From NCBI RefSeq assembly GCF_012272825.1, contig NZ_JAAWWS010000131.1:124001-188000 (forward strand): 64,000 nt of DNA, read 5' to 3'. The notes below the pieces were generated by a model. That model was not told the DNA's origin and did no database searches. It saw only the letters and a list, made by a program, of their open reading frames with translations. Source of the DNA: Wenzhouxiangella sp. XN79A (GTDB lineage Bacteria; Pseudomonadota; Gammaproteobacteria; Xanthomonadales; Wenzhouxiangellaceae). Made by a program: the position numbers and the translations under genes. This document shows, piece after piece, positions 1 through 64,000 of the stretch (its first letter is position 1; every line of letters starts with the position of its first letter).

Positions 1-1
1 G

Positions 2-643
2 ATCGCCGGCATGGGCTTGTTCTTCGCGCTGCTGCCCGGCGCCAGCTCGGTCGACCCCGGCGAGCTGGCCGGCGTCGAGGGCGAGCGGGCCGCGCTGGAC
101 GGGCTGCGCGCCCTGCCCGACGATTTCCGGGTGCTCAATCGGGTGCGACTGCCCGATCCCCGACTGCCCAACGGCGAACGCGAACTGGATTTCGTCGTCG
201 CCGGTCCGACCGGGCTGTGGGTGATCGAGGTCAAGAACACGCCGGGGCTGGTGCAGGTGGTGCCCGGCGCCCGCCACTGGCCGCTGGCGAAGCGCTCGGG
301 CTGCTCGAGCTGCCCGGCCTGGAACGCGATCGACAACCCGGAGCACCAGCTGCGCGACCAGCTCGACGCGTTCGGCCGGTGGCTGCTGATGAACGGGGTC
401 TCGCTGCAGCCGCGCGGAGCGATCTGTCTCGCCCATCCGGAGGTGGCGATCCGGGACGCCGACGAGGCCGCCTATCCCGTATGCGTACCCAGCCAGTTAC
501 GGGATTGCCTGCAGTCCGGAAGCGAGGTCCGGCTCGCGCCGGACGTACCGGCGCTGCTCGACACGCTGTCCGGCCCGGTGCCGCGGCCGACCGATCAGGC
601 TCGAAAAGGAAGACTCAGAAGTCCCAGCGAACCCCGCCGGTGA
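2..643 (+). CDS. NERD (nuclease-related) domain protein, 5' end outside window
   Basis: The NERD domain is a restriction-endonuclease-like fold found in proteins thought to act on DNA. The reading frame is open to the left edge and the first visible residues (IAGMGLFFALL) look like the end of a membrane segment, so the gene probably starts before the window; the first ATG is at 11. Counting from that ATG, the core has D60 in ERELDFVVAG, then E73 and K75 in VIEVKN, which matches the D...ExK catalytic signature. A CSSC pair lies shortly after, followed by a helical stretch. No helicase or kinase domain is attached. The last 29 bases overlap the convergent gene that ends at 615. The family is clear; the substrate and role are unknown. 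Confidence 0.75.
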   Translation: MAGMGLFFALLPGASSVDPGELAGVEGERAALDGLRALPDDFRVLNRVRLPDPRLPNGERELDFVVAGPTGLWVIEVKNTPGLVQVVPGARHWPLAKRSGCSSCPAWNAIDNPEHQLRDQLDAFGRWLLMNGVSLQPRGAICLAHPEVAIRDADEAAYPVCVPSQLRDCLQSGSEVRLAPDVPALLDTLSGPVPRPTDQARKGRLRSPSEPRR

Positions 644-1244
644 TGAAGTTCGAGCCGCCGTTGACGTCTTCGAACAGGCCCTTGCCGCCGGAGCGGTGGT
701 GGAGCCGGACGAAGGCGGCGAACGGCGAATCGTTCGGCGGCGAGAACTCGAACTCGATCATCAGGTAGCCGAGCAGCTTGGTGCTCTCCAGCTCGCCGAT
801 CCGCTCGGCCCGCGGCTCGATCAGCGGCACCTCGGTGGCGTAGGACACGCCGGCGCCGACGGCGAAGCTGGTGTCGACGTAGTCGTCCCAGAAGAACGGC
901 ATCCAGCGCGCGATGTAGGCCGCGTTGAACTCCCAGTGGTCCTGGAAGTCGCCCCAGTGCCTGACTGCCTGGCCCTCGACCTCGAAGCGCCAGTTCTTCG
1001 TCTGGATATGGACCCAGCCCGGGGAGACCGCGACCAGGTAGGAATCGATGAACGGCGTATCGAACTTCGTGATGATGTCGAGCAGGCGATCCGAGGCCGC
1101 CTGGCCCGAATAGGCCGAAACGTGCCACTGGCCGGTGCGGTCTTCGGGCGAGCGATCGCCATCGTCGCGGGCCGCGGCCGTCGTCGAAAGAACCATCGCC
1201 AGAAGACAGGAAACGAGAACACGGGAGGGACGCAAGGGAGTCAT
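615..1244 (-). CDS. Exported outer-membrane beta-barrel protein, possibly PagL-like lipid A deacylase
   Basis: The 209-residue product has a signal peptide (residues 1 to about 25, ending TTAAARDD). The rest alternates polar and hydrophobic residues and the protein ends GGVRWDF, with the C-terminal Phe typical of outer-membrane barrels. Near the end, LHHRSGG gives an H183-x-S185 pair with E192 close by. This recalls the His-x-Ser and Glu of PagL-type lipid A 3-O-deacylases, but the spacing to the Glu differs from the textbook PagL, so the enzymatic call is tentative. The gene runs convergently with the NERD gene and overlaps its 3' end by 29 bases. A non-enzymatic outer-membrane protein is the main alternative. 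Confidence 0.6.
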   Translation of the reverse strand: MTPLRPSRVLVSCLLAMVLSTTAAARDDGDRSPEDRTGQWHVSAYSGQAASDRLLDIITKFDTPFIDSYLVAVSPGWVHIQTKNWRFEVEGQAVRHWGDFQDHWEFNAAYIARWMPFFWDDYVDTSFAVGAGVSYATEVPLIEPRAERIGELESTKLLGYLMIEFEFSPPNDSPFAAFVRLHHRSGGKGLFEDVNGGSNFITGGVRWDF

Positions 1245-1308
1245 CGAAAGTCGGTGCAGGATCGGCCAGCCGGTATCGTACCCGCTTCGCCCGGCGCCGA
1301 GGCCCGGT

Positions 1309-1797
1309 TCAGGAGCGCGGCAAGCCCAGCCAGCGGGGGACCCGGCGACAGTAGTCCTCGAACAGCGGGCCGAACCGTTCGCGCAGGATGCGCTCTTCGG
1401 GCAGGACCTGGAAGCGATGCAACCACAGCGCCAGCAGCACCGGCCCGGTCAGCGCCGACAGTGCGTCGAAGTCGAAGGCTGCACCGAGCAGTACGGCAAC
1501 GAAGCCGACATACATCGGGTTCCGGCTCACGGCGAACACGCCGCGATCGACCAGCTGCGACGCACGCGCCGGACGGGTCGGGTCGACGGTGGTCCCGAAT
1601 CGCCGGAACTGCCAGACGCCAGCGGCCGCGAACAGCGCACCGACGATGACCAGCACCGTACCGAGGTCATCGGACAGGCCGGCCGGCAGCGGTATCGGCG
1701 GGCTCCAGTACGCCGAGATGCGCATCGCGAGCAGCAGCACCAGCCCGGCGGCGACCGGAGGAACCTTCAGTTCCAGCCACCCGACCCGGCGGTTCAT
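1309..1797 (-). CDS. Isoprenylcysteine carboxyl methyltransferase (ICMT)/PEMT-family membrane protein
   Basis: This is an integral membrane protein of 162 residues with four or so hydrophobic segments. It has the family signature in the C-terminal half: SRNPMYVGF, then EERILRERFGPLFEDYCRRV. In eukaryotic ICMT and bacterial relatives these residues form the S-adenosylmethionine site; the bacterial substrates are mostly unknown. I place the start at the ATG at 1797, which overlaps the TGA of the upstream DUF1415 gene (ATGA). The ATG at 1815 would add six residues and a deeper overlap. The overlap suggests translational coupling and one transcript with DUF1415. Confidence 0.72.
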   Translation of the reverse strand: MNRRVGWLELKVPPVAAGLVLLLAMRISAYWSPPIPLPAGLSDDLGTVLVIVGALFAAAGVWQFRRFGTTVDPTRPARASQLVDRGVFAVSRNPMYVGFVAVLLGAAFDFDALSALTGPVLLALWLHRFQVLPEERILRERFGPLFEDYCRRVPRWLGLPRS

Positions 1798-2351
1798 CGA
1801 CCGCCTTCGATCCATTCTCGCCAGCCCGCCTCACCGAGCCGTCGCAGGGTCTCGATGTTGCGGCGGTAGATCGCGTCGGGATCGTCGAGGCCGGCCACGG
1901 CGCGCGCCACGCTTTCCTCCCGCAGCAGGTGCAGGATCGGCACCGGCGAGCGGTTGGTGCAGTTGGCCGGATCGTCGGGCGGTGCGTCGGCAAAGCGGTA
2001 GTCCGGATGGAAGCCGACGACCTGCAGCTCGCCTTCCAGGCCCAGCGCCCGGAGCACGGCATCGGCGAGATCGAGGAAATCGTTGAAGTCGAGAAAATCG
2101 TCGAACAGCAGCGGGCTGGCCAGCAAGGTGGTTTCCAGCGCCTCCGGATCGGCCTCGGCCAGCCGACGAAGCTCACCGTCCAGGTCGGCGACCAGCGCGT
2201 CTTCGCGATCGGCCCGGCTGACCGCGATCCGCACCCGCCCGGTCTCGTAGGGCCGGCGGGCGAACGGACACAGGTCCAGGCCGAGCACGCCGCGCTCCAG
2301 CCAGGACCGGATGTCCGCCACGATGCGGTCGGTGGGTGCCGAGAAGGTCAT
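1794..2351 (-). CDS. DUF1415 family protein
   Basis: The product is 185 residues and matches the DUF1415 family, a soluble protein group of unknown function common in proteobacteria. Conserved features are the N-terminal helix with VLGLDLCPFARRP, the acidic block LFDDFLDFNDFLD and the motif VVGFHPDYRFAD followed by NCTNRSPVPILHLLRE. The Cys in LCPFA and the His and Asp in FHPDY are candidates for a functional site. The start at 2351 (MTFSAP) fits the family N-terminus better than the longer open frame reaching 2408. The gene diverges from the TraB-like gene at 2465, so the 113 bases between them should hold both promoters. It is probably co-transcribed with the downstream methyltransferase. 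Confidence 0.75.
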   Translation of the reverse strand: MTFSAPTDRIVADIRSWLERGVLGLDLCPFARRPYETGRVRIAVSRADREDALVADLDGELRRLAEADPEALETTLLASPLLFDDFLDFNDFLDLADAVLRALGLEGELQVVGFHPDYRFADAPPDDPANCTNRSPVPILHLLREESVARAVAGLDDPDAIYRRNIETLRRLGEAGWREWIEGGR

Positions 2352-2464
2352 GCGCAGCCCGCCCGGGTCGAGTCGGTCGCTAGTGTACCCCCCCGGCCGC
2401 CGCGGCAAGCCAGCCGCGACGGTCCGGCTGCTACACTTTCGCGCTTGTCCCCCGACCGGCCCGC

Positions 2465-3694
2465 ATGAACCATTCCAACGAAACGCCGTCCAGCGACGCT
2501 TCCGATGAGTTCGCCAATGAACCGGTCCGCGAAATCGAACGCGACGGCGTCCACTACACCCTGCTCGGGACCGCGCACGTCTCGCCGGCGTCGGCCGCCG
2601 CGGTCAAGCACCACGTCGAGTCCGGCCGCTTCGACGCGGTCGCGATCGAGTTGTGCCCGTCCCGTCATCGAGCGCTGACCGACCCGAGCGCCTGGCGTTC
2701 GATGAACCTGTTCCAGGTCATCCGGGAACGCAAGGCCGGGATGATGATGGCCAGCCTGGCGCTGGCCGCCTACCAGCGCCGGATCGCCGAGCAGTTCGAT
2801 ATCGAGCCGGGCGCCGAGATGAAGGCGGCGATCGAGGCCAGCGAACGCCGCGACCTGCCGCTGCAGCTGATCGACCGCGAGATCGGCATCACCCTGAAAC
2901 GCACCAGCCGCCGGCTGTCGTGGTGGAAGCGCTGGGTGCTGACCAACGGGCTGGTGCTCAGCCTGTTCTCGCGCGAGAAGATCGAGGAAGAGGACATCGA
3001 GCGACTCAAGCAGGGCGACATCCTCAACGAGACCTTCAGCGAGTTCGCCGACCAGTCGCCGGAGCTCTACGAGAGCCTGATCACCGAGCGCGACCACTAC
3101 ATGGCCGCCCGGCTGCGCGAGGACAACGCGGCCCATCCGGGCCGCCGCGTGCTGGCCGTGCTCGGCGCCGGCCACCTGGCCGGCACCGCCGAGGCGCTGA
3201 CCCGGGACGTCGAGCCGTCGAGCGAGGTCGAGCGCCTGGACCGGACCCCACCACCGTCGAAGGTCTGGAAGGCCCTTCCGTGGATCATCCTGGTCGCGGT
3301 GCTGACCGGCTTCGGCATCGGATTCTCGCGCAGCCCCGAGCTGGGCTGGTCGCTGGTCCTGACCTGGGTCGTGATCAACGGCGGGCTGTCGGCGCTGGGT
3401 GCCCTGGTCGCCCGCGCGCACCCGATCACGGTGCTGGCCGCGCTGTGCGCAGCGCCCCTGACCTCGTTGAATCCGACCATCGGCGCCGGCATGGTCACCG
3501 GCGCGGTCGAAGCCTCGCTGCGCAAGCCGAGGATGGGCGACTTCGAAACGCTGCGCGACGACGTCGTCCAGCTGTCGGGCTGGTGGAAGAATCGCGTGGC
3601 GCGCGTGTTCCTGGTGTTCTTCCTGTCCAACCTCGGCTCGGCGCTGGGCACCTGGATCGCCGGGGCGAGCATGATCCGCCAGCTGGCGGCCTGA
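2465..3694 (+). CDS. TraB/PrgY (Tiki-like) family membrane protein
   Basis: The 409-residue protein has an N-terminal TraB/PrgY domain and a C-terminal membrane part. The two hallmark motifs of this metalloprotease-like superfamily are present: GTAHVS at residues 35-40 and GAGHLAG near residue 236, with a conserved Glu in VAIELCPSRH. In Enterococcus, PrgY/TraB lowers the activity of a peptide pheromone; animal Tiki proteins in the same superfamily cleave Wnt. After residue 270 there are about four membrane helices, including WIILVAVLTGFGIGF and VFLVFFLSNLGSALG, so the enzymatic domain is tethered to the inner membrane. Homologues are common in gammaproteobacteria that have no known pheromone system. 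The substrate here is unknown. Confidence 0.8.
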   Translation: MNHSNETPSSDASDEFANEPVREIERDGVHYTLLGTAHVSPASAAAVKHHVESGRFDAVAIELCPSRHRALTDPSAWRSMNLFQVIRERKAGMMMASLALAAYQRRIAEQFDIEPGAEMKAAIEASERRDLPLQLIDREIGITLKRTSRRLSWWKRWVLTNGLVLSLFSREKIEEEDIERLKQGDILNETFSEFADQSPELYESLITERDHYMAARLREDNAAHPGRRVLAVLGAGHLAGTAEALTRDVEPSSEVERLDRTPPPSKVWKALPWIILVAVLTGFGIGFSRSPELGWSLVLTWVVINGGLSALGALVARAHPITVLAALCAAPLTSLNPTIGAGMVTGAVEASLRKPRMGDFETLRDDVVQLSGWWKNRVARVFLVFFLSNLGSALGTWIAGASMIRQLAA

Positions 3695-3703
3695 GGAACC
3701 GGA

Positions 3704-5716
3704 TCAGTCGTCGGGCAGGCAACCCAGCTGCCCCTGCAGCGGGTTGTGCGGCTTGGCCAGGAAGCTGGCGCTGACCTGCAGGCGCAGCGGCTCGCCGGTC
3801 TCGGGGTTGCGCACCCCCTGCGCTTCCAGCACCGCGTTGATCGTGCCGGTGAGCCGATTGTCCTGGTAGTCCGTGATCTCGATCGACCCGCTGCCCGGCT
3901 CGCCGGGCGCCCAGGCGAAGCGCGTCTGCGCGGTCATGTCCCGGTCGAAGTCGCCGGTCAGCACTTGGATCAGGCCGGGCTCGAGCGCGCCGCGGAAGCC
4001 CGGCTCGATCGGCTGATCGAAGACCGATGCCGTCAGCCGGAAGCCGCCCAGCGCCGAAGCCAGCTGGGCATTCGCGCCGGCCGCCGGGTCCATCTCGATC
4101 AGCGTGATGCCCAGGGTCTCGGTGGGCAGGGCGGCCGCCTCGCGCTGCCAGGCCGCAGCGCCGGCCCGGAGCTCGGCGCGTTCCTCGTCGGACATCCGAT
4201 CGCCGGCGAGTTGCTCGAGGAAGCCGGCCATGCCCTGCACGTTGCCGGGGTTCGTCATCAGGCCGGTCGAGGTCGAGCCACCGGACGTCGAGAAACGCGC
4301 GACCCGGCCGGCGGCCGACGTCGAGGTGGTGTCGCCCGACAGCGTGGCCGAGAAGCTGCAGCCGTCGATCGGCTCGAGCTCGAACTCCAGGCGGAAATCA
4401 CGGGCGTCCGTGGCGACCGGATCGCGACCGACGTTGGACACGCGGGCCAGGAATTCCGGCGCGTCCCCACCGCCCGTAACGACGGTCTGGAACACGTTGC
4501 GCGCCGCGACCCAGGCCGGATCGCGGAACTCCGGCTTGAGGTCCATCTGCGACGAAGCGAAGGCCGATGCTCCCCCCGGCATCGAGTAGTCGGTCTCGCC
4601 GACCGCCAGGTGCAGGTCCTCGTGATCGGGCCGGATCCGGATCGTCAGCCGCGCCGCCTCGCCATCGGGCACCTCGGCCTTGACGCGCACCGCCTCGGCG
4701 GCGATTTCCCGCACGCGGCCGGAGTGCTCCTCCTCGACCACCCGATCGTCGCGGTAGCGAAGTCGCTCGTCGTGGATCGATGAAAAATGCACAGGCCGGT
4801 TCGCGAAGTCGGCAATGAATGCCGGAAACAGTTCGTACAGGCCGAGGCTCCGATCCTCGAGCCAGGTCTGGAGATCGGCGAGGCCTTCGTGCTCGGCAAA
4901 GTCGAACTCGATCAGCAGGTCGGCCAGGTAGCCGACCCGGTCCGGGGCGGCCAGGACCTCGCCCAGCCAGAGCCACCACCGGAATGTCCGGTATTCATTC
5001 ACCAGCGAATCGGGACGATGCAGGGGAAAATCGTAGAACCGATCGAGCGACGTCGCATCGGTCAGGCCCGTGCGGTGCAACCATGCGATCTGGACCGCGA
5101 CGGCCATGGCTTCGACGACCCACTTGGGTTTCGGCCCTTCGAGGATCGGATACCGAGCCTGGACCGCATGGAACATTTCGTGCACCATCACGCCCGTTTT
5201 CGAAAGCCTGCGTCCGTGGCTGACACCGCTCCCATCGGACGCATCGCCCATCGCGAAGAACGACGTGAAATCGACGTACAGATTGCCGCCGCTGTACAGT
5301 CCGTTGTAGTTCGGCTTCCCGGGCGGCCTGAGGATGCCGTCCGCGACCCAGGCCAGGTTGGCCTCGTTCTCGTTGTCGGTCCGGGTATCGGTCGGAACGT
5401 CGGGTTCGCGGAAGCACAGCGTTTCCAGCCACTCGCTCGCCGCTTCCAGCTCACTGCGTGTCGCCGCCGCTACGCCCGTCGTACGCGTGTCATCGCATTC
5501 CAGGCTCTCGTAGGCCTCGTTGGTGATCATCAGGTCCTCGAGATCGAGCCGCTCGAGCACCTCGCCGGTGCATCGCACCCACCAGTCGGTCGTCGGCCAA
5601 TGACCTCCGACAGGACACTCGTCGGCCCGTGCGATCGGCGCAAGCAGTCCGCCGGCGAACAACACCGTGAGGCAGTAACCTCGGATCCTCGAGTATCCTG
5701 AATGAGTCGCGCGCAT
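3704..5716 (-). CDS. Secreted protein with gluzincin-like zinc metallopeptidase motif
   Basis: The product is 670 residues with a signal peptide ending near LLAPIARADEC. A zinc-binding motif HEMFH lies at residues 179-183 and a Glu in WVVEAMA (E202) follows 19 residues later, the arrangement of gluzincin peptidases. Upstream, FTSFFAMGD and the preceding Tyr/Asn-rich stretch may be part of the substrate cleft. The C-terminal 350 residues look like beta-sandwich material with no family I recognise. Cysteines in the N-terminal 110 residues fit export to an oxidising compartment. The start at 5716 was chosen because it begins the signal peptide; the open frame runs further upstream without one. 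Protease activity is inferred from the motif only. Confidence 0.65.
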   Translation of the reverse strand: MRATHSGYSRIRGYCLTVLFAGGLLAPIARADECPVGGHWPTTDWWVRCTGEVLERLDLEDLMITNEAYESLECDDTRTTGVAAATRSELEAASEWLETLCFREPDVPTDTRTDNENEANLAWVADGILRPPGKPNYNGLYSGGNLYVDFTSFFAMGDASDGSGVSHGRRLSKTGVMVHEMFHAVQARYPILEGPKPKWVVEAMAVAVQIAWLHRTGLTDATSLDRFYDFPLHRPDSLVNEYRTFRWWLWLGEVLAAPDRVGYLADLLIEFDFAEHEGLADLQTWLEDRSLGLYELFPAFIADFANRPVHFSSIHDERLRYRDDRVVEEEHSGRVREIAAEAVRVKAEVPDGEAARLTIRIRPDHEDLHLAVGETDYSMPGGASAFASSQMDLKPEFRDPAWVAARNVFQTVVTGGGDAPEFLARVSNVGRDPVATDARDFRLEFELEPIDGCSFSATLSGDTTSTSAAGRVARFSTSGGSTSTGLMTNPGNVQGMAGFLEQLAGDRMSDEERAELRAGAAAWQREAAALPTETLGITLIEMDPAAGANAQLASALGGFRLTASVFDQPIEPGFRGALEPGLIQVLTGDFDRDMTAQTRFAWAPGEPGSGSIEITDYQDNRLTGTINAVLEAQGVRNPETGEPLRLQVSASFLAKPHNPLQGQLGCLPDD

Positions 5717-5958
5717 CGGCTGCTTGCCATTCGACCATGGTCCTGCCTCCAAAGTACGGGAAGCGCGTTTCCGATGCGACACATCGAAGCCGAACTGGCA
5801 GCCCATGGAGAAATCAAGCACAATCCTCGACGACCGGCATGGCTTCCTGCGACCGCGGGTCGGACATGCAGGGTGCCGGTGGCGTTCGAACCACGTCCGG
5901 CACGCCGGCCGCCACTGACTCCGCACCGCCTCGAAATGAACCGAATCGGAACCGCTCG

Positions 5959-8646
5959 ATGAGCCTCAAAGAACGTCTGTTCGGAATGCCCTGGGAACAC
6001 AAGAACGCCGAAGAGCGCGTCCTTGCGATCACCGGCAGCACCGACCCCCGCCTGCGCGAGGCCCTGCCCGGACTGGCGACCGGTGATCCGGACCCGCACG
6101 TTCGGCTGGCGGCGCTGAAGCGGATGGACGACGAAAATGCCTGGCGCACCGCCTGCCGCGACGATCGCGACGGCAAGGTTCGCGAGGCCGCCCACCGCTC
6201 CGTGCTCCACTGGATCACGACCGCGCCCCGGCCGGACGCAGTCGACGCGCGCCGCGAGTGGCTGCGCGGTGTCGATGACGCCGCGCTGATCAAGCGCGTG
6301 GCCGAGTCCGCGCGGGATGTCGAGCTGCGTCGCGATGCCCTGGTCCGGATCGGCGCCCAGGGCTACCTCGGCGATCGCTTCTGCGAGGAGCCCGACGACG
6401 AGGTCGCTGACGAAATCCTGGCACGGATCGATCAGGCCTCGACGCTGAAGCGCGTTGCCGAGCGCCTGCGCACCCGGCACAAGCAGCGCCACCAGGCCGT
6501 GCTCGAGCGGCTGGGCTCGCTGGCCGACGACGGCGGTCGCGCGACCCGCGAGTCGCGGGCGCGCGAACTGGTCGACGGCATCGAGCAACTGGCCCGCGGT
6601 CAATACAGCGGCGACCGCGAGGCGCGCGCCGACGAACTGCAGGCGCGCTGGGCGGAGATCGAGGAACCGGAACCGGCTCTCCAGCGGCGCTTCGAAGGTG
6701 CCCTGCAGATCGTTCGTCGTGCGCTTCGGCCGCGGCCCGAACCAAGGGAGACCGCCGAGAGCCCCTCTGCGAACACCAGGGCGGCCTCCCCGCTGGAGCA
6801 GGCCGTCGAGGCGCTTCGCACGCTGGCCGCGCAACCGGTCGGCGACGACACGGCACAGCGCCTGCGCGAGCGGGTCGCGGAGTTCGAGCTGGCCTGGAAA
6901 GCGATGTCGGACCCGGACGAAGCGGCCCGCAAGCAGGCCCAGCACTTCAACGCGCTGGCCGACGAGCTGCGGGCCCGGCTGGCGCCGGCCGCCGCACCGG
7001 CGACGAAAGAGAAGGACGGCAAGCCCGCGCCCAGCGGCCCCGACCCGGCCCTGATCGAGGCGCTGGAGACCGCACTGGAGACCGCCGAGCGAGCGCTCGA
7101 CGGCGGCGAGATCCCGACCGCGAGCGAAGCGGTCAATGCCGCCCGAAGCGCGCACGACCGCATTCCGAAACGACATCGGCCGACCGAAGCCGCGGGCCGG
7201 TTGACCCGGATGAGCGGCCGGCTGAAGGAAATGCGCGACTGGCAGCACTGGTCGAACAACAAGCTGCGCGAGCGACTGATCGAGCGCGCCGAGGCGATCG
7301 ACCCGGCCGAGCTGCACCCGGATGCGATCACCGAACGCCTGAAGGAGCTGCGCGAGCGCTGGCGCCAGCTCGATGCCCAGGAACTCCTGCCCGACGAGAA
7401 GCGCCGCTTCGCCGCACCCCATGCCCAGTGGCGCCGCTTCCAGGCCGCCTGCAAGCAGGCGTTCGAGGGCGCCAAGCCCTACCTGGAAAAACGCTCCGAG
7501 GTCCGCGAGGAATCGCTCGGCGAGCTGAAGGCCTTTCTCGACGATGCCGAACGCCTGGTCGACGATGAGGCTGCCGATCGCGACGCCCTGGTGCGCCATC
7601 AACGTGCCGCCCGCCAGGTGATCCGCAATCTCGAGCAGGTACCGCCGAAATCACGCGGGCGCATGGCCAAACGGCTCAAGGCGCTGATGGACCGGATTTC
7701 CGCCCGGCTCGATGCCGCCTCCGAGGCGGTCGAGCAGGAAAAGCGCAGGCTGGTCGCCGAGGCCCGCAAGCTCGCCCATGAAAAGGACCGCACGGTGGCC
7801 ATCGATCGGGCCAAGGCGCTGCAGGCGGCCTGGAAACAGGCCGGACGCGGTCGGCGCAAGGTCGAGGACGCGCTGTGGAAGGAGTTCCGCGAGCCGATCG
7901 ATCCGCTGTTCGAGGGGCTGAAGAAGGAGCGCGACGAACAGCGCGAAAAGGATCGCGCGGCGATCGACGAACTGAAGGCCCTGTGCGAACGGGCCGAGGC
8001 GCTGGTGAACGCCGGCGACGACGAACTGGAAGCCGCCGCGGGACCGCTCGCCGGCCTGGAAGACGAGTTCGGCCAGCACGGCCGCGTGCCGCCGGCGCTG
8101 CGCAAGCGGATGGATGCCGCGATCAAGACCTACCGGCGGCGGATGAACGAATTGGCCGAAGCGCGCGAACAGGCCGCCCGTGCGCACCTGGACGCCCTGG
8201 CCGAAGCGCTGCAGCAGGCCTGGGCGGCGATCGCCGGCGGCCAGGCGGCCGCGCCGGACCGCCCGGACGTGCCGGCAGACGACCCGCTCGGCCAGCAGAT
8301 GAATGACCGCCTCGAGGCCTTCCTGGCGCCCGGGGCGAAGCCCGATGTACTGGCCGACGAAGTCCGGCGCGGCACCGATCGGGCCCGCCAGGTCTGCGTC
8401 GAGATGGAGTGCCTGACCGGCCTCGAGAGCCCGGCGGCCGACAAGAACCTGCGCATGGACTACCAGCTCAGCCGGCTGTCGAGCCGGCTCGGCGAAGGCG
8501 CCGCTCGTCCGGACATCGACGCCGAGCGCGCCGAGCTGCTACGCCGCTGGCTGGGCAGCTTCCCGCACGATCCGGCGGCGCATGCCGCCCTGGCCGAGCG
8601 CTATCGCGCAGCCGACCGGATTCTCAAGCAGATGAGCGCCTCATGA
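5959..8646 (+). CDS. DUF349 repeat protein
   Basis: The product is 895 residues, strongly charged and almost entirely helical, rich in Glu, Arg and Ala. The N-terminal ~120 residues look like HEAT-type helical pairs (PHVRLAALKRM; GKVREAAHRSVL). The C-terminal half holds several copies of the DUF349 pattern, for example LRERWRQLDAQELLPDEKRR followed by WRRFQAACKQAF, and KALQAAWKQAGRGRRK. DUF349 proteins are soluble coiled-coil-like proteins of unsettled function. The start at 5959 (MSLKERLFGMPWEHKN) is chosen because the upstream part of the open frame has shadow-type composition. Its TGA overlaps the ATG of the NhaC-type gene (ATGA), so the two are likely translated in a coupled way. Confidence 0.78.
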   Translation: MSLKERLFGMPWEHKNAEERVLAITGSTDPRLREALPGLATGDPDPHVRLAALKRMDDENAWRTACRDDRDGKVREAAHRSVLHWITTAPRPDAVDARREWLRGVDDAALIKRVAESARDVELRRDALVRIGAQGYLGDRFCEEPDDEVADEILARIDQASTLKRVAERLRTRHKQRHQAVLERLGSLADDGGRATRESRARELVDGIEQLARGQYSGDREARADELQARWAEIEEPEPALQRRFEGALQIVRRALRPRPEPRETAESPSANTRAASPLEQAVEALRTLAAQPVGDDTAQRLRERVAEFELAWKAMSDPDEAARKQAQHFNALADELRARLAPAAAPATKEKDGKPAPSGPDPALIEALETALETAERALDGGEIPTASEAVNAARSAHDRIPKRHRPTEAAGRLTRMSGRLKEMRDWQHWSNNKLRERLIERAEAIDPAELHPDAITERLKELRERWRQLDAQELLPDEKRRFAAPHAQWRRFQAACKQAFEGAKPYLEKRSEVREESLGELKAFLDDAERLVDDEAADRDALVRHQRAARQVIRNLEQVPPKSRGRMAKRLKALMDRISARLDAASEAVEQEKRRLVAEARKLAHEKDRTVAIDRAKALQAAWKQAGRGRRKVEDALWKEFREPIDPLFEGLKKERDEQREKDRAAIDELKALCERAEALVNAGDDELEAAAGPLAGLEDEFGQHGRVPPALRKRMDAAIKTYRRRMNELAEAREQAARAHLDALAEALQQAWAAIAGGQAAAPDRPDVPADDPLGQQMNDRLEAFLAPGAKPDVLADEVRRGTDRARQVCVEMECLTGLESPAADKNLRMDYQLSRLSSRLGEGAARPDIDAERAELLRRWLGSFPHDPAAHAALAERYRAADRILKQMSAS

Positions 8647-10307
8647 CGCGAATGCTCGTACCCGCAGCGAAACCGCTGACCTTCCTCGCCCTTCTCCTGC
8701 TGCCTGCGCTGGCCACGGCCCAGGACGCCGCTGCAGGCGCACCCGATCACGCCGGCTGGATCTCGCTGCTGCCCCCGCTGGTCGCGATCGGTCTGGCGCT
8801 GGCGATCCGCCAGGTGATCCCGGCGCTGTTCGCCGGCGTCTGGATCGGCGCCTGGGCAGCGACCGGCTTCTCGCCGATCGGCCTGCTGTCGTCGCTGATG
8901 GAAACCGCCGATACCTACATCCGGATGGCGATCGCCGAGCCGGACCACGCCTCGGTCATGCTGTTCACGCTGCTGGTCGGCGGCATGGTCGGGGTGATCT
9001 CGCGCAACGGCGGCATGCTCGGCATCGTCGAACGCATCGTCGTGTTCGCCGACACCACGCGACGCGCGATGATGGCCACGGTCGGCATGGGGCTGGCGAT
9101 CTTCTTCGACGACTACGCCAACACGCTGGTCGTCGGCAACACCATGCGGCCGATCACCGATCGATTGAAGATCTCGCGCGAGAAACTGGCCTACCTGGTC
9201 GACTCCACTGCCGCGCCGATCGCCTGCATCGCGCTGGTCACGACCTGGGTCGGCTACGAGGTCGGCCTGATCCGCGACGCGATGGCCTCGATCCCGGGCC
9301 TGGACCTGAACCCCTACCTGGTCTTCCTGAATTCCATCGCCTACAGCTTCTACCCGCTGCTGGCGCTGGTGCTGGTGTTCAGCGTGGTCGGGCTCGGTCG
9401 CGACTTCGGGCCGATGCTCGCCGCCGAGCGACGAGCCCGTCACCAGGGCCAGGTCGCGCCGCCGACCTCGGGCGCGAAACTGACCGCCGACGACATGCAG
9501 GACGTCCAGCCCGAGCCGCACGTTCGGCTGCGCGCGATGAACGCGGTGCTGCCGATCCTGACCCTGGTCTTCGGCGTGGTCGCCGGCATGTTCGTGACCG
9601 GCGAAGGCGCGACGATCCGGGATATCGTCGGCTCGGCCGATCCGTACAAGTCCTTGATCTGGGGCTCGCTGGCCGGCTCGCTGGTCGCCATCGGCCTGTC
9701 GATGGGCCAGCGCATCCTGTCGCTGGAAGACGCGTTCGGCGCCTGGTTCTTCGGCGCCCGCGCGATGCTCTATGCGATCGTGATCCTGGTCCTGGCCTGG
9801 GCCTTGTCGGGCGTGACCGACGTACTCGGCACGGCCGGCTACCTGGTCTCGCTGCTCGGCGATTCGCTGCATCCCGGCCTGCTGCCGGCGCTGGTGTTCG
9901 TGCTGGCCGCGGTCACCGCGTTCTCGACCGGGTCGAGCTGGGGCACGATGGGCATCCTGCTGCCGCTGATGGTGCCGCTGGCCTGGGCGCTGATGGCCGC
10001 GCAGGGCATGGACGGCACCGAGCACCTGCCGATCCTGTACGCCACCGTCGCCTCGGTGATGGGCGGTGCGGTCTGGGGCGACCACTGTTCACCGATCTCG
10101 GACACCACCATCCTGTCGTCGATGGCCAGCCAGTGCGATCACATCGAGCACGTGCGGACCCAGCTGCCGTATGCGCTGCTGGCCGGCGGCATCGCATTGC
10201 TGTTCGGCGCCCTGCCCGCCGGCTTCGGCGTTCCCTGGTGGATCGGGCTGACGGCCGGAGCCGCGGTGCTGGTCGGAATCGTGCGCTGGAAGGGCCGGCC
10301 GGCCTGA
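8643..10307 (+). CDS. NhaC-family Na+/H+ antiporter
   Basis: This 554-residue integral membrane protein belongs to the NhaC group of the ion transporter superfamily, which exchanges sodium for protons across the inner membrane. The first 28 residues look like a signal-type or first membrane helix ending ALATAQDAAAG. Signature blocks are FFDDYANTLVVGNTMRP, the helix hairpin FSTGSSWGTMGILLPL, and AVWGDHCSPISDTTILSS followed by CDHIEHVRTQLPYAL. About eleven to twelve hydrophobic helices are visible. The start overlaps the stop of the DUF349 gene by four bases. The gene ends in a perfect 18-bp palindrome shared with the convergent transglycosylase gene. Some members of this branch carry other substrates, so the ion specificity is inferred. 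Confidence 0.82.
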   Translation: MTRMLVPAAKPLTFLALLLLPALATAQDAAAGAPDHAGWISLLPPLVAIGLALAIRQVIPALFAGVWIGAWAATGFSPIGLLSSLMETADTYIRMAIAEPDHASVMLFTLLVGGMVGVISRNGGMLGIVERIVVFADTTRRAMMATVGMGLAIFFDDYANTLVVGNTMRPITDRLKISREKLAYLVDSTAAPIACIALVTTWVGYEVGLIRDAMASIPGLDLNPYLVFLNSIAYSFYPLLALVLVFSVVGLGRDFGPMLAAERRARHQGQVAPPTSGAKLTADDMQDVQPEPHVRLRAMNAVLPILTLVFGVVAGMFVTGEGATIRDIVGSADPYKSLIWGSLAGSLVAIGLSMGQRILSLEDAFGAWFFGARAMLYAIVILVLAWALSGVTDVLGTAGYLVSLLGDSLHPGLLPALVFVLAAVTAFSTGSSWGTMGILLPLMVPLAWALMAAQGMDGTEHLPILYATVASVMGGAVWGDHCSPISDTTILSSMASQCDHIEHVRTQLPYALLAGGIALLFGALPAGFGVPWWIGLTAGAAVLVGIVRWKGRPA

Positions 10308-10321
10308 GCCGCGCGGCTCAG
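10304..10321. terminator. Perfect 18-bp palindrome spanning two convergent stop codons
   Basis: CTGAGCCGCGCGGCTCAG reads the same on both strands. It contains the TGA of the antiporter gene (10305-10307) and, on the other strand, the TGA of the transglycosylase gene (10318-10320). A GC-rich hairpin here could end transcription or protect 3' ends in both directions, but there is no T-run, so it is not a classical intrinsic terminator. Confidence 0.4.
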
Positions 10322-10902
10322 CTGCTGTAGCGGGCGCGCAGGATACGGACCCGCCGCAGGTATTCGCGGGTCTCGTCGAACGGCGGCACGCCGTTGTAGC
10401 GGTCGACCGCGCCCTCGCCGGCGTTGTAGGCCGCCACGGCCAGTTCCCAGTCGTTCTCGAAGCGCCGCAGCAGCTCGGCCAGATAGGCCACGCCGCCGGA
10501 AATGTTCTCGACCGGATCGAACGGATCGGCCACCCCGAAGCGGACCTGGGTCGCCGGCATCAGCTGCATCAGGCCCTGCGCACCGGCATGCGACTGGGCC
10601 GCCGGATTGAACCAGGACTCGGCGTGCATGATGGCCCGGACCAGCGCCTCGTCGACCCCGAACAGTTCGGCGGCCGCGCGCACTTCGTCACGGAACGGAT
10701 CGCGCTTCAGCGGCGTGGCATGCCAGTCGACGCCCTTGATGCAGGTGCCGTAGCAGCCGATGTTCTCGAGGTCGGCGTACTTGCCTCGTTCCGGCGGGAT
10801 GTTGGTCAGCACGGTGATGCCGTTCTCGTCGGTGTAGCGATAGACCTGGCCGACGACCGGGCCGGTCAGCACCACCAGGGCGAGAAGCGCCGCCGCCCGC
10901 AT
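10318..10902 (-). CDS. Lytic transglycosylase (SLT domain) with DUF4124
   Basis: The 194-residue exported protein should cleave the glycan strand of peptidoglycan in the periplasm. Residues 1-19 are a signal peptide. Residues 19-40 (VYRYTDENGITVLTNIP) match the short DUF4124 domain often found before SLT domains. The SLT lysozyme-like fold runs from about 70 to 190, with the catalytic Glu at E95 in IMHAESWFNP, the GLMQLMPATQ block, and AVAAYNAGEGAVDRY. A Cys pair (C50, C54) lies between the domains. The start is one base from the stop of the upstream SDR gene, so the two are co-transcribed. The protein is small for a transglycosylase, typical of the MltC/Slt-like minimal forms. Confidence 0.85.
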   Translation of the reverse strand: MRAAALLALVVLTGPVVGQVYRYTDENGITVLTNIPPERGKYADLENIGCYGTCIKGVDWHATPLKRDPFRDEVRAAAELFGVDEALVRAIMHAESWFNPAAQSHAGAQGLMQLMPATQVRFGVADPFDPVENISGGVAYLAELLRRFENDWELAVAAYNAGEGAVDRYNGVPPFDETREYLRRVRILRARYSS

Positions 10903-10903
10903 C

Positions 10904-11662
10904 TCAGAACCCGCCGGTCACCGTGATGCCGCCGTCGGCGGTAATGATCTGACCCGACAGCCAGGCCGAATCGGGGCCGACCAGGAAGGCGATGACCCGG
11001 GCGATGTCGTCCGGCTCGCCGATCCGGCCCAGCGGCGTGGTCGCTTCGAAGTGCTTGACCGCCCGCTCGTCGGCCAGCAGCGCCCTGGAAAAATCGGTGC
11101 GGATCAGACCGGGCGCGACGCCGTTGACGCGGATGCCGTCGCCGCCGAACTCCAGCGCGAGGTTGCGGACCAGCTGGTTCTCGGCCGCCTTCGACATGCC
11201 GTAGGCGCCGATGACCCGGTTGCCGAGCAGCCCGGCGATCGACGAGACCAGCACCACGGCGCCGCCGCCGGCCCCGGCGATGTGCGGACGCACCAGGTGG
11301 CTCAGCCGCAGGCTGCCGAACACGTTGTTGTGCATGATCACGTCGAAGGCCTTGCGATCGACGTTGTCGGACGGACCATAGACCGGGTTGCTGGCGGCGT
11401 TGAGCACCAGGTGATCGATCCGGCCGAAGGCCTCGACGGTGCCGTCCACCAGCGCCTCGAGCTGCTCGTCCTGGCCGACATGGCAGGCAATGGCGACCGC
11501 CTCGCCGCCGGCGCCGCGGATGGCCTCGGCGACCTGTTCGCAGGATTCCTGGTTACGGCTGGAGATCACCACGCGGTGGCCGCGGGCGGCGAGCAACTCG
11601 GCGGCCGCGCGGCCGATGCCGCGACTCGATCCGGTGATGATGGTGACGGGGCGTTCGCTCAT
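10904..11662 (-). CDS. Short-chain dehydrogenase/reductase (SDR)
   Basis: This 252-residue protein is a classical NAD(P)-dependent SDR. The Rossmann motif TGSSRGIGR lies at residues 10-18. The catalytic residues are a Ser in VLVSSIAGL and the YxxxK pair in AYGMSKAAENQL. The LNAAS element replaces the usual NNAG. The C-terminus (WLSGQIITADGGITV) is like that of 3-oxoacyl-ACP reductases and related broad-specificity enzymes. The substrate cannot be read from the sequence. Arg14 after the glycine motif favours NADP(H). The gene lies 31 bases downstream of the phosphatase-like gene and directly upstream of the transglycosylase, all on the same strand. Confidence 0.82.
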   Translation of the reverse strand: MSERPVTIITGSSRGIGRAAAELLAARGHRVVISSRNQESCEQVAEAIRGAGGEAVAIACHVGQDEQLEALVDGTVEAFGRIDHLVLNAASNPVYGPSDNVDRKAFDVIMHNNVFGSLRLSHLVRPHIAGAGGGAVVLVSSIAGLLGNRVIGAYGMSKAAENQLVRNLALEFGGDGIRVNGVAPGLIRTDFSRALLADERAVKHFEATTPLGRIGEPDDIARVIAFLVGPDSAWLSGQIITADGGITVTGGF

Positions 11663-11693
11663 TCAGGAAGTCCTTGGTCGAGACACGATTCGT

Positions 11694-12380
11694 TCAGGCC
11701 AGGGTGTGCTGATCGCCCGGCAAGTGGGCGACGCAATTGATGCGTTCGACCCGCCAACGCCCGTCGGGCAGGCGATGCAACTCGGTGACCGAGGCATTGT
11801 ACAACGCGACATTCAAGCGGCGCTGCCAATCCAGGTCCTGCTCCAGCAGCACCGTGGCCAGGGTGCTGATGACGCCCGCCGAGGTCACGGCGGTGACCGT
11901 GTCGCTCTCCGCCATGGCCTCGACCAGCCGCCCCCCCGCGCGGCGCACCCTCTCGTCGAAGGCGCGCCAGCGGCCGTTGACCGGACACTCCAGCCGCTCG
12001 GTCTGCCAGGCGGAAAGCACCTCGGGAAACAGTTCGAGGAAGGTCTGCAGATAGGCCGCCGGGTCGGCCATCGCTTCGGGCGGCGGCGGCGTCATGCCCA
12101 GTCCCGAGGCCGGGTCGAACGCGGCGGTAAGCAGGTGGTCGACCCGGTACTCATCGAGTTCTGCATCGATGGCCTGGCGGTCACCGATCGAATCGGCGGT
12201 CTCGCGGTGGCGACGCAGGCCGCCGCGAACGATCCGGGCCGCGCCATCGATGCCGCGCAGGTGCGCACCCAGGCGCTCGGCCTGAGTGTGCCCGGTCGGC
12301 GACAGGCGATCGTAGTCGTCGGTCCCCAGCGAACCCTGAGCGTGCCGGACCAGAAGGAGACGATGTGCAGTGGCAGTCAT
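11694..12380 (-). CDS. Histidine phosphatase superfamily protein lacking the second active-site His
   Basis: The 228-residue protein has the branch-1 histidine phosphatase start LLLVRHAQG, with the phosphate-accepting His at 13. It also has the SPTGHTQAERLG block and a Glu in the middle. Where canonical members have SHGG with the second catalytic His, this one reads AVTSAGVIS, so the His is replaced by Ser. Some annotated family members carry TSGG here, so this may be a recognised sub-branch with altered or weaker activity. The gene is the first of a run with the SDR and transglycosylase. Its start lies close to the inverted-repeat element that begins at 12390. Confidence 0.72.
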   Translation of the reverse strand: MTATAHRLLLVRHAQGSLGTDDYDRLSPTGHTQAERLGAHLRGIDGAARIVRGGLRRHRETADSIGDRQAIDAELDEYRVDHLLTAAFDPASGLGMTPPPPEAMADPAAYLQTFLELFPEVLSAWQTERLECPVNGRWRAFDERVRRAGGRLVEAMAESDTVTAVTSAGVISTLATVLLEQDLDWQRRLNVALYNASVTELHRLPDGRWRVERINCVAHLPGDQHTLA

Positions 12381-12389
12381 CCGACTAGA

Positions 12390-12660
12390 CTAGTGCACCC
12401 CGCCACTCTTTGTGTGACGTACAGCGTGCGCCTGAACCGACAGTGCAAGGCGCGGCCCGCAGTGTATGGCCAGCCCTTGACAGGGGACGCAACGCCGCGA
12501 TGTCGGTTCGGGCGCGCTCATTGAAGGGCGAGCCGGAGCGCCTTGATCTGCGGCGTTCTGTCGCCTGGAAAGGACGGCGCCGTTCCCTGCGAGACAGGCC
12601 TTGCCGCCAAACGCTCTCCGACTGGCCATGCGTTACACGATGAATGGCGAAGTACACTAG
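12390..12660. mobile_element. 271-bp MITE-like element with 30-bp imperfect terminal inverted repeats
   Basis: The left end (12390-12419, beginning CTAGTGCACCCCGCCACTC) and the reverse complement of the right end (12631-12660, beginning CTAGTGTACTTCGCCATTC) match at 23 of 30 positions. There is no transposase inside, so it looks like a miniature inverted-repeat element. Positions 12546-12649 recur at 18468-18571 with 93 of 104 bases identical and no gaps. The element fills most of the 363-base gap between the phosphatase gene and the small membrane protein at 12744. One frame is open through the shared part, but the differences are not confined to third positions. Confidence 0.65.
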
Positions 12661-12743
12661 CGCGAACGGCAAGTGAAAGGCGCGAACATCCGACGCCGAA
12701 ACCGCTTGACTGTTCTCATCCGACTTCACCCAGGGAGCAACGC

Positions 12744-12992
12744 ATGACCGTCGAAAGTCTTCTCGGCATTCTGATCATCGGTGGCCTGGCCGGCTGGGTT
12801 GCCGGCCTGCTGGTCCGGGGCAAGGGCCAGGGCATCGTCATGAACATCGTCGTCGGCATCGTCGGCGCGGTGCTCGGCAGCTGGCTGTTCGATTTCTTCG
12901 GCATCAGCGCGGCGGGCACGATCGGCAGCTTCGTCATCGCCGTGGTCGGCGCGGCCGTGCTGCTCGGCATTCTCCAGCTGGTCCGCAAGTAG
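12744..12992 (+). CDS. GlsB/YeaQ/YmgE family small membrane protein
   Basis: This 82-residue protein matches the GlsB/YeaQ/YmgE stress-response membrane protein family (once called transglycosylase-associated). It has three glycine-rich membrane segments: LLGILIIGGLAGWVAGLLV, the segment around GIVMNIVVGIVGAVLGSWL, and GTIGSFVIAVVGAAVLLGIL. The short loop RGKGQG between the first two is characteristic. The function is unproven; family members are often induced by stress. The start at 12744 has a GGGAG ribosome binding site about eight bases upstream and gives the normal family length. The longer open frame reading in from 12543 comes from the repeat element and is not part of the gene. Confidence 0.85.
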   Translation: MTVESLLGILIIGGLAGWVAGLLVRGKGQGIVMNIVVGIVGAVLGSWLFDFFGISAAGTIGSFVIAVVGAAVLLGILQLVRK

Positions 12993-13025
12993 TCGGCGGC
13001 AGGGGGGCGCACGGAGATGGCCGCG

Positions 13026-13415
13026 ATGCCGGTGGAACTGAAGGTGCTCGGACTGGCCGCGCTGCTGCAGGCCGGCCAGTTGATCCTGATGGCCATCCCG
13101 GTCAACCGCCAGCTCGGCGTCGGCTATACGGCCGGCCCGCGCGACGAACCGCAGCAGCCGACCGGCATCGCCGGCCGACTGCTGCGCGCCTGCGACAACC
13201 ATTTCGAAGGCCTGATCCTGTTCACGATCGCCGTGCTGGTGGTCGTGCTCGGCGACCGGAGCGACGGCTGGACCGCGGCCTGTGCATGGGTCTACCTGGT
13301 GGCCAGGGTGCTGTACGTACCGGCCTACGCCTGGGGCGTCTTCCTGCTGCGCTCGGCGCTCTGGGCGGTCGGGTTCCTGGCCACGCTGGCCCTGCTGCTG
13401 CTGGGGCTGTTCTGA
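13026..13415 (+). CDS. MAPEG family membrane protein
   Basis: The 129-residue protein has four membrane helices and the MAPEG pattern. It has an N-terminal helix MPVELKVLGLAALLQ, a loop with NRQLGVGYTAGPRDEP, the segment NHFEGLILFTIAVLVVVL, and the C-terminal signature ARVLYVPAYAWG followed by LRSALWAVGF. MAPEG proteins include glutathione-dependent membrane enzymes and many bacterial members of unknown role. I prefer the ATG at 13026, with GGAG nine bases upstream and a family-like MPVELK start. The ATG at 13017 is the alternative and would add three residues. The gene follows the small stress-type membrane protein by 33 bases and precedes sbcB by 31, so the three may share a transcript. Confidence 0.78.
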   Translation: MPVELKVLGLAALLQAGQLILMAIPVNRQLGVGYTAGPRDEPQQPTGIAGRLLRACDNHFEGLILFTIAVLVVVLGDRSDGWTAACAWVYLVARVLYVPAYAWGVFLLRSALWAVGFLATLALLLLGLF

Positions 13416-13446
13416 GCCGCGACCGTTCGAGGAGAGAGAACTTCAG

Positions 13447-14880
13447 ATGACGCGCGAAACCTTCCTCTGGCACGACTACGAGACTTTCGGTGCCGATCCG
13501 CGACGCGATCGTCCCTGCCAGTTCGCCGCGCTGCGCACCGACCTCGAGCTCGAACCGATCGGCGAACCGATCGTGCTCTACGCCCGGCCGGCAAGCGACC
13601 TGCTGCCGACGCCGGAAGCCTGCCTGATCACCGGCATCACGCCGCAGGACGCCGAGGAAAAAGGCGTGCCGGAATACGAGTTCGCGCGCCGGATCGAGGC
13701 GCTGATGAGCGAGCCCGGCAGCTGCGCGGTCGGCTACAACAACTTCCGCTTCGACGACGAGGTCACTCGCTTCCTGTTCTGGCGCAACTTCCTCGATCCC
13801 TATCGACGCGAATACGCCAACGGCAACAGCCGCTTCGACCTGATCGACCTGCTCCGGATGACGCGCGCGCTCCGACCCGAGGGCGTCGAGTGGGTCAACC
13901 GCGACGACGGCACGCCGGGCTTCCGGCTCGAGGACCTGGCCGCGGCCAACGGCTTCGACACCGAACACGCGCACGATGCGCTGGCCGACGTGCGCAATAC
14001 GCTCGGCATGGCCCGACGGGTGAGGACCGCCCAGCCGCGGCTGTGGACCTGGGCGCTGCGGCTGCGCGACAAGGCCACGGTCGACGGCCTCTTGAGCAAG
14101 CGCGAAGTGCTGCTGCACGTCTCCTCGCGCTACCCGGCCGGCGAGGGCTGCATCGCGCCGGTGCTGCCGCTGTTCCGCCATCCGCAGATCGCCAGCCAGT
14201 GGCTGGTCTGGAATCTCCGCGTCGATCCCGCGCCGTTCGCGGATCTCGACGACGAACTGCTCGGCGACCTGTACTGGACCCCGGCGGCCGACCTGCCCGA
14301 AGACATGCAGCGCCTGCCGGTAAAGTGGGTGCGGACCAATCGCTGTCCGATGCTGTCACCGACCGGCGTGCTCGACGAATCGGCGGCCGAGCGCACCGGC
14401 ATCGACCTGGCCGCCGCGCACCGTCACGCCGACCGGCTGTCCGCCGAGTCCGAGCTGGTCACCGGGCTGATGCGCGTATTCGGCGCGCCGCATAGCGGCG
14501 ACGAAGTCGATCCCGAACAGGCCTTGTACGCCGGCTTCGTCCCGCGCGAGGACCGGGCCCGCATGGAACCGCTGGCGACGATGGCGCCCGAAGATGCCGC
14601 GGCCTGGATCAACCGCGAAGCCGAGCCGTTCACCGACCCGAGACTCAACGCGCTGCTGCTGCGCTTCGCCGGACGCCATGCGCCGGATGCACTGGACCCG
14701 GAACCCCGCGCGGAGTGGGACGCCTGGCGGCGCCGCCGCCTGGTCGACGATCCGGACCTGGCGTCGATCCAGATCGACGGCTACCGCGCCCGGCTCGATG
14801 CGCTTCGCCCGCTGCATCCGGATCGTGCCGATCTGCTCGATGCGCTGGCTGCCTGGCCGGCCCGGCTGGGACTGGTCTGA
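13447..14880 (+). CDS. sbcB: Exodeoxyribonuclease I
   Basis: SbcB degrades single-stranded DNA 3' to 5' and acts in recombination and mismatch repair. The 477-residue length equals that of the E. coli enzyme (about 475). The DnaQ-type exonuclease core has Exo I HDYETFG at residues 9-15 (D10, E12), Exo II around AVGYNNFRFDDEVTR and Exo III at EHAHDALADVRNTL, giving the DEDDh metal-binding set. A C-terminal SH3-like and helical extension follows. The start at 13447 is fixed by homology to the family N-terminus; the upstream open frame overlaps the MAPEG gene. It is the last gene on this strand before the AT-rich island. Confidence 0.93.
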   Translation: MTRETFLWHDYETFGADPRRDRPCQFAALRTDLELEPIGEPIVLYARPASDLLPTPEACLITGITPQDAEEKGVPEYEFARRIEALMSEPGSCAVGYNNFRFDDEVTRFLFWRNFLDPYRREYANGNSRFDLIDLLRMTRALRPEGVEWVNRDDGTPGFRLEDLAAANGFDTEHAHDALADVRNTLGMARRVRTAQPRLWTWALRLRDKATVDGLLSKREVLLHVSSRYPAGEGCIAPVLPLFRHPQIASQWLVWNLRVDPAPFADLDDELLGDLYWTPAADLPEDMQRLPVKWVRTNRCPMLSPTGVLDESAAERTGIDLAAAHRHADRLSAESELVTGLMRVFGAPHSGDEVDPEQALYAGFVPREDRARMEPLATMAPEDAAAWINREAEPFTDPRLNALLLRFAGRHAPDALDPEPRAEWDAWRRRRLVDDPDLASIQIDGYRARLDALRPLHPDRADLLDALAAWPARLGLV

Positions 14881-15190
14881 ACCGTCGGAACAAGCGGTCC
14901 ACGGCAAGCTTCCGGTCTGACTTCAACGACTTGCGAACAGCCGGCGGCCGGGTCGTTGCAGCGCTCGTTATGCACATGCTCCGCGTCGAGCCCCTTGACA
15001 GATTCTTTACGTAAAATTCCTACAAAGCCCGTCAAGCTTTACGCCATAAATCATTGTAATTTATGGATTTGTATGGAACTGGCTGATTTTTGGTCAATTC
15101 CGTGACGATCATGTGCCTATCGGGGCACGCCGATTTACACACAAAGTTTTCCACAGCTTTTGTGGATAAACATCGGCGGGCCGAAACGGC
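14881..15190. other. AT-rich convergent intergenic island with DnaA-box-like sites and palindromes
   Basis: This 310-base gap lies between the 3' ends of sbcB and the small gene at 15191. From about 14990 to 15175 the base composition drops sharply in GC relative to the surroundings. It holds a perfect DnaA box on the minus strand (TGTGGATAA, 15161-15169) facing a one-mismatch box (TTTTCCACA, 15147-15155). It also holds the palindrome TTTACGTAAA (15006-15015) and an 8-bp inverted repeat CCATAAAT...ATTTATGG (15044-15066). A TTGACA hexamer sits at 14995-15000. Neither neighbouring gene would need a promoter here, so the function is unexplained. Confidence 0.5.
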
Positions 15191-15442
15191 TCAGGCCACG
15201 GCCAGCGCCAGTTGACCGGGTGCCGGCCCGGGCGACCCTCGGCGGGTGCGTTCGACCGCCTGGCGCAGCAGGCGATCGCTGCGTGGCGAGACGAACTCCA
15301 GGGTGGTGCCGTCGTCGAACTGCAGCATCATGACCACCGGCGGTTCGCCGTTGCGGCCCGGCCGGGCAATCACGCCCTGGATGCACTTGCCGACGATGCC
15401 ATCGCGCAGGCCGCGGCTGGTGCGGGGATCGATCGAATCCAT
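15191..15442 (-). CDS. Small protein of unknown function
   Basis: This 83-residue protein is not one I can name. The start at 15442 (MDSIDPRTSRGLRDGIVG) is supported by a strong ribosome binding site, AAGGAGCG, about eight bases upstream; the frame could begin ten residues earlier. The centre reads PPVVMMLQFDDGTTLEFVSP, a likely beta-hairpin, followed by a basic helix DRLLRQAVERTRR. There is no signal peptide or membrane segment. The gene stands alone between sbcB (convergent) and ychF (same strand, 180 bases downstream). The good ribosome binding site and protein-like composition suggest it is real. Confidence 0.6.
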   Translation of the reverse strand: MDSIDPRTSRGLRDGIVGKCIQGVIARPGRNGEPPVVMMLQFDDGTTLEFVSPRSDRLLRQAVERTRRGSPGPAPGQLALAVA

Positions 15443-15623
15443 GAAACGCTCCTTTTCGTCCGGTTCGGGCACAGTGAACCACCCCGGCTTCTCAAAAGCC
15501 GAGAACGTCGGAGTCGTGTGCGGTCATCGCGAGCAGGAATCGCCCATCGGACTGCGCATCGGGCAGCCCATCCGGTCCTGGAATTCGTCGCGACAGCGCG
15601 GCGGCCAACCCGCCGCGCAATGG

Positions 15624-16715
15624 TCAGACGTTGAAGCGGAAGTGCATCACGTCGCCCTCGGCGACGACGTACTCCTTGCCTTCCAGTCGGAGCTTGCCGG
15701 CCGCCTTCGCACCGGCCTCGCCGCCGGCGGCGATGTAGTCCTCGTAGGCGGTGACTTCGGCGCGGATGAAGCCCTTCTGGAAGTCGGTGTGGATCCGCCC
15801 GGCGGCCTCCGGCGCAGTCGCACCGCGGCGCACCGTCCAGGCGCGGACTTCCTTCGGGCCGGCGGTGAAGAAGGTCAACAGGTCCAGCAGCGCGTAGCCG
15901 GCCCGGATCAGCCGGTTCAGCCCCGGCTCGGTCTCGCCGAGGTCGGCCAGGAATTCGGCCTGTTCCTCGGGCGCGAGCTGGGCCAGCTCCGCCTCCATCG
16001 CGGCCGAGACCACCACGATTTCGGCGCCCTCGGCGTCGGCGCGCGCCCGCACTGCGGCCACCATGGGGTTGTCGTCTGCGCTGGTGTCATCGACATTGGC
16101 GACATACAGCACCGGCTTGGCGGTGATGAACTGCCAGCTGCGCAAGCGGGCACGGTCGTCGCCCTCGAGCGCCATCGAGCGGAGCGGGTCGCCGGCGCCC
16201 AGGTGAGCGACCACGCGTTCGAGCAGCGCGGCCAGCTTCATCGCGTCCTTGTCGCCGGACTTGGTCTGCTTGGCGGTCCGCGCCAGCGCCTTCTCGGCGG
16301 CGTCGAGATCGGCCAGCACCAGTTCGGTATCGATGGTCTCGATGTCGGATATCGGATCGACCCGACCGGCGACATGAGTGACATCCTCGTCCTCGAAGCA
16401 GCGCACGATGTGTGCGATCGCGTCGGTTTCGCGGATGTGGGCCAGGAACTTGTTGCCCAGGCCCTCGCCCCTGGAGGCCCCGGCCACCAGGCCGGCGATG
16501 TCGACGAACTGCATGGTGGTCGGGATCACCTTTTCCGGCTTGACGATACCGGCCAGCGCCTCCAGCCGCGGGTCGGGCACCGGCACCATGCCGACGTTCG
16601 GATCGATGGTGCAGAACGGGTAGTTCTCGGCCGCGATCTCGGCCCGGGTCAGGCAGTTGAACAGGGTCGACTTGCCGACGTTCGGCAGTCCGACGATTCC
16701 GCACTTGAATCCCAT
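15624..16715 (-). CDS. ychF: Ribosome-binding ATPase/GTPase YchF
   Basis: YchF is a conserved P-loop protein of the Obg-related family that hydrolyses ATP, binds ribosomes and influences the oxidative stress response. The 363-residue length is the same as in E. coli. The P-loop GLPNVGKST is at residues 9-17, the switch region includes FVDIAGLVAGASRGEGLGN, and the C-terminal TGS domain ends AEGDVMHFRFNV. The start at 16715 (MGFKCGIVG) is the family start. It lies 19 bases downstream of pth and belongs to the usual rplY-pth-ychF gene order. Confidence 0.96.
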   Translation of the reverse strand: MGFKCGIVGLPNVGKSTLFNCLTRAEIAAENYPFCTIDPNVGMVPVPDPRLEALAGIVKPEKVIPTTMQFVDIAGLVAGASRGEGLGNKFLAHIRETDAIAHIVRCFEDEDVTHVAGRVDPISDIETIDTELVLADLDAAEKALARTAKQTKSGDKDAMKLAALLERVVAHLGAGDPLRSMALEGDDRARLRSWQFITAKPVLYVANVDDTSADDNPMVAAVRARADAEGAEIVVVSAAMEAELAQLAPEEQAEFLADLGETEPGLNRLIRAGYALLDLLTFFTAGPKEVRAWTVRRGATAPEAAGRIHTDFQKGFIRAEVTAYEDYIAAGGEAGAKAAGKLRLEGKEYVVAEGDVMHFRFNV

Positions 16716-16734
16716 CTGAAGGTCCTCGAATCGG

Positions 16735-17322
16735 TCAGGCCGAACGCCCGCGGGCGTGCAGCGTCTTCATCGCCTCGCCGGCGCGACCGGCCAGGAAATC
16801 GGGCAGCACCGCCACCGAGCGGTCGATGGACTCCACGATGGCGTTCTCGTCGTCGGCCGGCGCGCGACCCAGCACCCAGGGGGTGACCTGCTCGGCCAGG
16901 CCCGGGTGGCCGATGCCGATGCGCAGGCGCCAGAAGTCCTGCGTGCCCAGGTGTCGGAACGTGCTGCGCAGGCCGTTGTGACCGCCGTGACCGCCGCCCT
17001 GCTTCAGCCGTGCGGTGCCCGGCGGCAGGTCCAGCTCGTCGTGCGCGATCAGCACCCTGTCGGCAGGGATCCGATAGAAGTCGGCCGCCGCCCGGATCGA
17101 CTGCCCGGACTCGTTCATGAAGGTCCCGGGCGCCAGCAGCACCGCATCGATGCCGTCGATGCGCGTCTTCAGGGCCTGGCCGTGCAGCTTCTTCTCGTTG
17201 CGCAGTTCGCCGCCGTGGCGTCGAAGCAGCGCATCCAGAAACCAGAACCCGGCATTGTGCCGGGTCCGGTCGTACTTCGGGCCGGGGTTGCCCAGCCCGG
17301 CAATCAGCCAGAGGCCATCCAT
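16735..17322 (-). CDS. pth: Peptidyl-tRNA hydrolase
   Basis: Pth releases tRNA from peptidyl-tRNAs that drop off the ribosome and is essential in most bacteria. The product is 195 residues (E. coli 194). The catalytic His lies in the TRHNAGFWFLD block at residue 22, with Asn in FMNESGQS and the acidic residues of LIAHDELDLPPG completing the site. The GGGHGGHNGLRS loop is present. The gene starts 24 bases downstream of the rplY stop and is followed by ychF, so the three are almost certainly one transcript read from upstream of rplY. Confidence 0.95.
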   Translation of the reverse strand: MDGLWLIAGLGNPGPKYDRTRHNAGFWFLDALLRRHGGELRNEKKLHGQALKTRIDGIDAVLLAPGTFMNESGQSIRAAADFYRIPADRVLIAHDELDLPPGTARLKQGGGHGGHNGLRSTFRHLGTQDFWRLRIGIGHPGLAEQVTPWVLGRAPADDENAIVESIDRSVAVLPDFLAGRAGEAMKTLHARGRSA

Positions 17323-17346
17323 GGATGGACTGTCCGCGGCGCGGCC

Positions 17347-18093
17347 TTACTCGGCCTTGTTCTCGTCGTCGGACGACGCCCCGGACTCGCCTTCGGACTC
17401 GTCGGCCTGTTCGCCTTCGCTTGCATCCTCCGCCTCGCCGACTTCGGGCTCGGCACCTTCGGCCAGCGCGGCATCGGCCTCGGCGGCCAGCTCACCGGAA
17501 CCCTGGCCGGCGCGAACGAACACGGCCGTGACCAGTGCGGCGTTGTAGTCCTCGTCGTACTCGACGGCGGGAATCATCACGCCCTCGGGCAGCGAAAGGT
17601 CGCGCAGCGTGACGGACGCACCCGGCTCCAGCTTGCCGAGATCGACCTCGATGTATTCCGGCAGGTCCTTCGGCAGCGCTTCGATCTCGACGTCCATCAT
17701 CTGGTAGGAAATCACCACGCCGCCCTTCTTGCCGGCCGGCGAGGTTTCCTCGTTGATGAAGTGGACCGGCACCGACATGCGGATGGGCTGGTCGTCCTTC
17801 ACGCGCAGGAAGTCGACGTGCATGATGCGCAGTTTGTAGGGATGGCGCTGCAGGTCGCGCAGGACGACCTTCTGCTTGCGGCCGTCACCGACCGTCAGCT
17901 CGAGGATCGAGGCGTGGAAGGCCTCTTCGTCGGCGGCGTGCAGGATGAAGTCATGTTCCAGCGTCAGCGCGACCGGATCCCGGCCGGCGCCGTACAGCAC
18001 GGCCGGCACCTTGTTCGCGTGACGCAGGCGGCGGCTCGCACCTTTCCCCACATCCTCGCGGACTTCGGCCGGCACCTTGTAGATCTTGCTCAT
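17347..18093 (-). CDS. rplY: 50S ribosomal protein L25 (Ctc form)
   Basis: L25 binds 5S rRNA in the large subunit. This 248-residue protein is the long CTC form, with an N-terminal L25 domain (about 1-95, including VLYGAGRDPVALTLEHD) and a C-terminal beta domain (about 96-195). It ends in an acidic, low-complexity tail of about 50 residues rich in Glu, Ala and Ser. The start at 18093 (MSKIYKVPAEVRED) is the family start; the open frame continues far upstream through the gap without coding character. In most gammaproteobacteria prs is directly upstream, but here the next gene upstream is radA and prs lies 43 kb away. Confidence 0.95.
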   Translation of the reverse strand: MSKIYKVPAEVREDVGKGASRRLRHANKVPAVLYGAGRDPVALTLEHDFILHAADEEAFHASILELTVGDGRKQKVVLRDLQRHPYKLRIMHVDFLRVKDDQPIRMSVPVHFINEETSPAGKKGGVVISYQMMDVEIEALPKDLPEYIEVDLGKLEPGASVTLRDLSLPEGVMIPAVEYDEDYNAALVTAVFVRAGQGSGELAAEADAALAEGAEPEVGEAEDASEGEQADESEGESGASSDDENKAE

Positions 18094-18467
18094 GGAGATG
18101 CCCTTTTCGAATTGGATTGAATGCACCGGACGCCCGCGACCAGGCCTCCGGACCAGCCGCCCATTATAGACCGGGAAGCGGGGCGAGCGAAAGCCCATCA
18201 ACGGCCGGCTCAGTGAACAGGGGCCATCGAAAACGTACCGCGGATGAATGCAGATGAACGCAGATGCAGATCCGCGGGAGCCGGGCCATCTCGATCGGCC
18301 CCGCCGCCGGCTGACGTGATCACTTTCCGGAGCCTCCTGAGGAACAGGCGTGCTCCAGCGGTTCACGAATCGCTCGAGGGTTCTGCAGTGCGGACTTCGA
18401 GGCCCTGGGCGCCATGCCGGCTACTCCCCCCGGTCGACGAACCGGGATGCAGTTCCAATCCGCCTTC
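18094..18467. promoter_or_regulatory. Leader region upstream of rplY
   Basis: This stretch separates radA and its 3' repeat from rplY and must carry the promoter of rplY-pth-ychF. A short imperfect tandem repeat of GATGAA-CGCA type lies at 18242-18275 (GGATGAATGCAGATGAACGC and following). I see no clear -35/-10 pair, hairpin terminator or riboswitch. No gene is supported here. Confidence 0.35.
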
Positions 18468-18577
18468 ATCTGCGGCGTTCTGTCTCCTGGAAAGGACGCT
18501 GCCATTCCCTGCGAGACAGGCCTTGCAGCCAAACGCGCTCCGACTCGCTATCCGTTACACGACGAGTGGCGGGCTAG
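18468..18577 (+). repeat. Second, partial copy of the inverted-repeat element, overlapping the end of radA
   Basis: Positions 18468-18571 match 12546-12649 at 93 of 104 bases with no gaps and in the same orientation. The right end (18553-18577) reads, on the other strand, CTAGCCCGCCACTCGTCGTG, like the terminal repeat of the full element but five bases shorter. The terminal CTAG at 18574-18577 supplies the TAG stop codon of radA. I cannot find a matching left end, so the copy is truncated or diverged. An internal hairpin (CTGTCTC...GAGACAG) is perfect in this copy. Confidence 0.65.
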
Positions 18578-19947
18578 GACTCCGCCTCGCGTGCGGCCGC
18601 CAGGGCGTCGGCCAGGCGCTTGCAGCCGCGCAGATCCAGCTTCGCCTTGACGCCCTTGACGTTGCCGGCCGGGACCAGCGCGGTGCGGAAGCCCTGCTGG
18701 GCGGCTTCGCGCAGGCGCTCCTCGCCGTTGTAGACCGGCCGCAGCTCGCCCGACAGTCCGACTTCGCCGAACGCGACCAGGCCGCGCGGCGGCGGCTTCT
18801 CGCGCAGTGAGGATTGCAAGGCCAGGGCCACGGCCAGGTCGGATGCGGTTTCGCCGACGCGGATGCCGCCGGTGACGTTGACGAACACGTCCTGGTCACC
18901 GACCTGGATGCCGCAATGACGGTGCATGACGGCGAGCAGCATCGCCAGCCGGCCGGCATCGATCCCGACCGCGACGCGACGCGGCTGCGACAGGCTGCTG
19001 GGTGCGACCAGCGCCTGGACTTCGACCAGCATCGGCCGGGTGCCCTCGCGGGTGACCAGCACGCAGGAGCCGGCAGCCGGCTCGCTGTCCTCGGACAAGA
19101 AGATCGCCGAGGGGTTGGACACGGCGCGCAGGCCGCCGTCGGTCATCGCGAACACGCCGAGCTCGTTGGCTGCGCCGAAGCGGTTCTTGACCGAGCGGAT
19201 CAAACGGAAGCGGCTGCCGGAATCGGACTCGAAGTACAGCACGCCGTCGACCATGTGTTCGAGCACCCGCGGTCCGGCCAGCGCGCCTTCCTTGGTCACG
19301 TGGCCGACCAGCACCACGCTGCAGCCGGTCTGCTTGGCGAACTGGACCAGCCGCGACGCGCATTCGCGGACCTGGGCCACCGCACCGGGCGCAGACTGGA
19401 GCGCGTCGCTCCACAGCGTCTGGATCGAATCGACGACCAGGAAGCGCGGCCGGTTGGCCGCGGCAGTGGCCAGGATGGTTTCCAGCCGGGTCTCGGTCAG
19501 GCATTCCAGCCGCTCCGGGTCCAGGCCCAGCCGGCGCGCCCGCATCGCGACCTGGGCGGCCGATTCCTCGCCGGTCACGTACAGCGACTTCAGCCGTTCG
19601 GCCACCGCGGCCTGGGCCTGCAGCAGCAGCGTCGACTTGCCGATGCCGGGGTCTCCGCCGATCAGGGTCACCGACCCCGGCACCAGTCCGCCGCCGAGAA
19701 CGCGATCGAGCTCGCTCAGCCCGGACGAGAAGCGCGGGGTGTCCTCGGCCTTGACCGCGCCGAGCGTGACGACCTCGGCCGAGGCCTCGCCGGTCCAGCT
19801 GCGGGTGCGCTGACGCGGTCCGCCGGTGTCGGCCGGGACGCTTTCCTCGAGGCTGTTCCAGGCGCCGCAGTCCGGGCACTGTCCGGACCACTTGGGCTGG
19901 CTGGCGCCGCATTCGCCGCAGACGTACAGGGTCTTGGTCTTCGCCAT
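18574..19947 (-). CDS. radA: DNA repair protein RadA
   Basis: RadA is a RecA-like ATPase that promotes branch migration of recombination intermediates. The 457-residue protein has the N-terminal zinc finger (C10, C13, C24, C27), Walker A GGDPGIGKST at residues 97-106, the RadA-specific KNRFG motif in SVKNRFGAANELG, and a C-terminal Lon-protease-like domain (from about residue 280; FGEVGLSGELRPV). The start at 19947 (MAKTKTLYVCGECG) is the family start. Its stop codon lies in the end of a repeat element. It diverges from pspF across 52 bases, so the two promoters must be tightly packed or overlapping. Confidence 0.95.
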   Translation of the reverse strand: MAKTKTLYVCGECGASQPKWSGQCPDCGAWNSLEESVPADTGGPRQRTRSWTGEASAEVVTLGAVKAEDTPRFSSGLSELDRVLGGGLVPGSVTLIGGDPGIGKSTLLLQAQAAVAERLKSLYVTGEESAAQVAMRARRLGLDPERLECLTETRLETILATAAANRPRFLVVDSIQTLWSDALQSAPGAVAQVRECASRLVQFAKQTGCSVVLVGHVTKEGALAGPRVLEHMVDGVLYFESDSGSRFRLIRSVKNRFGAANELGVFAMTDGGLRAVSNPSAIFLSEDSEPAAGSCVLVTREGTRPMLVEVQALVAPSSLSQPRRVAVGIDAGRLAMLLAVMHRHCGIQVGDQDVFVNVTGGIRVGETASDLAVALALQSSLREKPPPRGLVAFGEVGLSGELRPVYNGEERLREAAQQGFRTALVPAGNVKGVKAKLDLRGCKRLADALAAAREAES

Positions 19948-19999
19948 GACGCTATTCTCGCAGAAGCGGCCGCGGGGAACCGGCCCGGGCCGCCGTACA

Positions 20000-21010
20000 A
20001 TGACTGCGATCCTTGATGCGGAGCGCCCCGGCGTGCAGCGCGAAGAGCAACCCCTGATCGGCGAGTCCGGCGCCTTCCTGTCGGTGCTGGAGCGCGCCTC
20101 GAAGGCGGCCCGTCTCGACCGCCCGCTGCTGATCGTCGGCGAGCGCGGCACCGGCAAGGAACTGATCGCCGAGCGGGTCCATTTCCTGTCGCCGCGCTGG
20201 GACCAGCCGCTGGTCAAGCTCAACTGCGCGGCGATCAGCCCCGCCCTGCTCGAATCGGAATTGTTCGGCCACGAGGCCGGCGCCTTCACCGACGCGGCCC
20301 GGACCCGGATCGGCCGCTTCGAACAGGCCGACGGCGGCACCCTGGTGCTCGACGAACTGGCCACCACGGCCCCGGCCGTGCAGGAAAAGATCCTGCGCAT
20401 CATCGAGTACGGCGAGTTCGAGCGACTCGGCAGTTCACAGACCAGGCAGATCGACGTTCGCGTGATCGGCGCCACCAACGAGGACCTGCCGGCGCTGGCC
20501 CGGGCCGGCCGCTTCCGCGCCGACCTGCTGGACCGGCTGTCGTTCGACGTGATCACGCTGCCACCGCTGCGCGAACGCGCCGACGACATCGTGCCGCTGG
20601 CCGAGCACTTCGCGATCCGGATGAGCCGCGAACTCGGCCGGGCGCTGTTCGCCGGGTTCACCGCCACCGCCGTCGAACAGCTGCTGCACTGGCCCTGGCC
20701 GGGCAACGTGCGCGAATTGAAGAACGTGATCGAACGCGCGGTGTATCGACTGGAGTCGGCCGACCAGCGGATCGACGCGCTGCAGTTCGACCCGTTCGAA
20801 TCGCCGTGGCGGCCGGCCTTCGTCGATCCGAACGCCACCCCGACGCGGCCGCCCGAGGACCTCAAGGCCTGGCTGGCCGAACAGGAACAGCGCTGGATCG
20901 AACAGGCGCTGTCCGAATGCGGCCACCACCAGAAGCGCACGGCCGCGCGGCTGGGGCTGAGCTACGATCAGCTGCGCGCGGCGCTGCGCAAGTACGGGAT
21001 TTCGCGGTAG
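20000..21010 (+). CDS. pspF: PspF-like sigma54 activator with GAFTDA loop
   Basis: PspF is the enhancer-binding AAA+ activator of the phage-shock-protein genes; it acts with sigma54 RNA polymerase. The 336-residue protein has no N-terminal receiver domain, as in E. coli PspF (325 residues). Walker A is GERGTGKE (47-54). Other PspF-like blocks are GRFEQADGGTLVLDELAT, then VQEKILRIIEYGEFERLG and FRADLLDRLSFDVITLPPLR. The C-terminal Fis-type helix-turn-helix is TAARLGLSYDQLRAALRKYG. The sigma54-contacting loop reads GAFTDA (94-99) instead of GAFTGA. No pspABC genes lie in the window. The 3' end overlaps the convergent alr gene by 43 bases. Confidence 0.85.
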   Translation: MTAILDAERPGVQREEQPLIGESGAFLSVLERASKAARLDRPLLIVGERGTGKELIAERVHFLSPRWDQPLVKLNCAAISPALLESELFGHEAGAFTDAARTRIGRFEQADGGTLVLDELATTAPAVQEKILRIIEYGEFERLGSSQTRQIDVRVIGATNEDLPALARAGRFRADLLDRLSFDVITLPPLRERADDIVPLAEHFAIRMSRELGRALFAGFTATAVEQLLHWPWPGNVRELKNVIERAVYRLESADQRIDALQFDPFESPWRPAFVDPNATPTRPPEDLKAWLAEQEQRWIEQALSECGHHQKRTAARLGLSYDQLRAALRKYGISR

Positions 21011-22068
21011 CGGACCCGGCGCGTGACGCGGCAGACCAGCTCGTACGGGATGGTTCCGGCGGCGCGCGCAATTTCTTCGACCGGAAGCCCCCGGCCCCAC
21101 AGCACCACCGGGTCGCCGACGGCGGCATCCGGCTGACCGGCGAGGTCGACCGTGGCCATATCCATCGAGACCCGGCCGGCCAGCGCCTGGCGCCGCCCGT
21201 TGACCAGCACCGGCGTGCCGTCCGGCAGGTTGCGCGGATAGCCGTCGCCGTAGCCGATCGCGGCCACGCCGATCCGCACGTCGCGCGCGGCGCGGTAGCG
21301 CGCGCCGTAGCCGACCGCGTCGCCGGCCGGCACGTCGCGTACCGAGATCAGCCGGGATTCCAGCGTCATGACCGGATCGAGGCCGAGCTCGGGACCGTCG
21401 CGATCGGCCAGCGGCGAGACCCCGTAGGGCAGCAACCCGGCCCGGACCCAGTCGCGACGTGCACCGGGGCGGGTCAGCAGCGCGGCGCTGTTGGCCACGC
21501 AATGCGGGCCGTCCAGGCCGGCCACGGCGGCGTCGAAGGCCGCCAGCTGGTGGTCGGTCATCGCGCCCTCGGGGTCATCGGCGCAGGCGAAGTGGGTCAT
21601 CAGCACGACCGTCTCCACGCCGGGCAGCGCGTGCAGGCGGCGATAGGCCGCCTCGGCCGCCTCCAGCGCGAAACCCAGTCGGTGCATGCCGCTGTCGAGC
21701 TTCAGCCAGACCCGCGGCCCGGGCGAGCCGCCGGCGGCTTCGATCCAGTGCAGTTGCTCCGGCGAATGCACGACCATTTCCAGCGCCAGCGCGTCGACCA
21801 CCGGCAGCTCTTCGGCCGCCATCACGCCCTCGAGCAGCAATACCGGGGTGCGCGGATCCAGCGCACGGATCGCACGGGCCTCGTCGAGCGTGGCCACCGC
21901 CAGCAGGTCGGCCTCGACCAGCGCCGGCAGGCAACGCTCCAGTCCGTGGCCGTAGGCATCGGCCTTGACCACGGCCATCACCCGCGCCTCGCCGGCCCAG
22001 CCCCGCACCCGATCGAGGTTGCGGGCCAGCGCTGCAACATCGATGACGGCTTCGGTACCTCGCGCCAT
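20968..22068 (-). CDS. alr: Alanine racemase
   Basis: Alr is a PLP enzyme that makes D-alanine for peptidoglycan. The 366-residue protein has the PLP lysine at K35 in VVKADAYGHG and the catalytic Tyr of the C-terminal domain in AVGYGARYRA, with the GYGDGYPR and GRVSMDM blocks. The length fits the family (about 360). In many gammaproteobacteria alr sits near radA or dnaB; here pspF lies between alr and radA on the other strand. The gene is 48 bases downstream of cysNC on the same strand and may be read from that operon or from its own promoter. Confidence 0.94.
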   Translation of the reverse strand: MARGTEAVIDVAALARNLDRVRGWAGEARVMAVVKADAYGHGLERCLPALVEADLLAVATLDEARAIRALDPRTPVLLLEGVMAAEELPVVDALALEMVVHSPEQLHWIEAAGGSPGPRVWLKLDSGMHRLGFALEAAEAAYRRLHALPGVETVVLMTHFACADDPEGAMTDHQLAAFDAAVAGLDGPHCVANSAALLTRPGARRDWVRAGLLPYGVSPLADRDGPELGLDPVMTLESRLISVRDVPAGDAVGYGARYRAARDVRIGVAAIGYGDGYPRNLPDGTPVLVNGRRQALAGRVSMDMATVDLAGQPDAAVGDPVVLWGRGLPVEEIARAAGTIPYELVCRVTRRVRYREIPYLRSAARS

Positions 22069-22116
22069 GAACTCGCGCTCCAGGGAAAGAAGGGAATCGG
22101 CCGACCGCGGCGGGCT

Positions 22117-24021
22117 TCAGCCGATCAGGATGCCGCGACGTTTCAGGTAGGCCAGCAGCTCTTCGACGCACTCGTCGACGCTGAGTTCAGCGGTATCGAC
22201 CACGATTTCGGGCTCTTCCGGGGCTTCGTACGGTGAATCGATGCCGGTGAAGTTGCGGATCACGCCGGCCCGCGCCTTGGCATACAGGCCCTTGGGGTCA
22301 CGCGATTCGCAGACCTCCAGCGGCGCGTCGACGTGGATCTCGATGAACTCGCCGTCTTCCATCAGCTCGCGGACCAGCGCACGATCGGCCCGGAACGGCG
22401 AAATGAACGCCGACAGCACGACCAGGCCGGCGTCGGCCATCAGCCGGGCGACTTCGCCGATCCGCCGGATGTTCTCGACCCGGTCCTCGTCGGTGAAGCC
22501 CAGGTCGCGATTGAGCCCGTGGCGGACGTTGTCGCCGTCGAGCAGATAACTGTGGTGCCCGCGCTGGAACAGCGCCTGCTCCAGCGCGTTGGCCACGGTC
22601 GATTTGCCGGCGCCGGACAGCCCGGTGAACCACAGCACGGCCGGCCGCTGCGCCTTCTGGGCCGCGCGCGAGCGCTTGTCGACGCTCTGGCGGTGCCAGG
22701 TCACGTTCTCGGACTTGTCGGTCAGCGCGTCGGTGACCGGACGGACGATCATCCCGGCGCCGACGGTCAGGTTGCTGACCCGGTCGACCAGGATGAACGC
22801 ACCGCTGCCGGGCTGTGAGTGGTAGGCGTCGAAGGCCAGCGCGCGGCCGGTGCGGATGCGGCAATGACCGATCTCGTTGAGCGCGAGCTGCTCGGCCGGC
22901 TGGTGTTCGAGGGTATTGACGTCGATGCGGTGATGGATGGCCTCCGGCGTTGCCGGCAGCTCGGTGGCGGCCAGCTTCATGTCGTACTGCCGGCCCGGCA
23001 GCATCGGCCGGTCGTGCATCCAGACCACCCGCGCGTCGAAGCAATCGCCGACGCGCGGCAGCTGCTCGGCGTGGACCAGCATGTCGCCGCGAGAGACGTC
23101 GATCTCGTCGGCCAGGGTCAGGGTCAGCGACTGTCCGGCCACGCCCCGATCGACGGCACGCCCGTGCAACAGCACCTCGGCCACCTCGCTGCGCCGGCCC
23201 GATGGCAGGACCACGACCGGATCGCCGGGCGCCACGCATCCGCCGGCCAGCTGGCCGCAGAAGCCGCGGAAATCGGATCGGCTGCGGTTGACGTACTGGA
23301 CCGGGAATCGCATCGGCCGCCGCGAATCGTCACCGCCGCCGGCCGGCACGGACTCCAGCCACTCGAGCACGCTCGGACCGTCGTACCAGGTCATCGACTC
23401 CGACGGCCGGGTCACGTTGGCGCCGGTCAGCGCGCTGACCGGCACGCAGCGGTAGTGCGCGATGCCGAGCTGGCGCGCGAAGTCCTCGTAGTCGCGTTCG
23501 ATCGCCTCGAAGGTGGCGCGATCGTGGTCGACGGCGTCCATCTTGTTGACCGCGACGAGCACCTGCTCGATGCCGAGCAGGTGGACCAGGTAGCTGTGTC
23601 GACGCGTCTGGACCTGCATGCCGCGGGTGGCGTCGACCAGCACCACCGCCGCGCGCGCAGTCGAGGCCCCGGTCACCATGTTGCGGGTGTACTGCTCGTG
23701 GCCGGGGGTGTCGGCGATGATGAACTTGCGCGACTCGGTGGTGAAATAGCGGTAGGCGACGTCGATCGTGATGCCCTGCTCACGCTCGGCCTGGAGGCCG
23801 TCGACCAGCAGCGCCAGGTCCGGCGCATCACCGGTCGTGCCGTACTTGCGCGAGTCGCGTTCGACGGCGGCCAGCTGGTCCTCGAACACCTGCTGGGTAT
23901 CGAACAGCAGCCGACCGATCAGCGTCGACTTGCCGTCGTCGACCGAGCCGCAGGTGATGAAGCGCAGCAGGTCCTTGCCGCGGTGCTGCTCGAGGTAGGC
24001 GTGGATGTCGAACTCGGTCAT
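22117..24021 (-). CDS. cysNC: Bifunctional sulfate adenylyltransferase subunit 1/adenylylsulfate kinase
   Basis: This fused 634-residue enzyme couples GTP hydrolysis to the synthesis of adenylylsulfate (with CysD) and then phosphorylates it to PAPS. The CysN part (1 to about 440) has the G1 loop GSVDDGKST (25-33), [12 protein letters not shown] and VNKMD; domains II and III follow. The CysC part (about 460-630) has its own P-loop GLSGAGKST (467-475), then [15 protein letters not shown] and the [12 protein letters not shown] block. E. coli has two separate genes; the fusion is common in other proteobacteria. It starts one base after cysD ends, so the pair is co-translated. Confidence 0.95.
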
Positions 24022-24022
24022 G

Positions 24023-24940
24023 TCAGAAGTATCCCTGCTGCTTCTTCTGTTCCATCGACGAGGCGGCGTCGTGGTCGATCGCGCGGCCCTGACGCTCGGA
24101 GGAGCGTGCGACCAGCATCTCGTGGATGATGTCCGGCAGCGTGGCGGCCTCGGAGCGGATCGCGCCGGTCAGCGGGTAGCAACCCAGTGTGCGGAAGCGC
24201 ACGCGTTCCATCCGCGGCGTTTCCCCCGGCTCCAGCGGCAGCCGGTCGTCGTCGACGACGATCAGCATGCCGTTGCGATCGACGACCGGGCGCTCGTCGG
24301 CGAAATACAGCGACGGCACCGGGATGTTCTCGAGGTGGATGTACTGCCAGACGTCGAGCTCGGTCCAGTTCGACAGCGGGAACACCCGGATGCTCTCGCC
24401 GTCGGCGACCCGGCCGTTGTACAGGTTCCAGAGTTCCGGCCGCTGGTTCTTCGGATCCCAGCGGTGATGCCGATCGCGGAACGAGAACACCCGCTCCTTG
24501 GCCCGCGACCGCTCCTCGTCGCGCCGCGCGCCGCCGAATGCCGCGTCGACCCGGTACCTGGTCAAGGCCTGTTTGAGCGCCTGGGTCTTCAGCACGTCGG
24601 TATGGACACCCGGGCTGTGGTCGATCGGGTTGATGCCCTGCTCCAGCCCCTCGACGTTGCGGTGCGTGATCAGTTCGATGTCGTCTTCGGCCGCGACCCG
24701 GTCGCGGAACGCGTAGACCTCCTGGAACTTCCAGGTCGTATCGATGTTGAGCAGCGAAAACGGCAGCCGGCCCGGCGCGAAGGCCTTGCGCGCCAGGTGC
24801 AGCATGACCGCAGAGTCCTTGCCGATCGAGTACAGCATGACCGGGCGCTGGGCCGTGGCCGCGACCTCGCGGATGATGTGGACGGACTCCGCTTCCAGTG
24901 CCTCGAGATGGGTCAGCCGGCAATCGGCATCGGTGCTCAT
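24023..24940 (-). CDS. cysD: Sulfate adenylyltransferase subunit 2
   Basis: CysD is the catalytic subunit of ATP sulfurylase, a PP-loop enzyme. The 305-residue protein has the PP-loop SIGKDS in [16 protein letters not shown] (about 35-48), and conserved blocks [34 protein letters not shown] and [18 protein letters not shown]. The start at 24940 ([16 protein letters not shown]) overlaps the galU stop by four bases (ATGA). The order galU-cysD-cysNC on one strand is unusual. No cysH, cysI or cysJ is present nearby, so the PAPS made may serve sulfation as well as, or instead of, sulfate reduction. Confidence 0.96.
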
Positions 24941-25824
24941 GCGCTCACCTCGCGATCGCGCAGGAAGGCGGCAAAGTCCGCGCCCAGCTCGGGGTGGTTC
25001 AGCGCATAGTCGACGGTGGCCCGGAGGTAGCCGAGCTTGCTGCCGCAGTCGTAATGAGTGCCCTCGAACTCGAGGCAGTCCACGCCCTGCTCGTCGATCA
25101 GCGAGGCGATCGCGTCGGTCAGCTGGATCTCGCCGCGATGATCCGGCGCGGTGGTTTCGAGCAGCTGGAAGATCCGCGGGGTAAGGATGTAGCGACCGAC
25201 CACGGCCAGGTTCGAGGGCGCGTCCTCGGGTGCCGGCTTCTCGACGATGCCGCGCACCGAATGGAACCGTTCGCCGGACTCGGCCTCGATATCGACCACG
25301 CCGTAGTGCTGGGTGCGCGACGGCTCGACCGCCTCGACGCTGATCACCGAGCGGCCGGTGGCCGCGTAGCGTTCGGCCAGCTGCATCATCACCGGTCGGT
25401 CGCCGGCCTCGATCAGGTCGTCGGCCAGGATCACCCCGAACGGCTTGTCGCCGACCAGCGGCCGCGCGCACAGCACCGCGTGGCCGAGGCCGAGCGCTTC
25501 GCGCTGGCGTACGTAGACGCAGTGGATGCCCTCCGGCAGCACGCCGCGCACGGTATCGAGCAGGTCCTGCTTGCCGCGCTGGGCCAGCTCGGTTTCGAGC
25601 TCGTAGGCCATGTCGAAATGGTCCTCCAGCGCGCGCTTGGTGCGGCCGGTGACGAACACCAGGGTCCGGGCCCCGGCCGCGATCGCTTCTTCCACTGCGT
25701 ACTGGATCAGCGGCTTGTCGACGATCGGGAGCATTTCCTTCGGGCTGGCCTTGGTCGCCGGCAGGAACCGGGTGCCGAGACCGGCCACGGGAAAGACCAC
25801 CGTTTCGATGGCGCTGCGGGTCAT
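24937..25824 (-). CDS. galU: UTP-glucose-1-phosphate uridylyltransferase
   Basis: GalU makes UDP-glucose for lipopolysaccharide, exopolysaccharide and glycogen-type pathways. The 295-residue protein has the nucleotidyltransferase signature [20 protein letters not shown] (about 13-32), then [33 protein letters not shown] with the catalytic DD in ILADDLIE, and the GGT-like [13 protein letters not shown] end. It is the first gene of a galU-cysD-cysNC run. Its promoter should lie in the 213-base gap (25825-26037) shared divergently with the dehydrogenase at 26038. Confidence 0.95.
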
Positions 25825-26037
25825 GGAGCTTGTCCTCGAGACGCGTGACTGCGAGGTATTCTACCCGGCCCGATTTCGGCCTGTCCGGGCCCGGCCGGCG
25901 CCGTCATGAAATCGTCATGCCCGTGGCCACCGCGCTTCGTTGGTAACGACTCGGGGCTTCACATCGAAGGCACATCGACCGCCCGTGCGCCGCGGCCGGG
26001 TACAGTGAACGATCAACGAGACCGGAGGCCGACTGCC

Positions 26038-26952
26038 ATGGCGTTCCTGATCATCGCGCCGGGTCGCGACACCCGCGCGCTGGAAGCCGAACTGAGACGG
26101 CTCGAGCCGGGGCTGGACCTGCGCGTCTGGCCGCAGCTGGGCGACGCCGCTGCGATCCGCTTCGCGCTGGCCTGGAATGCGCCGGCCGGCGTGTTCGGCG
26201 ACCTGCCGGCGCTCTGCACGGTGGCCTCGCTCGGCGCCGGTGTCGATGCCCTGGTCGACCGCCCGGACCTGCCGGAGACCGTTCCGGTGACCCGGCTGGC
26301 CGGTCCGCGACTGGCCGCCGACCTGGCCGCCTACCTGGTCGCGATGACGGTGGACTGGTGGAAACGGCTCGACGAACAGCGCCACGACCGCAGCTGGCGG
26401 CCGCGGCCGCCCCGGCCGGCACCGCGGATCGGGCTGCTGGGCCTGGGCCGGATGGGCCGGCGCGCCGCCCAGGCGTTCCGGTCGCTGGACCTCGAGGTGG
26501 CCGGCTGGAACCGCTCCGGCCGGGCCGACGACGGCCTACCGGTCGAGTGCGGCGACGACGGACTCGTTCGACTGGCCGGGCGCTCGGACGTGCTGATCAA
26601 CCTGCTGCCGCTGACCGCCGCCACGCGCGGGATCATCGATGCCCGACTGCTGGCCGCGCTGCCCGCCGACAGCCTGCTGATCAACGTCGGTCGCGGTGCT
26701 CACGTGATCGAACACGACCTGCTGGCCGCGCTCGATGCCGGCCGACCCGGGCGCGCGGTGCTGGACGTGTTCGAGACCGAGCCGCTGCCGGACGATCACC
26801 CGTTCCGGCGCCATCCCGACGTGGTGGTCACGCCGCACGTCGCCGCGCTGACCGATCCGCGCGAGGCGGCCGAGCTGGCGCTGGCCCAGTGGCGCTGCGT
26901 CGAGCGCGGCGCGCCGCCCCCGGACGCGGTCGACCGCGTCCGGGGGTACTGA
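26038..26952 (+). CDS. GhrA-like 2-hydroxyacid dehydrogenase
   Basis: The 304-residue NAD(P)-dependent enzyme belongs to the D-2-hydroxyacid dehydrogenase family and resembles glyoxylate/hydroxypyruvate reductase A. The nucleotide-binding motif is LLGLGRMGRRAAQAF. The catalytic Arg is in INVGRGAHVIEHDLL, the Glu in VLDVFETEPLP and the His in VVTPHVAALTDP. The start at 26038 is chosen because the upstream part of the frame lacks coding character. It diverges from galU, and the convergent periplasmic methyltransferase ends 14 bases after it. Confidence 0.8.
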   Translation: MAFLIIAPGRDTRALEAELRRLEPGLDLRVWPQLGDAAAIRFALAWNAPAGVFGDLPALCTVASLGAGVDALVDRPDLPETVPVTRLAGPRLAADLAAYLVAMTVDWWKRLDEQRHDRSWRPRPPRPAPRIGLLGLGRMGRRAAQAFRSLDLEVAGWNRSGRADDGLPVECGDDGLVRLAGRSDVLINLLPLTAATRGIIDARLLAALPADSLLINVGRGAHVIEHDLLAALDAGRPGRAVLDVFETEPLPDDHPFRRHPDVVVTPHVAALTDPREAAELALAQWRCVERGAPPPDAVDRVRGY

Positions 26953-26965
26953 ACGGTCCGCGGCC

Positions 26966-27796
26966 TCAGCGGCGCTCGAACTTCAGCGTGAAGCGGTCGC
27001 TTTCGCCGATCGCCTCGTAGCCGGCCGGGTCCTCGCCTTCGGGCACGTTCAGCCCGGGCGGCAGGGTCCAGACGCCGTTCGGATGATCGGCCGTGTCGGC
27101 CGGGTTGGCGTTGACCTCGCTGGAGTCGACCAGCCGGAAGCCGTTGGCCTCGGCGCGGGCCACGACCCAGCTCGACTTGACGTAGCCGTTGAACCGGCTG
27201 TCGTCGGCGTCTTCGGGCATGCGGTGACCGACGATGCCGAAGGTCCCGCCGGGCTTGAGCACATCGCGCGCGGCCTGCAGGACCTCATCGAACACCCCGT
27301 CGCGCTTCCAGCCGTGCACGCTGCGGAACGACAGCACCATGTCGGCCGAACCGGCGGGACCGAGGTCCGTCGTCTTCGGCGGATGGAACGGCACCACCAC
27401 CGGCTCGCCGAAGCGCTCGACATCGGCCACCCGTTCGCGCCAGGCAGCCATGGCCGGCTCGAAGTATCCGGGCGGGTCATCGATGCTCAGGTCGAAGTGG
27501 CCGGCCACGTACTGGCCCTGCTCGGCCAGGTACGGCGCGAGAATCTCGGTGTACCAGCCGCCGCTGGGGGCGAGCTCGACCACCGTCATGTCCGGCTGGA
27601 TGCCGAAGAAGGTCAGCGTCTCGTACGGATTGCGGGCATCGTCCCGGGCCTTCTCGGCGGCCGGACGGGCATCGTCGTCGACGACGGCGCGCAGGCGGTC
27701 GTCGGCCAGCGCCGGTGCGGCCAGCACCAGGCCGGCCATCAGCGCGCCGGCGGCGCGGAACAGGGCCCGATCATGAGCCGGGGTACGGTTGTGCAT
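26966..27796 (-). CDS. Exported SAM-dependent methyltransferase-like protein
   Basis: This 276-residue protein has a signal peptide (residues 1 to about 32, ending AAPALADD) followed by a class I methyltransferase fold. Motif I is VVELAPSGGWYTEIL, with FGEPVVV and DMVLSFRSVHGW further on and a later LKPGGTFGIVGHR block. Periplasmic methyltransferase-like proteins of this type are widespread in proteobacteria, but S-adenosylmethionine is not expected in the periplasm, so the activity is unclear. The start at 27796 has a GGAG site upstream; the longer frame adds nine residues. The gene overlaps the 3' end of the TrmB-like gene by 26 bases. Confidence 0.75.
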   Translation of the reverse strand: MHNRTPAHDRALFRAAGALMAGLVLAAPALADDRLRAVVDDDARPAAEKARDDARNPYETLTFFGIQPDMTVVELAPSGGWYTEILAPYLAEQGQYVAGHFDLSIDDPPGYFEPAMAAWRERVADVERFGEPVVVPFHPPKTTDLGPAGSADMVLSFRSVHGWKRDGVFDEVLQAARDVLKPGGTFGIVGHRMPEDADDSRFNGYVKSSWVVARAEANGFRLVDSSEVNANPADTADHPNGVWTLPPGLNVPEGEDPAGYEAIGESDRFTLKFERR

Positions 27797-28445
27797 GGGG
27801 GTTCTCCAGTGGGTCCAGGTCAAGACTGAGGGTCAGGTCGTACAGGGTATGTCCACTTGCCGCGTACTTTCGCTCGAACGGCGTCAGCGGCGCGTCGGCC
27901 TCGAACGATACCACCGGGGCCGCCGCGCGGCCATGCAGCGACAGCGCATGCGCGCATTCGTCGAGGTAGATCCGCCAGTTCGACCGCACGGTAAGCACGC
28001 CGCCCAGCGCCACCAGCGTCGGAAACACCGGGTGGGCGGGCCAGCGCCGGCCGACCTGGCCGGGCTTGGGCGACGGGTTCGGGTACAGCAGATAGTGCCG
28101 GGCCGGCCGCAGGCGGGCCTCGAGCAGCAGGCGCCAGGCGTCTTCCAGCCGGGCCCGCGCCAGCAGGACCGCAGCACCGGTCCGCGGCGCGCGCGCCAGG
28201 CGGTGCGCCGAGCGGTCGATGCCGAGCACCTGTGCGTCGGGATGACGGCGGGCCAGCAGCGCCGTCGACGCGCCGGTGCCGCAGCCGGAGTCCAGGATCA
28301 GCGGCCTAGAGGGGTCGCGCCAGCGCAGCACCTCGTCGAAGGCGGCACGGCTGCCGGCGTGGATCGGTGCGGCCCAGCGGTGGCGGCGGTGGCGCAGAAC
28401 GAGTCCGGCCAATCGCGGATGAACGCCGCGCTGCGGCGATCGCAC
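27771..28445 (-). CDS. TrmB-like tRNA (guanine-N7) methyltransferase family protein
   Basis: The protein resembles the TrmB family, which methylates G46 of tRNA using S-adenosylmethionine. Motif I is ILDSGCGTGASTALLARR, followed by VLGIDRSAHRLARA. The YLLYPNPSPKPGQVGRRW block corresponds to the TrmB PNPWPK motif, and HPVFPTLVALGGVL and RSNWRIYLDE follow. No ATG fits the N-terminus. The best candidate start is a GTG at 28445, giving 224 residues, just past the tRNA-Lys gene; a TTG further in is possible. The branch differs from canonical TrmB in the N-terminal RRR-type region, so the target is inferred. It overlaps the exported methyltransferase gene by 26 bases. Confidence 0.6.
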   Translation of the reverse strand: MRSPQRGVHPRLAGLVLRHRRHRWAAPIHAGSRAAFDEVLRWRDPSRPLILDSGCGTGASTALLARRHPDAQVLGIDRSAHRLARAPRTGAAVLLARARLEDAWRLLLEARLRPARHYLLYPNPSPKPGQVGRRWPAHPVFPTLVALGGVLTVRSNWRIYLDECAHALSLHGRAAAPVVSFEADAPLTPFERKYAASGHTLYDLTLSLDLDPLENPHAQPYPGS

Positions 28446-28501
28446 CGGTCGGGACGGCGGGTTCGGCGCGGGGCCGCTACGGGGGAGATCGTCCGAGGAA
28501 A

Positions 28502-28577
28502 TGGTGGGCCGTGAAGGACTCGAACCTTCAACCAACGGGTTAAAAGCCCGGTGCTCTACCACTTGAGCTAACGGCCC
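28502..28577 (-). tRNA. tRNA-Lys (TTT)
   Basis: The minus strand folds into a cloverleaf beginning GGGCCGTTAGCTCAAGTGG and ending ACGGCCC-A-CCA with the CCA encoded. The anticodon loop is CTTTTAA between GGG and CCC, giving anticodon TTT for lysine. The T-arm reads GGTTCGAGTCC. The gene is 76 bases long and lies between mazG and the TrmB-like gene on the same strand, so it may be cut out of their common transcript. Confidence 0.97.
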
Positions 28578-28635
28578 GCTCGAACGAAGCGCCGAAGTAT
28601 AGCAGGCAGGCGCCGACCGCGGAAGCCGGACCGGC

Positions 28636-29427
28636 TCATCCGGTGTCGGCCTTGACGCGCTGGTAGACCGCTTCCTGCTCGTCGAGGGTCCGCTCGGCGA
28701 GCGGGCGCCCCTCGGCCTCGGCGGCGGCTTCCATCGCGCGGAAGCGACGCTCGAACTTGTGGTTGGTCCGGCGCAGCGCGGCGTCGGGGTCGAGGTCGAG
28801 CTTGCGGGCCAGGTTGGCCACCGCGAACAGCACGTCGCCGAGCTCGTCCTCGAGCCGGTCGCGGTCGGCCGGGTCGAGCTCGGCCTCCAGTTCGTCGAGC
28901 TCCTCGCGGATCTTGGCGAGCACCGGCTCGATGTCCGGCCAGTCGAAGCCGACCCGGCCGGCGCGCTTCTGCAGCTTGACGGCCCGGCGCAGCGGCGGCA
29001 GGCCGCCGGACACGCCGTCGAGCGCGCTCTGCGCGCCGCCCGCGGCCCGCTCCTGCTCCTTGATCGCTTCCCAGTTCGCGGTCTGCTCGTCGGCATCCAT
29101 GCGTGGCGCATCGCCGAACACGTGCGGGTGTCGGCGGATCAACTTGTCGGCGATGCCGTTGGCCACCTCGGCGAACCCGAAGGCGCCGGCCTCGCGACCC
29201 AGCCGGGCATGGAACACCACCTGGAACAGCAGGTCACCGAGCTCGTCACGGACGTGCTCGAGATCGCCGCTCTCGATCGCATCGGCGACTTCGTGGGCTT
29301 CCTCGATGGTGTACGGCGCGATGCTCCGGAAATCCTGCTCGAGGTCCCAGGGGCAGCCCGACACCGGATCACGCAGCCGATCCATGACCTCCAGGATCCG
29401 GTCGAGGGCCTTGTGGTTCTCGCTCAT
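28636..29427 (-). CDS. mazG: Nucleoside triphosphate pyrophosphohydrolase MazG
   Basis: MazG hydrolyses all (d)NTPs to monophosphates and cleans the nucleotide pool. The 263 residues equal the E. coli length. It has two MazG domains: the first contains the metal-binding pattern TIEEAHEVADAIE and RDELGDLLFQVVFHARLG, the second GRVGFDWPDIEPVLAKI with DRLEDELGDVLFAVANLAR. The start at 29427 overlaps the stop of the histidine kinase gene by four bases (ATGA), a tight coupling that places mazG at the end of the PepSY-phoP-phoQ-like operon. Confidence 0.95.
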   Translation of the reverse strand: MSENHKALDRILEVMDRLRDPVSGCPWDLEQDFRSIAPYTIEEAHEVADAIESGDLEHVRDELGDLLFQVVFHARLGREAGAFGFAEVANGIADKLIRRHPHVFGDAPRMDADEQTANWEAIKEQERAAGGAQSALDGVSGGLPPLRRAVKLQKRAGRVGFDWPDIEPVLAKIREELDELEAELDPADRDRLEDELGDVLFAVANLARKLDLDPDAALRRTNHKFERRFRAMEAAAEAEGRPLAERTLDEQEAVYQRVKADTG

Positions 29428-30884
29428 TCGGCGTCCTTGGCTCGGGCTTCGGGGGGCAGGTCCAGCGTCACGCGCAGACCGCCCAGCGGGGAGCGACCGG
29501 CGGTCACCCGGCCATCATACCCGGACACGATCCGTTCGACGATGGCCAGCCCCAGACCCTGCCCTTCGACCCGCTGCCGGTCGCGCTGGTCGCCGCGGAC
29601 GCCGCGCTGGAGCATCCGCTCGAACTCCTCGGCGTCCATGCCCGGTCCGTCGTCGTCGACATCGATCTGCAGACCGCGTCGACGCAGGCTGGCGGTGCCC
29701 TGGCGCGCCTGGACCCGGACCCGGGCCGCGCCGTACTTGGCGGCGTTCTCGGCCAGATTGCCGACCAGCTCCAGCAGGTCGCGCTCCTCGACGTTGGCGG
29801 CCAGGCCCTCGGCCACGTCGAGCTCGAACTCGACGTCGTGGTAGAGCTTGCCGAGCGTACGGATGGCGCGATCCAGCACTGGCCGCACGCCGACCAGGGC
29901 GCGCATCGTGCGACGTCCCGAGCGCAGTGCGCGATCGAGCTCGGCACGGACCCGCAGGCGCATCTGTTCGACCGTGTCGCGCAGCGATTCCAGATCGACG
30001 TCGTCGTCGTCGAGCTGGGTCCCGATGACCGCCAGCGGTGTCTTCAGGGAATGGGCCAGGTCGCCCAGCGCGCGTCGGTACTGCTCGACGTTCGTGCGTT
30101 CGGTCGCGAGCAGCGCGTTGAGATTGGCGGTCAGCGGTTCGAGCTCCCGTGGATAGCGCCCGCGCAGCCGGTCGGCCCGGCCGGCCTCGACGTCACCGAC
30201 TTCGCCGGCCACCCGCCGCAGCACCAGCAGGGGCTGGACCAGCAGTGCGATCAGGGCCACCAGCAGAATCGCACCGGCCAGCGCCAGCCAGCGCCACAGC
30301 ACGCTGCCGAACCGCGCCAGGGTCTCGTCCATCCGGTTGCGGTCCTCGGCCGACCAGACCACCAGGTCGACGATCCGGCCGTCGGGCAGTTCCCAGCCCA
30401 GCCCGATCTGGCCGCGATGGTATCGGTCCTCACCGGCGGCCAGGAAGCGGCTCTGGCCGCGTCCGATCGAAGCCGCCGGCGGCTGCAGGTCCACGCCCAG
30501 CGTCGACGGCGAGCGCCAGCGCTGGAACGAGTCCGGCGCACCGGTCGGCGAGGACAGCCGCAGCCCGGCGTACAGCCCCGAGGCCGGTCGGGCAAGCAGT
30601 GAATCACCGAGGTTGCTCGGCGCGACCAGGCGCCCGTCGGATGTGACATCCATGCCGGCCAGGACCTGGAAGGCTGCGCCCTCCAGGCGTTCCTGCAAGG
30701 CCAGTTCGGCCGCGCTGCGATACGCCTGCTGGACAGCCAGCCCGATCAGGCCGAGCGCGACCAGCAGAACGACCAGCGCCGAAACGGAAAGACGCAGCAG
30801 CAGTGACGGAGCCCGGCGCGGCGATTCGTCCTCGGGGCCGGGCGGCCGCGCGGCGACCGTTGTGTTCGGAGCGGACCCGGACAT
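29424..30884 (-). CDS. PhoQ-like sensor histidine kinase
   Basis: This membrane sensor kinase has 486 residues, the same length as E. coli PhoQ. Membrane helices lie at about 30-52 and 195-218 with a periplasmic sensor region between them, then a HAMP linker. The H-box LGDLAHSLKTPLAVIG (H278) is close to PhoQ. The N-box is ELVGNLAENAAKYGAARV, with DDDGPGM and GQGLGLAIVERIVSGYDG. The periplasmic region lacks a run of acidic residues like the Mg2+/peptide-sensing patch of enteric PhoQ, so the signal may differ. The start at 30884 avoids overlap with the response regulator stop; an upstream start at 30929 is possible. Confidence 0.82.
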   Translation of the reverse strand: MSGSAPNTTVAARPPGPEDESPRRAPSLLLRLSVSALVVLLVALGLIGLAVQQAYRSAAELALQERLEGAAFQVLAGMDVTSDGRLVAPSNLGDSLLARPASGLYAGLRLSSPTGAPDSFQRWRSPSTLGVDLQPPAASIGRGQSRFLAAGEDRYHRGQIGLGWELPDGRIVDLVVWSAEDRNRMDETLARFGSVLWRWLALAGAILLVALIALLVQPLLVLRRVAGEVGDVEAGRADRLRGRYPRELEPLTANLNALLATERTNVEQYRRALGDLAHSLKTPLAVIGTQLDDDDVDLESLRDTVEQMRLRVRAELDRALRSGRRTMRALVGVRPVLDRAIRTLGKLYHDVEFELDVAEGLAANVEERDLLELVGNLAENAAKYGAARVRVQARQGTASLRRRGLQIDVDDDGPGMDAEEFERMLQRGVRGDQRDRQRVEGQGLGLAIVERIVSGYDGRVTAGRSPLGGLRVTLDLPPEARAKDAE

Positions 30885-30894
30885 CGAGGCGGGT

Positions 30895-31569
30895 TCAGGC
30901 GTCCGGACTGAACCGGTAGCCCCGGCCACGAAGCGTCTGGATCGGCTTCCAGTCGCCGTCCGGATCGAGCTTGCGGCGCAGCCGTCCGAGAATCACTTCG
31001 ATCACGTTCGAATCCGGATCGGCATCGTCTTCGTAGAGGTGCTCGTTGAGCTGGAGCTTCGACAGGACCTGGTCGGGGTGGAGCACGAAATAGGCCAGCA
31101 GCTTGTATTCGAACTGGGTCAGGTCCAGCGGCTCTCCGTTCAATGTCACCTTCTGCGAATTCAACTGGACCTTGAGCGGGCCGAACACCACGTCGGAACT
31201 GGCGTGGCCGCCGGCCCGACGCAACAGCGCGTTGACCCGGGCCAGCAGTTCTTCGGTCCGGAACGGCTTGGTCAGGTAGTCGTCGGCGCCGTTCTCCAGC
31301 GCCTCGACCTTGTCTTCCCAGTGATCGCGGGCGGTCAGGATGAGCACCGGATACCGCTTGTCGGCGCGCCTGAGTTCCTTGACCACGTCCAGGCCGGACT
31401 TGCCCGGCAGGCCGAGGTCGACGATCGCCAGGTCGATCGGGTATTCCTGGGCCATGTAGGCCCCTTCGATGCCTTCGCCGCAGGCATCGACGACGAACCC
31501 TTCCCGCTTCAGTCGTTCGCTCAGCGTTTCACGCAGCGCCGTCTCGTCCTCCAGCAGCAGAACCCTCAT
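30895..31569 (-). CDS. PhoP-like response regulator (OmpR family)
   Basis: The 224-residue protein has a receiver domain (1-118) and an OmpR-type winged-helix DNA-binding domain (about 125-224). The phosphoacceptor is D51 in LAIVDLGLPGKSG; E7-D8 form the acidic pocket and Lys lies in DDYLTKPFRTEELLAR. The C-terminal domain includes LTQFEYKLLAYFVLHPDQVLS and IEVILGRLRRKLD, ending IQTLRGRGYRFS, close to PhoP. The start overlaps the PepSY gene stop (ATGA) and the kinase gene follows after 10 bases, so it is the middle gene of one operon. Confidence 0.9.
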   Translation of the reverse strand: MRVLLLEDETALRETLSERLKREGFVVDACGEGIEGAYMAQEYPIDLAIVDLGLPGKSGLDVVKELRRADKRYPVLILTARDHWEDKVEALENGADDYLTKPFRTEELLARVNALLRRAGGHASSDVVFGPLKVQLNSQKVTLNGEPLDLTQFEYKLLAYFVLHPDQVLSKLQLNEHLYEDDADPDSNVIEVILGRLRRKLDPDGDWKPIQTLRGRGYRFSPDA

Positions 31570-31838
31570 CGGTCTCGTCTCCGATCGTCGGCGGGAACCC
31601 GGATCGTCTTGACCACACCGTCGCGGGTCATGATCCGGATCTCGTAGAACCGCCGGCCGTTGCGCTCGACCTCGCGCGCCGAGACCACGCGGGCATCGTT
31701 CTGTCGCGCAACGCGTTCGGCGACCTCGCGCAGCGAGTCGGCGCGGACTTCGCCGCCCGGCAGCGCGGCGGCGCCGAACAGCAGGGTCGTCGCCATCAGC
31801 CCGGCGGCCAGGATCTGCTTGAAGGAGGTCTTGATCAT
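31566..31838 (-). CDS. Small exported PepSY-like protein
   Basis: The 90-residue protein has a signal peptide (1 to about 33, ending GGEVRADS) and a single PepSY-like domain with the pattern REVERNGRRFYEIRIMTRDG followed by VKTIRVPAD. PepSY domains are extracytoplasmic and are thought to inhibit proteases or modulate sensor kinases. Its position as the first gene of a PepSY-phoP-phoQ operon, with the start of phoP overlapping its stop, suggests it tunes the sensor, but that is inference. The operon promoter should lie between 31839 and the terminator at 31911-31938. Confidence 0.75.
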   Translation of the reverse strand: MIKTSFKQILAAGLMATTLLFGAAALPGGEVRADSLREVAERVARQNDARVVSAREVERNGRRFYEIRIMTRDGVVKTIRVPADDRRRDR

Positions 31839-31910
31839 GCCGCCATTCTAGACCCGCGGTCTGAATCCGTGCTGAACCACGCCTGCGCATCGGGTCGTGA
31901 CCAACCAACG

Positions 31911-31938
31911 AAAAAGGCCGCCCCGGGGGCGGCCTTTT
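31911..31938 (-). terminator. Intrinsic terminator after the cohesin/IPTL gene
   Basis: The plus strand reads AAAAAGGCCGCC, a short GC loop, then GGCGGCCTTTT. On the minus strand this is a 7-bp GC stem followed by a T-run, 34 bases downstream of the stop at 31972. The A-run on the other side would also let it work for plus-strand transcription. It closes the dockerin-cohesin operon and insulates it from the PepSY-phoP operon. Confidence 0.8.
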
Positions 31939-31971
31939 CCGAACCTCGGCGTCAGACGCCGAGCGTAGTGC

Positions 31972-33942
31972 TTACGCCATCATGCGACGGCCGGCCAACC
32001 CGCCCAGGGCGAGCAGGACCAGTGCCATCAGCAGAAGGCCCCAGCGGTTCATGGTCGGAATGACCAACGGCTGGCCCTGACAGGTGACGAAGAAGTTCGC
32101 TGCAGCGACGTCGGCACCGACGATTTCGCAGGCCACCTCGGCCTGGAACAGGCCCGGTGCGGTCGGCGTGCACTGGAACGAAGCCGCTTCCGAAGCACCG
32201 GCCCCGACCGTGAAGCTGATCGGGTCGGGCGTGAAGGTGAACACGCCATCCGGATCGGTCACGGAGCAGGACACGTCGTAGCTGTCGACGGCACCGGCGT
32301 TCGAGAACACCAGGTCACCGGCCGGCGTGGTCGTGGCCGGCGGAACCACGCCCAGGTTCAGCGTACCGCCGTCGGCCGGGCTCGAGCCGAACACGGCGTC
32401 GGTCTGGCCGGAGCAGGTCAGCGGGTAGGTCACCGGAGCAGCCGTGTCGTTGTTGGTCACTTCCAGCGTGGCCGTCAGCGCACCGGCAGCGGCCGGCGGC
32501 GTGCAGGTCACTTCGATGTCGGCACCGCCGTCCGGCGAACCCACGACCGGGTACGGACCGGTGTTGTTGATCGTCACGGCAAACGCCCCGGCATCCGGGC
32601 CGGTGATGTTGGCCGGGCCGATGGTCAGCTCCGACGCCGTGCCGGAACCGTTACCGGTGTTGTAGACGTCGATCGCGATCGGCGGCGAGGTCACACCGTT
32701 GGTCACCGTGCCGAATGCCAGCGTAGCGCCGACGGCCGGATCGGAGGTGTAGGTCGGGAACTCGTCGAGGATTTCGCAGGTCACGGTAACGCTATCGGTG
32801 TCGGCATTGCCGCCATTCGCGTCCGTGGAGTCGAAATCGATCGTGGCCGAGAAGTTGCCCGCGGTAGTGCGGTCGCAGGACACGGTGTAGACCTGGTTGC
32901 CACCGGTGGCAATGGTCGTCGTGCCCGCCGGGGTCACGGTGAACGTGCCCGGGTTCGCGCCGCCGAGGGTCGGAGTCACGTCTGCAGGCGCACTGAAGGC
33001 GTCACCGGCGTTCGACACGGTCACGGTGTCGCTCGGGTCGGCCGCATCGGTGGTCAGACCGTTCAGCGTGATGCTTGCCGTCGAGGTCGTAACGTCCGGG
33101 GTCAGGCCGGAGCAGCTGACCTGATACAGCGGTGCCGGTTCGTTGATCGAGTTGTTGGTCACCTCGACCGCAGCAATTCGCGCTCCTCGCGCAGTCGGCG
33201 TACAGGTCAGATCGACCGGCACATCCGCACCACCGTCGGCGATCGTGAACGGCGCCGTAACGACCGTGAAATCACCGGGGTTTGCGCCGGTCAGCGGGAA
33301 CGCGGTGACTTCGAGGGTCTGATCCCCGATTTCGGAGACCGTGATGTCGGCCGCGGAGGCATCGGCAAGTTCACCGACCAGTGCCGCGCCGATGTTGATC
33401 GCCGGACCGCCCGAGGACGGCGTCGATGCATAGCCGGCATTGCCGGTGATCGAACCGGTGATCTGGCCGTCGGAACCGGTGATCGCAACAGGGGCGCCAG
33501 TCAGATCCGAACCAGACGCATTGGTGAACGTCAGGGTGTGCGTTCCAGGCTGGTTGATCTGGAACTCCCACTGGCCGATCGGTGCAATGTTGAACGGCGT
33601 GATTTCGTCGATCGGAAACGCCAGATCGGCAATGAGGGAGCGAATGATTCCGCTCCCCGCGCCACCCGGCTCGGTGCACGTTGCCGAGTGCGTGGCCGGG
33701 ATGTTGTTTCCGCAGGTGCTCACGTCGACCGGCGTCAGCGCGGCGGGGTCGTAAGTGATGTCGAACTGGTAGCCGGCAACGTCGTCGGCGTCCAGCGCGG
33801 AATAGTCGTAGGTCACGACCACGTTACCGCCAACGGCGCCGGAAGCGCTGCCAACGGTGATGCTGATGTCGGCAAAAGCCGATGCCGAGGCCAGCAGGGC
33901 GGCCCCGGCAATGCTTGCCGGAAGAAGTTTCTTGTACAACAT
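31972..33942 (-). CDS. Cohesin-like surface protein with four Ig-like repeats and IPTL-CTERM membrane tail
   Basis: The 656-residue protein has a signal peptide (1-24, ending ASAFADI). Residues about 26-163 look like a cohesin domain: GAVGGNVVVTYDY, then AGYQFDITYDPAALTPVDVS, GQWEFQINQPGTHTLTF and a closing GSDGQITG strand. Four repeats of about 100 residues follow, each ending near VTCTP...C, similar to ASH-type beta-sandwiches. The last 30 residues are a sorting tail: VIPTMNRWG, a hydrophobic helix, and GRRMMA. In IPTL-CTERM proteins this tail is thought to direct membrane anchoring. The start at 33942 has AGGAG about 12 bases upstream. It is the last gene of the operon, 37 bases after the small cohesin-like gene. 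Binding to a dockerin is inferred, not shown. Confidence 0.7.
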   Translation of the reverse strand: MLYKKLLPASIAGAALLASASAFADISITVGSASGAVGGNVVVTYDYSALDADDVAGYQFDITYDPAALTPVDVSTCGNNIPATHSATCTEPGGAGSGIIRSLIADLAFPIDEITPFNIAPIGQWEFQINQPGTHTLTFTNASGSDLTGAPVAITGSDGQITGSITGNAGYASTPSSGGPAINIGAALVGELADASAADITVSEIGDQTLEVTAFPLTGANPGDFTVVTAPFTIADGGADVPVDLTCTPTARGARIAAVEVTNNSINEPAPLYQVSCSGLTPDVTTSTASITLNGLTTDAADPSDTVTVSNAGDAFSAPADVTPTLGGANPGTFTVTPAGTTTIATGGNQVYTVSCDRTTAGNFSATIDFDSTDANGGNADTDSVTVTCEILDEFPTYTSDPAVGATLAFGTVTNGVTSPPIAIDVYNTGNGSGTASELTIGPANITGPDAGAFAVTINNTGPYPVVGSPDGGADIEVTCTPPAAAGALTATLEVTNNDTAAPVTYPLTCSGQTDAVFGSSPADGGTLNLGVVPPATTTPAGDLVFSNAGAVDSYDVSCSVTDPDGVFTFTPDPISFTVGAGASEAASFQCTPTAPGLFQAEVACEIVGADVAAANFFVTCQGQPLVIPTMNRWGLLLMALVLLALGGLAGRRMMA

Positions 33943-33979
33943 GGGTAGTCTCACTCCTGGATTGAGATCGGTGTTCTAG

Positions 33980-34450
33980 TTATTTCAGGTGGTCCGGCGT
34001 GATGTCCACACCCTGTGCGTCGGCAAGGACGACACCGGCCAACTGCGCGGCAGGTGCTGCATCGGCCGAAGCCTGGCGCAGTTCCATGCGCTTGGACTGG
34101 TCGCGCGACGGTGCCGTGATGGTCACCAGCGTACCGTCCGGAAGCGGCGCGTTCTCCATCGAGAACACGATCACGCGGAGGTTGCCCTCATCGTTGATCG
34201 TGCAGTTCGCGATGTGGCTTTCCGCAACGCTGGTCCCGCACTGGAACTGGCCTTCTGCCACCTTGATCCCCTTGACGTCGAACTGCAGGCCAACGACCTG
34301 ACCGTCCGAAACGTATTCCACTGTGTACCCGTTACCGCTGGGCTGAACCCACAGGTCATTTCCTGAAGCATTTCCCTTGTCGGCATGAGCCGCGCCGGCC
34401 GACAGCGCCACCACAGCGGCTGCAGCCAGGATTCGATGATTGATGCGCAT
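33980..34450 (-). CDS. Small exported cohesin-like protein
   Basis: The 156-residue protein has a signal peptide (1-23, ending SAGAAHADK). The remainder resembles a minimal cohesin-type beta-sandwich. GQVVGLQFDVKGIKV matches the second strand pair, NLRVIVFSMENAPLPDGTLV matches the cohesin core where a strand with an exposed loop precedes DG-x-L, and C71 and C83 could form a disulfide. It has no anchor. The start at 34450 has a strong AAAGGAGA site about eight bases upstream. It lies between the dockerin gene and the anchored cohesin-like gene on the same strand with gaps of 34 and 37 bases. The cohesin assignment is by pattern only and needs a profile search. Confidence 0.55.
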   Translation of the reverse strand: MRINHRILAAAAVVALSAGAAHADKGNASGNDLWVQPSGNGYTVEYVSDGQVVGLQFDVKGIKVAEGQFQCGTSVAESHIANCTINDEGNLRVIVFSMENAPLPDGTLVTITAPSRDQSKRMELRQASADAAPAAQLAGVVLADAQGVDITPDHLK

Positions 34451-34484
34451 GATTCGGATCTCCTTTAAGGAATGGTGGCGAACT

Positions 34485-35318
34485 TTACTGGGTGACCTGG
34501 CAAGCGCCAGTCGTACCCGCCAGCGTGACGATCTGGATCACGTCCTGGACGTTGATCTGCCCGTCCTGACTGCAATCCGGCGTGCCATTCGCCAGTGCAC
34601 CGCCACCTGCTTCGGTAACGATCTGGATCACGTCCTGAACGTTCACGATTCCATCCGCATCGCCATTGACGTTGCAGTTGCAGAGACGACCGACCGCGGT
34701 GCTGCGACGCGACTCGTAGGCGTCGAAATACGTTGTGCCGGTATGCGTGTTCAGGTTGCCGAGCCGAACCGACTGCAGCTGCGTGCCGGCGTTGCTGAGC
34801 GTGGTGTTCTCGGACGCGGTTGCGCCGTTGACCGAAAGCGAGATAACGCCAGAACCGGCGCCCTGCGCCCAGTCGATCTCGATCGAGTTCCAGGCATTGC
34901 TGGTGCCGGCCTGGCTCACGGACTGCCCCGTAGAGGTGTCGGTCAGGGTGACGTTACCGGAGGCGTCGACCGTGACGTTGAACCGCTCGCTGCCGCCAGC
35001 GGTATCGCCGTAGCCTGCGTAGATTTCGGCCGTGTCGCTGTTGCCGGCCCAGAAGTAGGTCCGCGCGACGATGCGATCGATGCCGCCCGGGTTGTTGTCC
35101 TGGACGTACCCGGCGCCGGTAACCTCCATGCCGCACAGCCCGGCGTAGCGAGCGATGCTGTCGGTCAGCGGATCACCCGCAGCCACAGCACCGCTGTTGC
35201 TGCTCCAGTTATCGAGCGTGCAAGCCATCGCGGCCTGGCCGGCGAATGCTGCGCCCAGCAGCAGAGCGCCCGCGGCGGCCGTGCGTCCGAGGATGGATTT
35301 CGAATTCGTGTTTCTCAT
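34485..35318 (-). CDS. Exported dockerin-bearing protein with LamG-like N-terminal domain
   Basis: The 277-residue protein has a signal peptide (1 to about 32, ending AGQAAMAC). Residues about 33-205 look like a concanavalin/LamG-type beta-sandwich, ending TTYFDAYESRR. Residues 213-266 form a type I-like dockerin with two calcium loops: N218-D229 (NGDADGIVNVQD) and D248-D259 (DCSQDGQINVQD). Each is followed by a near-identical helix VIQIVTxAG. Both loops keep acidic or Asn residues at positions 1, 5, 9 and 12; position 3 is Asp in the first and Ser in the second. The start at 35318 has AGGAG ten bases upstream. It is the first gene of the operon with two cohesin-like genes. Pairing with those partners is inferred from neighbourhood. 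Confidence 0.8.
   Translation of the reverse strand: MRNTNSKSILGRTAAAGALLLGAAFAGQAAMACTLDNWSSNSGAVAAGDPLTDSIARYAGLCGMEVTGAGYVQDNNPGGIDRIVARTYFWAGNSDTAEIYAGYGDTAGGSERFNVTVDASGNVTLTDTSTGQSVSQAGTSNAWNSIEIDWAQGAGSGVISLSVNGATASENTTLSNAGTQLQSVRLGNLNTHTGTTYFDAYESRRSTAVGRLCNCNVNGDADGIVNVQDVIQIVTEAGGGALANGTPDCSQDGQINVQDVIQIVTLAGTTGACQVTQ
34528..34643 (-). repeat. Two 26-bp direct repeats coding the dockerin helices
   Basis: ACGATCTGGATCACGTCCTG followed by GACGTT at 34528-34553 recurs at 34618-34643 with a single base difference, a 90-base period. The repeats encode the two helix segments VQDVIQIV of the dockerin. Near identity at the DNA level points to a recent duplication or to correction between the halves. 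Confidence 0.85.
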
Positions 35319-35630
35319 GAGAACCAACTCCTGAATGTCATCGATTTCAATATGTTGCAACAACGGTAAGATTGCGTTCAGCGGGTCGCACCTTGGGCCC
35401 TCGGTATCTTGCACACTCCCCGCCGGGGTCTGTTTCCAGACCGCCAAGCGCGATAGTAGCAGCATTCCTGCCGGGTTTCCAATCCCCGATCGGAGCCAGA
35501 ACCCGCCCGGAATTCGTGACTCCCGTCACGATCCCGCACCCCGGACGCGCCCGTCGTGCAGATTCGCGACTGCGCCTTCCATTCTTATAAACGCGTTCCG
35601 TGACGAAATCACGTCAAGATTCAGCACGAT
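35319..35630 (-). promoter_or_regulatory. Leader and likely promoter of the dockerin-cohesin operon
   Basis: This 312-base gap has no gene. On the minus strand a possible sigma70 promoter is TTGGAA (35477-35482) and TACTAT (35453-35458), 18 bases apart. Downstream, a hairpin GGTCTG-GAAA-CAGACC at 35427-35442 lies in what would be a leader of about 130 bases. I checked it against the c-di-GMP (GEMM) riboswitch core and it does not match. The ribosome binding site AGGAG is at the end of the leader. Confidence 0.4.
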
Positions 35631-36551
35631 TCAGAAGATTTCGGCGATGCAGCAGCGCAGCGACCCCCCGGCCTTCTCGACCTCGTCGAGCTCGACGGCG
35701 TGAATCCGGAAGCCCCAGCCCTCGAGCTGCTGGCGCTTTTCGGGCGCCAGTGCACGCCAGGCGGTCGCGCTGAAGAACAGGTCGTCGAGGGTCACCGCCA
35801 GGCAATTGCCGGCGAAGGCCTGCTTCTCCTCCCGGGTGATTTCCAGCACGCGGCCCGGAAAGGCCTCGGCGATCGCGGCGGGTACGGCCGGATCGACGAA
35901 GGCGTCGGGGCAGATCACCAGCGCCCTGGAGGCCAGCACCGACATGACCACGTTGGTGTGGTACTCCTCCGGCTTGAGGTCGAAGCGGAAGGTCAGGGCC
36001 AGCTCGAACGCATCGTGCATCGCCCGGCAGCCCGCCTCGTCGACCCGACCGGTCATCCCGCAGAATCCCAACCGCCGCGCCCGGTCGATGACCAGCGCAC
36101 CGGTCAGCTCGGCCACGCAGGCCGGGCCGGCGGCGAGGTCGATGGTCTGGTATTCCATCAGGTCGGAAAAGAACGCGCGGATGTCCGGCCGCTCGGCCTC
36201 GCGCTGGCGCTCCGGGTGGCGCATGGCGCCGACGATGAAGCGCCCCGGAATCGTCGCGAACACGTTGTTCGGGAACAGGTCGTCGGGATTGGCCTCGCGG
36301 CCCGGGAACCGGATCACAGGAATGCCGCAGCCGGCGATGGCATCGGTCAGACGCCGGTGCTGCTCGAGGGCCAGCGACGGGTTCACGCCGACGGTCAGGT
36401 CCATGTAGCGGTTGTCGCGGGCGGCCTGGCGGGACAGACGGAACTGGTCCGGTTCGACCAGGAACACCGCCCGCGGCACGGCGGGTGAATCGTCGGTGAG
36501 CCAGTCCTGTCGGATCTGGTCGAGAAAGTCTTCGGGACGGGTAACGATCAT
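35631..36551 (-). CDS. Amidinotransferase/arginine-deiminase-fold hydrolase (CtlX-like)
   Basis: The 306-residue protein has the pentein fold shared by arginine deiminase, dimethylarginine hydrolase and amidinotransferases. It matches the branch annotated as citrulline utilisation hydrolase CtlX. Key residues are Asp and Asn in NPDDLFPNNVFA, His in EEYHTNVVMSVLASRALVI, and the nucleophile Cys near the end in GGSLRCC. The substrate of this branch is not well settled; guanidino or ureido amino acids are likely. The start at 36551 (MIVTRPEDF) is preferred. It lies 88 bases downstream of tadA on the same strand. Confidence 0.72.
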   Translation of the reverse strand: MIVTRPEDFLDQIRQDWLTDDSPAVPRAVFLVEPDQFRLSRQAARDNRYMDLTVGVNPSLALEQHRRLTDAIAGCGIPVIRFPGREANPDDLFPNNVFATIPGRFIVGAMRHPERQREAERPDIRAFFSDLMEYQTIDLAAGPACVAELTGALVIDRARRLGFCGMTGRVDEAGCRAMHDAFELALTFRFDLKPEEYHTNVVMSVLASRALVICPDAFVDPAVPAAIAEAFPGRVLEITREEKQAFAGNCLAVTLDDLFFSATAWRALAPEKRQQLEGWGFRIHAVELDEVEKAGGSLRCCIAEIF

Positions 36552-36639
36552 CGGGTCGAGGCGGTGGATTCGGGAAAGCGCCCGGCAACGGCGGCGCCAT
36601 TCTCGGGGCCGGGACCGATCGCGTCAATCCCCTCGTCGA

Positions 36640-37146
36640 TCATCCCCGCCGCGCCCGGAAGAAGGCCCGCAGCCGATCGCCTGCCTCGTCGCCCAGCGGC
36701 CCCTGCTCGATGCGGCAGCGATGGTTCAGCGCCGGGTGGTCGAGCACCTGCAGCACCGAACCGCCGGCCCCGGCGCGCGGATCGCGGGCGGCGAACACCA
36801 CCCGCTCGACGCGCGCATGGACCAGCGCCCCGGCGCACATCGCGCAGGGCTCCAGCGTGACGTACAGCGTGGTCCCCGGCAGCCGGTAATTGCCGACCGC
36901 CGCGGCGGCCGCGCGCAGCGCGACGATCTCGGCATGGGCGGTCGGATCGGCGTCGGAAATGACCCGGTTACCGCCCTCGCCGAGCACGCGGCCGTCGGCA
37001 TCGACCAGCACCGCCCCGACCGGCACTTCGCCGCGCCGCTCGGCGGCGTCGGCCAGCGCCAGCGAGCGCTGCATGAGCCGAAGGTCGGCTGAACACTCGC
37101 GGGGCGATGGATCGGATGCACTGGGCGAATGCGTATCGCGGGTCAC
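36640..37146 (-). CDS. tadA: tRNA-specific adenosine deaminase
   Basis: TadA converts A34 to inosine in tRNA-Arg(ACG). The zinc motif is TAHAEIVAL (His and the proton-shuttle Glu) with PCAMCAG giving the two Cys ligands. The EVPVGAVLV and VVFAARDPRAGAGGS blocks are typical. I place the start at a GTG at 37146, which has a GGAG site nine bases upstream and gives 168 residues, the usual length. The first ATG in frame (MQRSLALAD) would remove part of the first helix. The frame continues upstream without a plausible start. The gene diverges from the GMC oxidoreductase gene at 37371. Confidence 0.92.
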   Translation of the reverse strand: MTRDTHSPSASDPSPRECSADLRLMQRSLALADAAERRGEVPVGAVLVDADGRVLGEGGNRVISDADPTAHAEIVALRAAAAAVGNYRLPGTTLYVTLEPCAMCAGALVHARVERVVFAARDPRAGAGGSVLQVLDHPALNHRCRIEQGPLGDEAGDRLRAFFRARRG

Positions 37147-37370
37147 GGTTCGAATCTCCGGAAGACGAACGGCTCGGCGGTCGATGTCGAAGCCGCCGGA
37201 CGGACCGCCACTCGCGCGAGGGCCGTTGATGGCGGGAGCACCGGGCAGGGTCCCGGAACATAGTACAGAAGAGTTCCGCCGTTGAGCCGATCGGCAGCGG
37301 CCCCGACCCGTCACACCACCCGGCTTGGCTATACTCGCGCCTTGCTGCCGCCTCTGGTACTCCGACCCCG

Positions 37371-38786
37371 ATGATCCACGACGCCCGGACCGACCTGCCG
37401 GAAGTTCTCGAAGCCGACGTGGCGATCGCCGGCGGCGGGCCGGCCGGCATCGTGCTTGCGCTTGAACTTGCCGAGCGGGGACGTCGGGTGCTGCTGATCG
37501 AGGGGGGTGGCCGACAATCGCCGAACGGCGGAACCTCCATCTACGACAACACGACCAGCGGTCGGCCCTATCCATTGACGGGCTCGCGCCTGCGCTGGCT
37601 CGGCGGAACCTCGAATCACTGGGGCGGCTGGGTGCGACCTTTCGATCCGCGCGATTTCACCGATGCCCCCTCGGGCGATCTGCCTGGCTGGCCGATCGAC
37701 GCCGACGCACTGAATGCCGGTTACCGCCGGGCCGCGGCATGGTGCGAGGTCGGAAGCGCCGACTACGATGTCGGGCGCATCGGCCTGGAGCGTCGCGCCC
37801 GGCTGCTGGACCTGGCGAACACCGGCTTCGAGCACCGGGTGTTCCGTTTCAGCCCGCCGACGCGGTTCGGCTCGCGGTACGCGGAGAGCCTGGATCGTTC
37901 GGAGCTCATCGATTGTCGCGTCAACCTGAACCTGGTCGAGCTGCAGCAATCCGAAGACGCGGTGTCGAGCGCACGCGCCGTCACGTTCGAAGGCCGATCC
38001 TGCACCCTTCGCGCCCGGCATTTCGTCATTGCGATGGGCGGCGTGGAGAATGCGCGCTTCCTCCTCGATCAGGCACGCGTGCCCGGCAACCAGGCCGGGC
38101 TGGTCGGCGGCGGATTCATGGACCACTTCGGCTTCACCCCGGGGCTGATGCTGGCCGATGCAGGGCTGCAGTACGAGCGCGGTCGGATCGCCGGCGACGA
38201 CCTGATGACCGTGATGGCGCCCTCGGCCGGCACAGAGGGACCGAATTCCTGCGTGCTGCTGACCTCGACCGCTCCCGACGACATCCTTCCGCCGGCCTAC
38301 TGGACCAATCGCACCAGCGGTAACGCGGCGGGCGGTCACTACCGGATCAGCATGATCAACGCGCCGACCGCGCGTCGGGAGAGCCGGATCACGCTCGGCG
38401 ACGAGCGCGACCGGCTCGGCCTTCGGCGCCCGCACCTGCACTGGCACCTGCCGCCGACCGAATTCGAACCGGTCATCGCACTGTTCGAGCGCTGGATGGA
38501 CGCCATCGGCGCCCGCAACCGGGCCCGGATCAAGTGGACCCGCAAGACGCCACCGGACGAGAACGACAACGTCGGCGTCGGCTACCACCACATGGGCACC
38601 ACGCGCATGTCGGCCGATCCGGCCGATGGCGTCGTCGATCCGGATGGCCGGGTCTGGGACCGGGACAACCTGTACGTCGCCGGCAGCTCGGTCTACCCCG
38701 CCGCCGGCTTCGCCAATCCGACCCTGACCATCTGCGCGCTGGCGGTCCGCATGGCCGCACACCTCGATCAACGACTGGAGGCCTGA
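37371..38786 (+). CDS. GMC-family FAD oxidoreductase (first copy)
   Basis: This 471-residue flavoprotein oxidises alcohol groups of sugars or related compounds. The FAD-binding motif is AIAGGGPAGIVLALELAERG (about 18-37) followed by VLLIEGGG. The WLGGTSNHWGGW block near residue 80 and the C-terminal NVGVGYHHMGTTRMS carry the active-site His. NLYVAGSSVYPAAGFANPT is the family end. There is no signal peptide, but the following gene has a Tat-type lipoprotein signal, so the flavoprotein may be carried across the membrane by its partner. The second GMC protein at 40548 is a paralogue with the same motifs. The partner gene starts three bases after its stop. Confidence 0.85.
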   Translation: MIHDARTDLPEVLEADVAIAGGGPAGIVLALELAERGRRVLLIEGGGRQSPNGGTSIYDNTTSGRPYPLTGSRLRWLGGTSNHWGGWVRPFDPRDFTDAPSGDLPGWPIDADALNAGYRRAAAWCEVGSADYDVGRIGLERRARLLDLANTGFEHRVFRFSPPTRFGSRYAESLDRSELIDCRVNLNLVELQQSEDAVSSARAVTFEGRSCTLRARHFVIAMGGVENARFLLDQARVPGNQAGLVGGGFMDHFGFTPGLMLADAGLQYERGRIAGDDLMTVMAPSAGTEGPNSCVLLTSTAPDDILPPAYWTNRTSGNAAGGHYRISMINAPTARRESRITLGDERDRLGLRRPHLHWHLPPTEFEPVIALFERWMDAIGARNRARIKWTRKTPPDENDNVGVGYHHMGTTRMSADPADGVVDPDGRVWDRDNLYVAGSSVYPAAGFANPTLTICALAVRMAAHLDQRLEA

Positions 38787-38789
38787 ACG

Positions 38790-39848
38790 ATGCGCCGGCG
38801 AGCCCTTCTGAAAACCACCGGCCTGACCGTCATCGGCCTCCAGTTCGGCCTGCTGGCCGGCTGCAGCGACGAGGCGTCCGATCCGCTCGCGATCGCGCCG
38901 TCCGATCCCGGTGCGCCGGCCGCGCTGCGCGCCCTGGCCGCGCGACTGGAGGGCATCGACTTCGTCGGGCCGGTGTGCGTGGATGAACTCCGCAACCCGG
39001 CGCCGCTGACCACCCTGCTCGAGCGCCTGCAGGCGACCTCGACCGACTCGCTGGACGAGGCGATCACCGTGGCGCTGCAGCAGGACTTCCGGGCCGGCGA
39101 TCGGGTCGACATCGCCGGTTGGCAGCTGGCTCGCACCGAATGCCTGTTGCTGGCTGCGGCTGCGACCGCACGCGGCCTGCGCGATCCGGCGCGTACCGGA
39201 CCCGGCGCGCTGCGGTTCGAGGACTTCGCCACCATCGAGCGCTGGGGGCCGGACGAGACGATCGAAGGGGCGACGTTCAACCCGACCGGCGACGGCCGCG
39301 GCGGCTTCTGGGTTCGCGTCGCCGACCCGGTACCCGCCTCCACCCGGTTGATGCTCGACGGTGTCGAACTCACCACGCGCTTCCCGGCCGGCGGGGTCAC
39401 CGCCAGTCTCGAACCGGCCCACATGGAACGGGTCATCGCCAAGCCCGGCATGTACCCGCTGCTGATGGTCGACACCGCTCGCAACGTCGCGCAGCGGGTC
39501 GGCTATCTCACCGTCCGCCCCCGCCCGCCGGCAGCGATACTGGCCGACGGCTCGACGTCCAGGGCATTCTGCGAAGTCGAGCGCTGGGGACCGGATCACG
39601 CGCCGCAGGGCCAGGCCTTCAACGAGCAACCCGACGGCAGCGCGGCCTTCTGGATCCGGATCGGCTGCGCACCGACCGAAGCGGTGCTGCTCCTGGACGG
39701 CACGCCGCTGGATACCTCGGTCCGGCCCGGGCTGGTCTCGGCTCGCGTTCCGCACTTCGCCGAGCTCGAATCGGGCGAGCACCCCCTCGTGCTGCGCGAT
39801 CCGGCGTCGGGTGAAGCGCTGGACATCGGACGCTTCCGGGTCCTGTAG
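38790..39848 (+). CDS. Tat-type lipoprotein partner of the GMC oxidoreductase
   Basis: The 352-residue protein begins RRRALLKTTG, a twin-arginine-like signal, followed by a lipobox LLAGC (C25), so it is probably exported and lipid-anchored. An N-terminal helical part (about 30-150) is followed by two homologous units of about 100 residues: one with FATIERWGPDETIEGATFN and GGFWVRV-ADPVP, the other with CEVERWGPDHAPQGQAFN and AAFWIRIGCAPTE. I do not recognise a named family. It immediately follows the first GMC oxidoreductase gene, so it is likely a subunit or redox partner for that enzyme; this is inferred from position and signal type. Confidence 0.65.
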   Translation: MRRRALLKTTGLTVIGLQFGLLAGCSDEASDPLAIAPSDPGAPAALRALAARLEGIDFVGPVCVDELRNPAPLTTLLERLQATSTDSLDEAITVALQQDFRAGDRVDIAGWQLARTECLLLAAAATARGLRDPARTGPGALRFEDFATIERWGPDETIEGATFNPTGDGRGGFWVRVADPVPASTRLMLDGVELTTRFPAGGVTASLEPAHMERVIAKPGMYPLLMVDTARNVAQRVGYLTVRPRPPAAILADGSTSRAFCEVERWGPDHAPQGQAFNEQPDGSAAFWIRIGCAPTEAVLLLDGTPLDTSVRPGLVSARVPHFAELESGEHPLVLRDPASGEALDIGRFRVL

Positions 39849-39879
39849 GCCAGGCCGGGCTCCAACGAATCGATGGAAT

Positions 39880-39905
39880 GCGCCCCGTCGGCGGGCGCGT
39901 TTATC
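39880..39905 (+). terminator. Possible weak terminator hairpin
   Basis: GCGCCC (39880-39885) and GGGCGC (39893-39898) pair across a 7-base loop and are followed by GTTTAT. It lies 32 bases after the lipoprotein stop. The short T-run makes it a weak candidate only. Confidence 0.3.
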
Positions 39906-40065
39906 GACGGTCGGCATGCTGCACGATCTGCCGTCGGCGGCGTCGTGCCGCGTTGCGGCAGGTCCGACTCGCGGTCCATCCGCTCTTGTCCATTGCAGGC
40001 CCCGAACCGGTCTGGGATACTTCCGCGGCCCGATCAGGAAATGACCCACGGGAAGGATTCGAAGC

Positions 40066-40551
40066 ATGCCTTCATTGCAAGCCCTGCCGTTGCGAGATCC
40101 CCAATTGCGATCCGAGCAAACGCGATCCGAGCAAACGCGATCTCGCCCATCGAACGCACCCGGCGCGCCTGGCCGGCGCCGCGTGCTGTCGCTGATCGGA
40201 CTGGGCCTGCTGGCGCCGATCCTGCCGATGGGCTGCGCCGACCCGCACAGCGAACGGATGGCCTGGCCGGAACTCGCCCGAAGCCTGACCGGGATGGACG
40301 ACGAAACCGGACGACGGATCGGTCGATCCTGGGCCGAGCAGAAGACGGGGGCGGAGGCCCTGCCCGAGATCGACGGCGGCCGCTGGGCCGGTGACGGATT
40401 GCTGTACGCGCCGGGCACCGAACCGCTGAGCCAGCTCGAAGCCCGGGTCCGCGCGCAGTATCTGAAGCAGGAAACGGCCACCGTGGACGGCTGGGTTCTC
40501 AGCCGGCTCGAACTGGACGTGCTCGCCCGGCTCGCCGAGACGACCGGATGA
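40066..40551 (+). CDS. Small Tat-type lipoprotein, likely subunit of the second GMC oxidoreductase
   Basis: The 161-residue protein has a twin-arginine-like signal GRRRVLSLIGLGLLAPILP ending in a lipobox (MGC, C57). The signal is preceded by about 36 residues containing a tandem RSEQT repeat encoded by two 15-base units at 40108-40137. The mature part is about 100 residues with a charged helical pattern (SLTGMDDETGRRIGRSWAEQ) and ends in VLSRLELDVLARLAE. It resembles the small Tat-exported subunits of membrane sugar dehydrogenases, but I cannot name the family. A strong site GGAAGGA lies about eight bases upstream of the start. Its stop overlaps the start of the second GMC gene (ATGA), so they are translationally coupled. 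Confidence 0.65.
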   Translation: MPSLQALPLRDPQLRSEQTRSEQTRSRPSNAPGAPGRRRVLSLIGLGLLAPILPMGCADPHSERMAWPELARSLTGMDDETGRRIGRSWAEQKTGAEALPEIDGGRWAGDGLLYAPGTEPLSQLEARVRAQYLKQETATVDGWVLSRLELDVLARLAETTG

Positions 40552-41960
40552 TCCTCGACGCGAGGAATTCCGCCGTCGAACTGAATCGACGTACGCCGAT
40601 CCTGATCATCGGCGGCGGCGTGGCCGGGATCACCCTGGCGCGCAAGCTCGCCCGCCATACCCGGGTGACTGTGCTGGAAGCCGGCGGTTTCGAACCCGAA
40701 GCCGATGTTCAATCGATCTACGAAGGCGAAGCGGTCGGCCTGCCCTACTCGCTGACCGCGACTCGACTGCGTTTTCTCGGCGGTACGAGCAATCACTGGG
40801 GCGGCTGGTGCGGCCGATTCGACGACCTGGACTTCCGCGTTCGAGACTGGGTGCCGCACAGCGGTTGGCCGATCGAGTCGTCCGACATCGCGCCGTACTA
40901 TGCCGAAGCCGCGGACCTTCTCGATCTCGGTCGCGCCGAATTCTCGCCGGCCGCGCTGACCGACGATCCGCGCCTCGCCGCGTTCACTGCCAATCCCTGG
41001 CTCGATCACCGCGCGTTCCGATTCAGTCTGCCGGTCACGCGCTTCGGCGCCAAGTACCGCGGCGAACTCGAGGCCAGCGACACGATCGAGCTGCTGCTCC
41101 ACGCCAATGCGACCGAACTGCGGATGGACGAAGCGGGCGGCCGAATCGCCGAGGTCCGGGTGCGGACCCTCGACGGCCGGCGCGGCACGATTCGCGCCGG
41201 CACCGTCATCCTCTGCTGCGGGGCCATCGAAAACGCGCGCCTGCTGCTCGCCAGCCGCAACCAGGTGGACCACGGCGTCGGCAACGCACACGACCGGGTC
41301 GGTCGATTCTTCATGGAGCACCCGCACGTCAACCTGATGGACCTGCTGCCGCGCGACATGGACTGGTGCTACGGACAGATGGCGCTGCGCAAGGACGGAG
41401 ACCACTGGTTCGGATTCGGGCTGACGCTGAACGAAGAGGTGATGCGCGCAGATCGCTGCCTGAACCTGACCGCCCACTTCATGAACCGCGAATGCCAAGC
41501 CGGCGAGACGGTCACGGTCTCCGCGATGTTCGAGCAGGCACCGAACCCGGACAGCCGAGTGACGCTGTCCGACGCCGTCGATGCGCTGGGCCTGCCCCGG
41601 GTTCGGCTCGACTGGCAACTCACCGAACTGGATCGCCATTCGTTCCGGCGGGCCGCGCAACGAATCGCCGGCGCGCTGGGCAGCATCGGTCTCGGTCGGG
41701 TACGGGTCGGCGCCTGGGCCGGCGACGACCCGCCCGAGCGGATCGGCTACGGTTCACACCACATGGGCACCACTCGCATGGCGGCCTCGCCGCGCGACGG
41801 CGTGGTCGACGCCGACTGCCGGGTCCACGGGCTCGACAATCTCTACGTGGCCGGCAGCAGCGTCTACGCGACCGGCGGTCCGATCAACCCGACCTTCACC
41901 CTGACGAGCCTTGCCCTTCGACTGGCCGATCACCTGCAGGGCCGAACGACAGGTCCGTAA
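40548..41960 (+). CDS. GMC-family FAD oxidoreductase (second copy)
   Basis: This 470-residue flavoprotein is a paralogue of the one at 37371. The FAD motif is IIGGGVAGITLARKLARHTR (about 17-36) followed by VLEAGG, the substrate-side block is FLGGTSNHWGGW, and the active-site region is YGSHHMGTTRMAASPRDG, ending NLYVAGSSVYATGG. It is coupled to the small Tat lipoprotein gene upstream. The gene pairs here have opposite order: GMC then lipoprotein in the first, lipoprotein then GMC in the second. The 3' end overlaps the convergent gene at 41896 by 65 bases. The substrate is unknown. Confidence 0.85.
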   Translation: MILDARNSAVELNRRTPILIIGGGVAGITLARKLARHTRVTVLEAGGFEPEADVQSIYEGEAVGLPYSLTATRLRFLGGTSNHWGGWCGRFDDLDFRVRDWVPHSGWPIESSDIAPYYAEAADLLDLGRAEFSPAALTDDPRLAAFTANPWLDHRAFRFSLPVTRFGAKYRGELEASDTIELLLHANATELRMDEAGGRIAEVRVRTLDGRRGTIRAGTVILCCGAIENARLLLASRNQVDHGVGNAHDRVGRFFMEHPHVNLMDLLPRDMDWCYGQMALRKDGDHWFGFGLTLNEEVMRADRCLNLTAHFMNRECQAGETVTVSAMFEQAPNPDSRVTLSDAVDALGLPRVRLDWQLTELDRHSFRRAAQRIAGALGSIGLGRVRVGAWAGDDPPERIGYGSHHMGTTRMAASPRDGVVDADCRVHGLDNLYVAGSSVYATGGPINPTFTLTSLALRLADHLQGRTTGP

Positions 41961-43923
41961 TCAGACAGCCGAGCTCGCGCGCATCGCCGGAAGGCGAATG
42001 CACCGCAGACGACTCGATGCGCACCCTGATCGTTCCTCCGGCGGCGAACGTGGTCGGCAACTGCAGCGGGTCCGCGCCCCGCTCACCGCACGGAATTTCA
42101 GCGAGGTGCCGACCGTCGACGGTCACGGTCAGCATCGGCGCTTCCGGCCAGTCCTCGGGCAGAAAGGTGTCGAGCCGGAGTGCATCGACCGGCCGGCGCG
42201 GCGTGAACTCCTCGATCAGCATCGCCCCCATCCAGCCGTCGTCGAAGCGCGGCTGCAGCAAGCGCGGCTGGACCTCCAGCGCCGCATTCAAGGCGCGGTA
42301 CGCTCGCCCGGTGTCCTTGAGTTCGAAATCCCGATCGCGGATGCCGCTACGCTGCACGAAACCGGTGCTGTTGACTTCGTGCAGCGTGACCGCTCCGTCG
42401 GCTTCGAGCCGCAGGCGGCGCGCGCCGAGCTCGTGCTCCACGCAGACGCGCTGTCGAGGGCCGGCGAACTCCAGCGCCGCGAAGGCGTCCTGCCCGCCGC
42501 CCTGGAACGCGTCCAGCCGCGCCGTCCCGTCGACCGCCGTTGCCGCGACGCACAGCTCCGCGATGTCAGGCCGACCTTCGATGCTGTAGGCGAAGCGCCG
42601 GAGGTCGGTGGCCAGCGTCGCGCCGTCGCCCAGGTGAAGATCGGCTCCGTTCAGCTCGACCGCTCCGGTGGTCGTCCAACCGGCCAGGCCGACGAAGAAC
42701 TCGGGGTTGGCGATGGCGTCGTGCGCGTAGTCGGCCCAGGTCCAGACCCCGACCCCGCCGGTGCGGCCCTGCAGCACTTCGGCGGCGCGGTTCAGGAACT
42801 CCGACACGTCCTCATGCGGAATGCGACCGTTGCTCTCGTAGCCCGGCGTGAAATCCTCGAACAGGAACTGGCCGATGAAGATCTGCCGCGGACCGGCATG
42901 TTCGGCCACTTCGTCGAGCTTCCGCGCGAGGCGGTCGGCGGCGAGCTCGGGGCTGAGCAGTTCGCCCCGGTTCTCGCCGCCCATGCCCGGCGCCCAGTAC
43001 AGCGTCACCCAGTCCGCCCCGGGCAGCGACCAGACCGGCCGATGGTCGAACCAGCCGATGATCTCCTCGCCGTCGTAGATCGGGTCGCTGTCGATGCGGA
43101 TCTCCATCGACAGCTTCGGAAACCGGGCGCGCGCCGGTTCGAAGAAGCGCTCGATCCAGGCCTCGGACATGAACTCGAGGAACAGCGCGTAGGCCGGCGT
43201 GCGGCGCTCCGGGATCAACACGCGGCCGGACGGATCGGTCGTGAGCCCGAAACGCTCGACCGCTTCGTCAATGTCGTAGCGGTCGAGCAGCCAAGCTTCG
43301 AACCCGGTCGTCCGCGCCGCCTCGCGGCGGATCGCTTCCGGCGCCTGACCGAACCAGGTCACCGTCCACAGATCCTCCCACGAGAAGAACCCGAACTGCA
43401 GGCCCGGAACATCACCGACGGCCTGCCACAGCGCTTCGATGTAGTCCAGCCAGGCACGATAGTGCGTCTCGTCCTGCCACAGCTGCATCAGCCGCTCGGC
43501 AGCACCCGGATCGATCCAGTCCCAGGCGTACGAAATCCGGAGGATGGTCTTCAGGCCCATCGCGTCGGCCTGCTGCATCAGTCCGCGCAGCCGGGCCACA
43601 CGTTCCGGGTCGAGCTCGCCGGAGCGCGGATCCGGCGCGAAGCCCGGCCACGGAACGAGAAAGACCACGGTGTTGAACCCGTCGTCGAGCAAGCGCTGGA
43701 AGTCCCGCTCCGCGATGGCTTCGAGTTCGGTGTTCCAGAAATTGACCGGCCAGGCCTCGCCGAACCAGTGCGCGGCTCGGATGTACGGATCGGCCGCCCT
43801 CTCCGGCGGCGGGACGGCCTGACTCGGTGCGGCCTCGCCCGGCGTCTCCACCGTACGCAGCTGCAGGACCACAAGAATGGCGACCGGCACGAGAACCAGC
43901 GCGATGAGCAGGAGTCGCTTCAT
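41896..43923 (-). CDS. Membrane-anchored TIM-barrel glycoside-hydrolase-like protein
   Basis: The 675-residue protein has an N-terminal membrane anchor (4-22) and should face the periplasm or surface. Residues about 45-410 look like a (beta/alpha)8 barrel of the glycoside hydrolase type, with NTVVFLVPWPG, then a strand ending FGFFSWEDLW with an acidic pair, and later GVGVWTWADYAHD. The Glu in FSWED is a candidate acid/base. The rest (about 440-660) looks like beta-sandwich domains. I do not recognise a specific GH family and the substrate is not known. Its 3' end overlaps the second GMC gene; guaA lies upstream on the same strand across a 166-base gap. Confidence 0.55.
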   Translation of the reverse strand: MKRLLLIALVLVPVAILVVLQLRTVETPGEAAPSQAVPPPERAADPYIRAAHWFGEAWPVNFWNTELEAIAERDFQRLLDDGFNTVVFLVPWPGFAPDPRSGELDPERVARLRGLMQQADAMGLKTILRISYAWDWIDPGAAERLMQLWQDETHYRAWLDYIEALWQAVGDVPGLQFGFFSWEDLWTVTWFGQAPEAIRREAARTTGFEAWLLDRYDIDEAVERFGLTTDPSGRVLIPERRTPAYALFLEFMSEAWIERFFEPARARFPKLSMEIRIDSDPIYDGEEIIGWFDHRPVWSLPGADWVTLYWAPGMGGENRGELLSPELAADRLARKLDEVAEHAGPRQIFIGQFLFEDFTPGYESNGRIPHEDVSEFLNRAAEVLQGRTGGVGVWTWADYAHDAIANPEFFVGLAGWTTTGAVELNGADLHLGDGATLATDLRRFAYSIEGRPDIAELCVAATAVDGTARLDAFQGGGQDAFAALEFAGPRQRVCVEHELGARRLRLEADGAVTLHEVNSTGFVQRSGIRDRDFELKDTGRAYRALNAALEVQPRLLQPRFDDGWMGAMLIEEFTPRRPVDALRLDTFLPEDWPEAPMLTVTVDGRHLAEIPCGERGADPLQLPTTFAAGGTIRVRIESSAVHSPSGDARELGCLITDLSFGPAGDRPVEGQGSSG

Positions 43924-44089
43924 GACCGATCAGTGGGCCACGCGGGTCGTTCGGTCGCACTCAGCCGCCGCATACGCGCCGTGGGCAGGGCGCGCAAAGC
44001 GCGCGTACCGGCCCGAGCGTCGAGCGAGGGGAATTCGGCCCACGGCGCCTGTGCGACGGCCGTTCGGGAGCCCCGGTGCCCTCGACGGA

Positions 44090-45664
44090 TCACTCCCACT
44101 CGATCGTCGCCGGCGGCTTGCCGGAAATGTCGTAGACGACCCGCGAGACACCGTGGCACTCGTTGATGATCCGGCGCGAGACGTGGTCGAGGAATTCGTG
44201 GTCGAGGTAGGCCCAGCGCGCGGTCATGAAGTCGATCGTTTCCACGGCGCGCAGCGCGATGACGTATTCGTAGCGGCGCGCGTCGCCGACCACGCCGACG
44301 GACTTGACCGGCAGGAACACGGCGAAGGCCTGGCTGACCTTGTCGTAGAGGCCCGCGGCGCGCAGCTCCGAGATGAAGATGTGGTCGGCCTTCTGCAGCG
44401 GCTCGACGTACTCGGGCTTCACTTCGCCGAGGATCCGCACGCCGAGGCCCGGGCCCGGAAACGGGTGGCGCATGACCAGCTCGGCCGGCAGGCCCAGCTC
44501 GACGCCGATCCTGCGCACTTCGTCCTTGAACAGTTCGCGCAGCGGCTCGATGAGCTTCAGGTTCATGTCCTCGGGCAGGCCGCCGACGTTGTGGTGCGAC
44601 TTGATCACCTTGGCCTTGCCGGTGGTCGCGCCGGCCGACTCGATGACGTCGGGGTAGATCGTGCCCTGGGCCAGCCACCCGGCCTCGCGATGACTCTTGG
44701 CCGCGGCGTCGAAGACCTTGATGAACTCGCGGCCGATGATCTTGCGCTTGGCTTCCGGGTCGGACACGCCGGCCAGCGCCTCCATGAACTGGTCGCGCGC
44801 GTTGACCCGCTCGACGCGCACGCCGAGGTGCTCGGCAAAGGTCGCCATGACCTCGTCGCCTTCCCGGTAGCGCAGCAGCCCGGTGTCGACGAAGATGCAC
44901 AGCAGCTGGTCGCCGATGGCCTGGTGCAGCAGCGCGGCGACCACGGACGAATCGACGCCACCGGACAGGCCGAGCAGCACGGTGTCGTCGCCGACCTCGT
45001 CGCGCACGCGCTGGATCTGGTCCTCGATGATCGCCTCGGTGGTCCACTCCGCGGCACAGCCGCAGATGTCGTGGACGAAGCGTTCGAGAATGCGCCGGCC
45101 CTGCGCCGTGTGGGTGACCTCCGGATGGAACTGCAGCCCGTAGTAGCGGCGCTCGTCGTCGCCCATGCCGGCGATCGGCGCCGAGGCGGTGGTGCAGATC
45201 GTCGAGAAACCCTCGGGCAGCCGAGTGACCTTGTCGCCGTGACTCATCCAGACTTCCAGTACGCCGCGACCGGTTCCGTCGATCCGGTCCTCGATGCCGT
45301 CGAGCAGGCGGCATTTCGTGCCCAGCGCGACCTCGGCGTAGCCGAACTCCTTCTCGTCCGACGGCTCGACCGCGCCGCCGTAGTGCGCGGCCATGGCCTG
45401 CATGCCGTAGCAGATGCCCAGCAGCGGCACGTCGAGCTCGAACACCACGTCCGGAATCCGCGGACTGTCCTCGTAGCCGACCGATTCCGGCCCGCCCGAC
45501 AGCACGATGCCGCTGGCGCCGAAGTCGCGGATGGCCGCTTCGCCGACGTCGAACGGCAGGATTTCGGAATAGACCCCGATCTCTCGGATCCGCCGCGCGA
45601 TCAGCTGGGTGTACTGCGAGCCGAAGTCGAGAATCAGGATTCTGGAGGCGTGGATGTCGGTCAT
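44090..45664 (-). CDS. guaA: GMP synthase (glutamine-hydrolysing)
   Basis: GuaA converts XMP to GMP using glutamine and ATP. The 524-residue protein (E. coli 525) has the class I glutaminase domain with nucleophile C85 in GICYGMQAM and a His/Glu pair in FHPEVTHT. The ATP-pyrophosphatase domain has PP-loop [17 protein letters not shown], and a C-terminal dimer domain ends PATIEWE. In many bacteria guaA follows guaB in one operon. Here guaB ends at 47401 and the secreted-protein gene at 45840 lies between on the opposite strand, so guaA needs its own promoter in the 175-base gap 45665-45839. Confidence 0.96.
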
Positions 45665-45839
45665 GGCGAGGCTGCGGCGGATCCTGTGGGGTATTTTCGC
45701 AGATTCACGCCGTCGGGCGCGCGCGGCTGGCCGGGAATCTCCGCGCTTTCCGATTGATACTGGGTGGAACCCGCACGCGCACCGGCGGCCGGCCGCGGGC
45801 GCAGCGCTCCACGATCACCCCACCCGCGAGGCGCGAGCA

Positions 45840-47357
45840 ATGAAGACAACCCGATTTCTGACCTTCCTGGCGGCCCTGCTTGCCGCGGGCGCGGTCCATG
45901 CCGGCACGACGACCACGGTGACCTATCAGGGCCAGCTGCGCCAGGCCGGCGCACCGTTCACCGGCCTGGCGGACCTGGAATTCCAGCTCTACGACCAGGC
46001 CACGGACGGCAACCCGGTCGGTGCGCCGCAGTCGCGACCGGACTGGCCGGTGGAAGACGGGCTGTTCCAGGCCGAACTGGATTTCGGCGTCGATGCGTTC
46101 ACCGCCCAGGTCCGCTGGCTGGAGGTGCGCGTGGGAGGCACGCCGCTGTCGCCGCGCCAGGCGGTACGCCCGTCGCCGATGGCCCTGTTCGCACTGGCCG
46201 GCAACGAAGGACCGCAGGGTCCGCCGGGCTCACCGGGCGATTCGCACTGGGTGCTGGACGGCAACGCCACCTACTACACCGCCGGGCCGGTGGGCATCGG
46301 CATGACCGCGCCGGCCAGCGACTACGCCCTCGGCGTGTCCGGCGGCGTCGTGGCGCAGCGCGGCAGCGATCTTTTCAGCCCGCAGCTGCTGCTGTTCGAA
46401 ACCCAGCCGGACGGCTTCGCACGCATGGAGTTCCGCAACTCGGGCCGCGCGCGACTCTGGTCCATCGCGACCCGGTCAGGCGGCAGCGACCCGACCACAG
46501 GGGCGATGAATTTCTACAACACGACCGGCGGGGACCTGTTGACCCTCCGCGGCGACGGTCCAGTGGGCATTCGCACCACCGATCCGCTCGCACCGCTGCA
46601 CCTGCGCTCGCAGGACCAGTGGGCCCCGGGTGTGGGCACCGGCCGCGGCGATTTCTACGTAGGCGACGGTGACGTCGGCCTGTCGATGGGCGTGGCGCTT
46701 GGCGGGGGCGGGCGCGGCGTGAGCCGCATCTGGACCCGCGGCGGCGTGGAAAACCTGTTCCTTGGCTCGGCCGCCTACGGCACCACGGTTTCCATCCTGC
46801 CGGGCCAGGTCGGCATCGCCAACAGCAACCCCGGAAATACGCTGGACGTCAACGGCGGCGTGCGCATTCGCGGACTGGCTCACGGCGGGGCGGCCAGCGT
46901 TCCGGTCCGGGTCGCACCGAACGGCGATCTCGTGACCGGCTCGGGAACGACCCAGCACATCGCCATTCCCGCAGCCGCGTTCCGGCCCGACAGCGACAAC
47001 GTGGATTTCGTGGTCAGTCAGGGGGCCTTCGTGCTGATGGGCGCCGCCCGCCTGGATGCGCCCGTCCATCTGCCGCACGGAGCGACGATCACGCAGGTCC
47101 AGATCTGGTACGAAGACAATGTCCCCGGCTCACTGGAGTTGTCGTTGCGAGAGTGCGACCACGATACGGACTTCTGCGGCAACCGGATCTTCCTGCCGAC
47201 CGCCGGTGCGGTCGACGGTCTCCGGTCGGCGACCTTCAATCTCTCGTTGACGATCGACAACCTGAACAACAGTTACGTGCTGTCGGTCTTCAGTCTCGTA
47301 TGGAACGGTCTGGACACCCGGGTCAACGGGGCCCGGATCAGCTACACCTTGCCATGA
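45840..47357 (+). CDS. Secreted protein of unknown function with collagen-like stretch
   Basis: The 505-residue protein has a signal peptide (1-21, ending AGAVHAG). After a first beta-rich domain (VTYQGQLRQAGAPFTGLADL, about 27-120) comes a short collagen-like GPQGPPGSPG (124-133). Then follows a long region with repeated phrases such as GPVGIG, GPVGIRTTDPLAPLHL and GQVGIANSNPGNTLDVNG. These patterns recall tail-fibre-like and cell-surface proteins of aquatic bacteria. The C-terminal 120 residues look like a separate beta-sandwich. The start at 45840 begins the signal peptide; the frame continues upstream without one. It sits between guaA and guaB on the opposite strand. Confidence 0.6.
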   Translation: MKTTRFLTFLAALLAAGAVHAGTTTTVTYQGQLRQAGAPFTGLADLEFQLYDQATDGNPVGAPQSRPDWPVEDGLFQAELDFGVDAFTAQVRWLEVRVGGTPLSPRQAVRPSPMALFALAGNEGPQGPPGSPGDSHWVLDGNATYYTAGPVGIGMTAPASDYALGVSGGVVAQRGSDLFSPQLLLFETQPDGFARMEFRNSGRARLWSIATRSGGSDPTTGAMNFYNTTGGDLLTLRGDGPVGIRTTDPLAPLHLRSQDQWAPGVGTGRGDFYVGDGDVGLSMGVALGGGGRGVSRIWTRGGVENLFLGSAAYGTTVSILPGQVGIANSNPGNTLDVNGGVRIRGLAHGGAASVPVRVAPNGDLVTGSGTTQHIAIPAAAFRPDSDNVDFVVSQGAFVLMGAARLDAPVHLPHGATITQVQIWYEDNVPGSLELSLRECDHDTDFCGNRIFLPTAGAVDGLRSATFNLSLTIDNLNNSYVLSVFSLVWNGLDTRVNGARISYTLP

Positions 47358-47366
47358 GACGCCCGA

Positions 47367-47387
47367 CACCCCGGACGGCCGGGGGTG
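47367..47387. terminator. GC-rich hairpin between convergent genes
   Basis: CACCCCGG and CCGGGGGTG pair with one bulged base across an ACGG loop, between the stop of the secreted-protein gene and the end of guaB. There is no T-run. It may stop convergent transcripts or protect their 3' ends. Confidence 0.35.
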
Positions 47388-47400
47388 CCCCGGCGCGGCA

Positions 47401-48888
<1,488 letters not shown>

Positions 48889-48975
48889 TTATATCGCGAA
48901 TCGGCGTCGGGTCCCACGATTCGCGTACGACGAAGGCCACCGCTACACTACGGCGCTTTCACGCCGGAATCCCCG

Positions 48976-50382
48976 ATGAGCCACGACGCCCCCGCCGCTC
49001 CCGCACCGCACGGCTTCCGCATGCCCGACACGCTGGCGCTGATGTTCTTCCTGATGATCGCCGCGCTGGTGCTGACCTGGATCCTGCCGGCCGGCAGCTA
49101 CGAGATGGTCACCAACGAGGCCGGGCGGGAGGTGGTCGTGGCGGGGACCTATGCCGTCATCGACGACGCCGAGATGCTGCCCCCCTGGGCGCTGTTCACG
49201 GCGGTTCCGCGGGCCATGATGGAGGCGGCCGACATCATCTTCTTCGTGCTGATCATCGGCGGCGCGCTGGCGGTCATCCGCGAAACCGGCGCCATCGAGG
49301 CCTTCCTGTCGAAGTTCGTCACGCGCTTCGACCACCGCCCCGCCCTGCTGATCGGTGCCGGCATGTTCATCTTCGCGATCGTTTCGGCCACGCTCGGGAT
49401 GGCCGAGGAGTTCATTCCGCTGGTCGCGATCCTGATGGCGATGTGCCGGGCGATGAAGATGGACGCGGTCGCCGCGATCGGCATCATGGTCTGCGGCTAC
49501 TGCATCGGCTACGGCGCCACGCTGGTCAACCCGTTCACGCTGTTCATCGCCCAGGGCATCGCAGAGCTTCAACCGGGTTCGGGCCTGTGGTTCCGCGCAT
49601 GGATCTTCGTGCCGTTCCTGCTCATTGGAATTCACCACGTCTGGCGCTACGCGAGGAGGGTCCAGGCCGACCCCTCGGCCAGCCTGGTGGCCGACATCCC
49701 GGGGGCTCAGCCGCCGGCCGTCGAGGAACAGCCCGAACTGGACCGCACCCGCTCGCTGGTCATCGCGCTGACCGCCGGCGCGATCGGCCTGATGATCTGG
49801 GGCATCACCCAGCGCGCCTGGTACCTGGATGAACTCGGCGCGATGTTCATCGGCGTCGCGATCGCGGTCGGGCTGGTCGCCCGGATGTCGGCCGACCGGA
49901 TCGCCGTGACCTTCAGCAAGGGTGCCGCCGAACTGGCGGGCACCGCCGTGCTGATCGGCTTCGCCCGCTCCATCGCCCTCCTGCTCGAGGATGGCCAGGT
50001 GCTGCACACCATCGTGAATGCGATGGCCGAACCGCTGGTCGGCCTGCCGGCCGAGCTGTCCGCGGTCGGCATGCTGGCGATCCAGTCGGTCATCAACCTG
50101 TTCGTGTCTTCGGGCTCGGGCCAGGCCTACCTGACCATGCCGCTGATGGCACCGATCGGCGACCTGGTCGGCGTCGAGCGCCAGGTCAGCGTGCTGGCCT
50201 ACCATTTCGGCGACGGCTTCGTGAACCTGGTCGCGCCGACCAACCCGGTGCTGATGGGCATCCTCGGCCTGGCGGGCATCCCCTACCTGCGCTGGTTGAA
50301 GTTCGTGCTGCCGCTGCTGCTGAAGCTGCTGGCCCTGGCCGCGGTGTTCATGGTCGTGGCGGTGCAGATCGGGTATCGGTGA
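48976..50382 (+). CDS. YfcC-family membrane transporter
   Basis: The 468-residue inner-membrane protein belongs to the YfcC group of the ion transporter superfamily, putative amino acid or dipeptide carriers. About 11 membrane helices are visible. Family blocks are [13 protein letters not shown] near the N-terminus, the segment [35 protein letters not shown], and [19 protein letters not shown] with [18 protein letters not shown]. The two hairpin-like segments with conserved Asn and Ser are typical. The substrate is unknown. It diverges from guaB and is followed by a repeat-rich gap. Confidence 0.82.
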
Positions 50383-50594
50383 GGCTGGGATTAGGGGAAA
50401 GGGGCGAGGGGCGAGTGAACGCTGGGGGCCTGGCGGGCGTCGGCGCTTGCTTCGGAGCGCAGCGCTTGTCGAGACGCCGGCAGGGACGAGGGGAGAGGGG
50501 CGAGTGACATCGGCGACGGCAGCCACTCCAAACCAGTCCCTCTCCCCTGGTCCCTGTTCCTAGTCCCTCTCCCCTGGTCCCTTGTCCCGGCCGT
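50383..50594. repeat. Non-coding region with GA/CT-rich direct and inverted repeats
   Basis: The unit AGTCCCTCTCCCCTGGTCCC occurs at 50535-50554 and again at 50562-50581. An inverted counterpart GGGACGAGGGGAGAGGG lies at 50483-50499. A large hairpin between the G-rich and C-rich arms is likely on either strand. The region separates the YfcC gene from the 3' end of the protease gene; it may act as a terminator for one or both, or belong to a family of intergenic repeats. No gene is supported. Confidence 0.7.
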
Positions 50595-53500
50595 TCAAGG
50601 GCACTGCCCCTGGACGATCCGCGTCAGGTCGAGGGTCTGGTCCTCGAACTGCGGCAGCACCGAGTCGACGTCGATGGTCGCGTTGTTGCAGTCGCTGAAG
50701 GTCAGCGTCAGGGTGCCGAACGGGGTGCGCACGACCTCGTCGGGGTCGAAGTTCGCACCGAAGCCGGTGCCCGAGGTGATCACCGTATCGGCGAACACGA
50801 TGGTGTCGCCCTGGATGGTCCCGGTCCCGATCAGCCAGGCCGGTTCGCCGTCGAGGTAGGTGTAGAAGGTGATGACGTGCAGGCCGTTGGTGCCTTCCAC
50901 GGCCAGCTGGAAGCCCTCGCCGGAGCGATCCGGGTCGAACCAGTTCCCGGCCCGGACCGCGTTGGCCGGATCGGGGATGCCGCCCGCGCAGTCGACCGGG
51001 ACGATCTTCTGCATCGGCAGCACCACGTCCTCGAAGCCGGCCACGATCGGGTTCATCGTCACCGCGCCGCTGTTGCAGTCGTCGAAGTCCATGCGCACAG
51101 TGCCGAACGGAATCCGGTTCACCTCGTCGGGGTCGAAGGCCGAACCGTAGTCGGCCCCGCCGGTGATGACCATGTCGGTGCTGACGAAGGCGCCGTCGGC
51201 CACCGTTCCCGTGCCGATCATCCAGACCTGGTCGGTGGAAAACGGATCGTTCCGGTTGTAGACGTAGCAGGTCAGGATGTGCGTCGATCCATTCGCCTCG
51301 CGGGTCAGCTGGCAGCCTTCGCCGGAGCGCTGAGGATTGAACCAGTTGCCCGACACCGGCGCATCGGACGTCACGCCGCCGCAGCCGAGCACGCGGACGT
51401 CGTCGACCAGCCAGCCGTCGCGGTCGCCGATCGAAGAATCCGTGGCCAGGCGATAGCGCAGCCGCACCGTCTCGCCGGCAAAGTCCGACAGGTCGATCGC
51501 GTAGTCCTCCCAGCCGCGCGGGTCACCGCACCAGGCCGGCGATCCGGCCAGTGGATTCTCCCATTCGTCGGAAATCGGTCCGTCATGCGGCCGGAATCCG
51601 ATCCGGTCGCCGCTCAGTTCGGTCCAGCTGCCGCCATCGTCGGTGGAGATCTCGAGCACCGCGCCGTCGAAACAGCCCGAACCCGCCGACTCCATCTGCT
51701 GGCGATTCTGGAACCGCAGGCTCAATGCCCCGGCAGCCGGCAGCTCGATCGGCGGCGAGACCAGGCGCTGGTCGCTGATCGAGTCCACGTTGATCGCGTT
51801 CCACGAGGTCGTGCCGCTGACCGAGTCGCTGGTGATCTGCGCCCAGGTGTTCTGGACGCTGCCGGCGCCCAGCGTCCAGCCGTTCGGGCCGGATTCCATG
51901 TCGTCGGACCAGAACACCGTCGCTTGCTGGCCGATCGGACACTCCCCGGTCTGCGGAGCGGTAATGAACGAACGGGTGGCCGAGGGCGCGGCGGTGCCGC
52001 AGCCGTTGCGGGCGGTGACGCGCCAGAAATACTGGCCGCGCGAGGCCAGCGACACGCTGACCACGGTCGCACCGCGCACCACCTGGTCGAAGACCACGTC
52101 GCCGAAGGCGAAATCGGTTGCGACTTCGACCCGGTACCCGGCTGCCTGGCCGGAGCCGGTCCAGCTCAGTTCGACCTCGCTGTCGTCGATCGTCGCCGCG
52201 TTGGCCGGCAGCGCCGGGCTGACCGGGGACGGCACGCTGCTGCCGAGGTGGAACGGCACCAGCGCGGAGCCGGAGCTTCCGCCGCTGGCGCCCTGCACGG
52301 TGATCGAGGCCGCGCCGGTCGTTGCGCCGGCGAGGTTGCCGACGGTCAGCGTGGAGCTGCCCGACGGGGTGACCGGGTTCGGCGAGAACGACGCGCTGGC
52401 GCCGGCCGGCAGGCCGCTGGCCGACAGGCTGACCGGCGAGGTGAAGCCGGCGTCGCCGTCGACGTCGATGTCGATCTGCACCGAACCATCGGTCCGGCAG
52501 GCTTCGACGAATCCGCCGGCGTAGTCGAGCCGGAACGGCGAGGACCCGATGCCGTCGACGAACTGCGCGCCGCTGCCGAGCGGATCGAGGTGATCGCGCA
52601 TCCGCGTCGACGGGCTGCCCAGACCGTTCCAGGCATGCGCCAGCTGGCCGTAGAAGTCCGACAGGTCGACACCGGTCGCGCCGCAGAAGGCCGGCCCGCC
52701 GGACAGCACGCCGACCAGCCGCTGATTGGCCGAATACAGCGGTGAGCCGGAGGAGCCCGGCTCGGTGACGCCCGGCGGAATGGTCGGCGGCTGCGGCGAC
52801 GGGATGCCGGCGACCACCGGAGGATCGGGGTGCCAGAACGCGTGCCAGTGCACGCCCTGGGCGAACGCGATGGAGCCTTCCTCGAGGTCGCTGTCGACGA
52901 AGGTGATCCGCTTCTCGTCACCGCTGGGGTGGTGGATGCTGGCGCACAGCCCGGCGGTGCTGCCGGCTTCGCCCTGCGGCCCGCAGCTGGCCGGCGCCGA
53001 CCGGCGGTCCCAGCCGGCCCAGAACAGGTCCAGCGACGGATCGGCCGGGTCGTCGAACTCGACCAGCGCGAAGTCCGAGCAGTCACCGGGATCGCTGCAG
53101 GTCTGGGCCGAGAACGGATCGCTGGTACCGGCCAGGTAGACCGCGCCGCTGCTGGTCTGCGAGGCATCCGGCGGGTTCACCTGGGAGCCGGCGGCCGCGC
53201 CCGGCGTCCGGCAGGTCGGCCACTCGTAGTTCCAGTAGGCGACGATCGTCGAGCTGTTGCCGGGTTCGACGCCGCAGTGGCTGGCGGTGGCGAACAGCAT
53301 CCGTCGATCGTTGGCGGTGTTGTTGACCAGCGAGCCGGTACACAGGAACTGGCCTTCCAGCGTGTAGCGGGCCACCGACCGGCGCGGCTCGTTCCACGGA
53401 TCGTCGGGGGCGAGACAGGCCACGTCCATGTTGCAGCTGCCCGAACGCGCCCCGCCATCGCTCTTGTCGCAGTCGGACTCGCGCTTGCCTTCGCCCCCGG

Positions 53501-54116
53501 CCGATGCGGGCTGGCGATAGCCCTGGGCGACCTGGCCGAAGCCGCGATAGCCCTGGTTGACCCGGGCCAGCTCCAGCGAGACCTCGTGGCGCGTTGACAG
53601 CGGCGCTTCGAGCTCGATGATCACGTCGCCGGCCGCAAGCACCGGCGTCCAGAATTCACCGTGCTTCTCGTTGATTTCCGGGCCGTACGGACCGAGCACG
53701 CGGCTGCGGTCGAGCGTGCCCTGGCCCGCTGCATCGGCGGGATAGATCCACAGCTTCGCGCCCTCGACCAGCTGGACGTTTCGGAATCCGAAGTTCAGCG
53801 ACACCGCGTCGGGCGCTTCGATCCGCAGCCGCCACCAGGCCGTATCGGGCCCGGTCGTCCAGCCACCGGACCCGGCCGGCGATTCGACCAGGTCGAACGG
53901 CAGCGCGAAGCGCGGCGGCTGACCGAAGGCCTCGGCCACGGCATCCTCTGCGGCCAGCTTCGGCGCGTCCAGCGGCGGCAGCGTGCGAAGCTCGATCGGC
54001 GCACCGAGCTCGGCGCCGGCGCGCCAGCTGGCGGGAACATCGGGGCCTGCAACGGCGAGCGTCGCATTCAGGACCAGGGCGAGGAGAAGGAACTGCGGCA
54101 GGCCGGAACGGGGCAT
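50595..54116 (-). CDS. Secreted lysyl-endopeptidase-like serine protease, multidomain
   Basis: The 1173-residue protein has a signal peptide (1-23), a propeptide (to about 225) and a trypsin-like S1 domain of the lysyl endopeptidase type (about 226-545). The catalytic triad is H280 in ATASHCG, D348 in CSDFALVEF and S456 in TEPGSSGSPLY. CTGSLVNNTANDRRML, AYWNYEWPTCR and LFWAGWDRR are family blocks. After it come Ig-like and FN3-like domains, a beta-sandwich starting at FWSDDMESGPNG, and two homologous C-terminal units with GNWFNPQRSGEG and GNWFDPDRSGEG. It should cleave after lysine. The start at 54116 begins the signal peptide. A second protease gene and a third related gene lie upstream. Confidence 0.85.
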   Translation of the reverse strand: MPRSGLPQFLLLALVLNATLAVAGPDVPASWRAGAELGAPIELRTLPPLDAPKLAAEDAVAEAFGQPPRFALPFDLVESPAGSGGWTTGPDTAWWRLRIEAPDAVSLNFGFRNVQLVEGAKLWIYPADAAGQGTLDRSRVLGPYGPEINEKHGEFWTPVLAAGDVIIELEAPLSTRHEVSLELARVNQGYRGFGQVAQGYRQPASAGGEGKRESDCDKSDGGARSGSCNMDVACLAPDDPWNEPRRSVARYTLEGQFLCTGSLVNNTANDRRMLFATASHCGVEPGNSSTIVAYWNYEWPTCRTPGAAAGSQVNPPDASQTSSGAVYLAGTSDPFSAQTCSDPGDCSDFALVEFDDPADPSLDLFWAGWDRRSAPASCGPQGEAGSTAGLCASIHHPSGDEKRITFVDSDLEEGSIAFAQGVHWHAFWHPDPPVVAGIPSPQPPTIPPGVTEPGSSGSPLYSANQRLVGVLSGGPAFCGATGVDLSDFYGQLAHAWNGLGSPSTRMRDHLDPLGSGAQFVDGIGSSPFRLDYAGGFVEACRTDGSVQIDIDVDGDAGFTSPVSLSASGLPAGASASFSPNPVTPSGSSTLTVGNLAGATTGAASITVQGASGGSSGSALVPFHLGSSVPSPVSPALPANAATIDDSEVELSWTGSGQAAGYRVEVATDFAFGDVVFDQVVRGATVVSVSLASRGQYFWRVTARNGCGTAAPSATRSFITAPQTGECPIGQQATVFWSDDMESGPNGWTLGAGSVQNTWAQITSDSVSGTTSWNAINVDSISDQRLVSPPIELPAAGALSLRFQNRQQMESAGSGCFDGAVLEISTDDGGSWTELSGDRIGFRPHDGPISDEWENPLAGSPAWCGDPRGWEDYAIDLSDFAGETVRLRYRLATDSSIGDRDGWLVDDVRVLGCGGVTSDAPVSGNWFNPQRSGEGCQLTREANGSTHILTCYVYNRNDPFSTDQVWMIGTGTVADGAFVSTDMVITGGADYGSAFDPDEVNRIPFGTVRMDFDDCNSGAVTMNPIVAGFEDVVLPMQKIVPVDCAGGIPDPANAVRAGNWFDPDRSGEGFQLAVEGTNGLHVITFYTYLDGEPAWLIGTGTIQGDTIVFADTVITSGTGFGANFDPDEVVRTPFGTLTLTFSDCNNATIDVDSVLPQFEDQTLDLTRIVQGQCP

Positions 54117-54214
54117 CGGGGCATCCTGTGCGGGGTAGCACCGATTATCCCGGCTATCGGCCGCATCGGGCAAGCGCCGTATCGAACATCGTCCGGGCCG
54201 GGTGACCACGGGAA

Positions 54215-54238
54215 ACCGCCCCGGAAGGCCGGGGCGGT
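54215..54238 (-). terminator. Terminator hairpin after the second protease gene
   Basis: ACCGCCCCGG and CCGGGGCGGT form a perfect 10-bp stem with AAGG as the loop on the plus strand; on the minus strand it is followed by TTT. It lies 27 bases past the stop at 54266. A nearly identical hairpin follows the gene at 57190. Confidence 0.65.
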
Positions 54239-54265
54239 CGGATCAGTGTGCAGCCGGAGGACGGC

Positions 54266-57058
54266 TCAGGGCAGCGGCGTCTCGAAACCGTCGGCGAAGA
54301 TCTCCTCCTGGACCACGATGCAGCTCTGGACCCGGACATCGTCGATGTGCCAGTCGTCGGCGGCCACCGAACTGTCGGTGCCGATCCGGTAGCGGAACTG
54401 CAGGGTCTCGCCCTCGAGCCCGGACAGGTCGACCACGGTCCGGGTCCAGTCCTGTACCCCGCACCAGGCGTCGCGTCCGGCCAGCGGGTTGCTGAAGCCG
54501 TCATCGATCGGACCGGTGTACGGGTTGGTCTCCAGCCGGCTGCCGTCGACCGGCAGCCAGTTCGCGCCGGCGTCGATGCTGTACTCCAGCACGCCGCCAT
54601 CGAAGCAGCCGGCACCGCCGTCCTCCATGTCGCGCTTGCTCCAGTACTGCAGCGTCAGCGGCGAAACGCCCGCCGGCACCGCGATCGGCGGCGAGACCAG
54701 CAGCTGGTCACTGACGGTCGCGATGTCCAGCCCGCGCCACGAAGTGCTCGGGCTGTTGGCGTCGGTGGTGCTCTGTTCCCAGGTGTCGGTACCGACCAGC
54801 GCGCTGGTGGTCCAGCCGTTGAGGCCGCCCTCGATATCGTCCAGGAAATACACCTCCGCGGCGGTACCGGGCGAGCAGTCGCCGGGCGCCGATGCGGTAG
54901 TGAACGAGAACACCGCGCTTGAATCCGCCGTGCCGCACTGGTTGCTCGGCGTGACCCGCCAGAACAGCTGGGTCGAGATCGGCAGCGGGGTGGTCGGCTC
55001 GAAGCTCGTGCCGCTGACGCTCTGGGACAGGAGAATCGTGCCGAAGCCCGGATCGGTTGCGACTTCGAGCAGGTAGGAGATGGCCTCGGTCGAGGCCGAC
55101 CAGCTGAACACCGGTGTGCTGGAAACGTTCAACGCGCCATCGGCAGGCGCCGCCAGGGAGGTTGCCGGCGGTACGATGCTGGAAATCTCGAGCGGCACGC
55201 CGAGGTTCAGCGGGTCTTCGCCGGCGGCCGTGCCTTCGATATCGAGCAGGTAGCTGCCGGCCGTCACGCTGCCGAGGTTGCCCAGCGTCAGCGTCGAGCT
55301 GCCCGGCGGCGTCACCGGGTTGACCGAGAGGTTCGAACTCGCGCCGGCAGGGACGCCGGTGACCGACAGGGTCACGTCGTTGGTGAAGCCGGCGTCGGCC
55401 TCGACATCGATCACCACATCCAGCGTACCGTCGGTGGTGCAGGCGCCGGCCACCGCCGGCGTTGCGGCCAGGCGGAACGGCGAGGCGGCGATGCCGTCGA
55501 TGAACTCGGCCCCCGTATCGAGCGGGTCGAGGTAGTCGCGCACCCGGGTCGTCGGTGTCCCGAGGCCGTCCCAGGCATGGGCCAGCTGGCCGTACAGGTC
55601 GGACAGGCTGGTGCCGGTCGCGCCGCAGAACGCCGGTCCGCCGCTGAGCACGCCGATGAAGCGCTGCTCGGCGGTGTACAGCGGCGAGCCCGACGACCCG
55701 GGCTCGGTCACGCCGGGCGGGATGGACGGCGGCTGGGGCTCCGGAATACCGGCGACCACGGGCGGATTCGTGTGCCAGCGGGCCCGCCAGTGGACATCCT
55801 GGGCGCCGGAGATGTCGTCGACGAAGTAATCCTGTTCGACGAAGGTGATGCGCTTTTCGTCGACGCCGGGATGGTGGATCGATGCGCACAGGCCGTCGGT
55901 CGAGCCGGCCGCGCCCTGGGGGCCGCAGGTCGTCGCATCGCTGGTCGTGCGGCGATCCCAGCCCGCCCAGAACAGGTCGAAGGCCGGATCGGCCGGGTCA
56001 TCGAGCTCCAGCAGCGTGACGTCCGAGCAATTACCGGGCGTCGAGCAGCCGCTGAACGGGTTCTCGGTGGCCGCGAGGAACGAGGCCCCGCTGTTGGTCT
56101 GACTCGGGTCCGGCGGGTTGACATCGGTGCCCTCGGGATCACCCGGCGTCCGACAGGTCGGCCACTCGTAGTTCCAGTAGACGACCAGCGACGGGGCGGT
56201 ACCGGCGTTCAGGCCGCAGTGGGTGGCGGTCATGAACAGCATCCGGCGGTCATTGGCGGTGTTGTTGACCAGCGAGCCGGTGCAGGTGTCGGTGCCGCCG
56301 ACGACCATGGCCCCGACCGAGCGTCTCGGGTCGTTCCAGGGATCGTCGGGCGCCAGGCAGGCCACGTCCATGTTGCAGGCGCCGGAGCGCGCCCCGCCGC
56401 CTGCATCCTTGCTGCTGCAGTCCGAGGACTTGCCTTCGCCGATGCCGAAATCGGCCTGCCGGTAGCCGAGTGCGGCCTGGCCGAAGGCCCGATAGCCCTG
56501 CCCGACCTGCATCAGTTCCAGCGAGACCCGGTCGCGCAGCCGGGTCGGTACGTTGAGTTCGATCACCGCCTCATCGGCGGCCAGCACCGGCGTCCAGAAT
56601 TGCCGATGCGCTTCGTTGATCTCCGGCCCGTAGGGACCGAGAACCTGGTAGCGGTCCATCGTGGCGTTCTTCTCGGCCTCGGCCGAATAGATGTACAGCC
56701 GTGCGCCGGGCGGCAGCTGCACGTCGCGGAAGCCGAAGTTCAGCGACACCGCCTGCTCGGCCGAAACGCGGAGTTTCCAGACCGAAATGCCGTCGACCGG
56801 CTCGAACCACTGGCCGTCGAGCAGCGGGCTGCGGCTGATCGCATGCGGCACCGCGAAGCGCGGGGGCTCACCGAGCGCTTCGTCGAGGTCGTCTTCGAAC
56901 GCCAGTTGCTCGAGATCGAGGGGCGGGTACTGGATCGACTCCACGGGCTCGGCGCCGCGAGCATCGGGCGCCGACCAGCTGGCCGGCGGCTGGGCCAGGA
57001 CCGGGGCTGCAAGCAGCGCACCGAGCAGAAAAACCAGGCAGGAACGGATAGAAGACAC
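54266..57058 (-). CDS. Secreted lysyl-endopeptidase-like serine protease with FADGFE tail
   Basis: The 930-residue protein has a signal peptide (ending near APVLAQPP), a propeptide and the same S1 domain as its neighbour. The triad blocks are MTATHCGL, CSDVTLLELDD and TEPGSSGSPLY. An Ig-like region (SNLSVNPVTPPGSSTLTLGN), an FN3-like region with FSWSASTEAISYLLEV and a beta-sandwich domain from about residue 740 follow. The C-terminus is EEIFADGFETPLP, a short tail common in secreted proteins of this group. I prefer a GTG start at 57058, with GGAG five bases upstream; a GTG at 57064 overlaps that site. The last ~200 residues are nearly the same as in the protein at 57190. Confidence 0.82.
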   Translation of the reverse strand: MSSIRSCLVFLLGALLAAPVLAQPPASWSAPDARGAEPVESIQYPPLDLEQLAFEDDLDEALGEPPRFAVPHAISRSPLLDGQWFEPVDGISVWKLRVSAEQAVSLNFGFRDVQLPPGARLYIYSAEAEKNATMDRYQVLGPYGPEINEAHRQFWTPVLAADEAVIELNVPTRLRDRVSLELMQVGQGYRAFGQAALGYRQADFGIGEGKSSDCSSKDAGGGARSGACNMDVACLAPDDPWNDPRRSVGAMVVGGTDTCTGSLVNNTANDRRMLFMTATHCGLNAGTAPSLVVYWNYEWPTCRTPGDPEGTDVNPPDPSQTNSGASFLAATENPFSGCSTPGNCSDVTLLELDDPADPAFDLFWAGWDRRTTSDATTCGPQGAAGSTDGLCASIHHPGVDEKRITFVEQDYFVDDISGAQDVHWRARWHTNPPVVAGIPEPQPPSIPPGVTEPGSSGSPLYTAEQRFIGVLSGGPAFCGATGTSLSDLYGQLAHAWDGLGTPTTRVRDYLDPLDTGAEFIDGIAASPFRLAATPAVAGACTTDGTLDVVIDVEADAGFTNDVTLSVTGVPAGASSNLSVNPVTPPGSSTLTLGNLGSVTAGSYLLDIEGTAAGEDPLNLGVPLEISSIVPPATSLAAPADGALNVSSTPVFSWSASTEAISYLLEVATDPGFGTILLSQSVSGTSFEPTTPLPISTQLFWRVTPSNQCGTADSSAVFSFTTASAPGDCSPGTAAEVYFLDDIEGGLNGWTTSALVGTDTWEQSTTDANSPSTSWRGLDIATVSDQLLVSPPIAVPAGVSPLTLQYWSKRDMEDGGAGCFDGGVLEYSIDAGANWLPVDGSRLETNPYTGPIDDGFSNPLAGRDAWCGVQDWTRTVVDLSGLEGETLQFRYRIGTDSSVAADDWHIDDVRVQSCIVVQEEIFADGFETPLP

Positions 57059-57130
57059 GGTCACTCCATGAATCGGATGACGCTCGATTATTCTGGAACC
57101 GGGACCCGCGCGTCAAATCCCTGTCACGAA

Positions 57131-57154
57131 ATCGCCCCGGAAGGCCGGGGCGAT
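57131..57154 (-). terminator. Terminator hairpin after the third secreted-protein gene
   Basis: ATCGCCCCGG and CCGGGGCGAT form a perfect 10-bp stem with an AAGG loop, 36 bases past the stop at 57190. It differs from the hairpin at 54215 only in the outer two pairs, so it was copied along with the 3' end of the gene. Confidence 0.6.
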
Positions 57155-57189
57155 CGAAGGTTCGTCCGCGAGCCGTTCGGGCTCAGGGC

Positions 57190-60147
57190 TCAGGGCACCG
57201 GCGTCTCGAAGCCGTCGGCGAAGATTTCCTCCTGGACCACGATGCAGCTCTGGACCCGGACATCGTCGATGTGCCAGTCGTCGGCGGCCACCGAACTGTC
57301 GGTGCCGATCCGATAGCGGAACTGCACGGTCTCGCCGTCGAGCCCGCTCAGGTCGACCACGGTCCGGGTCCAGTCCTGCACGCCGCACCAGGCATTGCGG
57401 CCAGCCAGTGGATTGCTGAAGCCTTCATCGATCGGCCCGGTATAGGGGTTGGTCTCCAGCCGGCTGTTGTCGACCGGAACCCAGCTGCCGCCGCCGTCGA
57501 TCGAATACTCGAGCACGCCGCCGTCGAAGCACGCCGACGGCCCGTTGTCTTCCATGTCGCGCTTGCCGTAGTACTGCAGGGTCAGCGGGGAGGCGCCGGC
57601 CGGCACCGCGATCGGCGGCGAGATCAGCAGCTGGTCGCTGACGGTGGCGATGTCCAGTCCGCGCCAGGAGGTGCTCGGGCTGTTGGCGTCGGTGGTGCTC
57701 TGTTCCCAGGTGTCGGTACCGACCAGCGCGGTGGTGGTCCAGCCGTTGATGCCACCCTCGATGGTATCGAGGAAGTAGACCTCCGGCACGCTGCCCGGCG
57801 AGCAGTCGCCGGGCGCCGAGATCGTGGTGAACGAGAACACCGTTCCGGCCGGCGCGGCGCCGCACTGGTTGCTCGGCGTGACCCGCCAGAACAGCTCGGT
57901 CGAGGTCGGCAGCGGCGCGGCCGGCTGGAACGAGGTGCCGTTGACCGTTTCGCTGAGCACGAGGGTCGAGAAGCTCGCATCGGTGGCGACCTCGAGCAGG
58001 TAGTCGGTGGCCTGCGCCGCGGTGTCCCAGCTGAACAGCGGGCTCTCCGACACGTTCAGCGCGCCGTCGGCCGGCGCGATCGGGGTGGCCGCCGTGGGCG
58101 CGGCATCGGCCACGTTGACCAGGACATCGACCGTCTTCGGATCGGTGCCGGTGGCCGTGCCCTCGATGGTCAGGGTGTAGTCGCCCGGTGCAACGCTGCC
58201 ACCGACCTGGATCGATGCCGTCGAGGTGGCCGGCGGATCGGACGGAAGTGCACTGGCCGGCGTGATGCTGCCGGTGATTCCGGTGGGCAGCGCCGGATTG
58301 AAGGCCAGCGAAACGGTGTTGGTGAAGCCATTGATGCTGCCGATCGACAGCGTGACCGGATCGAGCGGGTCGGTGCTTTCGGCCACGCAGGCCTGCTGCT
58401 CGAGGTTGTCGCCCGACAGCAGGAAGGTCGGCGTGCCGCAGGTGTCGAACCGGAACGAAGCGATCCGGGTCGCCGCGGTCGGCTGGGTCGCCGCGCTGCC
58501 GTAGTTCGAGGTGAACCAGAACGTGCAGCCATCGGCGGGATCGACGCTCATCGACGAGTAGTCGCCCCAGCGCGTCGAACTCGTGTGGTTGCCGCTGCCG
58601 GCCACGATGGTGGTCTCTGGCTGGTCCAGCGTACCGAGCGGCGCACCGACACTGCGGCCGGAATAGGTCAGGCTCGGGAAGATGTTGCTGTCGTTGGACA
58701 GGTTGAACCCGATCGCGATGTTGCCGGTCTCGTCGATGGCGCTGGCCGCCATCCAGCGGTGGTCGACGCTGCCGCCCGGAATATCGGGCGCGAAGTCGCC
58801 TTCCTGGTGCAGCGTCCAGCTGCCGCCGGCACCGCCGCTGCGACGCAGTTCGAACCAGCGCACGCCGGCCTGGTCGGCCTCGCTGACATCGGTCGTCAGG
58901 TTGCCGACGATCGATTCATGGGTGCCGAAGTTGCGGTACTTGGGCAGGTTCATGATGACTTCGCGCAGCGGGTCCAGCGTGACCGAGGTGCCGGGCTGCG
59001 GAAAACAGGCAAACGCGGTGAAGCCGCACTGATGGGAATCGATTTCGGCGATGTCGATCTCGATCGGGCCGACGATCGAGGAATTGGCCGGGGTGTCCCA
59101 GTCGACGTTGAATTCCCAGATCTGCAGCTGGTCCGCGATCGGATCGTTGCTGCCGGGCGAGTGAGCCTCGTCGTCGAAATGGCGAATGAAGATGCCGGGC
59201 GAACCGGCCGGCGGCGCGGCCAGGCCGTCATGGTCGACCGGCGGGATCATCGCGAAACCGAACGCCGACGGGTCGGTGATCGTGAAACGCTGCTGCGTCG
59301 CCGGATCGCCGGCCAGCATGCTGACGCGGTCGAAGGCGTACAGCGCGGACGTGGTCTCGTTGGTGCCGACGTAGTAGGCGTCGGGCCAGACGCCGTACTT
59401 CGGGTAGTCCGGGAAACTCGGCGCGGTGAAGTCGTAGGCGAACCAGCCGCCGCTGATCGGGTCGCTGGTCTGCGCGACGTACACGCACATCCGGTTGCCC
59501 GAACTGGAAAACTCGGTGAACACCCAGCGCCCGGCCAGCTCGTCGTAGAGCATGATCGGATCGCCGAGTCCACCGTCGCAGGGCGTCCCCGAGCCGCCGG
59601 GAATCAGATCCGCCAGCGTGAACGGCCCGGCCACCACGCTGCCGTCGGTCTTGTCGTGGAAGGTATAGCGGGTTCCGCCCGGGCCGTTGACGGCCTGGAC
59701 GAAGTAGTCGGGGCCCACTTCGCCGTTCGGGTCGTGCGGATTGGAGCCGGTGTTCAGGCCTTCGACGTTGACCAGCGGGGTCTGGAATCCGTCCGCCCCG
59801 CGAGTGACGACCGACGCCTGGCGATCGAGCAGTTCGCTGCTGCGGATCGGCGGATTGACCGGCACCGGATCGACGATGGCCGGCTCGCTGCGGCGGCGGG
59901 GAATGACCCGGATCGGGTCACCCGGCTGCCATGGCTCGACGGTCGGCAACGTGCGCAGGTCGACGTCGATCCTGACCGGCTCGACCGTGGCGACGAAGTC
60001 GGCCCCCTGCCGGATCGTCACCCCGTCGGCCCGGGTCCGTTCCTCGGTCTTGGCAAACTCGTAATCGAGCACACGAGCATGACCCGCACCGAATGCGAGC
60101 AGCAAGGTCGCCGACGCTGCGGCGGCGAATCGTCTGGATCGTTGCAT
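57190..60147 (-). CDS. Large secreted protein sharing the C-terminal module of the proteases
   Basis: The 985-residue protein has a signal peptide (1-24, ending FGAGHARV). Residues about 100-560 form a beta-rich domain, perhaps a propeller, with phrases such as VGPDYFVQAVNG, GLGDPIMLYDELAGRWVFTEF and SSTRWGDYSSMSVDP. No protease triad is visible. From about residue 600 on it has an Ig-like region, an FN3-like region (LFSWDTAAQATDYLLEV) and the beta-sandwich module seen in the neighbour, ending EEIFADGFETPVP. The shared 3' part is about 90% identical at the DNA level to the gene at 54266. The N-terminal half may give the binding or enzymatic function, which I cannot name. Confidence 0.65.
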   Translation of the reverse strand: MQRSRRFAAAASATLLLAFGAGHARVLDYEFAKTEERTRADGVTIRQGADFVATVEPVRIDVDLRTLPTVEPWQPGDPIRVIPRRRSEPAIVDPVPVNPPIRSSELLDRQASVVTRGADGFQTPLVNVEGLNTGSNPHDPNGEVGPDYFVQAVNGPGGTRYTFHDKTDGSVVAGPFTLADLIPGGSGTPCDGGLGDPIMLYDELAGRWVFTEFSSSGNRMCVYVAQTSDPISGGWFAYDFTAPSFPDYPKYGVWPDAYYVGTNETTSALYAFDRVSMLAGDPATQQRFTITDPSAFGFAMIPPVDHDGLAAPPAGSPGIFIRHFDDEAHSPGSNDPIADQLQIWEFNVDWDTPANSSIVGPIEIDIAEIDSHQCGFTAFACFPQPGTSVTLDPLREVIMNLPKYRNFGTHESIVGNLTTDVSEADQAGVRWFELRRSGGAGGSWTLHQEGDFAPDIPGGSVDHRWMAASAIDETGNIAIGFNLSNDSNIFPSLTYSGRSVGAPLGTLDQPETTIVAGSGNHTSSTRWGDYSSMSVDPADGCTFWFTSNYGSAATQPTAATRIASFRFDTCGTPTFLLSGDNLEQQACVAESTDPLDPVTLSIGSINGFTNTVSLAFNPALPTGITGSITPASALPSDPPATSTASIQVGGSVAPGDYTLTIEGTATGTDPKTVDVLVNVADAAPTAATPIAPADGALNVSESPLFSWDTAAQATDYLLEVATDASFSTLVLSETVNGTSFQPAAPLPTSTELFWRVTPSNQCGAAPAGTVFSFTTISAPGDCSPGSVPEVYFLDTIEGGINGWTTTALVGTDTWEQSTTDANSPSTSWRGLDIATVSDQLLISPPIAVPAGASPLTLQYYGKRDMEDNGPSACFDGGVLEYSIDGGGSWVPVDNSRLETNPYTGPIDEGFSNPLAGRNAWCGVQDWTRTVVDLSGLDGETVQFRYRIGTDSSVAADDWHIDDVRVQSCIVVQEEIFADGFETPVP

Positions 60148-60158
60148 GGTGACTCCCT

Positions 60159-61058
60159 CTACGGATTCATTTCGGCGTCGGCGGCGGGCATCGCTACGGC
60201 CTCGGCCAGGTGGGCTTCATGGACTTCGACGCCCTGCCCGGACGCCAGGTGCACACGGTTGACCGGCCGGTCGGGCCGCTGGTGGGTTGCGACAAGCCGT
60301 CCGGCGTGTTCGACCAGCGGATAGGCCGAATACACCGCGTCGGTGCCCTCGACCTGCAGTTCGAACGCGGCCAGGGTCGGCAGGAAGGCGACGACGATAC
60401 CTTGATCGGAGCGAGCGTCGAGACGGCCCCAGCGCGCATACATCGGCCGAACCTGGACCCGGCCGGATTCGCTGCGGACCTCGATCGGACCGTCGTTGAC
60501 GACCTGGACCGACCCGGTCGTTGTGCGCACGCGGAGCGGGTTGGCGGTCTTCCTGGCCTTGACCAGGCCGTCGCGGGCTTCCAGCGCCAGCGGATGTCCG
60601 GCCGGCACATACAGCGCCAGATCGACCCGACCGGTGCGTGACGGCGTGAGACGCGCATCGGCGAATTCCACAACCAATTCGGCGACGCCGTCGACGACGC
60701 GCTGGCGAAACACCGGCGGTGCCGGCGGTTCGGCCCCGATCCGCTGCACCGCGGCGCGGACGCGGTAACTGCCCGGCCGTTCGGCCGATCGGACTTCGAT
60801 GTTGCCCCATCGGTTGACGACGCGGATCGGCTGGCTCTCGTCCAGCTTGTCGCTGTGCAGATCGACGTTTGCGAAGACCATCGGCGGGTTCGCGCGGTCG
60901 CGATCGAAACCGGCCGGGTCAGCGCTGCTGCGCGAGGCCGGCTCAGGCGTAGAGACGCAGCCGGCCAGCAGAAGGAGTGCGGAAATCAGAAAGTTCGGGC
61001 GACGCGAAGCATTCAAGAGACGACTCGATATCGATAGGATGCGCTTGAATTCTGTCAC
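60159..61058 (-). CDS. Lipoprotein of unknown function (DUF4097-like beta-helix)
   Basis: The 299-residue protein has a lipoprotein signal ending LLLLAGC (C34), so it should be membrane-anchored. The mature part has repeated short beta-strand phrases such as IRVVNRWGNIEVRSAERPG, LRVRTTTGSVQVVNDG and IEVRSESGRVQVRP, which resemble the DUF4097-type stacked-strand proteins. The function is unknown. The first start codon is a GTG at 61058 with only a weak ribosome binding site; a TTG about 14 codons in is an alternative that still keeps the signal. It follows prs by 36 bases and precedes the large secreted protein by 11, all on one strand. Confidence 0.65.
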   Translation of the reverse strand: MTEFKRILSISSRLLNASRRPNFLISALLLLAGCVSTPEPASRSSADPAGFDRDRANPPMVFANVDLHSDKLDESQPIRVVNRWGNIEVRSAERPGSYRVRAAVQRIGAEPPAPPVFRQRVVDGVAELVVEFADARLTPSRTGRVDLALYVPAGHPLALEARDGLVKARKTANPLRVRTTTGSVQVVNDGPIEVRSESGRVQVRPMYARWGRLDARSDQGIVVAFLPTLAAFELQVEGTDAVYSAYPLVEHAGRLVATHQRPDRPVNRVHLASGQGVEVHEAHLAEAVAMPAADAEMNP

Positions 61059-61094
61059 GCACGCTGCCCGGCTGCAAATGGCCGGCTGTCGCCG

Positions 61095-62048
61095 TCAGTC
61101 GACGTACAGTGAACTGACCGACTCGCCCTCGGCCATCCGGCGGATCGTTTCGGCCAGCATCTGGGCCACCGACAGCTGCCGGATCCGGCCGCAGGCCCTG
61201 GCTTGTTCCGAGAGCGGAATGGTGTCGGTGACGACGATCTCGTCGATTCGCGAGCCGGTGATGTTGTCGATGGCCGGGCCGGACAGCACCGGGTGAACGC
61301 AATAGGCCACGACCTTCTTCGCGCCCTCGTCCTTCAGCGCGCCGGCCGCCGCGCACAGCGTCCCGGCGGTGTCGATCATGTCGTCGACCAGCACGCAGGT
61401 CTTGTCGCGGACGTCGCCGATCAGGTTCATTACGGTGGCTTCATTGGCGCGGGGACGGCGCTTGTCGATGATCGCCAGGTCGGCGTCGAGCCGCTTGGCG
61501 ATCGCCCGGGCACGGACCACGCCGCCGACGTCCGGCGAGACGACGATCATGTCGTCGTTGCCGTAGTGCTTCCAGATGTCGGCCAGGGTCAGCGGCGAGG
61601 CATAGACATTGTCGACGGGAATGTCGAAGAAGCCCTGGATCTGGTCGGCGTGCAGGTCGACGGTGACCACGCGGTCGGTGCCGACCACGCCGATCATCTT
61701 GGCCGCGACCTTGGCGGTGATCGGCACGCGCGTCGAACGCGGCCGGCGGTCCTGTCGGGCATACCCGAAGTACGGCACGATCGCGGTGACCCGGCCGGCC
61801 GAGGCGCGCTTGAGCGCGTCGATCATGACCAGCAGCTCCATGAAATTCTCCGCCGCCGGCTGACAGGTGGGCTGGATCACGAAGATCTCGCGAGCGCGAA
61901 CGTTCTCGATGATCTCGACCATCACCTCGCCGTCGCTGAAGCGACCGACGTTCGCCTTGCCCATCGGCACGCCCAGGTGCCGGGCCACGGCGTGGGCCAG
62001 TTCCGGGTTCGCGTTCCCGGTGAAGATCATCAACGACGGCGTGCTCAA
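61095..62048 (-). CDS. prs: Ribose-phosphate pyrophosphokinase
   Basis: Prs makes PRPP from ribose-5-phosphate and ATP for nucleotide, His and Trp synthesis. The 317-residue protein (E. coli 315) has [20 protein letters not shown], the flexible ATP loop [20 protein letters not shown], and the PRPP-binding [17 protein letters not shown]. The family N-terminus fits a TTG start at 62048, which has GGGAG eight bases upstream. The ATG at 62030 is an alternative but lacks a site. tRNA-Gln lies 32 bases upstream. In most relatives rplY-pth-ychF follows, but here that set is 43 kb away. Confidence 0.94.
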
Positions 62049-62065
62049 CGATCGGCTCCCGCTTC
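62049..62065 (-). promoter_or_regulatory. Ribosome binding site deciding the TTG start of prs
   Basis: On the minus strand GGGAGCCGATCG precedes TTG at 62048 with good spacing. The ATG six codons in has no comparable purine run. The family N-terminus (a few residues before LMxFTGNANP) also fits the TTG. Confidence 0.6.
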
Positions 62066-62080
62066 GGATTCTCGAAGGGA

Positions 62081-62157
62081 TGGCAGGGACGGCAGGACTC
62101 GAACCTGCGAATGCGGGGATCAAAACCCCGTGCCTTAACCAGCTTGGCGACGTCCCT
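62081..62157 (-). tRNA. tRNA-Gln (TTG)
   Basis: The minus strand folds into a cloverleaf, with a 5' strand AGGGACG pairing with CGTCCCT, discriminator G and an encoded CCA. The anticodon loop is TTTTGAT between CGGGG and CCCCG, giving anticodon TTG for glutamine. The T-arm reads GGTTCGAGTCC. The gene is 77 bases and lies between lolB and prs, its usual place in gammaproteobacteria. Confidence 0.96.
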
Positions 62158-62161
62158 GCAG

Positions 62162-62860
62162 TTAGCGTGCTGCTCCGCTCCGGAGCGGTTCGGACAAGAA
62201 CCGCGCCGGCGGTGCGAAGTATAGCGGCTCGTCGGACGGGACGCGACCGGAAGCCGGCAGATCGCGACGCTCGAACGACCATCCGGTCAGGGCGGCGCGG
62301 ATGCGATAAGGCGGCAGGCGCGCCTCGATGCGGGCCGGCATCAGCACCGTGTAGCCGGGCGGCACCGAGAAGCGGCGAAAATCCAGCGACCAGTCATCGA
62401 CGGCCAGCGCTTCGAGCGTACCGTCGGGCGCGAAGGCCAGCCGAGCACGCTCGGGCGCCGGCATCCCGACCAGCCAACGAGTCATCCAGCGCACCGGAAT
62501 CGGCCAGCCGGTCGCCTCCCGGACCAGCCGATCCGGGTCGGGATCGAGGCGAGGCTCGAGGTCGGTGCCGGTCAGGCGCGCGCCATCAGGGCCGAATTCG
62601 AGCCGCCACTGCTGGCCGCCGGCCAGCGTGCGCAAGTGGACCCGGTGGGTCTGGCCATCGGCGGCCCAGTCGAACGCCAGGCTGCCGCCGCGCTCTCCGT
62701 CGGACAGGCCGAGCCGGCCGCTGACCGACCACTCCGGATGCGCTGCGAGCCAGTCGGCGCGATCGGCCAGCCAGGCGCCCTGCTCCCGCACCTCGCGGGT
62801 GGGACCGCAGCCGGTCAGGGCCAGCCCGGCCAGCGCCATCGCCCATAGCGTCCGGCGCAT
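62162..62860 (-). CDS. lolB: Outer-membrane lipoprotein receptor LolB
   Basis: LolB accepts lipoproteins from LolA and inserts them in the outer membrane. The 232-residue protein has a lipoprotein signal with lipobox LALTGC (C18). The family core is present: [22 protein letters not shown], then [32 protein letters not shown], and [11 protein letters not shown]. It is somewhat longer than the E. coli protein (207), with an extra tail. The start at 62860 overlaps the stop of the TPR gene by one base, a tight coupling. The usual next gene ispE is absent; tRNA-Gln follows four bases after the stop. Confidence 0.9.
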
Positions 62861-64000
62861 CAGGGCGCGGGCGCAACGCGATCGACGGTGGCGCGAAAGA
62901 CCGCATCGTCGGCAAACGCGGCTTCGCCGCGCTCGATCCAGTCGCGAGCCTCGTCGAAGCGCTCCAGCGTCCACAACACGTCGACCAGGTGGGCCACGAT
63001 CTCGGGGTTGAAATCGCCGTCGACGGCGCGTTCCAGGTACGGCAGCGCCTGCTCCGGCCGGTCGAGCTTGAACAGCACCCAGCCCATCGAGTCGAGAATG
63101 GCCGGGTTGTCAGGATCGAGCGCCAGCGCGCGCTCGATCAGGCGGTAGGCCTCGCGCTGCCGGTCGGTCCGGTCCGACAGCGTGTAGCCAAGCGCGTTCA
63201 GCGCCAGCGCATTGTCCGGGTCGCGCTGGATCAGCGTGCGCAGGTCCTGTTCGGCCAGGTCGAGACGATCCAGCCGCACCGCGATCATTGCGCGTCCGTA
63301 CAGCAACGCGCTGCTGCCGGGCATCTCGATCAGGGCATCGTTGTACACGCTCAGCGCTTCGTCGCCGCGCCCGGCGGCGAACAGCAGTTCGGTCTCGATC
63401 AACCAGGACTGCTCGGTCTGCCGGGGATCGGGCAGCGCGCGCACTGCGGCGAGCAACTCACGCGCCTCGTCCAGCCGACCGGACTCGCCGAGCAGCGCGG
63501 CCCGGCGCAGATCGGCGTCCGGCCGCGCCGCGCCGTGGACTCGATCGTACCAATCGATCGCTTCGGCGTCGCGACCGATCGCCTCGGCGGCCAGCGCACG
63601 CAGCCAGGCGGCCCGAGCGGGATCCCCTTCATCATCGACCTCGACCAGCGCCGCCCAGCTGGTCGCCGCGTCGTCGGCACGGTCGAGCTGCTGCTCGACA
63701 AGCGTCCGCGCGTAGAGCACCCGCAGGTTCTGCGGCAGCTCGTCGAGCACCGCCAGGGCCGCTTCGCCGTCACCGCGCGAGCGCAGCAGTTCGACTTCGG
63801 CCAGGCCCGGACCGACCGGATCGTCGGCGGCACGCCGGGCCGCGGCGTAGAAGGTCCGCGCCCGCTCGCCATCGCCGGTTTCCTCGGCCAGCCTGCCGGC
63901 CCACATCGCCACGCCCTCGGCTGGGCGCGCCTCGAAGGCCCGCGCCGCGGCGTCCAGCGCGGCGTCGATGCGGCCGAGCTGAACCTGCAGCCGGCTGCGC
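62860..64000 (-). CDS. TPR-repeat protein, 5' end outside window
   Basis: The reading frame is open to the right edge, so the N-terminus lies beyond position 64000; the first visible Met is at 63912. The visible ~379 residues are a series of tetratricopeptide-type helix pairs. Examples are WAGRLAEETGDGERARTFYA, LRVLYARTLVEQQLDRADDA, SSALLYGRAMIAVRLDRLDL and NALALNALGYTLSDRTDRQR followed by AYRLIERALALDPDNPAILD. TPR arrays mediate protein contacts. Proteins of this kind directly upstream of lolB are common in this group and are often exported, which cannot be judged without the N-terminus. It is the first visible gene of the TPR-lolB-tRNA-prs run. Confidence 0.85.
   Translation of the reverse strand, partial: RSRLQVQLGRIDAALDAAARAFEARPAEGVAMWAGRLAEETGDGERARTFYAAARRAADDPVGPGLAEVELLRSRGDGEAALAVLDELPQNLRVLYARTLVEQQLDRADDAATSWAALVEVDDEGDPARAAWLRALAAEAIGRDAEAIDWYDRVHGAARPDADLRRAALLGESGRLDEARELLAAVRALPDPRQTEQSWLIETELLFAAGRGDEALSVYNDALIEMPGSSALLYGRAMIAVRLDRLDLAEQDLRTLIQRDPDNALALNALGYTLSDRTDRQREAYRLIERALALDPDNPAILDSMGWVLFKLDRPEQALPYLERAVDGDFNPEIVAHLVDVLWTLERFDEARDWIERGEAAFADDAVFRATVDRVAPAP

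Follow-up and report, generated by a model that had tools for sequence, protein, structure and literature searches.

A dockerin-cohesin operon with an exosortase-H sorting tail in Wenzhouxiangella and its relatives, a probable non-cellulosomal clasp of the cell envelope

This study focused on a cluster of three consecutive minus-strand ORFs, here named DOC, SML and COH, in a 64,000-nucleotide stretch of DNA from Wenzhouxiangella sp. XN79A (the window, meaning the whole stretch analysed), a genome of the Wenzhouxiangellaceae/Lysobacterales neighbourhood. The features of the locus, in window coordinates, are:

34485..35318, minus strand: DOC, 277 aa (ATG at 35318, stop at 34485), with a predicted ConA/polysaccharide-lyase-like jelly roll at residues ~33-205 and a predicted C-terminal dockerin at ~208-270
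34488..34697, minus strand: dockerin module of DOC, two 12-residue F-hand loops, each ending NVQD then VIQIV
33980..34450, minus strand: SML, 156 aa, a single cohesin with a signal-peptide-like start and a cysteine pair (C71/C83)
31972..33942, minus strand: COH, 656 aa (ATG at 33942, stop at 31972), with an N-terminal cohesin (C77/C89), choice-of-anchor-D repeats and an IPTL-CTERM tail (Pfam/NCBIfam)
31975..32061, minus strand: IPTL-CTERM exosortase-H sorting tail of COH, residues 628-656 (match at 628-653)
31909..31941, minus strand: intrinsic terminator-like hairpin 3' of COH, -27.7 kcal/mol

An earlier, sequence-only reading had described three closely spaced genes on one strand, sharing a likely promoter and an intrinsic terminator. 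The ORF coordinates confirmed the arrangement, with gaps of 34 bp between DOC and SML and 37 bp between SML and COH, and the hairpin (31941-31909; z -3.55, with 1 of 200 shuffles equally good) agrees with the terminator. This hairpin is missing from the output of a simple scan. The shared promoter remained unconfirmed, a scan of 31000-36500 for sigma-70-like promoters returning 0 sites. By eye, an AGGAG ribosome-site-like stretch lies at each of the three starts and each protein has a signal-peptide-like N-terminus. The start of DOC was taken as the ATG at 35318; the ORF list instead uses an upstream in-frame ATG at 35465.

Both SML and COH had been called cohesins on pattern similarity, and both calls held, that of COH by Pfam and a PDB profile search and that of SML by its model and profile, a cohesin fold or family being found in each. 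COH scored 34.2 bits against Pfam Cohesin (PF00963) as a whole protein and 40.2 with its N-terminal 200 aa (cut-off 24.1), its profile matched PDB cohesins at 1.1e-12, and 17 of 35 COH N-termini count toward cohesin identity beside this Pfam match; its choice_anch_D match scored 90.9 (cut-off 45). A Pfam/NCBIfam family search of SML gave no match, and PF00963 matched 0/13 SML family members. The AlphaFold model of SML (pLDDT 82) had cohesins at all of ranks 1-42 of its structural matches (Z 10.8-8.0), the best aligning over 111 residues with Z 10.8 and rmsd 2.6, and the first non-cohesin match was the staphylococcal adhesin UafA at Z 8.0. Foldseek TM-scores between SML and cohesins were modest, at 0.41-0.57 in the ten best rows, with query- and target-length values mostly 0.40-0.57. 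The four best PDB matches of the SML profile were all chains of the NagJ cohesin module (E 0.0014-0.0059), and SML aligned with COH in hhalign at E 2.4e-14, against 0.11-0.86 for eight column-shuffled controls. In a leave-one-family-out search of 1681 ORFs (locus L088 left out), profiles recovered 23/24 SML and 34/35 COH, and the other ORFs matched were cohesin-bearing ones beside DOC or in tandem with such an ORF; the SML of L087 (E 0.2) and the COH of L067 were not recovered, the other cohesin of each locus being found. Chance likeness between SML and cohesins was excluded by the column-shuffled profiles, this search and the fold. Judged from its sequence, SML is a free cohesin of the subfamily to which COH belongs. 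Like UafA, the copper protein YcnI can be aligned with SML, the two scoring Z 7.8-8.0.

The dockerin of DOC had been considered clear from the sequence. Its identity was supported, Dockerin_1 being matched at E <= 0.1 by 14 of 24 aligned DOC family members (best 8.4e-11) and the family profile matching solved dockerins at 1.3e-5, but recognition of this copy by the libraries failed, as Pfam and NCBIfam scans gave no dockerin match (the gathering score of PF00404 was not reached). In this copy (P0003) each of the two F-hand loops has 4/4 of the scored calcium-ligand positions, calcium binding itself being inferred, and in the DOC model the dockerin reaches a pLDDT of only about 65-78.

The best structural match of the DOC jelly roll was an endo-beta-1,4-glucuronan lyase (Z 17.7, rmsd 2.5, 180 residues), followed by X122 domains (Z 15.6-15.4) and Cip1 (Z 15.2), and weak Polysacc_lyase-like Pfam matches were present in 2 of 24 family members. 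These matches favor an enzyme-display explanation, in which the jelly roll would be a PL20/Cip1-type polysaccharide lyase and the cohesin-dockerin pairing would amount to a mini-cellulosome with a single enzyme, directed at uronic-acid polymers. However, the jelly roll is a common fold, with trans-sialidase lectin domains, an arabinanase domain and neurotoxin binding domains matching at Z 14-15 and pentraxins among the Foldseek matches, and in the absence of catalytic-residue evidence we regard enzyme display as unlikely. Clostridial neurotoxin receptor-binding domains were among these fold matches; since they reflect the common jelly roll, no toxin function is inferred for DOC.

A check of gene order in relatives, proposed with the original observation, found a recognizable cohesin gene after DOC in 54 of the 57 related loci with room for one. 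This count combines a first set of 39 loci (37/38, L074 having no room) with 17/19 from a held-out set of 20 DOC matches, which were picked for genus spread and are not all such matches (L153 has no room after DOC). Among the 38 first-set loci with room, 22 carry both partners, SML-like first and COH-like second. In 13 others the gene next to DOC is already COH-like, in three cases truncated at the contig end. SML runs up to the contig end in L065, and the cohesin of L075 is part of a 1361-aa ORF that overlaps DOC if its listed start is used. A fragment in L073, SML-like by eye, was not recovered by profile (E 2.1) and was excluded from the count. No recognizable cohesin lies next to DOC in the held-out loci L152 and L167. 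At that position L152 has an IPTL-tailed ORF of 661 aa. SML is missing from the loci seen of one genus (g6) and one family (f8).

The C-terminus of COH had been described as an IPTL membrane tail. The tail is present, but it is better described as a sorting signal for exosortase H (IPTL-CTERM), and in its distribution the operon follows XrtH. The TIGR04174 match scored 20.8 bits against a cut-off of 20.5, a margin of 0.3 bit, and an XrtH gene lies elsewhere in the genome (C28:189504-189968, E 5.9e-59); with the tail over the cut-off and XrtH present, COH fits as cargo of the IPTL-CTERM/XrtH system. Within the order, XrtH was found in 163 of 398 genomes, and full-length DOC, defined as one match from profile position <=30 to >=260 and counted by hand, in 62 of the 398, spread over 28 genera and including one copy with an internal stop codon (G441). 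An automatic tally of 80/398 takes in ConA-only and dockerin-only matches. In high-quality genomes, a set based on rounded completeness and contamination that retains 49 of the 62, DOC occurred in 49/114 with XrtH versus 0/229 without, and by genus in 28/49 versus 0/49, although these statistics ignore phylogeny. Outside the order, a class draw of 274 genomes gave 1 further genome, with a dockerin-only match, and a phylum draw of 398 genomes gave no DOC match.

Counts of cohesins and dockerins addressed the question of a cellulosome. The whole genome has two PF00963 matches, in two different proteins, to which SML adds a third, single cohesin; the dockerin-module profile has one match at E <= 0.01, and the only two PF00404 hits are both below the cut-off. 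In 41 genomes searched with this profile, 30 matched, 28 of them once (the match of G003 was weak and of another dockerin kind), and among the 62 genomes with full-length DOC, 53 show only one profile match and the other nine (G023, G025, G027, G031, G032, G058, G073, G353 and G488) two or three, some split or partial. Since most DOC genomes hold one such dockerin, and neither a multi-cohesin scaffoldin nor multiple dockerin enzymes were seen, a cellulosome was ruled out on these counts, in keeping with the earlier suggestion of a gammaproteobacterial system of another kind.

The two repeats of the dockerin are markedly alike at the positions expected to contact a cohesin. At positions 10-11 the two repeats agree in 26 of 40 dockerins (shuffle mean 2.3, maximum 9; some first loops in this set were mis-picked) and, when the set is widest, in 42 of 56, a number that was counted by hand and leaves out L074, L152, L153 and L167; the present copy has VQ in both repeats and identical residues at 8/8 contact positions. 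Over 30 sequences the symmetry was concentrated at positions 9-11, 13, 14, 17, 18, 20 and 21, and the recognition positions match between repeats while varying between species. The symmetry table and the codon test used 30 of the 40 dockerins, and nine of the ten omitted are from genus g6, many of them less symmetric, so the 25/30 of the table flatters. Codons at symmetric residues were identical in 124/272 cases against 130.0 expected, and thus there is no sign of recent repeat copying, whether by duplication or gene conversion. The pattern is that of a dual-binding signature, apparently kept by selection at the protein level.

Both cohesins co-diverge more with the contact residues of the dockerin than with its non-contact residues, COH with r 0.65 (partial 0.61) against 0.43 (partial 0.30) and SML with r 0.66 (partial 0.58) against 0.45 (partial 0.35). 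The contrast is biased upwards, as contact positions, here and in the 8/8 count above, were partly picked from the symmetry table and the non-contact set includes conserved calcium ligands, and SML and COH distances are themselves intercorrelated (r 0.79, partial 0.69). A proposal that dockerins become less symmetric once SML is lost was not supported (p 0.15). Among the g6 and f8 loci without SML, the first calcium loop of some dockerins is degenerate; it is complete in 7/20 two-gene and 28/36 three-gene loci, a post hoc comparison clustered by genus.

These data bear on two further explanations. One is that the proteins are merely co-expressed at the surface without direct binding, the F-hands acting as calcium-stabilised C-terminal caps and the symmetry being left over from duplication. 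There are no binding data to contradict it, and PMC8063739 names symmetry through duplication, without functional relevance, as one hypothesis for dockerins generally. It is nevertheless very improbable, given that the symmetry is concentrated at cohesin-recognition positions and kept despite randomised synonymous sites, that dockerin contact residues co-diverge with the cohesins, that cohesins are constant neighbours of DOC, and that natural polypeptides exist in which a cohesin and a DOC-type dockerin occur together. In the other, the two dockerin faces are occupied simultaneously by different cohesins, giving an SML-DOC-COH ternary complex or chain. One symmetric dockerin stands beside two cohesins of one subfamily, both co-diverging with its contact residues, as such a bridge would have it, but known dual-binding dockerins are described in the same source (PMC8063739) as binding one cohesin in two alternative orientations, and some loci that lack SML still have a symmetric dockerin; we consider the bridge improbable, if less so than an absence of binding.

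The explanation that we consider probable is that the operon encodes a dedicated, non-cellulosomal and calcium-dependent cohesin-dockerin clasp at the cell envelope. Gene order, domains, conservation, XrtH-tied distribution, face symmetry and co-divergence were observed, whereas the clasp itself, including binding, calcium dependence, surface location and ligand, is inferred, without a model of the complex. Going by their signal-peptide-like starts, all three proteins would be exported, and XrtH would process COH at its IPTL tail, leaving the cohesin displayed, as the tail and its co-occurrence with XrtH imply. DOC, which lacks an anchor of its own, would then dock its dockerin onto the COH cohesin in the presence of calcium, bringing to the cell surface a ConA/lyase-fold domain that most likely would bind glycan. 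The dockerin would retain two equivalent recognition faces, and SML could be a soluble partner that binds this dockerin too, either escorting DOC or competing for it, a role that is offered only tentatively. More doubtful still is that, in this exosortase-H-dependent clasp with its one dockerin, the two symmetric faces exist for the sake of two distinct cohesin partners, SML in free and COH in anchored form, at once or by hand-over. If true, that would give dual-binding symmetry a rationale unrelated to cellulosome crowding, and would be a novel means of retaining proteins at the Gram-negative surface.

The operon is a minimal case, with mostly one dockerin per genome, one or two cohesins and one operon, recurring in many genera, and so three proteins are enough to test the open questions. 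It may reveal the role of a cohesin-dockerin clasp outside cellulose-digesting machines, and it provides a candidate cargo complex for exosortase H.

Among the matches listed, no description of such an operon was found in the literature, and the closest known systems each differ from it. Clostridial type I cellulosomes share the cohesin fold, the duplicated F-hand dockerin, positions 10-11 and the internal symmetry of dual binding, but here there is mostly one such dockerin per genome, no multi-cohesin scaffoldin was seen, and the host is a gammaproteobacterium. The anchors of clostridial scaffoldins also differ from the exosortase tail of COH. The XrtH/IPTL-CTERM system (TIGR04177, TIGR04174) accounts for the COH tail and the XrtH gene, but it is a general sorting system, and a cohesin-dockerin cargo operon lies outside these models. 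The Archaeoglobus cohesin (PDB 2xdh) and the ANME sets (PMC5244752) are likewise cohesins and dockerins outside cellulose use, of unknown function, but the ANME-1 and ANME-2a genomes carry tens to >100 domains, and the available part of that source describes no compact operon. In sequence, the closest solved relatives of SML are the NagJ modules, which with other Clostridium perfringens cohesins (2jh2, 2vo8) are parts of glycosidases according to their PDB titles, in contrast to the stand-alone SML and sorting-tailed COH found here.

The simplest reading of this operon is that of a clasp, the binding itself, its dependence on calcium, the location at the surface and the ligand all being inferred. 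Its genes, as read from the ORFs, specify a jelly roll protein with a dockerin (DOC, 277 aa), a small single-cohesin protein (SML, 156 aa), and a cohesin protein with an IPTL-CTERM tail (COH, 656 aa):

35318-31972, minus strand: three-gene row DOC-SML-COH

COH, sorted by exosortase H (XrtH), would present its cohesin; DOC would dock on this cohesin and display its jelly roll, while SML, a free cohesin of the COH subfamily, may escort DOC or compete for it. The intergenic gaps are 34 bp (DOC/SML) and 37 bp (SML/COH), and a hairpin (-27.7 kcal/mol) lies 3' of COH. No sigma-70-like promoter was found in a scan of the operon region, where the sequence-only reading had supposed a promoter.

The N-terminus of COH is a cohesin (Pfam, 34.2 bits against a cut-off of 24.1), followed by choice-of-anchor-D repeats and a C-terminal IPTL-CTERM tail (20.8 against 20.5 bits), and a profile of 35 COH N-termini matched solved cohesins at 1.1e-12. 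SML gave no match in the Pfam scan. Compared by structure, its AlphaFold model (pLDDT 82) had cohesins as matches 1-42, with Z falling from 10.8 to 8.0, the first non-cohesin being UafA, also at Z 8.0, and the four best PDB matches to a profile of 24 small proteins were all NagJ cohesin-module chains (E 0.0014-0.0059). Profile comparison of SML with the COH cohesin gave E 2.4e-14, against 0.11-0.86 for eight column-shuffled controls, and on such sequence grounds the two cohesins are homologous to one another. Both carry two cysteines, separated by eleven residues, in the window and at four related loci (L049, L053, L054 and L055), a spacing that is not the same in more distant members. At L054 (5988-10121, minus strand), a tandem pair of large COH genes lies beside a single DOC and a single SML.

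The jelly roll of DOC is ConA-like, closest in structure to glucuronan lyase, X122 domains and Cip1. Its C-terminus is a dockerin, matched by Pfam in 14 of 24 family members (E <= 0.1); Pfam did not recognise that of the window's copy, and the family profile matches PDB dockerins at 1.3e-5. Giant ORFs of 1978, 2088 and 1986 aa (L141, L142 and L143) contain an internal DOC jelly roll and dockerin, that of L142 also having an N-terminal cohesin.

Close relatives of DOC occur at seven named loci, from two MAGs of Lysobacterales and one of Wenzhouxiangellaceae, three MAGs assigned only to Gammaproteobacteria, and one uncultured proteobacterium. Thirty-nine DOC loci were fetched from relatives, one without room downstream, and a recognisable cohesin gene directly followed DOC in 37 of the remaining 38: as DOC-SML-COH in 22, DOC-COH without SML in 13, DOC-SML up to the contig end in one, and DOC with a large cohesin ORF in one. 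Locus L073, where the following cohesin gene is unconfirmed, is excluded from the 37. Leave-one-family-out profiles recovered 23/24 SML and 34/35 COH, and the remaining ORFs they matched (1681 searched) were cohesin-bearing genes adjoining DOC or in tandem with them. Held-out loci, absent from all profiles, had a cohesin gene after DOC in 17 of 19 with room (20 examined). In 81 genomes, 16 of the 24 Pfam Cohesin matches had a DOC gene no more than about 3 kb away. Near DOC at L152 (genome G369) is a 661-aa IPTL-tailed ORF, the N-terminus of which is not matched by the cohesin profile; it could be a diverged cohesin or another partner.

The DOC profile matched 80 of 398 genomes of the order, ConA-only and dockerin-only matches included, and full-length DOC (one match spanning profile positions <=30 to >=260) was present in 62, representing 28 genera and 9 families by hand count. 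Outside the order, a class draw of 274 genomes gave a single, dockerin-only match and a phylum draw gave no DOC match, so that, as far as the genome draws used can show, DOC seems limited to the order. DOC-like jelly rolls without a dockerin occur in families f3 (G044, G055, G064) and f12 (G053, G070, G622), in neither of which was full-length DOC found in the order draw; they may reflect either the origin or the decay of the system.

XrtH is present in 163 of the 398 genomes and in 59 of the 62 with full-length DOC, the three without it (G002, G353, G365) being 77-85% complete. Among high-quality genomes, full-length DOC was found in 49/114 with XrtH versus 0/229 without (p 7e-28), and by genus in 28/49 versus 0/49 (p 3e-11), the p values being uncorrected for phylogeny. 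In family f2, the XrtH genomes and DOC genomes are the same three (G392, G507, G641).

Cohesin-dockerin pairing is supported by natural polypeptides carrying both modules, one of them in genome G058:

L096:1333-3021 (contig C297), plus strand: cohesin, IPTL-like stretch, second hydrophobic segment, dockerin, Ig-like repeats

Its cohesin exceeds the Pfam cut-off (32.5 bits), Dockerin_1 (21.7 bits) and IPTL-CTERM (13.9 bits) fall below theirs, and the DOC-family dockerin profile matches at 1e-15. If cut at the IPTL site, the cohesin half would part from the dockerin half. A second polypeptide with a cohesin and a DOC-type dockerin is found in G031 (contig C37).

Dockerin repeat positions 10 and 11 are established specificity determinants (PMC8063739). 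Repeats 1 and 2 share the same 10-11 pair in 26 of 40 dockerins (shuffle mean 2.3, maximum 9 in 10000) and in 42 of 56 in a wider set. In a 30-sequence set, which omits ten of the 40 (nine from genus g6, many less symmetric), the identical pairs are of 14 different kinds, and strong symmetry (z 6 to 11) is seen at positions 9-11, 13, 14, 17, 18, 20 and 21. Positions 5, 7 and 22 are intermediate, and positions 1-4, 6, 8, 15 and 16 are close to chance. Codons at symmetric residues were identical in 124/272 cases versus 130.0 expected; because they agree no more than codon usage predicts, the repeat match would most simply be kept by selection on the protein. Residues at the predicted cohesin-recognition face co-diverge with COH (partial r 0.61) and SML (0.58) beyond DOC's own jelly roll, compared with 0.30 and 0.35 for non-contact residues. 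This contrast is biased upwards, the positions being partly picked from the symmetry table and the non-contact set including conserved calcium ligands, and SML and COH distances are mutually correlated (r 0.79, partial 0.69). The symmetric dockerin also has a fixed asymmetry in its alignment: Glu is near-invariant at position 19 in repeat 1 and matched in repeat 2 in 0/30, and the repeat 2 helix often has a Cys.

A cellulosome was rejected because most of the genomes with a match hold a single such dockerin, and the window's genome has few cohesins. The dockerin-module profile matched 30 of 41 genomes, exactly once in 28 of them, and 53 of the 62 full-length-DOC genomes have a single profile match. 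The window's genome has one dockerin-module match and two Pfam Cohesin proteins, COH and a metalloprotease; SML, missed by Pfam, is its third cohesin.

L088:8761-10590 (contig C23), minus strand: N-terminal cohesin, then M12-type metalloprotease domain

The metalloprotease domain shows a weak likeness to Mep72, and the single dockerin might have this protein as one more partner.

Among the literature matches listed, none describes the operon in its title or in the opening of its abstract. This is only weak evidence that it is undescribed, because some of the lists give only the first of their matches and subscription papers lie mostly outside them.

The window's contig is C14 of a 3.75 Mb genome. 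After the operon (29424-31838, minus strand) come genes for a protein of 90 aa that looks secreted, a response regulator of the OmpR type and a histidine kinase. Several relatives have a similar regulator 3' of the operon; in genus g6 the operon is followed by a kinase and a regulator of a different type.
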